A stretch of 37,870 nucleotides of DNA from a virus. This document shows, one piece after another, positions 1 to 37,870 of this stretch. The translations under genes were made by a program, and so were the position numbers. The notes under the pieces are model-generated. The model did not search any database and was not told the DNA's origin. It saw nothing but the letters and a program-made list of their open reading frames with translations. The number at the start of each line of letters is the position of its first letter. Position 1 is the first letter of the stretch. The stretch covers positions 1-37,870 of IMG/VR virus record IMGVR_UViG_3300042341_000226; one strand, written 5' to 3'.

Positions 1-659
1 ATTGGGCCACGGACGACGAGCAGCGCCTGATCAGTTCGCTCCTGGGCGTTCTGGCTGACAACGAAGCCAACGACGCTGAGGACATGGTGATCGACGTCGC
101 CACGGACTCCGCCAGTGCCGTCACGGACGACGAGCGCATCGGTGGCGAGCGTGTTCTGGATGCCCTCCAGACCCTTGGTGACCACAAAGCGTCCATCACA
201 ACGATGGCCATGCACTCCGCCATCCATACCCGCCTGCAGAAGCAGAACCTGATTCAGTATATCCGTGATGCGGATAACAACCTCATGTTCGAAACCTACA
301 TGGGTAAGCGTCTGGTGATTGATGACTCGTTGCCCGCCGTCGCTGGCAGCAACCGTGTCACCTACACCTGCATGCTCTTCGCCCCTGGTGTGTTCGGCAC
401 TGCCTCTGGTCGGGTGATGATCCCGTCTGAGATGTTCCGTTCCCCGTCGGCTGGTAACGGTGGTGGTCAGGACACCCTGTTCTCCCGCATCAACAACGTG
501 TGGCACCCCTATGGCTTCACGTTCACCTCCAACACTGTGTCCGGAGGCGCTGCCTCGCTCCGGTTCCCTACCTACGCCAACTTGAAGCTGGCCGCGAATT
601 GGAACCGTGTTCACAGCCGTAAGAACATCCCCCTGGCCTTCATCAAGGTCAACGACTAG
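1..659 (+). CDS. Major capsid protein, C-terminal part (5' truncated)
   Basis: The reading frame is already open at base 3 and continues to the TAG at 657-659, so the gene starts outside the window; the ATG at 84 is internal. The visible 218 residues include an acidic stretch, then a region around HSAIHTRLQKQNLIQYI and the segment MGKRLVIDDSLP. These resemble major capsid proteins of the gp13-like group, which form the HK97-fold shell. Its position at the head of the connector and tail genes, and before an intrinsic terminator (highly expressed structural gene followed by transcript attenuation), supports this. The family assignment is from recall of motifs; a different capsid family is possible, but a capsid or coat role is likely. 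Confidence 0.75.
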   Translation, partial: WATDDEQRLISSLLGVLADNEANDAEDMVIDVATDSASAVTDDERIGGERVLDALQTLGDHKASITTMAMHSAIHTRLQKQNLIQYIRDADNNLMFETYMGKRLVIDDSLPAVAGSNRVTYTCMLFAPGVFGTASGRVMIPSEMFRSPSAGNGGGQDTLFSRINNVWHPYGFTFTSNTVSGGAASLRFPTYANLKLAANWNRVHSRKNIPLAFIKVND

Positions 660-687
660 TCTGTAAATACGCACTGAACAGCGGAAT

Positions 688-731
688 AGGCCAGTGCGTC
701 ACGGGGTTATCCCGTTTCGCACTGGCCTTTT
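688..731 (+). terminator. Intrinsic terminator after the capsid gene
   Basis: A perfect 11-bp stem (688-698 pairs with 718-728), with a nested inner stem (701-705 with 711-715), is followed by TTTT at 728-731. It lies 30 bp after the capsid stop codon and before the next gene, so it probably trims or attenuates the capsid transcript and lowers expression of the connector genes downstream. Confidence 0.8.
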
Positions 732-750
732 CACTTTCACCCTTTCAATC

Positions 751-975
751 ATGTCTCAAGAAACTCAAGCACCTCTTGCCCTGTCCAACCTGTTGAGTCG
801 TGGCTACACCATGGCCGAAGCACGCCGAAAGCTCGGCATTGCTGAGCCTGTGGCAGTCTTAGACGAACCTGTTGAGGCAACCCCGCAGGTGGCTGTGAAG
901 GCTCCTGTAAAAGAGCCTCAGAAACGTGGGGGCAAACGCAACGCCTCCCCTGAAGGCGACGCAAATCTTCTCTAA
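751..975 (+). CDS. Small basic hypothetical protein between capsid and decoration-like gene
   Basis: This 74-residue protein starts at ATG 751; an upstream GTG at 694 in the same frame would lie inside the terminator and is unlikely. It begins MSQETQAPLALSNLL, has a short helical segment (SRGYTMAEARRKLGIAE), then a Pro/Val/Lys-rich low-complexity tail ending GGKRNASPEGDANLL. Such small proteins right after the capsid gene are common in siphoviruses, where they can be head fibres or capsid-associated proteins, but no motif assigns a role. Codon use matches its neighbours. It has no visible Shine-Dalgarno sequence. Confidence 0.6.
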   Translation: MSQETQAPLALSNLLSRGYTMAEARRKLGIAEPVAVLDEPVEATPQVAVKAPVKEPQKRGGKRNASPEGDANLL

Positions 976-995
976 CTCCTAAATAGCATACCACC

Positions 996-1559
996 ATGTC
1001 CCGTAATTATCTCTCCCGCGCCAAGTCCGGCTATGCAGGCATCAACGCCTTGCTCGCCGTGCTTCTGCCCTCCCTCAAGTCCGCCGCTCCGGTCAACGCT
1101 GTCGTAGCCACCCTCACGACTGCGCTGGCTGGTACCAACAACGACCTGGTGTTCACCGCCACCCTCAAGGGTGTGTACGGCAACGGCATCACCATCTCCT
1201 ACGTCAACCCTGGCGTCGAAACCGCTACGGAGTCTGTGGCTGTGGTCGGCAAAGCCATCACTGTGACGCTCCGCAGCGTTAGCTCGGTGCTGTCCACTGC
1301 TGCTCAGGTGAAGACTGCCATTGACGGCAACGCTGCTGCAGCTGCCCTGGTCACTGTCGCCAACGCTGGTGGTAACAACGGCACTGGCGCTGTGATCGCC
1401 CTCGCTGCTACCCCGCTGGCCTCCGGCGTCAACGGCACCCCTGGCAAAGCGTTCGAACAACGCTGGTACAACGGTGTGCTCTACATCAACGCCTCGGATG
1501 ACGACAAAGGTCTCGCCACCGACGCCTGGTACAGCCAGACGTTCACCATCGTATCGTAA
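996..1559 (+). CDS. Virion structural protein with Ig-like/beta-sandwich domain, possible head decoration
   Basis: A 187-residue protein. Residues about 1-30 are helical and basic. The centre holds a pattern widely seen in phage virion proteins: LVFTATLKGVYGNGITISYV, then a strand-turn region with repeated Val/Thr strands, then an AAQVKTAIDGN helix and a Gly/Ala-rich strand (residues about 45-150). This looks like an Ig-like or similar beta-sandwich module. Its place directly between capsid and connector genes suggests a capsid decoration or head-surface protein rather than a tail component. No catalytic motif is visible. The start at 996 has no clear ribosome binding site, as for most neighbours. 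Confidence 0.6.
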   Translation: MSRNYLSRAKSGYAGINALLAVLLPSLKSAAPVNAVVATLTTALAGTNNDLVFTATLKGVYGNGITISYVNPGVETATESVAVVGKAITVTLRSVSSVLSTAAQVKTAIDGNAAAAALVTVANAGGNNGTGAVIALAATPLASGVNGTPGKAFEQRWYNGVLYINASDDDKGLATDAWYSQTFTIVS

Positions 1560-1581
1560 TCGTTAGAAGACACCCACGCTC

Positions 1582-2079
1582 ATGGCACTTATCGTTGAAG
1601 ACGGCACTGGTGTTGCAAATGCCAACAGCTACATCAGCTTGGTAGATGCCAGAGCGTGGGCTGTTTCCCGAGGGCTGACCCTGTCAGCTGTGGACGCCAC
1701 GTTGGAGTCTGCGCTGATCCGCGCAATGGACTTTGTGGAGTCCCAGCGCTCACGCTTCTCCGGCGCAAAGACCTCCGCTACGCAGGCTCTTCAGTGGCCA
1801 CGCACCGGAGCCTCGCTGGATGGCGTCGAGCTCGAGGCAACAGTGATCCCTGCAGAGCTGAAGAGCGCCCAGGTGCAGTTGGCCTTCGAAGCTCAGACGG
1901 CGGACCTGCAACCCACGGGAACGGGTCAGGAAGTGCTGCGTGAGAAGATTGACGTGATCGAAACGCAATACGCTGAACGTGGGGCAGGCTCGGTTGTGCC
2001 TCAGTTCAACAAAGCTATGGCGTTCCTCGAACCCCTTTTCAAGTCCGGCGGTTTTGGCATCTCTGTGGTGCGTATTTAA
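1582..2079 (+). CDS. Head-tail connector / adaptor, DnaT-like family
   Basis: A 165-residue protein beginning ALIVEDGTGVANANSYISL, a highly characteristic opening of the phage family often annotated DnaT-like ssDNA-binding protein. In the structural operon this family acts as a head-tail adaptor (gp6/gp15-like connector fold). The helical middle (LESALIRAMDFVESQ), the LQWPRTGA segment and the helix AELKSAQVQLAFEAQ fit the family. The DnaT name is historical and does not imply a replication role here. It lies one base upstream of the next connector gene, suggesting co-translation. Confidence 0.75.
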   Translation: MALIVEDGTGVANANSYISLVDARAWAVSRGLTLSAVDATLESALIRAMDFVESQRSRFSGAKTSATQALQWPRTGASLDGVELEATVIPAELKSAQVQLAFEAQTADLQPTGTGQEVLREKIDVIETQYAERGAGSVVPQFNKAMAFLEPLFKSGGFGISVVRI

Positions 2080-2080
2080 C

Positions 2081-2500
2081 ATGGCATCGATCTACGACGC
2101 TCCTGCTGCAACTGCCCTGAAACTGATAAAGGCAAAGGGTCTGCAGCTAACCATCAGCAAGCGTGGTGGTGATGCCGTTTTCGACCCTGTAACTGGTGGC
2201 TTCACCACAGCTGGTGCTGACGTTACAGGAACCCTCGACTGTGTGGTGCTGCCGTATAGTGGCTCGACAATTCGAGCTTTGGCAGACGGATCAGTTACGG
2301 CGGATAACAACTACCTTCAGGACTTCACAGAAGGACGGCTCCGCAAGCTCCTAGCAGCTGCGTCCTCTGCCCCTTTCGAACCTAAGTCGGGCCACGTTGT
2401 GAGCGGGTTTGAAAGCAGTGTCTGGGAGGTCATAGGATGTTCCCCACTGAATCCTGCTGGCACACCCATCATCTACACGATGGCTATTCGTAAGAAGTAA
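2081..2500 (+). CDS. Probable head-tail joining / head closure protein
   Basis: 139 residues from the ATG at 2081, one base after the preceding stop. A longer open frame from 1979 would overlap the previous gene by 100 bp and is not preferred. The sequence is mostly beta-strand with a TISKRGGDAVFDPVTGGF segment and a strand-rich C-terminus ending with IIYTMAIRKK. Similar sized strand-rich proteins occupy this slot (between adaptor and HK97 gp10-like protein) as head closure or stopper proteins. The assignment rests mainly on gene order. No metal-binding or enzyme motif is seen. Confidence 0.6.
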   Translation: MASIYDAPAATALKLIKAKGLQLTISKRGGDAVFDPVTGGFTTAGADVTGTLDCVVLPYSGSTIRALADGSVTADNNYLQDFTEGRLRKLLAAASSAPFEPKSGHVVSGFESSVWEVIGCSPLNPAGTPIIYTMAIRKK

Positions 2501-2501
2501 A

Positions 2502-2927
2502 ATGCCTCCTCTCAACAAAGGCTCTTTTGCTCAGTCGATTGGCACCTTCAAGGTTGGCACAATGGACAAGGCTGAGCGCATCCGGCGTGGCATCATTCTC
2601 AAGCTGTTCGGAGCGGTCATTCTTGACACGCCAGTAGATACTGGGCGTCTGCGTGGTAACTGGCGTACCAGTGAGCAGGCACCTGCCCTAGCAGTCATCG
2701 ACCGCATCGACAAAGGTGGCTCCCTAGCCATGCAGGAGGTGCAGAGCAACATGGGCGACGGCACTGGCCGTGACACCTCTGTGTTCCTCGCCAACAATCT
2801 TCCGTACGCAGCCAAGATCGAGTATGAGGGCTGGTCTAAGGTCAAGGCACCACAAGGCATGGTACGGCGCAACGTCGCACGCATAAACGAACTCGTCTCA
2901 CGAGCTGCAAAAGAAGGTAAACTATGA
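2502..2927 (+). CDS. HK97 gp10-like neck / tail completion protein
   Basis: 141 residues. The motif DTPVDTGRLRGNWR (residues about 41-54) is the hallmark of HK97 gp10-like proteins, which sit at the head-tail junction. A second family trait is the NNLPYAAKIEYEG segment near residue 100, followed by a C-terminal helix (MVRRNVARINELVSRAAKE). The gene starts one base after the preceding stop, and its own stop overlaps the next start (ATGA at 2924-2927), typical of translational coupling inside a connector operon. Confidence 0.85.
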   Translation: MPPLNKGSFAQSIGTFKVGTMDKAERIRRGIILKLFGAVILDTPVDTGRLRGNWRTSEQAPALAVIDRIDKGGSLAMQEVQSNMGDGTGRDTSVFLANNLPYAAKIEYEGWSKVKAPQGMVRRNVARINELVSRAAKEGKL

Positions 2928-3379
2928 GTTACGCACAAATAGCATCAGCTCTGCGGAGCGGGGCGAAGACCATCCTTGAACGAGCCACCATTTCGGGCGG
3001 GCTTGGCTTCACTGCTGCACAGATCGCGTGGCCCAACGTCGAGTTCACCCCGCCCAACACCAACCCATATGTCGAGGTAGCTCTGCTGTCTAACCCCTCG
3101 TCTGTAGCCACACTGGGGCGTGGTGGCGAAGACAACCAAACTGGTGTTCTACAGCTGAGCCTATATTATCCTTTACAAACTGGGGATGGTGCGCTTTATC
3201 AGGCATATCAATTACTCAGTGACTTCTTCACCGCTGGAGTGTCTCTAGCTTATGAGGGTCAAGAGGTTTGGATCGAAAGTAGTGGGATGTCTCCCCCTAG
3301 CAAGAAAGATTCCAGATTCGTAACGTATGTATCAATTTACTGGACCGCAAGGACAAATCGCCCAGCCAACGCATTCTAA
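2924..3379 (+). CDS. Tail terminator-like protein
   Basis: 151 residues, with an AAGAAGG Shine-Dalgarno-like stretch before the ATG at 2924, one of the few clear ones in this operon. The fold pattern (N-terminal helix, PNVEFTPPNTNPYVEVALL strand region, central TGVLQLSLYYP strand, helix LYQAYQLLSDFFTAG and a terminal strand) matches DUF4128/gpU-like tail terminators that cap the tail tube and join it to the head. It sits where a tail terminator is expected, just before the tail tube gene. The family name is by resemblance; the positional argument is strong. Confidence 0.75.
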   Translation: MSYAQIASALRSGAKTILERATISGGLGFTAAQIAWPNVEFTPPNTNPYVEVALLSNPSSVATLGRGGEDNQTGVLQLSLYYPLQTGDGALYQAYQLLSDFFTAGVSLAYEGQEVWIESSGMSPPSKKDSRFVTYVSIYWTARTNRPANAF

Positions 3380-3390
3380 CCTAAAACATC

Positions 3391-4566
3391 ATGAGCACTA
3401 GTTCCCGCCACGCACTCTACGCCATCCCTGAGGTGACCTACGGTGTCACCCCTGCCACTCCCGCCTTCGTTGCCGTTCGCCACACAGGCACCACCCTTGG
3501 CACCACCAAGTCCACCCACATCTCCGAAGAGCTGCGTGCTGACCGTCAGATTTCTGACTTCCGCCATGGCACCAAGCAGGTCGGCGGAGACCTGAAGTTC
3601 GAACTCAGCTACGGCTCGTTCGACCAGCTCCTCGAGGCGACCCTCGGTGGCACCTGGACGGTGAAGGCTGCGCCCCGCACCGCCATTACCATCAGCGCCT
3701 CTTCGGTCGACAACTCCATCAACGACTCGGCCAACTTGCTCCCTCTCCTGGCTGCTGGCGACCGCGTCACCATCGCTGGCTTTACTGGCACTGCCGGTAA
3801 TAACCAAACTGGCCTGATCGTCGTCTCTTCTACGGTCTCCAAGATGGTGCTCTCTGGTGGTAATGCCTTGGTTACTGACGCTGCTGGCGAGTCTGTCACG
3901 GTGACCACCCTCACATACCAGCTCAAAGCTGGCACGGTGCGTCGCAGCTTCAGCGTGATGCGCCACTTCAGTGACCTTCAGGCGGGTGATAAGCCTTTCC
4001 ACCTCTACACTGGCGTGGAGCTGAACACGATGAACCTGACGATCCCCTCGGACGGCATCGTCAACGGCACCTTCGGCGTGATGGGCAAGACCCAGACGCT
4101 CTCCACCACTGGCGTGGCTGGCCAAACCCTAGGTAGTGCTTCGACCACTCGCGTGATGGACTCCTTTACCGGAACCATCACCGAAGGTGGTGTGAGCTTG
4201 GCAATTGCCACCGAGATCACCCTCACACTGGAGAACGGCCTGGAGCCTCGCTTCGCAATCGGCACCGACTCGGTAATCGGCAACGGTGTCATCGGTCGCT
4301 CCAATCTCACTGGCCAGCTCACCGCTTACTTCGAGAACGCCACGATGCTGGAGAAGTTCCTCAACGAAACTGGCAGCAGCCTGCTGTTCACCATCGTTGA
4401 CCGCACTGGTAATTCCTATCGCTTCAACATCCCGAGCATCGTCTACAACGGTGGCCAACCGGATACCCAGGGTCAGGGCTCCATCACCCTCGCGATTCCT
4501 TTCCAGGCCATCCTGGACAGCACCACCGCGAGCAACATCGTGATCGACCGCAACCCTATCGCCTAA
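3391..4566 (+). CDS. Major tail tube protein
   Basis: 391 residues. The N-terminus (ALYAIPEVTYGVTPATPAF, then ELRADRQISDFRHGTKQVGG and the AYGSFDQLLEATLGG-like region) is typical of the Phage_tube_2 type tail tube protein found in many siphoviruses. The C-terminal half contains a second set of strands (VSLAIATEITLTLENGLEP, ATMLEKFLNETGSSLLF), giving a longer-than-average tube protein, perhaps with a surface Ig-like insertion in residues about 90-190. Codon use is strongly biased to C-ending codons, as for the capsid gene, fitting high expression. The gene directly precedes the tail assembly chaperones and tape measure, the conserved order. Confidence 0.85.
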   Translation: MSTSSRHALYAIPEVTYGVTPATPAFVAVRHTGTTLGTTKSTHISEELRADRQISDFRHGTKQVGGDLKFELSYGSFDQLLEATLGGTWTVKAAPRTAITISASSVDNSINDSANLLPLLAAGDRVTIAGFTGTAGNNQTGLIVVSSTVSKMVLSGGNALVTDAAGESVTVTTLTYQLKAGTVRRSFSVMRHFSDLQAGDKPFHLYTGVELNTMNLTIPSDGIVNGTFGVMGKTQTLSTTGVAGQTLGSASTTRVMDSFTGTITEGGVSLAIATEITLTLENGLEPRFAIGTDSVIGNGVIGRSNLTGQLTAYFENATMLEKFLNETGSSLLFTIVDRTGNSYRFNIPSIVYNGGQPDTQGQGSITLAIPFQAILDSTTASNIVIDRNPIA

Positions 4567-4570
4567 CTTT

Positions 4571-5008
4571 ATGTCTTCACCTAACGATCAAGTCAGCAAG
4601 TTCTTCACCCGTAAGCGGGCCAACGAGGGGTTCGAGTTGCCCCTCTCCCTGCCTGATGGGACGCCCACGGAGCACACGATCACCATCTATGGTGTTGACA
4701 GCGACTCGTTCCGCAAGGCGCAGTCGGAGTCGCACCGTCGCATGATTGACATCGCTGCACGGCAGGACAAAGAAGCTGCTGAGCAGATGGTGAAGACGGA
4801 GAAGTTCACGCTGCTGGCGTCGTTGGTGAAGTCCTGGACGTTCGACATGCCTGCGACGGTCGAGAACGTAGCAGCCTTGCTTGAGGAGGCTCCCCAGATT
4901 GCTGACATGATCGACCGCATTGCGTCGGACCGTAAGCGTTTTTTCAGGAGCGGCTCGAGCAACTCTTCGCCCGCGCAAGAGCCGAATTCAAACTCAGTCT
5001 CCCAGTAA
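4571..5008 (+). CDS. Tail assembly chaperone, short (G-like) product
   Basis: 145 residues when translation stays in frame. It starts 5 bp after the tail tube stop. The N-terminal half is beta-rich (FELPLSLPDGTPTEHTITIY); the rest is helical with charged surfaces (FRKAQSESHRRMIDIAARQ), and ends in a Ser/Asn-rich tail that is read only after the slippery site. Gene position between tail tube and tape measure, and the frameshift into a downstream open frame, mark it as the lambda gpG equivalent, which binds the tape measure and recruits tube subunits during tail assembly. Confidence 0.85.
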   Translation: MSSPNDQVSKFFTRKRANEGFELPLSLPDGTPTEHTITIYGVDSDSFRKAQSESHRRMIDIAARQDKEAAEQMVKTEKFTLLASLVKSWTFDMPATVENVAALLEEAPQIADMIDRIASDRKRFFRSGSSNSSPAQEPNSNSVSQ

Positions 5009-5343
5009 AGGGCAGCACCACTTCGAAGCGAAAGACCCTTGAGTCCGTATGGCGACAGACAGGCAAACAACCAGACGAACTGAAGGAGCTTTTTGCTCTG
5101 ACAATCCCGCAGGAGCTCATGTTCCTGTGGGGGTATTATTGCGAACTGCAAAACAAAGAACCAATCACGTTTGTAGAGATCGAGTCTTGGTCACGGCTTA
5201 CAGGACGGAGCGTAACTGCCCTTGAGGTAGAAGTGCTCCGCAACCTGGACGCCATATTCTGGAACGAAGTCCATGGAGCAAATCAGTCACCTCATAATTC
5301 AGGTCAGCAGCAACCAAGTCGAGTCCGCCGAAAAACGGCTTAA
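4571..5343 (+). CDS. Tail assembly chaperone, frameshifted long (GT-like) product
   Basis: A -1 frameshift at 4939-4945 joins the first 125 codons of the short chaperone to a second frame open from 4936 (after a TAA at 4933) to the stop at 5341-5343, giving about 257 residues. The T-like extension begins FQERLEQLFARARAEFKLSL and continues through FLWGYYCELQNKEP to the end. The extension has no good start codon of its own near its beginning; the ATG at 5119 would remove a third of it. The 3' end overlaps the tape measure start by 71 bp. In lambda the GT product, made at a few per cent, is essential for tail assembly. Confidence 0.85.
4939..4945 (+). promoter_or_regulatory. -1 programmed ribosomal frameshift slippery site
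   Basis: The heptamer T TTT TTC, aligned with the zero-frame codons CGT-TTT-TTC-AGG, fits the X XXY YYZ rule: both tRNAs can re-pair after slipping back one base (TTC to TTT in the A site). An AGGAG sequence follows directly (4946-4950) rather than upstream, so it cannot act as the usual upstream stimulatory Shine-Dalgarno. No strong downstream pseudoknot is evident by eye. Confidence 0.85.
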
Positions 5344-7750
5344 CGACCTCGGGTATTCTGCCAAGCGAGCCGAGGACGCCACCAAGGGCGTCGCTCGTGC
5401 TAGCGATGGGCTGATGGGTGGCATGCTGCGGTTGCTCGGCCCACTCCTTTCAGTTACCACGGCTGTGGCTGGAATGCGTAAGCTGGTCAGCACCGCACGC
5501 GAGTTCGAGGTTCTAGAGGCTCAGCTCCGCACTGCTACAGGTAGCGCCGAGAACGCTGCTATTGCGTTTCAAGCCATCAAGGAGTTCGCAGCGACGACCC
5601 CATATGACCTAGCGCAGGCTACAGAGTCCTTCATCTCGCTGGTGAACCGTGGGCTTGACCCAGGTGAGCGAGCCTTGCGTTCGTATGGCAATACAGCTTC
5701 GGCGATGGGCCTGCAGCTTGACCAGATGGTGAACGCTGTGGCCAAAGCGACGACTGGCGAGTTTGAGCCGTTGAAGGCGTTCGGTGTGTCTGCCCAGAAG
5801 GAGTCTGACGGCATCGCTTTCAGCTTCCGTGGTCTAACCACCAAGGTCAAGAACTCGACCTCAGAGATCGAGCAGTATTTCATCAAGCTGGGTGAAGCCA
5901 GCTTCGGAGACGCAATGGCGCTCCGCATGAACACCCTAGACGGTGCCATTTCCAACTTGGGCGACTCGTGGAACCAGTTGTTCGCTACCATCTCCAACCA
6001 AGGTGTGGGCTCTGCCATCACGACCGTAGTGCGCACGGCAACTGAAGCCATTGACTACCTGATTGTGCTGATTTCTTCCGGTGCCATCGAAGGCTATATC
6101 GAGGCAATCGGCATGCGGTTTGAAACTACTTTTGCAGACATCAAGCAGTCGATCGAAACCATCAGCACCTTCTTGAGCGACTCGTTCAAGATCATGGGTA
6201 TCGAAGGTGGAGACGCTGCCAATTTCATCAAGGAGTCCTTCCTAAACCTGCCCCACTACGTGACGTCAGGCGTAAAGGTGATCGGCGCTACGCTCGGCCT
6301 GCTCACTGTGTACGCAGAGGCAGTTGGCAAGATGGTGTATGAAAAGCTGACGGCAGCTGTTGAGTATGCAGGTAGCACCATAAGCAACATCATCACAGAG
6401 CTGATGGACCAGCTCAACGATCCCATGGGCGAGGGTGTGTTTGATTACACCGCTGAACAGGCCGCAGGCTTTGAAAAGTTCTCGTCGGCTATTAAGTCCA
6501 GCTGGTCCGAAGTGACTCGTACAATTGAAGAGACCAACGATGCGTATGTCAATTATGTCGCAGACCTTGGCGACGTACACGACAAAGAAATTGCCAACTC
6601 CAATGCGCGCATAGACCAAATCCATAAGGAGATGGATGAGCGCAAACTCTGGCTGGCTCATGAAAAAGACATCGCTGACCAAGAGCGTGCATTTGGCCGT
6701 GATCGGCTTTCTCCCTACAAACAGGGAGACGGCGGCAAGACACGGGTAACTGAGGAACAACGGAAACAGTTTGAGGCATTGCGCGATTCACTCTCCAACG
6801 AAGAGCAAGCAGTGCAATACTCCTACGATCGTCGCCTACAGATCATCAAGGATAATACTGAAGGCAACGCAGCTCTCGAAGCAGAACTTACTGCAGCACT
6901 CGACGAGCGTAGGCTGGTAGAACTCGACAGCGCACACGAGGCGCGGTTTAATCGCCTAACAGAGGTGTATAATGCCGAGCAGAACGCCTTGCAGATGGCC
7001 CTAGACCAGAAGGAAATCAGTGAGAAAGATTTCCATGAGCGGTCAAAGGCCAACTGGGTTTCGTACACTGAAAGCATCAAAGGTGTGTCCATCACTGGGT
7101 CGCAGACATTGGCAAAAGTTCAGCAAGGCATGATGGCTGACGTGCTGGGTCGCGCTGCTGACGTGTCCGCCCAAATGGCTTCTATGGCCCAAGAAGGCAG
7201 TGCTGCTCAGAAGGCGCTCTTCGTCTCGTCTAAGGCGCTGTCAATGGCCCAGGCGTACATCATGACTGAGCTCGCAGCTATCGCTGCAATGGCCCCTCCT
7301 CCATACGGTTTGGGCCCAGTAGCTGGTGCGCCCTACTCTGCTGCTATCCGCGCAATCGGCTACTCCTCGATCGCGCTGATGGGTGCCCAGACAGTGATGG
7401 AAGTCACGAAGCACGAGCACGGTGGCATGATTCCCTCTGGAGGCATCGGCCTAGTGGGTGAAACAGGCATGGCCGAGTTGGTGCGTGGCCCTGCAATGGT
7501 AAGCTCAGCACGCACTACTGCGGACCACAAGCTGGGTGAAGGCTCTGGCTCTTCCAACGTCGTGGTGAACATCAATAACCAAGCAGGTGGAGAGGTCACG
7601 ACCACAGAGAGCGAAGGTCCAGACGGTAAGACCATCGAAGTGCTTATCAGCCGTGTTAAGTCCTCGCTCACTTCTGACGTGCGGAGCGGTGGATCTTCAT
7701 TTACAAAAGCACTCGAATCGACCTATGCTGTGCGTAGAGGCGCTGCCTAA
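5273..7750 (+). CDS. Tail tape measure protein
   Basis: 825 residues, the longest morphogenesis gene apart from the J-like protein. The ATG at 5273 lies inside the end of the chaperone long frame. The N-terminus (HLIIQVSSNQVESAEKRLND) and the segment AREFEVLEAQLRTATGSAEN with FAATTPYDLAQATESFISLV are classic tape measure features. There is a hydrophobic segment at about 50-68, long amphipathic coiled-coil regions with many charged residues (about 440-640), and a Gly/Ala-rich hydrophobic C-terminal region (AAMAPPPYGLGPVAGAPY). At about 0.15 nm per residue it predicts a tail near 120 nm. A muramidase or peptidase domain is not seen in it. Confidence 0.93.
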   Translation: MEQISHLIIQVSSNQVESAEKRLNDLGYSAKRAEDATKGVARASDGLMGGMLRLLGPLLSVTTAVAGMRKLVSTAREFEVLEAQLRTATGSAENAAIAFQAIKEFAATTPYDLAQATESFISLVNRGLDPGERALRSYGNTASAMGLQLDQMVNAVAKATTGEFEPLKAFGVSAQKESDGIAFSFRGLTTKVKNSTSEIEQYFIKLGEASFGDAMALRMNTLDGAISNLGDSWNQLFATISNQGVGSAITTVVRTATEAIDYLIVLISSGAIEGYIEAIGMRFETTFADIKQSIETISTFLSDSFKIMGIEGGDAANFIKESFLNLPHYVTSGVKVIGATLGLLTVYAEAVGKMVYEKLTAAVEYAGSTISNIITELMDQLNDPMGEGVFDYTAEQAAGFEKFSSAIKSSWSEVTRTIEETNDAYVNYVADLGDVHDKEIANSNARIDQIHKEMDERKLWLAHEKDIADQERAFGRDRLSPYKQGDGGKTRVTEEQRKQFEALRDSLSNEEQAVQYSYDRRLQIIKDNTEGNAALEAELTAALDERRLVELDSAHEARFNRLTEVYNAEQNALQMALDQKEISEKDFHERSKANWVSYTESIKGVSITGSQTLAKVQQGMMADVLGRAADVSAQMASMAQEGSAAQKALFVSSKALSMAQAYIMTELAAIAAMAPPPYGLGPVAGAPYSAAIRAIGYSSIALMGAQTVMEVTKHEHGGMIPSGGIGLVGETGMAELVRGPAMVSSARTTADHKLGEGSGSSNVVVNINNQAGGEVTTTESEGPDGKTIEVLISRVKSSLTSDVRSGGSSFTKALESTYAVRRGAA

Positions 7751-7752
7751 CC

Positions 7753-8244
7753 ATGTTCACCTGGCCCACAGTCAATTTCCCCAAGCCTGACGTCAGCTTC
7801 GGCACGTCGACAGGTTCGTCGGTTATTCGCACCAAGATGGATTCTGGGCGCATCAGGCAGCGCAAACGCTTTGACCGTAACTTCCGCGTGGCCACCGTCA
7901 GTTGGAGGCTCTCAGACTACCAGTATGGAGTCTTCCAAAGCATGTACAAGAACTCGGTCAGCAACGGCGCTGACTGGTTCTATATCGAGCTGGCTCTGGG
8001 CAACGGCGAGTCGACCCTTCAGACATACACTGCACGTTTCCAAGCTGATTCCTATTCGGCCAAGTACACAGGGTTCATGTATTGGCGCGTAACTGCAAAG
8101 CTAGAGACCGAAGACCAGCCTGAGCCATACTCGTCCGAGGTGATAGATGCTCTCATCCTGTTTGACCTCGACATTGACTATGCTGAAACCCTCGGCGTAA
8201 GCCTCCACACTTTCATTCATGTAACGTCCCCAAGCCTAGACTAA
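7753..8244 (+). CDS. Tail protein downstream of the tape measure (possible distal tail or fibre attachment)
   Basis: 163 residues, starting two bases after the tape measure stop. It is strand-rich with many aromatic residues (VSWRLSDYQYGVFQSMYKN, NGADWFYIELALGNGES, YTGFMYWRVTAKLE). The WRLSDYQYGVFQ...GADWFYIEL arrangement recurs in short conserved phage tail proteins located after the tape measure; I infer a minor tail or distal-tail-like role. It precedes the fibre gene by one base, so it may form the fibre attachment site. No enzymatic motif is visible. Confidence 0.6.
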   Translation: MFTWPTVNFPKPDVSFGTSTGSSVIRTKMDSGRIRQRKRFDRNFRVATVSWRLSDYQYGVFQSMYKNSVSNGADWFYIELALGNGESTLQTYTARFQADSYSAKYTGFMYWRVTAKLETEDQPEPYSSEVIDALILFDLDIDYAETLGVSLHTFIHVTSPSLD

Positions 8245-8245
8245 A

Positions 8246-9781
8246 ATGCCAACCATTTCTGAACGTATTGAAACAGTGGTTTCAGCTCTCGAGGCTGACA
8301 AAGTAATCCAACACGCCATTGTGCATGGGCCTGCGTCCGGCACTGGCAGCACTGTCACCACCGAAGGTGGCCCAGTCCGCACCTTCGCCAAGGTGCAGTC
8401 GGACTCTGAAATTGCATATGGTAATGCAGCCACCAATGCAGCTACTGCGACCACCCAAGCAGGCATTGCCACCACGCAGGCCGGTATTGCCACGACCCAA
8501 GCAGGCATCGCTACGACCCAAGCAGGTCTAGCGGCCACCAGCGCGACGACTGCGCTGAACGCCATCAGTCAGGCGTATAAGGGCGACGTAGCAGGCGGCA
8601 GCGTTCCGGCCACCAGCACCGCAGCCGGTGACACTTACCGCATCACTTCTGTTGGCACTTCTCAGAGCAAGACCTGGGCCATTGGTGACGCTGCTATCTA
8701 CAAAGGCTCCTCAGGCCAATGGACCCAGCTCACAGGCTTCTACACTGCGTCGAACACTGCGTTCACCCCGACTGGCAACGTAGCTGCTACGACGATGCAG
8801 GGAGCCGTTGCTGAGCTCGACGCTGAGAAGGTGCCATACACAGCTGTGTTCGGCATGAAAAACCGTCTGATCAACGGAATGTTCCTGATAGATCAACAAG
8901 CATTAAACAGCGTAGCCGATGCGGCATACCACCTCGACCAATGGTATGCCCTCACCGAGTCAGGCAACGTCACCATTGCACGGCTTACAAATCCCGAGGA
9001 CGGCCAGCTCACATGCCTGCGCATGACCCAGCCCGACGTGACTGCTAAGCGCATGGGCTCGGCGCAACCCATTGAGACCAACAACTGCCGCGACCTGCGC
9101 GGCCAAACGGTTGCCCTCCGCGCCCGCATTCGCTGCTCGTCTTCGCAAGCGATCCGCTGGGCCGTGATCGAGTGGACCGGAACCGCCAACGCGATCACCA
9201 AAGACGTGGTCAGTTCATGGACAAACGCCACGTTCACCACGGGTAATTTCTTCATCTCCACGACGACGACCATCGCCGCGACGGGCAGCGTCACCCCCGC
9301 CGCAAACACATGGACCGACCTGCTGGCGAGCGCGACCATCAGCAGCTCGGCCAACAACCTGATCGTGTTCATCTGGAGCGAGGGCACGCTCGCCCAAAAC
9401 GCCACCCTCGACCTCGGCGCGGTGCAGTTGGCGCAAGGCGCGCAGACGCCGTTTGAGGCGCGGCCTGTGGGCATGGAATTGGCGCTTGCGCAGCGGTATT
9501 TGCAGAAAAATGAGGGCTCCTGTGGGGGGTTTTCTATATCTACAACTACTGGCGAATTTAACGTCCCCCTTTTTGTTCCTATGCTAGCAACACCCTCAAT
9601 CCAAAGCGTTTCCAATGGCACTTGGGTGGATGGTGTTGGGGCTGCTGCCGTTACGAGCATAGCCCTCGCTACGGGATACCTCAATGGCTCAGTTCGCTTA
9701 ACTTTTAATTCTACGGGATTAACTGCGCTGAGGGCTGTTTCAGTTGTCGGCCAATCCATCCTCTTGACCTCCCGCCTTTAA
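8246..9781 (+). CDS. Tail fibre protein with heptad repeats and carbohydrate-binding-like C-terminal region
   Basis: 511 residues. Residues about 1-55 form the probable attachment end. Residues 69-96 are four tandem TTQAGIA-type heptads followed by an Ala/Thr-rich helical stretch, typical of a trimeric fibre shaft. Residues about 110-175 hold a short beta module (AAGDTYRI, WAIGDAAIYKGSSGQW) common in fibres. From about residue 207 (FGMKNRLINGMFLIDQQAL) comes a large jelly-roll-like domain found in many phage fibres and thought to bind host glycans. The last 90 residues look like a separate receptor tip. The base composition changes between these modules, being very rich in GCG/CGC at about 9090-9500 and more AT-rich after 9530, which suggests recombination. 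Confidence 0.8.
   Translation: MPTISERIETVVSALEADKVIQHAIVHGPASGTGSTVTTEGGPVRTFAKVQSDSEIAYGNAATNAATATTQAGIATTQAGIATTQAGIATTQAGLAATSATTALNAISQAYKGDVAGGSVPATSTAAGDTYRITSVGTSQSKTWAIGDAAIYKGSSGQWTQLTGFYTASNTAFTPTGNVAATTMQGAVAELDAEKVPYTAVFGMKNRLINGMFLIDQQALNSVADAAYHLDQWYALTESGNVTIARLTNPEDGQLTCLRMTQPDVTAKRMGSAQPIETNNCRDLRGQTVALRARIRCSSSQAIRWAVIEWTGTANAITKDVVSSWTNATFTTGNFFISTTTTIAATGSVTPAANTWTDLLASATISSSANNLIVFIWSEGTLAQNATLDLGAVQLAQGAQTPFEARPVGMELALAQRYLQKNEGSCGGFSISTTTGEFNVPLFVPMLATPSIQSVSNGTWVDGVGAAAVTSIALATGYLNGSVRLTFNSTGLTALRAVSVVGQSILLTSRL
8450..8533 (+). repeat. Four tandem 21-bp repeats inside the fibre gene
   Basis: Four in-frame copies of a 21-bp unit (8450-8470, 8471-8491, 8492-8512, 8513-8533) encode TTQAGIA, TTQAGIA, TTQAGIA and TTQAGLA. 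Copies differ mainly at third codon positions, so selection acts on the protein. Copy number change here would lengthen or shorten the fibre shaft by 7 residues. Confidence 0.9.
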
Positions 9782-9785
9782 TCCA

Positions 9786-10076
9786 ATGACCTACCAACTC
9801 ACATCCACCGCCTCGATCCTGCGCCAAGCCGACGGCGCAAGCATCCCCGCCGATCCGCTCAACTCCGAATACCGCGAATTCCTCGCGTGGTGCGAAGCAG
9901 GGAACACGCCCGCGCCCTACGTTCCTCCTGCTCCTACGCAGGCTGAGCTCAATGCCCCACACCTCGCCTATCTCGCCAGTACCGACTGGTACGTGCTGCG
10001 CTTTGTGGATACTGGCATTGCAGTGCCTGATGCGATCACTGCTGCTCGCCAGGCAGCTCGTGCGTCTGTACAATGA
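9786..10076 (+). CDS. Tail fibre assembly / fibre-associated small protein
   Basis: 96 residues, 4 bp after the fibre gene. The sequence SILRQADGASIPADPLNSEY followed by REFLAWCEAGNTPAPY resembles small proteins encoded after phage fibres, where a DxxNxxYxxWLxxGNxPxP-type segment is common. Members may chaperone fibre trimerisation or be part of the fibre tip. The C-terminal half is predicted helical (DAITAARQAARASVQ). The next gene overlaps its stop (ATGA at 10073). The first half has GC-rich codons like the adjacent fibre domain, so it may have been acquired together with it. Confidence 0.65.
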   Translation: MTYQLTSTASILRQADGASIPADPLNSEYREFLAWCEAGNTPAPYVPPAPTQAELNAPHLAYLASTDWYVLRFVDTGIAVPDAITAARQAARASVQ

Positions 10077-10612
10077 CCGCACCCACGCCGAACAGCGTTT
10101 TCTACGCACCGCCCAAGACCGAAGGCGACACAGCTGCCTACGGGGTCTCGGACGGTGAGTATATCGCCTACTGCACCTTCATCGGTGACCGTGGCTCCGA
10201 GGCTCTGAAGCTATCCCGCAACGTGAATGACGCCACCATCTACGCCTCCGTGTTCTCCGGAGGAGTTGAAGACTGCGTCGACATACTGGGGTCGAAGCAG
10301 GTGAGCTTTTCAAACTGCATGTTTGCCAGAGGCAGAGCCAAGCGTGATTGCACCATCAAGGGCGGAGCAACTGGGATCAGCTTCGTGAACTGTTGGAACC
10401 TGCGCTACATCAAGGCAGGTGACTGCACTATCTACGAACGGGTGAATCTGTTGCCTCCGGTCAGCAATTGTCGCGTGCACAATCCTGATGGGCGCAAGAC
10501 GATCGTTTTATGTCTCAACTCAGACCCGTTCATAGGTGACGTCATCAATATCCGCGTCCCCAAGCTGATTGTGTGTGCCTACTTCTGGGCGCGGTGGAAA
10601 TTCTTCAAATGA
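10073..10612 (+). CDS. Probable beta-helix (pectate lyase-fold) virion protein
   Basis: 179 residues. Spaced short strands with aligned Cys, Asn and Ser side chains (EYIAYCTFIGDRGSEALKL, NVNDATIYASVFSGGVEDC, QVSFSNCMFARGRAKRDC, TGISFVNCWNLRYIKAG) look like successive coils of a right-handed parallel beta-helix. Such folds occur in phage tailspikes and in polysaccharide lyases. The protein is short for a depolymerase and has no identifiable catalytic set, so it may be a receptor-binding accessory instead. Nine cysteines is unusual for a virion protein. It is translationally coupled to genes on both sides by ATGA overlaps. Confidence 0.5.
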   Translation: MTAPTPNSVFYAPPKTEGDTAAYGVSDGEYIAYCTFIGDRGSEALKLSRNVNDATIYASVFSGGVEDCVDILGSKQVSFSNCMFARGRAKRDCTIKGGATGISFVNCWNLRYIKAGDCTIYERVNLLPPVSNCRVHNPDGRKTIVLCLNSDPFIGDVINIRVPKLIVCAYFWARWKFFK

Positions 10613-10893
10613 CGACCTGGTACATAAACCGCTACGAGGTTGATGCCATACTGCGCAATCACCCTCACAGGGCAGCGGTTTTGGGCCAGTCGGTGGTGAT
10701 CTACCACAACAGCTACGACTTCGTAACACTGGGCGCTGGCACTGACGTTGTTTTCGAGCACATGGGAGTTTTAGCAGTTGGCAAGCTCCAGCAACTAAGC
10801 ACCCTAGGCTGGACAACTTCTGCAGGCCCAGCGATGGTAACTAGAGCCAACTTCCGTGGCATAGCGATTAAAACTTACGTCATAAAACCATGA
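10609..10893 (+). CDS. Hypothetical protein between fibre and holin-like genes
   Basis: 94 residues from the ATG at 10609, which overlaps the preceding TGA; an in-frame TTG-type start further upstream would overlap more and is not favoured. The sequence is beta-rich with a central VLGQSVVIYHNSYDFVTLGAG segment and ends AIKTYVIKP. I recognise no family. It ends by overlapping the start of the holin-like gene, so it belongs to the same transcript. It could be a small fibre accessory or lysis-related protein. Confidence 0.55.
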   Translation: MTTWYINRYEVDAILRNHPHRAAVLGQSVVIYHNSYDFVTLGAGTDVVFEHMGVLAVGKLQQLSTLGWTTSAGPAMVTRANFRGIAIKTYVIKP

Positions 10894-11435
10894 ACTTCCT
10901 CGATCTTGCAGCGTCTCCAATCCTGTCAGGCGTATTGGGCGGCATAGGTGCTGTTGCCACTGGCATCCTCGGCTTCTTTCAGAAGCGTGAAGACAACAAG
11001 TTTGCCCTGCTCCGGATGGACAAAGAGCAGGCTCTGGCGATCACCATGGCGGATATAGAGGAGACCAAGCAGGCAGGAATCCTAGCTGCTTTGCGCGAGA
11101 AAGGTGCAGGAGAAGCGTTCACTACTGCGATTGAAGCCGAGGGCAAAGTTCAGGGTGAGCACCGCTGGGCCACTACGGTGCGCTCCATGACCCGTCCAGG
11201 GCTCACTTGGCTCTACCAGGTGATGTTCTTAGGCATTGCAGGCGTGGCCCTCCTAGCGTGGTTTAATGGCTGGGCTGGAGACGAAGACGTTGTGCCACTG
11301 GTGCAATACATTGTGATTGCTGTTATCAACAGCTCCACCATGACCTTGAGCTTTTGGTTCGGTCAGCGTGGCATGGATAAGATGACCACGAGTTGGGGCA
11401 ACAAAACTACAAAGGCATCTGTATCGTCTAAATGA
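10890..11435 (+). CDS. Holin-like membrane protein with three membrane segments
   Basis: 181 residues. Hydrophobic segments are at about 9-30 (SPILSGVLGGIGAVATGILG), 107-126 (WLYQVMFLGIAGVALLAWF) and 134-157 (VVPLVQYIVIAVINSSTMTL), separated by a charged helical region (31-100). The region RSMTRPGLTWLYQ before the second segment, and the WFGQRGMDK sequence after the third, resemble the three-membrane-segment phage holin group. It is followed by a coiled-coil membrane protein, a common lysis pair. No endolysin gene is adjacent. Function as holin is an inference. Confidence 0.55.
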   Translation: MNFLDLAASPILSGVLGGIGAVATGILGFFQKREDNKFALLRMDKEQALAITMADIEETKQAGILAALREKGAGEAFTTAIEAEGKVQGEHRWATTVRSMTRPGLTWLYQVMFLGIAGVALLAWFNGWAGDEDVVPLVQYIVIAVINSSTMTLSFWFGQRGMDKMTTSWGNKTTKASVSSK

Positions 11436-11839
11436 AAACTGCGGAATTTGAAGAGGTAATGCAACGACAGGATTTCGACCGCGCTGAAACTAAGCGGTTG
11501 AGTGAAGCCATTGCTAGGCTGTCAGAGGACGTTGCCACCATTCACAGTTCCCGTCATTCAGCTCAAGAGAACCTCGCCAGGGTCGTGAACGAGATGCGCC
11601 TCGATCACAATACCCTTGAAAAGCAGGTGGCCAGCTTGACCAACTCCATACAGGAACTGGTCATCGCAATGAAGGGTGCGTACGGTGGGCAGGGCATGGT
11701 GGCCCAACTCGAGAAATTGGCCATTAGAATTGAGTCTATGGAGGCTACACGGCACGAGGGGCAGGGCATGACCCGTCTGCTGGGTTGGGCTGCTGCAGGC
11801 TTGAGCGTGTTTGCTGTCATCAAATCCTTCACCAAATGA
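11432..11839 (+). CDS. Coiled-coil protein with C-terminal membrane anchor (lysis accessory?)
   Basis: 135 residues. Residues about 5-105 are highly charged and helical with heptad spacing (AETKRLSEAIARLSEDVATI, LARVVNEMRLDHNTLEKQVA), then a hydrophobic segment at about 113-131 (RLLGWAAAGLSVFAVIKSF). This coiled-coil plus C-terminal anchor layout is that of haemolysin XhlA-like phage proteins that act with holins. The overlap with both neighbours (ATG at 11432 within the preceding stop, the next ATG at 11836 within its stop) indicates co-translation. Confidence 0.6.
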   Translation: MKTAEFEEVMQRQDFDRAETKRLSEAIARLSEDVATIHSSRHSAQENLARVVNEMRLDHNTLEKQVASLTNSIQELVIAMKGAYGGQGMVAQLEKLAIRIESMEATRHEGQGMTRLLGWAAAGLSVFAVIKSFTK

Positions 11840-12342
11840 ACACGGCACTCAAAGAAGCACTCGTTGAAGCGTACGCCTGTGCACCGTCGAACGTAGCAGT
11901 CCTTGAGACCCTAGAGGTTTCACACCCCAGCATCATAGGCGGAACTCTGTACTTAGTCAAGAACCTCGCTGACCTGACGTTTACCCTAGAGGATACCAGC
12001 ACGCAGCTGTTCAAGGCGTGTGGCTTCAACATCACCCTGCCAGCGGCTGGTGACTCTGGCTTGCAGGAACTCAATATCGCCATTGACAATATCGACCGTG
12101 CTGTCTCGGACTTTGTTTACACCGCTTCAACCTACGAACAGCCAGTCAAGCTGGTGTATCGCCCCTACCTCTCAGACGACCTGACCACTCCGCAGATGGA
12201 CCCACCCTTGGAGCTGTACCTGACGGACGTATCCGTAACGCTGTTCCAAGTGACTGGCAAGGCCACCTTCGTGGACGTCATCAATACCAAGTTCCCTGCG
12301 GATATCTACACTCGCGCACGATTCCCCTCCCTCGGAGACTAA
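11836..12342 (+). CDS. DUF1833-type minor tail protein (gpL-like)
   Basis: 168 residues from the ATG at 11836, which overlaps the preceding stop; the longer frame from 11785 is not favoured. The start NTALKEALVEAYACAPSNVA followed by VLETLEVSHPSIIGG and YLVKNLADLTFTLED is the pattern of DUF1833 phage proteins, which take the place of lambda gpL/gpM-like tail tip components. The C-terminus includes YLTDVSVTLFQVTGKATFVD, also typical. It precedes the NlpC/P60 protein and the J-like protein in the standard L-K-I-J order. Confidence 0.8.
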   Translation: MNTALKEALVEAYACAPSNVAVLETLEVSHPSIIGGTLYLVKNLADLTFTLEDTSTQLFKACGFNITLPAAGDSGLQELNIAIDNIDRAVSDFVYTASTYEQPVKLVYRPYLSDDLTTPQMDPPLELYLTDVSVTLFQVTGKATFVDVINTKFPADIYTRARFPSLGD

Positions 12343-12347
12343 CACTT

Positions 12348-12758
12348 ATGCACTGGGCCCACAAATATATCGGCAAGCCTTGGTCGCCTGGAGCAACTGG
12401 ACCAGACGCCTACGACTGCTGGGGCCTGCTTTGTGTGATCTACCGAGACCAGTTCGGGGTTGATCTCCCGCACCATATTTCGCTCGATAAGACAGACCGC
12501 CGAGGGGTCATCAAGTTCGTGGACTCGGAGGTGCGTAACACTGCAGAATGGCACCGCACCACTTCACCCGTTGATGGATGCGCTGTGGCTATGGGCAGCG
12601 CGAACAAGTATTCACACGTTGGGATCTACCTTGAAATCGACGGTGGTTTAATACTCCACAGCGCAGAGCGCACTGGCGTGATTGCGCAGTCGATTTCAGC
12701 ACTCAGGGCATCGGGCCTAAGCAATTTAATCTTCTTCAAACATGGCCCTAATTGTTGA
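12348..12758 (+). CDS. NlpC/P60-family tail tip peptidase (gpK-like)
   Basis: 136 residues. The catalytic cysteine lies in DAYDCWGLLCVIYRDQFG (Cys24), the histidine in KYSHVGIYLEIDGG (His90), and a third polar residue is probably His104. These are the Cys-His-polar triad of NlpC/P60 papain-like peptidases, which cleave peptidoglycan peptides. In lambda-like tails the gpK equivalent is in the tail tip and helps breach the cell wall during infection. Its 3' end overlaps the J-like gene by 17 bp. Confidence 0.85.
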   Translation: MHWAHKYIGKPWSPGATGPDAYDCWGLLCVIYRDQFGVDLPHHISLDKTDRRGVIKFVDSEVRNTAEWHRTTSPVDGCAVAMGSANKYSHVGIYLEIDGGLILHSAERTGVIAQSISALRASGLSNLIFFKHGPNC

Positions 12759-15267
12759 GATCTACAACCCCTTCAAGCCACTTGAGGACACCAAGCAGTA
12801 CACGCATGTTGGTGGGGTGTCTATACGCGACTGGCTGAAGGAAACATACCCAGGGTTCAAGGAGTTTGCACACCCCACGGTGTGTATCGTAAACGGTGAG
12901 CCCAAGAAGCGTGCCGAGTGGGATACCCACATCATTCAGCCCACAGATACAATCAATTTCGTAGTAATGCCTCTGGGCATCGAGACCGCAGTCTTGGTTC
13001 TGTACGCCTTGGTAGCAGTGATGCTAGTAGCCACGGTCTACCTGATATTGACCATGCCTAAGCCTCAGACGCTTGGTGGGTCACAGGCAGACCCTGATCC
13101 GGTCTATGACCTGAAGGGTCAGCGTAACCAGAACCGCCTCTCCAACCCCATCGAGGTGCCCTATGGAGCGTGCCGCCTATACCCCTCATACGCTGCTCGA
13201 GCCTACAACAAATACGTCAGCAACGACCAGTATCAGTACCAGCTGCTGTGCCTCGGCCAAGGCCACTACGACGTATCGCAAATCCTAATTGAGGATACGC
13301 CCATCGGTAACTTTCAAGACGTCGAGTATGCGCTCTACGGACCTGGAGAGCAGGTGCTGCTCTTCCCTGATAACGTCATAACCTCGGTCGAGGTAGCAGG
13401 CGTTGAAATGTTTGGCCCCAACGAGGTTGGCTACACTGGCTTCATTGGCGGGTTCGTGGCCAACGACGTAAACACTCTCGCCTCGCAACTGGAGGTTGAC
13501 ATCGTCCTGCCCCAGGGCTTGTATGTCTCCAGTGGTGGCAGCTTATCAGCAGCGACGGTTGAAGCCATATTCGAGTACCGCACGATTGATAATACTGGCA
13601 CACCCACCAGTGGTTGGTCGACCCTCTTCACGTTCAGCAAGACCCTCAGCACCTCTACCCCACAACGCTTCACGGTAGAGACCGCAGTAACTCAGGCACG
13701 GTACGAAGTGCGTGGACGGCGCACCAACGATAAGAACACCAGCACCTCTGCGGTGAACATCATGCAGTGGGCTGCTCTCCGTGCGTTCCTACCATCCACC
13801 AAGGACTATGGCGACGTCACACTGATTGCGGTGAAGTCACGTGCGACGAATAACCTCAACGACCGCGCATCGAACCGCATCAACTGCAGAGCTACCCGCA
13901 AGCTGCGCTCGTGGAACAAGGCTACGCAGACATGGAACGCAATTGCACCCACCAGGTCTATCGTGTGGGCCTTGTGTGACCTTTTCACAGCCAACTACGG
14001 TGGCCGACTAGACGATACCCGTCTTGACCTCGACGCCTTGGCTGACCTCGACGTAATCTATACTTCACGCAGTGAGTATTTCGACTTCGTGTTTGACACT
14101 CGCTCTACTGTGTGGGACGCTGCAAAGGTGATTGCTCGTTGCGGTCGTGCGGTGCCCATGATCAACGGCTCACGCATCACGCTCATACGCGATACCACCA
14201 AGAGCCTTCCGACTGCGGTGTTCAACCAAGAGAACATCGTCTCTGGTTCGTTCAAGTGGGAGATAAAGCTACCCAACCTCGACGAGAAAGACTCCATCGA
14301 GGTTGAGTATATTGACGCCACCAGCTGGAAACCCGAGACCGTTTTATGCACACTTCCTGGGGGCACTACGGACAACCCTGAGCAGCTCAAGTTACAGGGC
14401 TGCACGAGCCGTGCTCACGCTTACCACGAGGGCATGTATATCCGAGCCCAGCAGCGTTACCTGCGTGAGAACGTCAGCTTCAAGACTGGGCTCGAGGGCC
14501 ACATACCCAGCTACGGTGATCTCATTTCTGTAGGCCACGACCTGCCACGATGGGGCAGCGCAGGTATTGTGCTAGACATTACTGGCACGACCCTCACCCT
14601 CTCAGAGGACGTTACCTTCGGAGTCGGTAGCCATTGGATTGTGCTGCGCAAGAAAGACGGCTCCCAGGCTGGCCCATTCTCGGTCGTTGCAGGCTCGCAG
14701 CCCAACAAGGTGGTCGCTGCTGGAGGCGTTGGGTCAGACTTCTTTTTCGACGGCATTCACGAGCGTCCGCTGTTCTTGTTCGGAAAGACAGACCAGTGGG
14801 GTAAGCTCATGACCGTTGTTAGCCTGATGCCTGATGAAGACGAAGTCGAGGTGAAGGCGGTTGTGTACAACCCTGTTATCTTCTCGTTCGACTCTCTCAC
14901 ACCTCCTCCACTGGCCAACCCAACGCTGCCACCAGTTGTGCCTGACCTGCCTACGGTCGCGAATCTGCTTGTGACTGCAATTGTGGGCACGACCGACCAA
15001 GTTCTCATATCGTGGTCGCCTGCTGTTGGTGCGACGGCATACACCATAAACAAGTCCACCAATGGCGTAGACTGGGACGCTGTTGATACCACGCTGCAGT
15101 CCTCCTACGTATTGACAGTGCCCTATGCATATATCTATATCCGCGTTTACGCACTTGGCAAAGCTGCAGGCCCATGGGCTTACTGGTCTGGGCACCCAGT
15201 GACAAACACCCTTGTAAACGCCACAGACACTTTAACTGACGGAAGCGGAAACATCTTGAAAGGATAA
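12742..15267 (+). CDS. Tail tip / central fibre protein, J-like, with N-terminal I-like region
   Basis: 841 residues. Residues about 1-75 look like a small beta-grasp domain (gpI-like), followed by a hydrophobic segment at about 77-104 (IETAVLVLYALVAVMLVATV) as in other fused I-J proteins. The segment KGQRNQNRLSNPIEVPYGAC, and then YQYQLLCLGQGHYDVSQILI, are the signature of gpJ-type tail proteins that form the tail hub and central tip. The domain before the end (about residues 735-830) looks like a fibronectin type III domain. It overlaps gpK upstream and is followed closely by another fibre-like protein. Confidence 0.87.
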   Translation: MALIVEIYNPFKPLEDTKQYTHVGGVSIRDWLKETYPGFKEFAHPTVCIVNGEPKKRAEWDTHIIQPTDTINFVVMPLGIETAVLVLYALVAVMLVATVYLILTMPKPQTLGGSQADPDPVYDLKGQRNQNRLSNPIEVPYGACRLYPSYAARAYNKYVSNDQYQYQLLCLGQGHYDVSQILIEDTPIGNFQDVEYALYGPGEQVLLFPDNVITSVEVAGVEMFGPNEVGYTGFIGGFVANDVNTLASQLEVDIVLPQGLYVSSGGSLSAATVEAIFEYRTIDNTGTPTSGWSTLFTFSKTLSTSTPQRFTVETAVTQARYEVRGRRTNDKNTSTSAVNIMQWAALRAFLPSTKDYGDVTLIAVKSRATNNLNDRASNRINCRATRKLRSWNKATQTWNAIAPTRSIVWALCDLFTANYGGRLDDTRLDLDALADLDVIYTSRSEYFDFVFDTRSTVWDAAKVIARCGRAVPMINGSRITLIRDTTKSLPTAVFNQENIVSGSFKWEIKLPNLDEKDSIEVEYIDATSWKPETVLCTLPGGTTDNPEQLKLQGCTSRAHAYHEGMYIRAQQRYLRENVSFKTGLEGHIPSYGDLISVGHDLPRWGSAGIVLDITGTTLTLSEDVTFGVGSHWIVLRKKDGSQAGPFSVVAGSQPNKVVAAGGVGSDFFFDGIHERPLFLFGKTDQWGKLMTVVSLMPDEDEVEVKAVVYNPVIFSFDSLTPPPLANPTLPPVVPDLPTVANLLVTAIVGTTDQVLISWSPAVGATAYTINKSTNGVDWDAVDTTLQSSYVLTVPYAYIYIRVYALGKAAGPWAYWSGHPVTNTLVNATDTLTDGSGNILKG

Positions 15268-15274
15268 AAATACC

Positions 15275-15838
15275 ATGAGCTTAACACCTGGCAGACTTAT
15301 TAAAACTGACGGAGCACCAGCTGGTGGTGTTCAGACCACTAAAGACGCACTGCCCTTCGGATGGGCGGACATTTCGGATAGCGCCACGGTTGGTTCTCCC
15401 ATCAGCATCACTGGTGGCGCTGGCTACGTTACCTTGACGAACAACGCGTCTGGCTCTCCTACGGTGTTCACCTACTTGCCTGATGGAGTTACCTCTGCCA
15501 TCTGGGTCACTGGCACGAACGCCTTTGACTTTAGCCAGCTCGCAGTGGGTGACATGATCGACCTGCGCATTGACCTGTCTGTCACGACCACTGCTGCTAA
15601 TCAGGAGTTGAACGTAGACCTGTCAATGGCAATCGGTGGTGTTACCCCCTTCCAGATCCCTATCATCTCTCCGCTTCAGATAAAGTCTTCAGGCACCTAC
15701 CGAGTAGTGCATCCTGTCAGCTTCTACATCGGTTCTAACGACGTAAGGACCAACCCTGCCCGCCTGCGTCTTTCGTCGCCTAATAACGCCACCGTTGTGG
15801 TCAAGGGCTGGTACATCCGCATCTGCCGCCGTGGGTAA
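15275..15838 (+). CDS. Virion-associated protein at the end of the tail operon
   Basis: 187 residues, with an AAAGGA sequence 11 nt before the ATG. It begins SLTPGRLIKTDGAPAGGVQT, and is strand-rich throughout, with a TYLPDGVTSAIWVTGTNAFD core and a jelly-roll-like ending (RLRLSSPNNATVVVKGWYIR). It probably attaches to the J-like tip as a side fibre or head fibre. I do not recognise a named family. It is the last gene of the rightward structural operon, directly before the terminator. Confidence 0.6.
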   Translation: MSLTPGRLIKTDGAPAGGVQTTKDALPFGWADISDSATVGSPISITGGAGYVTLTNNASGSPTVFTYLPDGVTSAIWVTGTNAFDFSQLAVGDMIDLRIDLSVTTTAANQELNVDLSMAIGGVTPFQIPIISPLQIKSSGTYRVVHPVSFYIGSNDVRTNPARLRLSSPNNATVVVKGWYIRICRRG

Positions 15839-15844
15839 ACGAAA

Positions 15845-15875
15845 AACCCCTCTAGGCAACTAGAGGGGTTTGGTT
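15845..15875. terminator. Bidirectional intrinsic terminator between convergent operons
   Basis: An 11-bp perfect stem (15845-15855 with 15860-15870) has a GCAA tetraloop. Rightward transcripts read TGGTTTTT after the stem, and leftward transcripts read TTTTTCG. It lies between the last structural gene (plus strand) and the last gene of the minus-strand block, which end 39 bp apart. Confidence 0.9.
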
Positions 15876-15876
15876 T

Positions 15877-16299
15877 TTAGGTTAGGTTCTGCAGCGGAGG
15901 TGCGTCAGGATAATCGAGTTTACGCAGCAGCAGGCAGTAATGGATCGCCTTGTCGATATCCTGCACCCCGTTCTTCTTTTTGTGACGGGTGAGGTACTTC
16001 ATAGCACACGCCTCAGGGTATGGTATGTTGTTGGCGTGCACAAACTCAATGTGCTGAATCTTATCGCCCTTGTAGTGGTCACCGCCGACCTGCTTGGCCA
16101 TAGCGCCGTCACTGTCACTACGAGTGCATGGGTGCACACGGATCACGCTTTCCTCAGTTGCAAGAAAGCTCATACCCCTCAACGCTGCTTTTAGCGAGTC
16201 CCGTAGGCGCTCAACTGGCATCATCTGAATGCCAGCGGTTTCGTCTGAAATGACAAGCTCAGCCAGCTTGTGCAGATTAATGGTGTTTGGTGTTTTCAT
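15877..16299 (-). CDS. DUF3310 protein
   Basis: 140 residues. The second half carries the DUF3310 signature: KQVGGDHYK (residues 69-77), then IQHIEFVHANNIPYPEACAM and KYLTRHKKKNGVQDIDKAIH. This domain is common in phages of many hosts, sometimes labelled nucleotide kinase-like, but its biochemical role is unclear. The N-terminal 65 residues are a helical extension. It is the last gene of the minus-strand operon, 5 bp after the HD protein and directly before the shared terminator. Confidence 0.85.
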   Translation of the reverse strand: MKTPNTINLHKLAELVISDETAGIQMMPVERLRDSLKAALRGMSFLATEESVIRVHPCTRSDSDGAMAKQVGGDHYKGDKIQHIEFVHANNIPYPEACAMKYLTRHKKKNGVQDIDKAIHYCLLLRKLDYPDAPPLQNLT

Positions 16300-16303
16300 G
16301 GTT

Positions 16304-16819
16304 TTAGAAAAAAGTGTAGAGGTTATTTTTGCTTGCGATAAGGTTTGCGCGTTCGATTATGTGAGGAGGCAGAACCTCCGAGAACTTAGTGAAGCCAGCC
16401 TTGAGTGCACCCATCCACCGAGGGCCAACACACCCACCTTCAGCTTCGGTCTTACGGCACCAGATAAGACCCTCAATGGTATCAGCCAACTTGAGGATAG
16501 CCCACTCAGATTCACTGAGCAGTGGCATATCAAGCACGATGTTACTGTGAGCGAAGACTTCAGCCTCGTGCAGAAGTCCTTTTACAGCTGGTTCGCTTAC
16601 CTTTAGGGTAAAGGGCACGTCACCTGTATAAAGCTCCGCCGAATCGTGCAGAATCGCAGCCTGGAGTAGCTCCTTGCTGCAGTTGTCACTGAGCTCAAGC
16701 ACTAGGACAGCCACACCCCATGCGTGAAGGCCAACAGTCTGAGCCTGAACCGTGGGTGCAGCGTGGTAGCGTGACACACGACCGGACTCAAGGGTGGCTA
16801 GGGTTCGTTTATAGTTCAC
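16304..16819 (-). CDS. HD-domain phosphohydrolase (YfbR/dNTPase-like)
   Basis: 171 residues from the GTG at 16819, chosen because it overlaps the preceding TGA (GTGA) and has AAAGGGG 7 nt upstream, one of the best ribosome binding sites in this block. A longer frame from 16870 would overlap the synthase gene by 55 bp. HD-motif residues are His32, His58-Asp59 (ILHDSAE, with Glu62) and Asp113 (KLADTIEG), as in 5'-deoxynucleotidases such as YfbR. Next to a thymidylate synthase-like gene, it may hydrolyse a competing nucleotide (for example dTMP or dTTP), by analogy with phage HD enzymes such as DatZ that remove the normal nucleotide. The substrate is unknown. Confidence 0.8.
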   Translation of the reverse strand: MNYKRTLATLESGRVSRYHAAPTVQAQTVGLHAWGVAVLVLELSDNCSKELLQAAILHDSAELYTGDVPFTLKVSEPAVKGLLHEAEVFAHSNIVLDMPLLSESEWAILKLADTIEGLIWCRKTEAEGGCVGPRWMGALKAGFTKFSEVLPPHIIERANLIASKNNLYTFF

Positions 16820-17862
16820 AGATACACCCCTTTCTGGCCTTTGAGTCGGCGACCTACCCAAGCTACGCACGCCTGTGACCAGTCTTTGGATTCAATTGCC
16901 GTGAGTGCGTCAACAGACGCTCCGAAGTTGCCAAGTTTACGCAGGTGAAATGCGTTGAACACCGGAAGCACTGTTCCATGCAAAAACGGGGAGATTTCAC
17001 GGATGGTGTCTTCAGTATCTTTGGTGATCTGAAGGGGCTTACCAGCGGCAATGGCCATTTCAGCCAACGTGAGGAATACCTCAAGTGCTTGGTCAAACTG
17101 CTTAGGGCTGGTTTTATCACTGAAGAGGGGCACGTGGGTAAAGTTATACACACCTGGATTCTTGATGCTTTTGCGAACTCGATCCCAAGCCCCACCCTGG
17201 TAGGCCGGATCGGTGTATACGTGCAGATTGTTACTGACATGAGTCCATGGGCCCATCTCAAGACCAAGGGCACAAGCTACATATTCCTGAAACATTGAGA
17301 GGTGCACCACGTTGGCGCCAGTCACAATACCCCACACAGCGTCATTTGAGCGGTTGACGCTGGTCATCTCAAGTTCGTTCTGGGTGTTTACCGAGAACAT
17401 CAGCTGGGTGTTACAGGCTTTGTCCTTGGTGCTGCGGAGCAGGTCTTTTGGGTCCCAGATCTGAGCAACGCACTGACGGCTCTCAGGCTTTTGGCGCAGC
17501 TCGTTGATGATTGCTTCGAGTTGATCGAAGCCAAACGTGTGGCGCAGACGCTCACCGTAGAAAGCGTTATAGCGCTCACCGTCGTCACTAAAAGCGTCCA
17601 TGCCCTTAGCAAAGTAGCGTAGGAACGGAACGCTATTGTGGCTACCGAGCATAGCCATGGCTTCCATCAAGTGGAAGAATGGGTTTGCATCACGGCTAGG
17701 GCAGAAGTTTACCCGTTGCCAGGGTTTATTCACGGTCATTGTCGTAACCCCTGGGAGGCGCAACACTGGGCCATTACGGCTGGGCATTTCAATGCCTCGT
17801 GCCTCAAGGGCAATATAGACATGGGAAGCCATGTCGTTGTAGTTTTGTGATTCGAAGTGCAT
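16816..17862 (-). CDS. Thymidylate synthase-fold enzyme (TS or dUMP hydroxymethylase)
   Basis: 348 residues. The fold is recognised by the central KACNTQLMFSVN region with probable catalytic Cys150, the NRSNDAVWGIV motif (Arg171-Ser172-Asp174) that binds phosphate and base, a following Asn184 in the position where Asn favours uracil and Asp marks dCMP hydroxymethylases, and NNLHVY (His214, Tyr216) for the deoxyribose. The enzyme therefore probably acts on dUMP with methylenetetrahydrofolate, giving dTMP (TS) or 5-hydroxymethyl-dUMP (SPO1-type). Because a 5-hydroxymethyluracil DNA kinase-like gene lies close by, the hydroxymethylase is favoured, but sequence alone does not decide it. It is longer than typical TS (about 264). 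Confidence 0.8.
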   Translation of the reverse strand: MHFESQNYNDMASHVYIALEARGIEMPSRNGPVLRLPGVTTMTVNKPWQRVNFCPSRDANPFFHLMEAMAMLGSHNSVPFLRYFAKGMDAFSDDGERYNAFYGERLRHTFGFDQLEAIINELRQKPESRQCVAQIWDPKDLLRSTKDKACNTQLMFSVNTQNELEMTSVNRSNDAVWGIVTGANVVHLSMFQEYVACALGLEMGPWTHVSNNLHVYTDPAYQGGAWDRVRKSIKNPGVYNFTHVPLFSDKTSPKQFDQALEVFLTLAEMAIAAGKPLQITKDTEDTIREISPFLHGTVLPVFNAFHLRKLGNFGASVDALTAIESKDWSQACVAWVGRRLKGQKGVYL

Positions 17863-17880
17863 AGTTGTTGTGGGAAAGTT

Positions 17881-18186
17881 TTAGGCGTCCTTATCTGCGC
17901 TAAATACACATTTGAAATGTATTACGTTGTTTTCTATGTACCAGGCTGTGCCAAATTTGTTATGGTGGTCTGGTAACTTATGGCATGCATTAAGGCCAAC
18001 AGGTATCTGGTACACAACGGTGCGCCCAGTCTTAACACACCAAGCAAGTGCTGCTTCAATTGTGGTAAAACCTCTGACTGGTGCAATTATGTGGCCTGTT
18101 GCGCGATAGTTTTTCGCCTTCTTTGGCGTTGTGCAGTGGTATAGCACACTGGGCGAAATGGTTATTCTGTAGTCGATGTTATTCAT
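17881..18186 (-). CDS. Small protein with ADP-ribosyltransferase-like N-terminal motif
   Basis: 101 residues from ATG 18186. The segment VLYHCTTPKKAKNYRATGH then IIAPVRGFTTIEAALAWC and GRTVVYQIP is a compact pattern seen in small phage proteins. The YHCTT strand followed by a helix and the later PVRGFTT strand recall the first elements of ADP-ribosyltransferase/Tpt1/DUF952-type folds, but the rest is too short to confirm the fold. It sits between the pyrophosphorylase-like gene and the synthase gene inside the base-modification block, and is preceded by a promoter-like element (18187-18224). The function is unknown. Confidence 0.6.
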   Translation of the reverse strand: MNNIDYRITISPSVLYHCTTPKKAKNYRATGHIIAPVRGFTTIEAALAWCVKTGRTVVYQIPVGLNACHKLPDHHNKFGTAWYIENNVIHFKCVFSADKDA

Positions 18187-18224
18187 AGCGCCGTCAGTGA
18201 AACCTTTTTAGTTTCACGTGTAAA
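18187..18224 (-). promoter_or_regulatory. Promoter-like repeat element, copy A
   Basis: Read on the minus strand: TTTACA (18219-18224), 17 nt, TTCACT (18196-18201), 9 nt, then the ATG at 18186. The 17-nt spacer contains an inverted repeat, GTGAAAC-TAAAAAG-GTTTCAC, that could be an operator or hairpin. Four other copies are at 22967, 28612, 31535 and 31924. Confidence 0.6.
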
Positions 18225-18234
18225 GAACAAAGTT

Positions 18235-19107
18235 TTAGTTTGTATACTTTCTTAGAGAAAGCTGTCTCCCACTGCCGAAACTTGCACGCTCATACTTATC
18301 AAATTCGCAGAAGGTGTTTGAGAGGTTATTAGGGTCAAGGAAGTAGTTCTGCACATCATCCCCAACGTCGTACCAAATATCCTCACGGATTTCAATGATG
18401 CGACGGGTATAGTGCTCAGGTAAACCGCTCCCAATTAGCTTAGGATCGGTAACGATCTTACTAGAATCGTAGCGGTCAACCCCGCGACGGCTACCAGGGC
18501 CACACAGCACAAAGGTCTCCCAGTCTGAAGCATCTGACCAGTGGGAGCTGTGGCGTAGGTCGGTGCATACCTGGTTTGTCATGAACTCAGCAAACCCCTC
18601 AAGGCGTAGCAGCTGCTCGGCGACCCCGCTTAGCGTGTGGCACAGCGTCCAGTTCACCTTCTCAGCAGAGAGCAGGATGCGCTCGTAGTAGTCAAGCACT
18701 CGCACGCCTTTATTCTTGGGCCCATGGGCGCCAACCATATACGCACCACGCATGATCTTGTTACCTGAGTCTTGGTACTCACGCAGCTTTGCAAAAGCAG
18801 CACGTACGTCAGTCACTGGCAGCACCTGCTCCAGCGTCTTGGGCTCGTTGAACACACGACCAATTATGTAGTTCACGATGACGTCACGCCTCGATTTGTT
18901 AGCACACCATGGGCGTAGGTTTGCAGCAATCCAGCGTGTGACACTGTCGTGCTCACGGTTTATGTTACAGAAACGGTATTCAGCTATGATCTTGTCGTCA
19001 CTGTGGGGGCCATCACCACCGATGAGCTCCTTACGTATACGTGCTGCCTCACGTGCTCGTATAAAGTAAAGCAATCGGGTTCTCGCTGAGCTGCTACGTA
19101 TTGACAT
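18235..19107 (-). CDS. Alpha-glutamyl/putrescinyl-thymine pyrophosphorylase-like protein (first type)
   Basis: 290 residues. The segment YRFCNINREHDSVTRWI (44-60) is the characteristic motif of the helical family described by Iyer and colleagues as aGPT-Pplase. These enzymes act with 5-hydroxymethyluracil DNA kinases, replacing the activated group on 5-(pyro)phosphomethyl-dU in DNA with an amino acid or polyamine. The family has a HhH glycosylase-like helical fold. Helices about 75-140 and 160-195 complete the domain. It is encoded 6 bp after the DNA kinase-like gene, in the same operon. Assignment to family is fairly sure; the nucleophile transferred here is unknown. Confidence 0.75.
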   Translation of the reverse strand: MSIRSSSARTRLLYFIRAREAARIRKELIGGDGPHSDDKIIAEYRFCNINREHDSVTRWIAANLRPWCANKSRRDVIVNYIIGRVFNEPKTLEQVLPVTDVRAAFAKLREYQDSGNKIMRGAYMVGAHGPKNKGVRVLDYYERILLSAEKVNWTLCHTLSGVAEQLLRLEGFAEFMTNQVCTDLRHSSHWSDASDWETFVLCGPGSRRGVDRYDSSKIVTDPKLIGSGLPEHYTRRIIEIREDIWYDVGDDVQNYFLDPNNLSNTFCEFDKYERASFGSGRQLSLRKYTN

Positions 19108-19112
19108 ATCAA

Positions 19113-19700
19113 TTACAGGTCAAAGATTATTGCCTCAATGAGCGCCAGGGCTGCTTTGCGATTTACGTAGTGCACGTTTGCACCGTTTTCATTGAGCACT
19201 TCAACAGACCGCACTACGGCACCGAACTTGCTCTCAGTGTTCGTGGGGTTTACGGGTGGCTTAGTTGGGTCTTTTGCCCATCTGCGTGAGTTGACTGAAG
19301 CCAAGCATTCGTCGAGTGGGGTGCTGAGCGCCACCACACAGAAACCCTCTTTCCCAAACACCTCATGGAACTCAATAGCACGACCGATAGCAGCACTGAA
19401 CAGTAACCCCTCGAAAAGCACGTGGGTCGACTGTCCGCTGAGCTCGTACACAAGGTTGCATACCATGTCTGTGGTGGGTATGCTATCACAGCCACCGCAT
19501 GCAGTTTCGTAGTGCCCTAGCACCGCCAAGTCAGCGTCCTTCCTAGCTTGGTAGTCAAGAGGGTCATGCCACAGCCTGTAGTATAGGGGCTGCTTGCGAC
19601 CAGTAGTGAACACTGGTTCACGCACAGCGAACTGTGCCATGATGTGCTTGACGATTGTAGTCTTACCGGAGCCGGAGGTTCCGCGTAGGTTGATGATCAT
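19113..19700 (-). CDS. 5-hydroxymethyluracil DNA kinase-like P-loop protein
   Basis: 195 residues. Walker A is GTSGSGKT (7-14) directly after the first strand (MIINLR). The motif GHYETACGGCD (62-72) and VLFEGLLFS (95-102) match the phage 5-hydroxymethyl-dU DNA kinase family, which phosphorylates hmdU bases in DNA as the first step of thymidine hypermodification (Lee, Weigele and colleagues). Other P-loop kinases such as thymidylate kinase lack this GHYE motif. The ATG at 19700 overlaps the phosphatase stop (ATGA), and the pyrophosphorylase-like gene follows immediately, which is the expected partner. The acceptor in this phage remains to be shown. Confidence 0.8.
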   Translation of the reverse strand: MIINLRGTSGSGKTTIVKHIMAQFAVREPVFTTGRKQPLYYRLWHDPLDYQARKDADLAVLGHYETACGGCDSIPTTDMVCNLVYELSGQSTHVLFEGLLFSAAIGRAIEFHEVFGKEGFCVVALSTPLDECLASVNSRRWAKDPTKPPVNPTNTESKFGAVVRSVEVLNENGANVHYVNRKAALALIEAIIFDL

Positions 19701-20143
19701 AGTAGGCAGGGGAGAGTTTTTAAGTAAGCAACGAAGTGCTCGTTTGCTAAGGCATTTGGGCGACCCCTACGCACAGTGTCAATGGCCATTTCACCATCAT
19801 ACCCAAAAAGTTGGTTTAGTATGAGTGCGCTCATGAGCCCACTACGGTTACGCCCAGCGTGGCAGTAAGTCAGGATAGCACCACCTGTGCGTTTGTGTAT
19901 CGTGCAAGCATGCTTGGCGATGAACATAAGCTGCTCAGCGTTCTTGATCTTGTTGTCGGGAATTGGGTTCCACAGGTAGTTTGACCCAAGTAGGTTCCTG
20001 AACCCTTCGTCCTCGTCGCATGCCATACCAACAACGCATTGGATGTTGTACTTGGTTAGCAGGTCGAACTTCAGGTCTTCGGCGCGTCCTAGCATGTTAC
20101 CACGCTGGAACAGGGTTTCTTGGTAAATTGTGTGCACCTTCAT
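19697..20143 (-). CDS. Dual-specificity-type (cysteine) phosphatase
   Basis: 148 residues. The signature TYCHAGRNRSG holds the CX5R active-site loop (Cys94 to Arg100), followed by Ser101; a probable general acid is Asp63 in NPIPDNK. The size and layout fit atypical dual-specificity phosphatases. These can act on proteins, phosphoinositides or small phosphates. Here it is coupled by ATGA overlaps to an aGPT-Pplase-like gene upstream and to the DNA kinase-like gene downstream, so a substrate within the modification pathway is likely: inositol 3-phosphate, a phosphorylated base intermediate, or pyrophosphate. All are inferences from context. Confidence 0.8.
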   Translation of the reverse strand: MKVHTIYQETLFQRGNMLGRAEDLKFDLLTKYNIQCVVGMACDEDEGFRNLLGSNYLWNPIPDNKIKNAEQLMFIAKHACTIHKRTGGAILTYCHAGRNRSGLMSALILNQLFGYDGEMAIDTVRRGRPNALANEHFVAYLKTLPCLL

Positions 20144-21153
20144 GACTTGGTGGGCTGGCTAAGGTTGTTCTTACTCTTGTTCCAGTTGTATTTGCTATCC
20201 GTCCACATATAGCCGTGAACACGTAGGACTTCACCCAGGGGCTTGCGAACCCCGTCCCAGCCATTGAGCTCACCAAGTGCCCACTTGGGGGCAAAAGATT
20301 TACGCGCCTCATACATCTCAGCCTGAGGATGGCCCCAATAGGCTTGCAGCTTCCGGTCGTAATCAAGCTCAGAGTCCTGCGAACGGCCTGGGTATTGACG
20401 CTTACCGACCCAGCACTGCTTGTAGTCACACAGGAGGACTTGCAGCTCATAGTAATCAAGGGTGAGCCCGAATACCCCTGACAAGGTTTCGCGAGCCTCT
20501 GTAGCGATCTGTTCTACCTTTGCAACGGCATCAGGACCGTCGCCGCCGTCTTCTAACAGCTCCTTGTGCTCAGGGTAGAGCAACGCCAGTGCGTGGCGAG
20601 GGCTCCAGCCGTCTTTGGAGCGGATGTCACCAACCTGGACGTCAACACCGCAGTAACGGCGCAGGTATTCAATCCACTTTTGCCCGATGTAACGACCGAA
20701 CCCGTAGATGCCACCACATACATCTTCAAAGGCTTTCTCGTAGCGTTGTGCCTCGTCAGCCACACTGTGCCACGCTTCGATGTGGCCAGTGAGCACATCA
20801 ACGTAGGCTGCTGCGCTACTGATGCACTTTGCGAGCTTCTCAACAGACCGAACGGCCTTGCGCTCACGGCGGAAGGCTATACCACCCCAATTATCAAGCA
20901 ACCATGCCTCAACGTCTGTGTAGCTCAAAGCACTTTCAGGCGTGGGGAACTGCTTACTGAGCACCAAGGCCGTTGGGACATTATACACCGAGGCGTACAA
21001 CACACCCAGCCATGCGGTGCCTCGACGATCAAGGCAACGGGTATCCGATATGCGGCCGATGCAGGCCATGTGTGGATCGGGCCCACCAGCTGCTTTATCA
21101 AGGCGGCAGAAATCGTAAAAGTTCTGCCAATGGTCTGGGTGTGTGTCGCTCAT
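20140..21153 (-). CDS. Alpha-glutamyl/putrescinyl-thymine pyrophosphorylase-like protein (second type)
   Basis: 337 residues. The region DTRCLDRRGTAWLGVLYASV followed by YNVPTALVLSKQFP (about 38-70) and the GGIYGFGRYIGQKWIEYLRR segment (147-166) match a second, distinct clade of the aGPT-Pplase families, which are all helical and related to HhH DNA glycosylases. The protein also has a C-terminal cluster of aromatic and basic residues (KSFAPKWALGELNGWDGVRK). Having two different members in one operon suggests two successive transfers, or one enzyme made of two different subunits. It starts 12 bp after the inositol phosphate synthase gene and ends in an ATGA overlap with the phosphatase. Confidence 0.68.
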   Translation of the reverse strand: MSDTHPDHWQNFYDFCRLDKAAGGPDPHMACIGRISDTRCLDRRGTAWLGVLYASVYNVPTALVLSKQFPTPESALSYTDVEAWLLDNWGGIAFRRERKAVRSVEKLAKCISSAAAYVDVLTGHIEAWHSVADEAQRYEKAFEDVCGGIYGFGRYIGQKWIEYLRRYCGVDVQVGDIRSKDGWSPRHALALLYPEHKELLEDGGDGPDAVAKVEQIATEARETLSGVFGLTLDYYELQVLLCDYKQCWVGKRQYPGRSQDSELDYDRKLQAYWGHPQAEMYEARKSFAPKWALGELNGWDGVRKPLGEVLRVHGYMWTDSKYNWNKSKNNLSQPTKS

Positions 21154-21165
21154 GGTTGGGTTCTC

Positions 21166-22251
21166 TTAGGCGATAGCATCAACGAAGGCATGCATCTGCT
21201 GCAGGGCGACTTCGTCACGGATCTGAACCGGAGGGGTCTTGAAGAAGTACGCAGAGGCGTGCGGGATAATACCACCCACGCCACGGTCAAGGGCGATCTT
21301 AGCCACGCGCACAGCGTCAATGACGACGCCAGCAGAGTTGGGGGAGTCGTGAACCTCGAGCTTCACCTCACACAGCAACGGCACCCCGCCGAACGCCTCA
21401 GCCTCGATGCGGATATGGCAGAACTTCTGATCCTTGAGGAACGGCACGTAGTCGGACGGACCAACGTGGACGGACTCCTCAGGCATCGGGTAACCAATAG
21501 CAGAGGTGACAGCACCCGTCTTGGAAATCTTCTTGGACACGAGGCGCGAACGCTCAAGCATGTTCATGAAATCTGTGTTACCACCAAAGTTGAGCTGGTA
21601 GGTGTTTTTGATCTTAACACCACGATCAGCGAACATCTGGGCAAGCACACGGTGAGTGATGGTGGCGCCAACCTGGGACTTCATGTCGTCACCAATGAGT
21701 GGGAGCTTGGCGTCGGCGAACTTCTGAGCCCACACAGGATTGCTTGCGATGAACACAGGCATGCAGTTAAGGAAGGCGCAGCCAGTCTTCAGCGCCAGAT
21801 CGGCGTAGTAGCGAGTAGCTTCTTCAGAGCCAACGGGGAGGTAGTTCACCAGCACGTCGACGTCCAGCTCCTTGATCAGCTTCTCAAGGTCAGCAGGGGG
21901 GAGGGTTGACTCTTCATACATCTGGTTTTCCTTGATGTAGTAACCAATGCCGTCGAGAGTGACGCCACGCACAACAGGGGCACCGAGCTTGGGCACATCA
22001 CTGAACTTGACAGTGTTATTCGGGAACTCAAAGATGGCTTCGCTCACATCGCGGCCAACCTTGTTCGCAGCGACGTCAATGCCAAGCACGCACTCAACGT
22101 CGTGGACATGGTAACCTCCAAGAGTTACGTTCATCAAGCCAGGGACGCTGGTGTCAGGCTTGGCGTACTTATAGAACTGGATGCCTTGAATGAGGGAGGA
22201 GGCGCAGTTGCCCACGCCGATGATTGCGATACGGATCTTGTTGTGTTTCAT
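21166..22251 (-). CDS. Myo-inositol-3-phosphate synthase
   Basis: 361 residues, the length of the short bacterial/archaeal Ino1 type. The NAD-binding Rossmann motif is [13 protein letters not shown] (11-23); [15 protein letters not shown] (187-201) carries the conserved active-site lysine; and [18 protein letters not shown] with SKKISKT (about 220-245) are core catalytic segments. It converts glucose 6-phosphate to inositol 3-phosphate using NAD internally. Phages rarely need inositol, so the gene probably supplies a building block for the DNA modification made by the downstream genes. It has a CAA-rich leader without a Shine-Dalgarno. The gene looks intact. Confidence 0.93.
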
Positions 22252-22297
22252 ACAGGTTGTTGTTTTGGTGTTCTTGCTGGGAAATGCAAGGAAAATG

Positions 22298-22561
22298 TTA
22301 AAGAAGTGATTCAGGGTCTTCAGTGCGGATTCTGGTTGCCGACTGAGCTAGGTTCTCAATCAGCTTACCTCCGTACACTTTCTTGGCTTGAGCTTCCTTG
22401 AGGAGCTTGTGCATCTTAAGTGCGTCGGTATAGACTCGGTCTAGCATACTGGTTCCGCCTACTCGGCAGTGAACCCGTAAGTCTTCCAGGGCTGGGAACT
22501 CCTTGGGGTCAATTACCTGCGGGGTGTTCCCGCTACGTTGTGTTTGGGTGGGCTGTTGCAT
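22298..22561 (-). CDS. Hypothetical protein
   Basis: 87 residues. The N-terminus is Gln/Pro/Thr-rich ([15 protein letters not shown]); the rest is helical with a [20 protein letters not shown] segment and a short acidic end (EDPESLL). I recognise no family. It lies between the modification operon and the DUF6011 gene, 6 bp after the latter, and may be read from the promoter-like element at 22967. Confidence 0.6.
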
Positions 22562-22567
22562 GTGGTT

Positions 22568-22966
22568 TTAGACTAGGCTGGCGCACTCTGGGCCAAAGCC
22601 AGATAGGATTGATTCTGGGACAGTGAGCTTGCGACCGCAACGACCGCAACGACCTGCATGATGGACGTCGCAATCGGGGAGTTCTTTGCCGTCAAGTATA
22701 CGCTGGCATACCCAACGTGCAGCGACCGCAGCCTTCTCCGTTTTAAGTATGCGACTGGTGCTGCCGTGGCGATAATCTTTGCCGTTCCAAATCATGCCAA
22801 CGTATTCGTAAGAGTTCTCGTTATCAGACCCACGCATCACTGAGACAAAGTGTGTGGTTGGTGTGTCTTTCTTCTGACGAACTCTGAAGGTAAACCGTGT
22901 TCCGGTAAAACGGGACTGCGCCGTAAAGGTGGCGTTGCCCGCAAGCATAAACTTCAAGTGATTCAT
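22568..22966 (-). CDS. DUF6011-like protein with C-terminal zinc ribbon
   Basis: 132 residues. The C-terminus HHAGRCGRCGRKLTVPESI with GFGPECA (Cys107, Cys110, Cys128) is the DUF6011 pattern seen in many phages, probably a small zinc-binding domain. The N-terminal half is strand-rich (FRVRQKK, HFVSVMRGSDNENSYEYVGM) and may bind nucleic acid. It is the first gene after a promoter-like element, and its predicted transcript may be nearly leaderless. The molecular role is unknown. Confidence 0.75.
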   Translation of the reverse strand: MNHLKFMLAGNATFTAQSRFTGTRFTFRVRQKKDTPTTHFVSVMRGSDNENSYEYVGMIWNGKDYRHGSTSRILKTEKAAVAARWVCQRILDGKELPDCDVHHAGRCGRCGRKLTVPESILSGFGPECASLV

Positions 22967-23004
22967 AGCGCCGTCAGTGAAACCCTTTTAGTTTCCAAAG
23001 TAAA
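22967..23004 (-). promoter_or_regulatory. Promoter-like repeat element, copy B
   Basis: On the minus strand: TTTACT (22999-23004), 17 nt, TTCACT (22976-22981), 9 nt, ATG at 22966. The spacer keeps GAAAC and GTTTC as an inverted repeat. It lies just after the stop codon of the helicase gene. Confidence 0.6.
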
Positions 23005-23017
23005 TCTTTATTTTACT

Positions 23018-24406
23018 TCAAAGCAAAGATTCTTTCCACACCTTCAGTGCATCTAGCAGGTTTGTTTGCTCTTTGTCTTTACCATTAAGTGTTTCCGCAA
23101 CCACTTCCTCGACGGTGTTTGATGTGATGAGCCTATATACTTCAGTGATTGATGTCTGCCCACGGCGGGCAAGGCGTGCATTTAACTGGTCATAGTCTTC
23201 AGGACTCCACGGGAGTGTGAACCAGATAACGACACTGCCGCCATCCTGCATGTTCAACCCATGGGCCATTGACTTTGGGTGCGCAACAAGAATGGGAATC
23301 TTACCTGCGTTCCAGCGTTCCACTAGCTGCAGCTGCTGCGTATTTGATTTAGCACTACTGAAGGCAACTGCCTCAGGGTGTGCCTTCAAAATACGTTCAA
23401 GCTCGTGCTGGTATTGGTAAGCTACCAGCACTGGCTTGCCCTTGAGCTGCTTGATTAGCTGCGTGAACGCCTTCATCTTACCGTCGTGCAGCTTGTGCCA
23501 TTTGTGCTCGGAGTCGTATATTGCTCCTGACGTTACCTGGAGTAACTTGTTCATCAGGACTGCAGCGTTAGGGGACACGATAACTGTGTCACCTTGCTTT
23601 GGGTCACTTAGAACGAGCAGCAGTTCCTTCTCCAGCTCCTTGTATTGAGCTTTGACCCCAGGTGCTAGGCTTAGTTCAACATCCTCCTCGTTTACGTCCG
23701 GAATATCAAGCCAGTCACTGCTCTTCAGTGTTACTGTCATGTCACCGATCTTATTGTGAATTCTCTCCCGTGAATTGGTCTTTGGCACCCACTTGTAGCC
23801 ATAAAGATCTGGCTTGTAGAAGTAGGTATCACGGAACATGCCGTATTCTTTCCCGAGTCGGTGTCCGCCGTCAAGCAAGCGTGCCTGAGCAAATATATCA
23901 AGTAGGCCGTTAGGGGTGGGTGTTCCAGTAAGCCCCCAGTGGCGCACGCAGTGCTTACGCAGGTATGGCCGCACGGCATTAATGCGTTTGCTCTTGTGGT
24001 TTTTGGCCTTAGTGAGTTCGTCCCACACCACAGTGTCAAATGCAAGTGTGCGTCGTCCGCGCAGATATTTATCACGGAACTGCTGCAGCTGGTCGTAGTT
24101 TATCAGGTAAAGATCTGCACTACCAGCCAGTAGCTGGGCCCAACCCTCAGGAGTGCGCAGGTTGGCTACCTTGAGGTGCTTCACACCGTCCCATTTACGC
24201 ACCTCTAGTGGCCATGTTAAGTTGCAGACACGTAGTGGTGCCACCACCAGTGCACCCTTTGAAATCTTCTGCTCAAAGAGCTCAGTGAGTGTGTGGAGTA
24301 TAACTGCCGTCTTGCCAAGGCCACACCCAACTAAACCCATCACAATTGGTGACTCACGCAGCTGGAATGCAAGTAGGTCTTGGGGTATCGACGGCTCAAA
24401 CTTCAT
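23018..24406 (-). CDS. SNF2-family DNA helicase/translocase
   Basis: 462 residues, two RecA-like domains. Walker A is GCGLGKT (27-33); motif II is WDELTKAKN (Asp129-Glu130-Leu-Thr rather than DEAH or DESH); motif III is GLTGTPTPNG (158-167); the second domain carries VLVAYQYQHELERIL, the SMAHGLNMQDGGSVVIW motif V and QLNARLARRGQ motif VI. Compact SNF2 proteins like this accompany VRR-NUC nucleases in phage replication modules and probably remodel forks or recombination intermediates. The next gene overlaps by 4 bp. Translation starts at 24406. Confidence 0.9.
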   Translation of the reverse strand: MKFEPSIPQDLLAFQLRESPIVMGLVGCGLGKTAVILHTLTELFEQKISKGALVVAPLRVCNLTWPLEVRKWDGVKHLKVANLRTPEGWAQLLAGSADLYLINYDQLQQFRDKYLRGRRTLAFDTVVWDELTKAKNHKSKRINAVRPYLRKHCVRHWGLTGTPTPNGLLDIFAQARLLDGGHRLGKEYGMFRDTYFYKPDLYGYKWVPKTNSRERIHNKIGDMTVTLKSSDWLDIPDVNEEDVELSLAPGVKAQYKELEKELLLVLSDPKQGDTVIVSPNAAVLMNKLLQVTSGAIYDSEHKWHKLHDGKMKAFTQLIKQLKGKPVLVAYQYQHELERILKAHPEAVAFSSAKSNTQQLQLVERWNAGKIPILVAHPKSMAHGLNMQDGGSVVIWFTLPWSPEDYDQLNARLARRGQTSITEVYRLITSNTVEEVVAETLNGKDKEQTNLLDALKVWKESLL

Positions 24407-24747
24407 AGCATATCAGAGCAACCGCAGCCACAAGGTTTCTTGAACGCCTTAGGGAAGGTGAACTCAAGTAGTTGCCTCCCGCTGGCTACGTTGTCAACCC
24501 AAGTAGCTGGAACGCCAACGTCGTGCAGCTGCCCAATTTCGTATAGCTGGAGCTTGGTTGGGTGGGCACCCTTGCGCTTTATTTCAACGAAGAGCACGAC
24601 ACCCTGAAACGCAAATACACGGTCAGGCACACCACGGCTGGAGGGGCTGGTGAACTTACGTGTGTAGATGCCGTGTTTCTTGGCGTAGGCCGTCAAGGAC
24701 GACTCAATTTGTGACTCTAGTGGGTCACTCATTCTTGCAACGCTCAT
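24403..24747 (-). CDS. VRR-NUC domain nuclease
   Basis: 114 residues from the ATG at 24747, which overlaps the preceding stop (ATGA); a second in-frame ATG is at 24732. The nuclease core is SSRGVPDRVFAF (Asp42) and VLFVEIKRKGAHPTK (Glu55, Lys57) followed by LQLYEIGQLHDVGV, the restriction endonuclease-like fold of VRR-NUC. The C-terminus PCGCGCSDM is cysteine-rich and unusual. Stand-alone phage VRR-NUC proteins are structure-specific nucleases, probably resolving branched DNA with the SNF2 helicase encoded next to it. Confidence 0.9.
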   Translation of the reverse strand: MSVARMSDPLESQIESSLTAYAKKHGIYTRKFTSPSSRGVPDRVFAFQGVVLFVEIKRKGAHPTKLQLYEIGQLHDVGVPATWVDNVASGRQLLEFTFPKAFKKPCGCGCSDML

Positions 24748-25001
24748 TTCACAAAAAGGATCTCAAGCGTCTCATTGCGGGCACGGCTGTAGATGCGTCC
24801 GATTAACTTATGCAGGATCACACGACGCGGTTTGGACTTGCTAGCCTCAATGAGTGCCATGCGCTGCAGATCGTTAAGCGATACGCTGTCCATGACAAGG
24901 ATCTCGTTCAACTTGCGGGCACTCAGTAGGTGACCTTCAAGTCGCTTGACGTCACGCTTGGTGAGGGTTGGCTGTGGGTGTGGTTTGAATAGGGTTTTCA
25001 T
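24744..25001 (-). CDS. Hypothetical helical protein
   Basis: 85 residues. Mostly helical and basic (KRDVKRLEGHLLSARKLNEI, LIEASKSKPRRVILHKLIGR). No family recognised. Its start overlaps the end of the zinc-ribbon gene by 50 bp in another frame, an unusually long overlap, and its stop overlaps the VRR-NUC start. It may be a small DNA-binding partner in the replication operon. Confidence 0.6.
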   Translation of the reverse strand: MKTLFKPHPQPTLTKRDVKRLEGHLLSARKLNEILVMDSVSLNDLQRMALIEASKSKPRRVILHKLIGRIYSRARNETLEILFVK

Positions 25002-25143
25002 CGTTTATGTGGAATTGGTATGGTTCTCCTAGGTATGCGTTGCAGTCATTGCACCTGACTTCGTCATAGCAGTGACCTGCCACAACTTTTATTACACAAT
25101 GCTTGCATGCAGCAATGACTTTCTTGCAGCTGGGCTTACTCAT
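24952..25143 (-). CDS. Small zinc-ribbon-like protein
   Basis: 63 residues from the ATG at 25143, which overlaps the polymerase stop codon (ATGA); an upstream start at 25173 would lie within the polymerase gene and is less likely. Two CxxC pairs are seen: ACKHC and RCNDC, 16-18 residues apart, as in zinc ribbons. The C-terminal 20 residues overlap the next gene. It could bind single-stranded DNA or a replication protein. Confidence 0.6.
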   Translation of the reverse strand: MSKPSCKKVIAACKHCVIKVVAGHCYDEVRCNDCNAYLGEPYQFHINDENPIQTTPTANPHQA

Positions 25144-27191
25144 AGCTTCAGGTAGTACGGCACTACGTCGCATTCTGCAGCCACTGGCAGGCCGTCTGCC
25201 CAGCTGGGTAAATCAGTGAGTGCTTTTGCGAACTCCTCCGCTGGTCGTCCATCTTCAACAGCTAAGGCCTGGTCATGAATAAGGGTGATAACGTCAAAGC
25301 CAAGGTCATCAGCGTTGCACGCACCGCAGCCCATAACGTCAGCAGCAGTGCCCTGAGTAGCGTTTTCAACTAGCTTACCACCGTAGGTGCTGACCCGACC
25401 CCAGAAGCTGCTCTTGGGCAGTTTACCGAAGTATGTGATCTTGGTTTTACCTTGCTTTTTAGGATCTTTTTCAAGCGCAGGCCACGGGTAAACAATGTTA
25501 CGACCAGAGGGTAGCTTTAGCACCAGATACGGTATGCCACTGCTGTTCACTACAACAAAAGAGATCTTTGGCCCAGCCTTGAAAACTTTGCCAGGGTTGA
25601 GGATAGCGTTACGTGCTGCGCGATCAGTATCCCACCACAGCTGCTGAACGTGGTTATACTCCTCGCGGAACGAAGCCACCGAGCTCACGGCTAGGGGCTT
25701 GGTGACCGCGATACCCTTGATGTTATACTTCTCAGCGTTGATGATACACTGGTCAAAGAACTTGTCGTGTCCCATCTGGAATCCGCAGCCAAGCACGGTC
25801 TGCTTACCCAGCCAGCGTTCATCCTTGAGCACCTCGCTCCAAATCTTCTTGAAAATAACACACGCCATACGCACGTACGGATCGTATTCCTTTGACCCCG
25901 TTGCGTCGTATTTGCGGAACCGTTCAAGAGCATCCTCTTGACCTGCTAGCCAGCACACAATACGAGCCTCGATGGCTGCGTAATCGGCGTCATACATCTT
26001 ACGGTTACCTGCTAGTTGAATGTAGTGACGGATGCATGATGCGATAACGTCAAGTGGGGCAGATCCAAAGAGCAGGCGCATGTCATCGGCGCAAGTCACC
26101 GAACCCTCACAAAGAGCCTGGTAAGCCGAGGCAGTGTCTGGGAACGTTGGACGCTTGAGATTCTGAGGCTGAATGAGTCGTCCAGCCCAGCGGCCTGGGC
26201 CTGCGCCATGGAACACCAGCGTGCCACGCACGAGCCCATCACCACAGTTGCAGTTAAGCATGAGCCCAACCTTTGACACAGCGCTGTAGCTCAGATCAGC
26301 CTTGAGCTGGATGGCCTGCTTAGTGAGGTCATCTTTGGCCCATGAGTTGTCCTCGATGGCTCGGGCAACGCTGGTGGCCTGCATATCATCATACGGATAG
26401 CCACGTTCTCTGAGCCAGTTGAGCACCTTTTCACGCTGGGTATAGTTGAGCCCAGTGATTTCCCTGAAGTCATCGCCTTGGTAGCGTTGGCACTCGTCAA
26501 CGATCACCTTGGTGTTCTCAAGCGCGGTCACGTTTACGGGAACGCCACGGTCGTTGATCTTGCAGTCAAGCTGCCACACACGTAGGGACTGGCCTTTCAG
26601 GTCGAAAGCAGCCAGCTTTTTGTGCACGGCCTGCTCAGTGCGCACGTCTTGTTTGCAATACTCGATAAATTCGTTGAAAGCCTTAGGGTCATCCCAGGGG
26701 TAAATGCGTTGGCCTTTCTTCTTACCCTTGCCCTGTAGCTCACAGAAGATCTTGATCAGTGCCGACCCACGCTTGTCTTTGCGTTGCGGCAGCTGAAGGG
26801 TATCGGCCAAGGTCTCCAGCTTAGCAGGGAGAGCTGCTTTACGTGCCAGTGCAGCTGTGCAGCGCCATTGAGTGAGCTTGGGTGGGACTAAGCCGAAGTC
26901 CTCCACCATACGGTATTTGGTCACCGCAATTTCAAACCCAGCGTTGTGGGCGTAAACTGGTGTAACACCATCATACCATTTCAGTGCCCACTCCATAGCC
27001 ACGCTGTCCTGCTCAAGACCAAGACCCTCGAGGACTTCAAGCGGGAGAAGTATACGAGGCTCCTGGTCGTTGAGTGCAATTCCCATCATCAGAATACGAG
27101 CTGACGGATCCGCAGCGTAACGATACGCGCCATAGGCGGACAGGTCAATCTTACTGAAGGACTCGTAATCGATGTGGACAATGTCAGGCAT
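25140..27191 (-). CDS. Family A DNA polymerase with 3'-5' exonuclease
   Basis: 683 residues. The exonuclease domain has HIDYES (Asp8, Glu10), AHNAGFEI (about 81-88) and YCKQDVRTEQ (Tyr178, Asp182). The polymerase domain has motif A DADYAAIEARI (401-411), motif B KQTVLGCGFQMG (463-474) and motif C LIHDQALAV (637-645). Motif C reads HDQ where most family A enzymes have HDE; the second aspartate remains. No 5'-3' exonuclease domain is present, as usual in phages. It must accept the phage's modified nucleotide if 5-hydroxymethyl-dUTP is made. Starts within the stop codon of the upstream gene. Confidence 0.95.
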   Translation of the reverse strand: MPDIVHIDYESFSKIDLSAYGAYRYAADPSARILMMGIALNDQEPRILLPLEVLEGLGLEQDSVAMEWALKWYDGVTPVYAHNAGFEIAVTKYRMVEDFGLVPPKLTQWRCTAALARKAALPAKLETLADTLQLPQRKDKRGSALIKIFCELQGKGKKKGQRIYPWDDPKAFNEFIEYCKQDVRTEQAVHKKLAAFDLKGQSLRVWQLDCKINDRGVPVNVTALENTKVIVDECQRYQGDDFREITGLNYTQREKVLNWLRERGYPYDDMQATSVARAIEDNSWAKDDLTKQAIQLKADLSYSAVSKVGLMLNCNCGDGLVRGTLVFHGAGPGRWAGRLIQPQNLKRPTFPDTASAYQALCEGSVTCADDMRLLFGSAPLDVIASCIRHYIQLAGNRKMYDADYAAIEARIVCWLAGQEDALERFRKYDATGSKEYDPYVRMACVIFKKIWSEVLKDERWLGKQTVLGCGFQMGHDKFFDQCIINAEKYNIKGIAVTKPLAVSSVASFREEYNHVQQLWWDTDRAARNAILNPGKVFKAGPKISFVVVNSSGIPYLVLKLPSGRNIVYPWPALEKDPKKQGKTKITYFGKLPKSSFWGRVSTYGGKLVENATQGTAADVMGCGACNADDLGFDVITLIHDQALAVEDGRPAEEFAKALTDLPSWADGLPVAAECDVVPYYLKL

Positions 27192-27637
27192 TAGAGTAAG
27201 TCAGTGTCCTGAGTTTGAGCGAGGGGCAGTTCCATCTGAGCGGGGTCAACCAGGGTCACTTTAGGATCCTTAGCAGCCTTTGGTTGCTTGACCTTAGGGG
27301 TGGCCACCTTCTTCAGATTCTTGATTGGCAGCTCGAGTTGTTCGGGCACCTTGGCAGCTTTAGGTGCAGCCTTGACAGCCTTGGTTTCGGGTTGCTTTAC
27401 CTTGACGGCCTTGGGCTTGGCTTTAGGCTTGAAGTCAATGGGCTGGTCAAGGGTAACACCCTTCGCCTTCAGCTTGGTACGCTTAGAAGCACACGAGTTG
27501 CAGAAATGGCCTTTGGTTGCAGGGTTGCTGCAGCCAGCGACCAGGCACAAGCCTTTGCTCTTTTTCCAGCGTTGGCCAGTGGTGTTACGCAGCTTTGCGG
27601 GGTTCACTTCAGTCTTCTTAACTTGGGTCTCTTTCAT
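27191..27637 (-). CDS. Zinc-finger protein with two clamp-binding-like motifs
   Basis: 148 residues. Residues 31-49 form a C-x4-C-x9-C-x2-C cluster (CLVAGCSNPA, FCNSC). The rest is Lys/Ala/Pro-rich and disordered-looking. Two hexapeptides, QLELPI (100-105) and QMELPL (134-139), closely resemble bacterial sliding-clamp binding motifs (QLxLPL/QLxLF). The gene lies immediately upstream of the DNA polymerase (TAATG junction), which has no clear clamp motif itself. It may link the phage polymerase to the host DnaN clamp, or sequester the clamp. The function is inferred from motifs and neighbour. Confidence 0.7.
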   Translation of the reverse strand: MKETQVKKTEVNPAKLRNTTGQRWKKSKGLCLVAGCSNPATKGHFCNSCASKRTKLKAKGVTLDQPIDFKPKAKPKAVKVKQPETKAVKAAPKAAKVPEQLELPIKNLKKVATPKVKQPKAAKDPKVTLVDPAQMELPLAQTQDTDLL

Positions 27638-27639
27638 GG

Positions 27640-27822
27640 TTATACTTTGTTGGTTGTTGTGGTTTTGGCCTTGATGTTGTCAACCATCATTCGTCGCACA
27701 ACAGGTTCAGCCTCTGACTTAGAATACTTGCGGGCAGCAGATGGTTTATCAGTCCAGGTGCAGCCATTCCAGTATACGTTCCGATTGGTTTCTCGGTCTA
27801 GCCGATAGATCAGTGTTTTCAT
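27640..27822 (-). CDS. Small hypothetical protein
   Basis: 60 residues, basic. It begins MKTLIYRLDRETNRNVYWNG, then a helix KPSAARKYSKSEAEPVVRRM. It starts 8 nt after a TTCACT sequence and CGCTATG, a partial copy of the conserved start element seen at other genes. A potentially structured leader lies just upstream. Function unknown. Confidence 0.55.
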   Translation of the reverse strand: MKTLIYRLDRETNRNVYWNGCTWTDKPSAARKYSKSEAEPVVRRMMVDNIKAKTTTTNKV

Positions 27823-27836
27823 AGCGGGAAAGTGAA

Positions 27837-27944
27837 CTCGTTGCGGTGTGATCGGCTAAGGTAACAAACCTGCTCCCTATGACATCCATGGGCTGCTACG
27901 CCACCGCAACGAGAATTGAGTAGGCAGACTATTAGGGGTCTGCC
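27837..27944 (-). ncRNA. Possible structured RNA / leader between SSB-like gene and a small ORF
   Basis: In the 135-bp gap, a perfect 12-bp inverted repeat (27837-27848 with 27902-27913) encloses about 53 nt that contains two smaller possible hairpins, one being AGGT-TTGTT-ACCT on the minus strand. A separate 7-bp hairpin (27923-27929 with 27938-27944) lies on the other side. Neither has a T-run, so they are not simple terminators. The right-hand arm ends exactly before TTCACT...CGCTATG of the next gene. It may regulate that gene's translation or be a stable phage RNA. Type uncertain. Confidence 0.3.
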
Positions 27945-27957
27945 AGCCCTTACCTGA

Positions 27958-28545
27958 TCAGAGCGCGGACGCTTCGTCTTCGTTGTTGCCACCAACAACG
28001 TCACTGAACTCCTCAGCGGCATCAACCGAGCCCTCACCGAACGGCTCACCGTCGGCAGCGAACTGGATTGCGCGGAGCTGGGCGTTCACACGCTTACCGA
28101 ACTTGTTGTCTTGGGCCCAGAGGCGGATGGTTGCGTTTACGTAGCAACCAGCGTAGGGCTTGTTGTCGTCTTGCGTGAGCGGGGACAGGTCACGGTCAAC
28201 GACAGGCACACGCTTCTTGGAGGACGAACTGACGAAGCACATATCGGCGTTATAGCCGTCGATGCCACGTTCGCCCTTTTCCTCGCCGGAGCGGATGCAG
28301 ACTTTATCTTTACCAGGGTGCTTACCCTTCAGACCGGACTTGACCACGAGGTCAACGGCTTGGAGGGTCAGCTTTGCGTTCTCGTCTTTATCGCCTTTGC
28401 GAGCCATGAGAAAAGTGGCTTGATACGACGGGTTGCCACCCTCTTCGAACGAGCGAGGCTCGAACAGGGAAGGGAAGGAGAGTCGCACATTGCGGAGGCG
28501 GACAGTTACGGAACCGTCTTGAGCTTGAGTAATACGTTCGGCCAT
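27958..28545 (-). CDS. DUF2815 ssDNA-binding protein
   Basis: 195 residues from ATG 28545, preferred because the sequence before it (two CCGAAACA repeats) is an AC-rich leader like those of neighbouring genes; an ATG at 28587 would add 14 residues. The family pattern is RLRNVRLSFPSLFEPRSFEE, YQATFLMARKGDKD, and KPYAGCYVNATIRLWAQDN, with an acidic C-terminus (FSDVVGGNNEDEASAL) as in ssDNA-binding proteins of the Enc34/gp2.5 type. It coats single-stranded DNA and its tail recruits polymerase and helicase. It accompanies DUF2800 in phage replication modules. Confidence 0.88.
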   Translation of the reverse strand: MAERITQAQDGSVTVRLRNVRLSFPSLFEPRSFEEGGNPSYQATFLMARKGDKDENAKLTLQAVDLVVKSGLKGKHPGKDKVCIRSGEEKGERGIDGYNADMCFVSSSSKKRVPVVDRDLSPLTQDDNKPYAGCYVNATIRLWAQDNKFGKRVNAQLRAIQFAADGEPFGEGSVDAAEEFSDVVGGNNEDEASAL

Positions 28546-28611
28546 GTTATTCGGTGTTTCGGTGTTTCGGATTGTTGTGTTAATCATGAGGCAGAGAGCC
28601 TCAAGAAATTG

Positions 28612-28640
28612 AGTGAAACCTTTTTGGTTTTTAGTGTAAA
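28612..28640 (-). promoter_or_regulatory. Promoter-like repeat element, copy E
   Basis: On the minus strand: TTTACA (28635-28640), 17 nt, TTCACT (28612-28617). The spacer holds AAACC-AAAAA-GGTTT. Unlike the others, the downstream part is not conserved and the start codon of the SSB-like gene lies 66 nt further, after a GAGGC/GCCTC hairpin. This decouples the TTTAC-N17-TTCACT unit from the start codon, supporting a transcriptional role. Confidence 0.5.
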
Positions 28641-28654
28641 GCCTAAATCTTAAA

Positions 28655-29905
28655 TCAGAGCAAAGATTTGTCTTCGGCTGTGATGCTTTCGTCCTCAAAC
28701 TCGTCTGAGGCTTTGGTGTCTTTCCACACTGGTCGCTTGTCGTCAAGCGGAGCCAACGTGGGGTTACCACCAGGCTGCACTATGAGTGCTTCAACAGCCT
28801 GCATAGTTGACCTGCGGGTAACGCCTTTGGCCTTTAGCAGCTCCTTGGCTTTGGCCGGAGTGATGAGCTCACGGGGTGCAGCGACATCGGCGCCAAGTCT
28901 GCCCTTTAGTATTTTGTAGGCAGCGTCTTCGTCAGCCCACTTCTTATGGGGTTTGGTGGCTACCACCTTGAAACCATTATATTCTACACCATGCTGCAGA
29001 GCTGAAGCCACTACGTAGGCTTGAACCTTCTCGAGCCACTTACTGAACAGTGGCTTCATGGACAGAATGCGAGCCAGCTGATCGGCTGTAAGCCCCTCCG
29101 GAGCTGGGAGCTCAGGCAGCTCTGACTTCTTGTCGAGAACGGCTGGAGCAAGATCTATTACGTCCTCTACCTCGCCGAGTAGCCAGCGTGTGCGAGCTTC
29201 ACAGAACGAGAACGCAGGGCAGAAGGTGCATGTGTCATCAGACGGAGCGAATGGCTGCTTGAATGGTTCAGCCTGGATGTCAACAGCCGTGTCCTTGATG
29301 TTTGTGCAGAATTCTTCAAGCTCACGGCGGGTAAGCTCCCATGTGCGCTCGGCTTCTTCTCCGGTAACTCGTGGTTGCCAGATGGTGATGGCTACTTCCA
29401 TCGCTGGGTCACTGAAATCATACACATCACCAAGGTCTTCAATCAGACCCTTTGCGTAGGAGGAAAGCTGCGGATTGCGCTTGGCATGAACGCTGACGCC
29501 ACGGCCATATTTCAGATCAATGATGTGTAGGCGGCGAACCTTGCCGTTCTTGCCAACGTATACTAGGGCGACGTCCACGTAACCCTTGCGGCCAGGGGCG
29601 AAGAAAACCTTGACAGCTGACTCGACGATGAGCGTGACGTCGTCTTTGCCTTTGGCGTTGATGATGAAGTTGCGGTAACCCTCAACGTGTGACTTCATGT
29701 CACCAGGGTCGTATACTGGCTTGCCGCCAGTGAGGAGCTGCTTGGCAGCTTCATGGGCTCGGGTGCCCTCCTCGGTAAATTCGAAGGTCTCTTTGGGTAT
29801 GCGGTGCTGGTTGGCAACGACGTAACCAGGAGACGCCTTGCACACCAACCACCGATGGGAATCGGATGGCCGGAGCTTGACGGTGGTTGGTGTGTTTTGG
29901 CTCAT
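28655..29905 (-). CDS. DUF2800 nuclease, Cas4/AddB-like with probable Fe-S cluster
   Basis: 416 residues. PD-(D/E)XK core: EEGTRAHEAA (Glu46-His51), KGYVDVALVY (Asp111), LHIIDLKYGRGV (Asp130, Lys132) and NPQLSSYAKG (Gln146). Cysteines at 22, 226, 229 and 235 (CTFCPAFSFC) are spaced as in Cas4/AddB nucleases that bind a 4Fe-4S cluster. DUF2800 proteins are found next to DUF2815 proteins in many phages and probably process DNA ends for recombination or replication. The C-terminal 160 residues form a separate helical domain with a LITPAKAKELLKAKGVTR segment. Confidence 0.9.
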   Translation of the reverse strand: MSQNTPTTVKLRPSDSHRWLVCKASPGYVVANQHRIPKETFEFTEEGTRAHEAAKQLLTGGKPVYDPGDMKSHVEGYRNFIINAKGKDDVTLIVESAVKVFFAPGRKGYVDVALVYVGKNGKVRRLHIIDLKYGRGVSVHAKRNPQLSSYAKGLIEDLGDVYDFSDPAMEVAITIWQPRVTGEEAERTWELTRRELEEFCTNIKDTAVDIQAEPFKQPFAPSDDTCTFCPAFSFCEARTRWLLGEVEDVIDLAPAVLDKKSELPELPAPEGLTADQLARILSMKPLFSKWLEKVQAYVVASALQHGVEYNGFKVVATKPHKKWADEDAAYKILKGRLGADVAAPRELITPAKAKELLKAKGVTRRSTMQAVEALIVQPGGNPTLAPLDDKRPVWKDTKASDEFEDESITAEDKSLL

Positions 29906-29917
29906 GGTGTTATACGC

Positions 29918-30385
29918 TTAGAGAGCGTCGTCTTCTTCGGTCTCAGTGACCTCTTCGCCGGAGAGGATCGCCTCGATGGCGGTCTTGAACTTACCGTAGG
30001 CAGCTTCGTCCAGCGCCGTGATGCTCTCGGAACCGAGCTTGCTCAGCACCTCACGCATCTCCTTGTTCTTACCAGCCTTGATGGCCGCTTTACCAAGTTC
30101 GCGGAGAGACTCGATGGTGATCGAATCATCAGCGTCAGCCTTGGGCTCAGGTTTCTTCTCAGCCTTGACTTCAGCCTTCTTCTCGGCCTTAGGCTCAGCT
30201 TTCACTTCGGCTTTCTTCTCCGCCTTGACCTCGGCTTTGGGCTCAGCCTTGACTTCAGCCTTCTTCTCGGCCTTGGGTTCAGACGCAGCACTTGCGCCGC
30301 TGAGCGACAGGATGGAGGCGGCAAGGTCTTGCACTTGCTTACCGATGTCTTTAATGTCTACGCCTTCGATGGTGATCTTAATCAT
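29918..30385 (-). CDS. Lys/Ala/Glu-repeat protein with conserved helical C-terminus
   Basis: 155 residues. A short N-terminal domain (MIKITIEGVDIKDIGKQVQD) is followed by about 45 residues of KAEPKAEVKAEKKAEV-type repeats (41-87) that should be a charged linker, then a globular helical domain (SLRELGKAAIKAGKNKEMRE VL...) with an acidic tail. The family with LRELGKAA-type C-terminal domain occurs in phage replication modules next to SSB and nuclease genes; its role is not known to me. The CAA-rich leader lacks a Shine-Dalgarno sequence. Confidence 0.65.
   Translation of the reverse strand: MIKITIEGVDIKDIGKQVQDLAASILSLSGASAASEPKAEKKAEVKAEPKAEVKAEKKAEVKAEPKAEKKAEVKAEKKPEPKADADDSITIESLRELGKAAIKAGKNKEMREVLSKLGSESITALDEAAYGKFKTAIEAILSGEEVTETEEDDAL
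30141..30280 (-). repeat. Imperfect tandem repeats encoding the KAE-rich linker
   Basis: About 140 bp of imperfect tandem units, roughly 9-18 bp long, encoding alternating KAEVKAE, KAEPKAE and KKAEV blocks. Codons vary between copies, so the array is old or under protein-level selection. Length changes would only alter the linker. Confidence 0.75.
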
Positions 30386-30437
30386 GTTCTGATGTGTTGT
30401 TTGTTGGTTTTAGCCTTACGACAGTAAGGAAAATTGG

Positions 30438-30884
30438 TTACTCAGTCTCCTCAGTGGGGATCTCGTTATCAGTCCGGAGCATGAGCACAGGAACCTTGGT
30501 CTTAACAAAGACGCCAGCTTCCTTGAAATGCTTGCCTGGGACGTGCTCGATGGCTTCACCGATCGTCTTAGCTGGCATCAGACGACCCTTCTTGGTGGTG
30601 TTATACTCGTAGGCACCTTTACAGATACGGCCAGCAGCCGTGAGCACGCTCTCGTTTTCAGGAACCTGAAGCACCCAGCCGACGAAGTCATTACCATCAG
30701 GGATGCGACCCTCAGGATCAGAGATGAGGATGGCGTACTGCTTCTTGATAGCTGGAGCCTTCTCTTCGTCTACCTCAGGCTGAACCATCATGTTCATCTC
30801 TTCAACGATTGAGCGCAGCGTAGCTGGTTCAAGTTCGTTACGTTTCAGGATCTCTGCTACTTTATTGATGTCTATTTTAGCCAT
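30438..30884 (-). CDS. Conserved-looking hypothetical protein
   Basis: 148 residues. It starts MAKIDINKVAEILKRNELEP and has a strand-rich central region (IKKQYAILISDPEGRI, FVGWVLQVPENESVL), then a helix-strand end with MLRTDNEIPTEETE. No family is recognised. It lies upstream of the repeat-linker protein in the same orientation, 52 bp away, with a small CCTTAC/GTAAGG hairpin in the gap. Possibly a replication accessory protein. Confidence 0.6.
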   Translation of the reverse strand: MAKIDINKVAEILKRNELEPATLRSIVEEMNMMVQPEVDEEKAPAIKKQYAILISDPEGRIPDGNDFVGWVLQVPENESVLTAAGRICKGAYEYNTTKKGRLMPAKTIGEAIEHVPGKHFKEAGVFVKTKVPVLMLRTDNEIPTEETE

Positions 30885-30887
30885 TGG

Positions 30888-31247
30888 TTATTTGCTTTCA
30901 GGTTGTTTGGGTTGGAGGTAAATTGGGTCACGCCATACTCGGCGACTGCCTACGATACGTTTCTCAGTGCCACCGTTTCCGTCAGGCACCTCTACATATT
31001 GGTAAATAGTCTCCATGTGGCCAGCGCGATAAAGTATTGGGTAATTCCTCACAGGTGCTGGCTTGGGGCGAACCACGGGAGGCGGAGGAGTGCTGCACCC
31101 AGCAGTGGCGCAGGCCAGCAGCACGATGGCGGAAGTGGTGACAAGCGTAAGGGCCACGTGCCTCCAGCCAAGTATGGGTAATTGCTTACCAAATACGTTA
31201 ATGGGCACCTGGCTAACTTGCCACCGTTTGTATTGTGTGTTTTTCAT
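30888..31247 (-). CDS. Probable lipoprotein with proline-rich region
   Basis: 119 residues. A basic start (MKNTQYKRW, then GWRH) precedes a hydrophobic stretch (31-50) and the lipobox-like TAGC with Cys51, followed by STPPPPVVRPKPAPV. This pattern is that of an exported lipoprotein. Proline-rich lipoproteins occur as outer-membrane spanins, but here the mature part also carries a folded-looking segment (HMETIYQYVEVPDGNGG). It lies in the replication-side operon, far from the holin-like genes. It could also be a superinfection-exclusion lipoprotein. Confidence 0.6.
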   Translation of the reverse strand: MKNTQYKRWQVSQVPINVFGKQLPILGWRHVALTLVTTSAIVLLACATAGCSTPPPPVVRPKPAPVRNYPILYRAGHMETIYQYVEVPDGNGGTEKRIVGSRRVWRDPIYLQPKQPESK

Positions 31248-31534
31248 TACTCGGATTGGTCAAGCATACGACCACATTTGATGTTTAGGATGGTGAGCAC
31301 TTTGACAGGCTTAGCAGCGCTGGCTTGTAAGACGTATGTCTTGTGGCCACGCTGAAGGGTTACTGGATCGGTGAGGGTTACTTCCTGCATGCCGCTATGG
31401 CCGCAAGCACGACCCTGTTGGCGCTTGACGTTACGGGTGCCAATTGTGCGGCCACTGAGGTCAAGAACTTCTTCATACCAACCTAGGGTCTCAAACGTGG
31501 TTGAGATATCCTGGTCTCTATCGTTGTTATTCAT
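31247..31534 (-). CDS. Hypothetical protein following promoter-like copy C
   Basis: 95 residues. N-terminus MNNNDRDQDISTTFETLGWY, then a strand-rich middle (VLDLSGRTIGTRNVKRQQG) and a final strand-helix region (TYVLQASAAKPVKVLTILNI). No family recognised. The ATG at 31534 follows the TTCACT element by 9 nt, and the stop overlaps the next gene (TAATG). Confidence 0.6.
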   Translation of the reverse strand: MNNNDRDQDISTTFETLGWYEEVLDLSGRTIGTRNVKRQQGRACGHSGMQEVTLTDPVTLQRGHKTYVLQASAAKPVKVLTILNIKCGRMLDQSE

Positions 31535-31572
31535 AGCGCAGTCAGTGAAACTGTTTTAGTTTCTAAAGTAAA
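31535..31572 (-). promoter_or_regulatory. Promoter-like repeat element, copy C
   Basis: On the minus strand: TTTACT (31567-31572), 17 nt, TTCACT (31544-31549), 9 nt, ATG at 31534. The spacer has GAAACT-AAAAC-AGTTTC, a 6-bp inverted repeat that differs in sequence from other copies but keeps the pairing. Confidence 0.6.
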
Positions 31573-31591
31573 GAATAATTTTTACTGAAAT

Positions 31592-31616
31592 AAAAATGGC
31601 CTTAGTAACTTCGGCC
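31592..31616 (-). terminator. Probable intrinsic terminator
   Basis: On the minus strand a GGCC...GGCC hairpin with an inner AGT/ACT stem (31598-31616) is followed by TTTTT (31592-31596). It lies 14 bp after the stop codon of the 97-residue gene and before the promoter-like copy C, so it may separate two transcription units. Confidence 0.45.
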
Positions 31617-31629
31617 TTAGGTTTATTGC

Positions 31630-31923
31630 TTAGAACTTGAACTCAACTTGATCGCTGTGGTTACCGTCGGTGACAGTCAGCGTGGCGCAGTTGCCTTCGG
31701 TGCGGACATTGTGGACACCCTTTATGAAGACTACCCACTCGATGCCTTCGTCCTTGAAGGTGCGGAGCAGGCCAGCTTTCTTGAGCTGGGTGAGGTTGCC
31801 GCGCTGCTCTTTGGTGATGTCAAGCATCGGGGTGCCAGACCAGTTCGGTGCATCAGCGGCAAGGTCAGCTAAGAGCTGGAAGGAAGCAGGCGTCAGGGAG
31901 ATTTCGGTAGCGGTGTTATTCAT
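31630..31923 (-). CDS. Small protein with winged-helix-like region
   Basis: 97 residues. SLTPASFQLLADLAADAPNW, then KEQRGNLTQLKKAGLLRTFK and GIEWVVFIKG read like helix-helix-recognition helix-wing, typical of small winged-helix proteins, followed by a strand pair (CATLTVTDGNHSDQVEFKF). It could regulate phage or host transcription. It starts 9 nt after promoter-like copy D. Confidence 0.6.
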   Translation of the reverse strand: MNNTATEISLTPASFQLLADLAADAPNWSGTPMLDITKEQRGNLTQLKKAGLLRTFKDEGIEWVVFIKGVHNVRTEGNCATLTVTDGNHSDQVEFKF

Positions 31924-31961
31924 AGCGTAGTCAGTGAAACCTTTTTAGTTTCACGTGTAAA
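31924..31961 (-). promoter_or_regulatory. Promoter-like repeat element, copy D
   Basis: On the minus strand: TTTACA (31956-31961), 17 nt, TTCACT (31933-31938), 9 nt, ATG at 31923. Nearly identical to copy A, including the GTGAAAC/GTTTCAC inverted repeat and the GTTC before TTTACA. Confidence 0.6.
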
Positions 31962-31991
31962 GAACAATTTTACAGAAAACTAAAAATAGTT

Positions 31992-32213
31992 TTATTCCCC
32001 GTACATTGCAGCCCTCTGTGCCTTAGTCAAACCACCAGCCTTGGCCTTAGGTATGTTCAACTCATCACGTAGGCGTTCAACAGCTTCTCTTGATCCGTTG
32101 ATCTGCCTAGCTACGATGCTGATCCCGTAGCTCTGACGCAGCAGGATTATAGCCTGCTCACGCTGCTCGGGTGTGAGGGTTTCTTTAACTCGTCCAGGTC
32201 CTCGTTTAATCAT
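31992..32213 (-). CDS. Small helix-turn-helix protein
   Basis: 73 residues, basic. TPEQREQAIILLRQSYGISI then VARQINGSREAVERLRDELN fits a helix-turn-helix resolvase- or homeodomain-like domain; the C-terminus KAKAGGLTKAQRAAMYGE is a basic tail. Probably DNA-binding. The ATG at 32213 overlaps the upstream stop (ATGA), in the operon led by the primase. Confidence 0.65.
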   Translation of the reverse strand: MIKRGPGRVKETLTPEQREQAIILLRQSYGISIVARQINGSREAVERLRDELNIPKAKAGGLTKAQRAAMYGE

Positions 32214-32518
32214 AGAAGTTCTTCTCCGGTTTTTGGTTTTGTTGTTTTAGTTTCGCAGGACACAAATCGTCCGCTAAGCAGGAAGTACAGTGCAAGTGCA
32301 CGCTGTGCCTCGGTGTAGTCAGCTTTATTGCTGGAGCCTACGGGCAGTGGACCATTCACCATCGTGTAATCCTTCTCAAGTGCGTCGTACTCGTAGTCAG
32401 TCAGTATTGACTTTGTTAATACGTAGTAGGCGTATCTGCAGGCCATGACCATATCGAGGTCAAAGTCTGATAACGGCACGATGCGTTTGAGTGAGCTAGT
32501 GCGTCGTGCAGCGCTCAT
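32210..32518 (-). CDS. Orphan LigA N-terminal (Ia-like) domain protein
   Basis: 102 residues. The segment YYVLTKSILTDYEYDALEKD (31-50) closely resembles the first part of NAD-dependent DNA ligase (YY-x-x-x-x-x-x-I-x-D-x-E-Y-D-x-L), the Ia domain that recognises the nicotinamide mononucleotide half of NAD. No adenylation (KxDG) domain follows here or in the next genes. It may bind NAD or simply be a phage helical domain of common descent. It is coupled to neighbours on both sides by ATGA overlaps. Confidence 0.55.
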   Translation of the reverse strand: MSAARRTSSLKRIVPLSDFDLDMVMACRYAYYVLTKSILTDYEYDALEKDYTMVNGPLPVGSSNKADYTEAQRALALYFLLSGRFVSCETKTTKPKTGEELL

Positions 32519-33252
32519 AGTGCATCGTTCCGCTCAAGGAACAAATCAAGGCCAAACAAGGTGCCACCCACTCGGTGGATCAAGAACCCTGGCAGCTTTG
32601 TCAGATTATCCTTCGCACCGATGCCGAACTGAGGCATGCACTTGACGATTGTGTAGTCGTGCAGGAGTGCTTCAAGCTGAGCTGACCCAGCGTACTCAGT
32701 GATCTTCCTGGCGTTGTGTAATTCCACTGCAATCTGCTTGACGCTAGAAGGCCACAGATAGTCCGAGTTGAGCAGCCCCCACTCTGCACCCTCGATGTCA
32801 ATCTTCACGTGCGTTGGTTTGAAGCTGCGAATGAGCTCAACTACGTCAAGGTTCTGCACCTTCACGGCGACACTGTTTTTGCACAGCTTACGGGTGACTG
32901 AGCCGGAACACTTGTTACGTATTGAGGTGTTTTGCACCAGTGTTGCCGTTGGCTCATTTGACATGGTCGCAACGGCCTTGTAAACCATCGGCGCAGTTTT
33001 ACCGTTCCAGTGCTTGTCAATGTTCTGACCAAGCACGTTGAAGTTGTCCTCGTCAGGCTCAACCCCGCAGTAGGCTGCAACGCCTGCTTTGAGTGCCATA
33101 ACAGCAAAGCCACCAATGTTTGCCCCTAGGTCGAGCACCCGTGACTTGTGGTCTAAATTGAAATTGCTGTAGTGGCTCTGGCAGTCTTTCACCATCTGCT
33201 TGTCGGTTTGTAAATGTGCTTCGCGCACGAGTGTATCTTTGTAAATGATCAT
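32515..33252 (-). CDS. FkbM-type SAM-dependent methyltransferase
   Basis: 245 residues. SAM-binding motif VLDLGANIGGFA (39-50), acidic VEPDEDN (64-70), and the KIDIEGAEWGLL segment (150-161) are diagnostic of the FkbM family, which usually methylate sugar hydroxyls or small molecules. No DNA-methyltransferase catalytic motif (DPPY or PCQ) is present. In this phage a substrate might be a glycan or the inositol-like base modification, but its location in the primase operon gives no direct evidence. ATGA overlaps link it to the primase gene and to the following gene. Confidence 0.8.
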   Translation of the reverse strand: MIIYKDTLVREAHLQTDKQMVKDCQSHYSNFNLDHKSRVLDLGANIGGFAVMALKAGVAAYCGVEPDEDNFNVLGQNIDKHWNGKTAPMVYKAVATMSNEPTATLVQNTSIRNKCSGSVTRKLCKNSVAVKVQNLDVVELIRSFKPTHVKIDIEGAEWGLLNSDYLWPSSVKQIAVELHNARKITEYAGSAQLEALLHDYTIVKCMPQFGIGAKDNLTKLPGFLIHRVGGTLFGLDLFLERNDAL

Positions 33253-35861
33253 AGCATTTCTTCTCCCTCGTTACCTGACTCTGATTGTTTGATTCGTTGG
33301 TTCGCCATAGCCTGTGCCTCGGAGGCACTGATTTCACTGTCAGCCTTGACCCACAGAGGGTGCTTCTGGCCGTCCTGCAGGGTCCACCTCCCCACCCGTA
33401 GCCAGCCGTCTTCGCGCAGTACGCTGGCCAGGTGCTGGCTGGTTATTTTCTGCAGACCTTGGCCGTCAAGCATCTCCATGAGGGTGGCTGAGCTGATGAG
33501 GTCTTCACGCACGAGTGGGTGAATACTGTCCTCGACGGCTATGCGCACGGCCGACGTAGTGTCAGAGGCTGCGTCGTTGACGAGCTGCTGCAGATACGTG
33601 GTCATAGGTGCGTGACCGTCCGGTGCGAAGTCGTCCGAGATGCGGTGCTCCTCTAGCCACGCACGTAGGCCTGCAGCGTTGTCCCGCAGCATGCGGAACA
33701 GCTTGTCAAAGTGCGCCGTTCCGAGCGCCTGCACCTGCGCCTTTGTCTGCAGAGCTGACTTCAACACAAAGTAACGCCGATCACCTGCACTGAGTGCCAA
33801 GGCGTCGTGGTGGTTGGTGAACAGCAGATAGTTGGTGCGGTTCTCAAGCATGCGGGTATCACGGAACCGTTGGTTCACGCAGATGACGTCGTTGCTGATG
33901 AGGGGTTTCAGCGAGTTCATGACGTCGTGGCGGTTTTGGCCGACTACACGCACTTCCTCGAGCACCACCAACTGCGTTCCATACGCCCAATCGTTCCAGG
34001 TTGAGCGCAGGGCGGACGAATCAATAGGCATCACCTGACCCTTGCCTAGAACCGCACGCATTGCTTCTGCGAGCACGGTCTTGCCGCAACCCTGGGCACC
34101 CTGCAGCAACACTGCCCATCGGATCTTGTGCCCAGGCTTCTGCACAATGTGGGCCAAGTAGTCGAGCAGCGTGCGCCGATAGCTCTCCTCTGCCACGAGC
34201 ACCTTCAGGTGGTCCATGAAGATCTTACCTGCCTCCTCGGCACGCAGCGGATCAGGCTCAGGGTAGTTGCGCACGTACACGTTGACGTACACTTTGCCCT
34301 CGTGGTGGATGAAGGTATCGTTGGGTTGGCTGGGGTCGTACAGCACATCATACGCGGTGGGGATACCCACGATGTTAAGTAGATAGTCCTGAGGGCGGAT
34401 CACGGGACGACCCTTCGTGCCTATGGATTGGTCGCCGCTTTCCTTCATCTGTTCCTCCGTAGGCAACAGGTGACTGCCGTATACACGGTCTAACGCCTCA
34501 GGACTAAAGTATTCCGTGGTGCTGGGTCGGATGAATGTATTCATCTTGCTGGCATATGCCATGCCCTTGCACCACTCAGGCAGCTTGGCCTTGCTGCGCT
34601 TCTTGTCGGCGGCAGCTGCCTTCATGCGTCGCAGATCCTTACGCAACACAGGCACACCGATCTTCATTGGTGGGTTGCACTGTTTGACTGCGTGAGCAAT
34701 CTCTTGCATTAACGACTCCTCCTCGCTCACCGTGAGTAACGGGGTGGCGGCGATACGGCGCAGCCCCTCGTTCACTAACTGTGACGCTGGCATGGGGTCG
34801 CGCCCAGCCTTGCCACTGATCCACGCTAGGGTGGCTGCGTAGCAGCGTGCCTTTGTTGGGTTGGCGTCCCAGCCGTTGGCCGATGCCCGCGACAGGAGTG
34901 ACCGGATGGTGACAGGCACTCGGCCACGAATGTTCGGCTTCAGGGAGCGCCACTTGGCTGTGGTGTCACTGTCGCCTGCATACTTGCTGCCTTGACTTGA
35001 CCAATCGTCAAACAGCTTGAACGCCTCACTGGCGTTGGGCTCAGTCTGGAACTGATGCCGCATTGCTGCTGCGATCTCGAGCCACTCGGGGTAGGTGCAG
35101 TCAGGGTCGATGTGCTTCAGTGCAGACGCTACGTCTTGCAGTGAGATCTCATCAACTATGGGGCGCAAGTAGTCAAGATCGTCAACGGAATCGGCTGCTA
35201 CAGCACCTGAGTTGTGGGAGGGTTTTTGCTCCGTTAGCTGGTCACTGTCGGTATTGCAAATATCAGCCTCTCGGTAGGCGCGACCACCAGTTTCCGAGAT
35301 AATCAAGGGGTGCTGGGTCTCACCCTTGAAGATTGTTGGGAGATACATGGGCTGCACGGCCACACGGCTTTCCTTGTTCACGCGGATCAGTCCTATGCGT
35401 CCCGCTAGATCGTCCAAGGCGTCCTTGTAACGGTTGAGGGGTAAGTGTGCCGCTTCTACCAGTATCCGGAGCCTTGGAGCTGAAGGAATCGAACTGGCGG
35501 TTGTGTGAACCGCAAAGTTGAACGGCATCAGTTGCTCGGCAAGGGTCTCCGGCGAGTTGTGGTAAGGCTTGGCTAGCTCAGGCTCATCAATGTCCAAGCA
35601 GATCAAGGTGATCGATACTGCGAGTTCCAAGTGGCGGGGTGAGGTCTCACCGTCGAAGGTGCACGGCACAACGTAGGGGACTCGCTTGGCCTTCTGACGA
35701 GCCTTGGGGTCCATGTTGGCGTATTGCTCCCTTGTGACGTTGAGAGAGACGGCGAGGTTGAAAACCTCGTCGACGAGTTGACGGAATGAACGGGGTGGCA
35801 GCTTGCGGACGTGTCCAAGATCAGACGCGTCTCCCCCGAAGAAGGTAGGTGACAGTTCCAT
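33249..35861 (-). CDS. Primase-helicase (AEP-like primase, PriCT-2, superfamily 3-type helicase)
   Basis: About 870 residues from the ATG at 35861; a TTG at 35867 has better spacing to a GGAGG and could be the true start. The N-terminal part has LICLDIDEPEL (acidic DxD of an archaeo-eukaryotic-type primase) and VHTTASS with PRLRILVEA. A PriCT-2 segment follows (about 242-335; LKHIDPDCTYPEWLEIAAAM). The C-terminal helicase has Walker A LLQGAQGCGKT near 587-597, Walker B LVVLEEV near 636, and TNYLLFTNHHDAL, as in phage DUF5906/D5 proteins. It synthesises primers and unwinds DNA at the origin, which is probably the non-coding region just upstream. Confidence 0.9.
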   Translation of the reverse strand: MELSPTFFGGDASDLGHVRKLPPRSFRQLVDEVFNLAVSLNVTREQYANMDPKARQKAKRVPYVVPCTFDGETSPRHLELAVSITLICLDIDEPELAKPYHNSPETLAEQLMPFNFAVHTTASSIPSAPRLRILVEAAHLPLNRYKDALDDLAGRIGLIRVNKESRVAVQPMYLPTIFKGETQHPLIISETGGRAYREADICNTDSDQLTEQKPSHNSGAVAADSVDDLDYLRPIVDEISLQDVASALKHIDPDCTYPEWLEIAAAMRHQFQTEPNASEAFKLFDDWSSQGSKYAGDSDTTAKWRSLKPNIRGRVPVTIRSLLSRASANGWDANPTKARCYAATLAWISGKAGRDPMPASQLVNEGLRRIAATPLLTVSEEESLMQEIAHAVKQCNPPMKIGVPVLRKDLRRMKAAAADKKRSKAKLPEWCKGMAYASKMNTFIRPSTTEYFSPEALDRVYGSHLLPTEEQMKESGDQSIGTKGRPVIRPQDYLLNIVGIPTAYDVLYDPSQPNDTFIHHEGKVYVNVYVRNYPEPDPLRAEEAGKIFMDHLKVLVAEESYRRTLLDYLAHIVQKPGHKIRWAVLLQGAQGCGKTVLAEAMRAVLGKGQVMPIDSSALRSTWNDWAYGTQLVVLEEVRVVGQNRHDVMNSLKPLISNDVICVNQRFRDTRMLENRTNYLLFTNHHDALALSAGDRRYFVLKSALQTKAQVQALGTAHFDKLFRMLRDNAAGLRAWLEEHRISDDFAPDGHAPMTTYLQQLVNDAASDTTSAVRIAVEDSIHPLVREDLISSATLMEMLDGQGLQKITSQHLASVLREDGWLRVGRWTLQDGQKHPLWVKADSEISASEAQAMANQRIKQSESGNEGEEML

Positions 35862-35960
35862 AGGCAACGGGGTGTTTACCTCCCTTTACTTTGAAGGCAA
35901 GTTTAATTGTTGATTAACTTTGCAGACCTATAAGACTGATAAAAATAATCAGTCCCACCA

Positions 35961-36126
35961 TCAGTCCCCCTCTCAAAAATGGGGTCAAAGACCGCAAGAC
36001 TGATAAATACTTATAGAATACACGTGTAAGGAGAAAAATTAGAATAGAGAAATCCAAAAATTATAATATAATAGAGGTAAAAATGAGTCTTGCGGTCTGC
36101 AAGGGTGTTTTTGAGAGGGGGACTGA
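35961..36126. repeat. Long inverted repeat flanking an AT-rich core
   Basis: Left arm 35961-36001 and right arm 36086-36126 match in inverted orientation: 19 identical bases at the outer side (TCAGTCCCCCTCTCAAAAA), a 9-bp different segment, and 13 identical bases inside (AGACCGCAAGACT). The core (36002-36085) is AT-rich with TATAATATAATAG. Related AGACC-N3/4-AGACTGAT units occur at 35924-35940, 35989-36004, 36086-36098 (inverted) and 36203-36219 (inverted). Confidence 0.85.
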
Positions 36127-36259
36127 TTGTCAGACCGAGGTCCGGACTGATTATTATCAGTCTGAAGAATACAGCTTGTTTTGATGGAGACCGCTCAACT
36201 TTATCAGTCTAACGGTCTGTAAGGAGGTGTTTTGGCCTATTAAGCTGACAAGTGTGACA

Positions 36260-36328
36260 GCTAATCCGTGCAAAATGCCCTTAGCATGTTCTCTCATGGA
36301 GAATCCGTTTTTCGCGGATTAGCTTTTT
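36260..36328 (+). terminator. Hairpin with T-run inside the non-coding region
   Basis: A compact hairpin (AATCCG 36302-36307 with CGGATT 36315-36320), or a larger one using 36260-36268 with 36315-36323, is followed by TTTTT (36324-36328). It would end a rightward transcript started within the AT-rich core, perhaps a small RNA or origin transcript, before the 36434 gene. It may instead be a binding site. Confidence 0.4.
36262..36284 (+). repeat. 23-bp direct repeat, copy 1
   Basis: TAATCCGTGCAAAATGCCC then TTAG; it differs by one base from the copy at 36342-36364, 80 bp away. A shorter inverted relative (CGCGGATTA) is at 36313-36321. Possibly protein binding sites controlling the rightward gene. 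Confidence 0.85.
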
Positions 36329-36341
36329 GGGGCTTGTGATG

Positions 36342-36364
36342 TAATCCGCGCAAAATGCCCTTAG
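36342..36364 (+). repeat. 23-bp direct repeat, copy 2
   Basis: TAATCCGCGCAAAATGCCC then TTAG, 22 of 23 identical to copy 1. It lies 70 bp before the start of the RHH-like gene, a suitable place for an operator. Confidence 0.85.
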
Positions 36365-36433
36365 GAGTATTGTTAATCATGATGAAATATGTGCTTTACT
36401 ATTTTTCACTAGCAGTTTGACTCCTTTGGCAAG

Positions 36434-36889
36434 ATGTGCGACTTACTTTCACGGGTATATTACAGCGGACACGCTGGTCGTCCAAAGATGGAACGGTGCG
36501 AGACCACGACCATTAAAATGGACAAGCGTTTGCGCACGGAGATGCTGGATTACTGCGTGGAGAACAGCCTGACACAGCGCAAGTTCTTTGAGCTTGGGAC
36601 TGACCTGCTGCTGATCCATGGAGATGCGTTCTGTCGCCATATACGTAAGAACCGCGTTGGCGGACGTAAACGCCCACCCCATCACATGACGACCCTACGC
36701 TTGAACAAGAGGGTGTGGCGTCTGATGACTCAGTTCTGCCTTGACCGCGATGTGTCACAGCGTGAGTTCTTCGAGGGAGCCACTGCCCTACTGGTGATGA
36801 GTCAAGAATTCAAGCGACGCATCAAGGCACGCAAAGTTTTAGCTGAACAGCAACGTGAGGAGAAACTGCTACAAGCAGAACTACTATGA
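36434..36889 (+). CDS. Tandem ribbon-helix-helix-like DNA-binding protein
   Basis: 151 residues (or 133 from the ATG at 36488). Two internal copies are clear: TTTIKMDKRLRTEMLDYCVE with NSLTQRKFFELGTDLLL (24-60), and MTTLRLNKRVWRLMTQFCLD with RDVSQREFFEGATALLV (85-121). Each has a short basic strand followed by two helices, as in MetJ/Arc repressors, so one chain may act as a pseudo-dimer. The C-terminus is charged and helical. It is the first gene of the terminase operon and sits beside the repeat region, which may contain its binding sites. Confidence 0.65.
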   Translation: MCDLLSRVYYSGHAGRPKMERCETTTIKMDKRLRTEMLDYCVENSLTQRKFFELGTDLLLIHGDAFCRHIRKNRVGGRKRPPHHMTTLRLNKRVWRLMTQFCLDRDVSQREFFEGATALLVMSQEFKRRIKARKVLAEQQREEKLLQAELL

Positions 36890-37368
36890 TTAAAGGTGAT
36901 CGCCGAATACTTGATAGGACTGAGCTCGGTGGGTACTCGCCTGAAGTCGCCATGGACTTGGGCCAAGAGCCACTGATGCCGTCAAAGCGACACACCCTAC
37001 GCTGCAAACGTAGAGAGCTACGCCTATCGCGCCTAGCCAAGCAATACATCATAGACTACAACCTGCCGAAAGCGTGCGCACGAGCAGATCTAGACTGGAA
37101 AGACGTCAAGGATGCTGAGCGAGACCCTTTCTTCATACAGCTAGTGCAGGAGCTCGTAGAGACAATAGATCCCGACCTAGTGATGAGTAGGCAGGAGGTG
37201 CTTATGGCGTTCAAGAAGGAAGCGTTTCATGGTGACAAATCTGCGTCACGCATCAAGGCACTTGAGTGCTTAGCACGACTCATGGGTATGGAGTTGCCTG
37301 ATCCTAACAGTAAAGACACGTCAAGCCTGCCACCAACCATCAACATCACCCTCACTCAAGCCAAATGA
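36886..37368 (+). CDS. Terminase small subunit
   Basis: 160 residues. Helices with YNLPKACARADLDWKDVKDA (a helix-turn-helix-like N-terminal part) and then RQEVLMAFKKEAFHGDKSAS and RIKALECLARLMGMELP fit phage small terminases, which recognise the packaging site and hold the large subunit. Its stop overlaps the next gene, and the large subunit follows two small genes later. It also overlaps the RHH-like gene (ATGA), so it is in the same transcript. Confidence 0.8.
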   Translation: MIKGDRRILDRTELGGYSPEVAMDLGQEPLMPSKRHTLRCKRRELRLSRLAKQYIIDYNLPKACARADLDWKDVKDAERDPFFIQLVQELVETIDPDLVMSRQEVLMAFKKEAFHGDKSASRIKALECLARLMGMELPDPNSKDTSSLPPTINITLTQAK

Positions 37369-37541
37369 AGCAACCACTGATAAACGTATTCCTGGTGATC
37401 ATGGCCATCCTGTTTATGTTCTCGGCTGCGATTCCCGACATACACAGCGACCACTACACCTACGAGGCGTCGCTCTCGTTCAGGCTCCTCTTTGTGTCCT
37501 TCTCACTGCTGGCAATCGCCCTCATGGTGAAAACACAATGA
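37365..37541 (+). CDS. Small two-segment membrane protein
   Basis: 58 residues, ATG at 37365 overlapping the terminase small subunit stop and ending at 37541 overlapping the next ATG. Two hydrophobic segments are seen: LINVFLVIMAILFMFSAAI (5-23) and LLFVSFSLLAIALMV (41-55), separated by a polar DIHSDHYTYEASLSFR loop. The overlapping junctions on both sides make it a real gene. It could be an antiholin or a superinfection-related membrane protein. Confidence 0.65.
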   Translation: MKQPLINVFLVIMAILFMFSAAIPDIHSDHYTYEASLSFRLLFVSFSLLAIALMVKTQ

Positions 37542-37762
37542 AGCACACAGGCACGAAGGACTTCGTCGACGGTGCCGTTGACCTCATGAAGCAGGGCAAT
37601 CACACCTTCCTGATTGTGGCCATTGATCCCACAGGCAAAGATACAGCCAACTACATGATTCGTGCTGGGTGCACCACTAAAAAGAATCTGCGACGCCTGC
37701 GCGATATAGTGAATGACTTCGTGGTCGACCACCTTGAAGGGATGGTAGATGAGTCAGCTTAA
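37538..37762 (+). CDS. Small hypothetical protein between terminase genes
   Basis: 74 residues. KDFVDGAVDLMKQGNHTFLI, then VAIDPTGKDTANYMIRAG and a basic helical segment (TKKNLRRLRDIVNDFVVD) and an acidic end. No family recognised. It overlaps the preceding stop, and the terminase large subunit starts inside its end (37749). Confidence 0.6.
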   Translation: MKHTGTKDFVDGAVDLMKQGNHTFLIVAIDPTGKDTANYMIRAGCTTKKNLRRLRDIVNDFVVDHLEGMVDESA

Positions 37763-37870
37763 CTTATCACTCCACGAGCGTCAGACTCAGGCGCTGCTCA
37801 GCGACGCCAACGAGATGCTCTACGGTGGTGCAGCAGGAGGTGGTAAGAGCCACCTGATGCGCGTAGCCTC
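37749..37870 (+). CDS. Terminase large subunit, N-terminal part (3' truncated)
   Basis: 40 residues are visible, beginning MSQLNLSLHERQTQALLSDA. The segment MLYGGAAGGGKSHLMRV holds the Walker A motif of the terminase ATPase (GGAAGGGKS). A GAAGGGATGG ribosome binding site lies 5-14 nt upstream of the ATG at 37749. The gene powers DNA packaging with its C-terminal nuclease, which lies outside the window, and on a circular map leads toward the portal and capsid genes. Confidence 0.92.
   Translation, partial: MSQLNLSLHERQTQALLSDANEMLYGGAAGGGKSHLMRVA

Follow-up and report, generated by a model that had tools for sequence, protein, structure and literature searches.

The α protein of P4 binds the repeats of its replication origin via a winged helix (PMC4234260), and SaPI Rep and SCCmec Cch2, self-loading helicases of the D5/SF3 type, recognize and bind short iterons (PMC7581432). 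These proteins provide precedents for primase-helicase and helicase initiators that bind repeats. In pRN1, whose replication protein has the same domain order as the protein described below, the putative origin, a stem-loop of 100 nt, lies downstream of the replication gene (PMC4234260), and for NrS-1 two 8-nt recognition sites in the middle of the genome have been suggested as a possible origin (PMC7102993). With pRN1-like downstream stem-loops proposed and the NrS-1 origin only suggested, the location of the origin in phages with such primase/SF3-helicase fusions is unsettled. The phage locus analyzed here offers a defined candidate of 290 bp, together with natural variants that carry different repeat words. 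We consider it on balance probable that this region is an iteron-type origin whose AT-rich core is unwound by the primase-helicase and which lies within a divergent promoter region.

A Mirrored Repeat Array Beside the Primase-Helicase Gene

The window, the entire stretch of DNA under analysis, is the whole 37,870-bp virus record of an uncultured phage. Its first gene, within which the contig starts, encodes a major head protein, and its last frame (37749-37870) is the beginning of a TerL-like gene, so that the record is apparently incomplete, with part of the packaging/head module missing. The contig ends, which may be assembly ends, lie away from the repeat region. The latter occupies about 290 bp of a 566-bp intergenic gap (35868..36433) that, according to the list of open reading frames, separates the divergently oriented genes for the primase-helicase (minus strand) and a ribbon-helix-helix (RHH)-like protein (plus strand), and that contains the whole element.

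The word GACTGAT occurs there at eight exact sites (35934+, 35948-, 35960-, 35998+, 36121+, 36145+, 36156-, and 36203-), four on each strand, within the 276 bp from 35934 to 36209; five further copies are present elsewhere in the contig vs. about four expected by chance. An unbiased scan for 7-mer clusters ranks this cluster first in the contig. Across 60 simulated genomes, no 7-mer cluster exceeded six copies vs. the eight GACTGAT sites observed, and simulations of the same word gave a mean of 0.1 and a maximum of 2. When the AT-rich gap was simulated alone, 2 of 2000 runs also reached eight copies of some word (low-complexity words unfiltered); the genome-wide rank, the word-specific simulation and the dyad are consequently the better tests.

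This dyad is an imperfect inverted repeat with a left arm at 35949..36020 (plus strand) and a right arm at 36067..36138 (minus strand), each 72 bp long. The arms match at 52 of the 72 positions (Smith-Waterman score 32, with no score above 16 among 60 simulations), and their inner 20 bp, ATCAGTCCCCCTCTCAAAAA/TTTTTGAGAGGGGGACTGAT, pair perfectly. Between the two halves lies the AT-rich core (36003..36072), a putative unwinding element; with 20% GC it is the 70-bp GC minimum of the contig (0.20 at 36003 vs. 0.54 for the genome). Four larger units are arranged around it: AGACC-N4-AGACTGAT at 35924..35940 (+), AGACC-N3-AGACTGAT at 35989..36004 (+) and at 36203..36218 (-), and, with one mismatch, AGACC-N3-AGACTCAT at 36083..36098 (-), the units at 35989 and 36083 being the innermost ones on the left and right, respectively, and facing the core. 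Two palindromes are present as well, AGACTGAT-N7-ATCAGTCC at 35933..35955 and, on the side of the RHH-like gene, GGACTGAT-N4-ATCAGTCT at 36144..36163. The single-stranded DNA fold of the region has a z-score of -8.9. Array and dyad far exceed chance.

The elements that a preceding sequence-only reading had described are borne out by these data: eight GACTGAT copies in 276 bp split evenly between the strands, their position directly beside the primase-helicase start (35867, minus strand; 66 bp from the array), repeats that flank an AT core, and AGACC-N3/4 units in two direct and two inverted copies. Its inverted repeat of 41 bp is likewise present around the AT core, but this length was too low.

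Searches of the region against Rfam, and of its nucleotide sequence among phages, yielded no match. An exact DNA pattern, AGACCGNNAGACTGAT, was tried on viral contigs and dropped, as its 94 matches were scattered and nearly all single.

The Primase-Helicase as Candidate Initiator

The neighboring gene (33249..35867, minus strand) encodes an 872-aa primase-helicase with a primase-like N-terminus, a PriCT_2 domain, an SF3 helicase domain (DUF5906, VapE-like, and matching the NrS-1 structure) and a predicted C-terminal winged helix at about residues 769-841. The C-terminal region of the NrS-1 polymerase is the closest solved structure to the helicase half (6k9c/6k9e, E ~1e-21; Foldseek E 2.9e-17). 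Our structure model of the whole protein has a mean pLDDT of 80.7 and a pTM of 0.44. Within this whole-protein model, residues 769-841 are arranged in the order helix-strand-helix-helix-strand-strand with pLDDT values mostly of about 80-88, from which a winged-helix topology of the C-terminus is predicted. The C-terminal part is also the least conserved region of the protein in most pairs compared, as fits a domain whose binding site turns over. Among the 30 window proteins scanned, none other looked like an initiator.

Like P4 α, this protein unites primase and helicase in one polypeptide, with a predicted winged helix in the place of the C-terminal one through which P4 α binds origin repeats. 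Its primase, unlike that of P4, is not of the Toprim type, since PriCT_2 and AEP-like phage DNA primase families were found instead, and we therefore do not class it as a member of the P4 α group, a separation made at the level of the proteins. With SaPI Rep and Cch2 it shares the helicase type, but in those elements the origin is found downstream of the helicase gene and the primase is usually separate, whereas the array described here lies upstream, between divergent operons. The likeness to pRN1 extends to two genes, as its ORF904 is a primase-SF3-winged-helix protein (the winged helix being predicted here) and its ORF56 a small repressor, for which the RHH-like protein is a possible counterpart. 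Judged by this analogy, pRN1 is a counter-precedent, for its candidate origin is a downstream stem-loop and not an upstream iteron array. A downstream stem-loop of the pRN1 type is ruled out in the window, where the next gene (32515-33252) overlaps the end of the primase gene at 33249 and leaves no gap. NrS-1 differs in having two 8-nt sites instead of an array.

An S-x-H motif is usual in phage primases of this type. At the corresponding place, residues ~119-135, the protein of the window and most of its relatives read TASS when inspected by eye, and the primase active site may thus be altered.

Related Phages Keep the Layout and Change the Repeat

Searches of viral contigs provided relatives whose primases are 30-59% identical, and 14 contigs were scanned without motif preselection; the phages collection held only primases of about 27% identity, and genome contigs searched with the primase alignment contained no relatives. 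Among relatives with primases 42-59% identical, the layout is kept and the sequence is not. Six of them, with five distinct arrays, carry a both-orientation motif array of their own at the point where the primase and terminase operons diverge. The repeated word is AGCGGTAG in L002/G001, GGACCGAT in L099/G002 and its near twin G003, TGACCGTAT in L101/G004, TGCCTGAT in L112/G013, and AGCCGGGTAG in L107/G010 (seven copies, near-full ones included, in the order ++++/---). A loose GACYG/ACCG theme runs through RGACTGAT, GGACCGAT, TGACCGTAT, TGCCTGAT, and CTACCGCT. The N7 spacing of the left palindrome of the window recurs as GGACCGAT-N7-ATCGGTCC upstream of the L099 primase. The position next to the primase gene is kept except in G013, where one gene, HNH-like by our own reading, intervenes, and in G010, where the array lies 3.65 kb from the primase gene and adjoins terminase-like genes.

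The array of a relative is usually the strongest both-orientation cluster of its contig and usually lies at the contig GC minimum. In the both-orientation scans the locus took first place in the window and in four relatives (G001, G003, G004, and G010). With k=8 it also came first in G013, and it ranked second in G002. The latter contig (loci L122-L124) also contains, at ~45432-45763, a very strong cluster of the single word CCGACTGC (17 copies), probably a coding tandem repeat. Eleven contigs have an AT core upstream of the primase gene, and in nine of them, with the near twins G002 and G003 counted separately, it is the lowest-GC 70 bp of the contig, 97-748 bp upstream of that gene; in the remaining two, G005 and G009, it is the second lowest. 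The GC minimum is not upstream of the primase gene in G007, G010, G014, and G015, whose primase neighbors differ; the AT-rich stretch inside the G010 array is the third lowest of its contig. According to a table of head-to-head sites read by eye, with at most one mismatch allowed, the coordinates of the innermost motif copies place them on both sides of the AT core and facing it in the window, G001, G004, G013, and G012. The innermost copies of G008 lack this arrangement.

Four direct copies of GACTTAAA precede the primase gene of G009, and no array was found directly upstream in the primase relatives L113-L118. In G007, G014, and G015, scans of the whole contig revealed no both-orientation array placed about an AT core; the highest-ranking clusters there were repeats dominated by one strand, which were taken as coding without checking each. 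Casjensviridae and similar phages (AH2, AXY1, JS26, and SS2019XI, as well as FoX4, whose record gives no family) possess a homologous primase of ~27% identity that, unlike the one studied here, is preceded by a small co-directional gene (annotated as Cro in AH2 and FoX4), and no repeat array was found upstream of it in these five phages. Because these cultured relatives show no such array, an upstream array is not a general rule for primases of this kind.

An Iteron-Type Origin as the Favored Interpretation

Three sequence marks of an iteron origin are found at this locus: a cluster of repeats beyond chance, an adjacent AT-rich element and a candidate initiator gene next to both. A conserved position, changing words mirrored around an AT core and an SF3 initiator candidate are, taken together, as expected of an origin of the initiator-iteron type. 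The sequence-only reading had left the choice between a replication origin and a multi-operator switch. The relatives favor the origin, because the layout is conserved while the repeat sequence changes and because arrays occur without a detectable RHH gene, which at the same time weakens the switch. Besides the pRN1 counter-precedent, the cultured phages lacking an array and the 3.65-kb distance in G010, further observations speak against an origin. Arrays are weak in G012 (GCGACC, four copies) and G008 and not clear in G005 and G006, the AT core being clearer than the repeats in all four; and the innermost head-to-head sites of G002 flank a pyrimidine-rich stretch instead of the GC minimum.

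We infer a mechanism in which the primase-helicase would use its predicted C-terminal winged helix to bind the GACTGAT repeats, each of the mirrored halves of the array seating one SF3 helicase ring, with the two rings facing opposite ways. The rings would melt the AT-rich core between the halves, and bidirectional forks would start from there, using the protein's primase activity together with a family A polymerase and an SSB encoded by the phage. As the replication and terminase operons would be transcribed divergently from promoters in this same stretch, binding would autoregulate both. A more far-reaching version, in which one mirrored array serves as origin, autoregulated divergent promoter and start site for terminase, and in which the word changes with the DNA-binding domain of the initiator from phage to phage, strikes us as a long shot.

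A Possible Multi-Operator Switch

The gene on the other side of the region (36434..36889, plus strand) encodes a 151-aa protein with two RHH-like repeats, a possible regulator according to weak profile matches (regulator 6gyg, E=0.0014; Pfam RepB-RCR_reg, E=0.0022, below the cut-off of that family) and a model of low confidence, with which Foldseek found no significant match. Such a protein might itself bind the repeats and control the divergent replication and terminase promoters, in the manner of the pRN1 repressor or the plasmid omega protein, which act on short operators present in repeated copies. We regard this as unlikely, yet as carrying appreciable weight. RHH operators typically take the form seen here, a 7-bp unit present in both orientations inside a divergent promoter region; the heptads of pSM19035 have reportedly been the subject of published work. 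The pRN1 repressor gene orf56, moreover, shares an operon with the replication protein (PMC4234260).

Searches with the RHH-like protein itself gave no matches in viral contigs or phages. A profile of its family located the gene beside the array in the window, G001, G002/G003, and G012, and beside the AT core in G005 and G006; no significant match was obtained in G004, G008, G010, and G013, several of the relatives being fragments and G004 a short one, in which a diverged regulator could be missed. Three carriers of an array (G004, G013, and G010) are thus without a detectable RHH gene and two genomes with the gene (G005 and G006) without a clear array, and, as judged from these profile matches, the array does not track the RHH gene. 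Both observations count against a switch, as does the small number of sigma-70-like promoters in the region (2 found vs. 1.5 expected).

The leader of the RHH-like gene (36259-36364) has a feature of its own: two near-identical 23-mers, TAATCCG(T/C)GCAAAATGCCCTTAG, flank a terminator-like hairpin, and the segment CGGATTAGCT is able to pair with either copy in an attenuator-like fashion (RNA fold z=-2.97).

A Possible Packaging Site

The packaging operon on the other side of the region makes a pac or cosB site, with repeats recognized by the terminase small subunit, a further candidate beyond the two of the sequence-only reading, which we consider rather doubtful. The probable gene of this subunit (36886..37368, plus strand) has no Pfam match of its own; its homologue in L002 (3816-4259) weakly matches Terminase_2, and our assignments of small subunits are based on position and on such weak profile matches in relatives. 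TerS-like genes adjoin the array, as immediate neighbors in L101 and L105. A TerS-like gene does so even in G010, whose array fits a packaging site as well as an origin, given its 3.65-kb distance from the primase gene and its terminase neighbors. The usual form of cosB or pac, however, is not that of many copies mirrored about an AT core, and the RHH gene lies between the region and TerS in most contigs (window, G001, G002/G003, G005, G006, and G012). With these terminase neighbors, a packaging site is the rival least touched by our data.

RHH proteins can serve as centromere binders, but a partition-like site (parS), or another structural site, to which the RHH-like protein binds is highly improbable, as no ParA-type ATPase was seen among the 30 proteins scanned, a subset of the reading frames of an incomplete contig.

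Additional Features of the Window

GC skew was considered as an origin indicator and set aside: every gene of one arm is on the same strand, which confounds transcription skew with replication skew and keeps the measure from deciding. The second strongest 7-mer cluster of the contig, six copies of AAGGCTG at 30073-30262, lies inside a gene (29918-30385). A phage protein with a Myo-inositol-1-phosphate synthase domain (Pfam E=4.6e-36) is encoded at 21166-22251. Positions 16816-21153 contain genes for hypermodified-thymine DNA (thymidylate synthase family, 5-hmdU DNA kinase HMUDK, and amino acid:DNA transferase ADDT), and, since the repeats contain T, this modification could affect binding to them.
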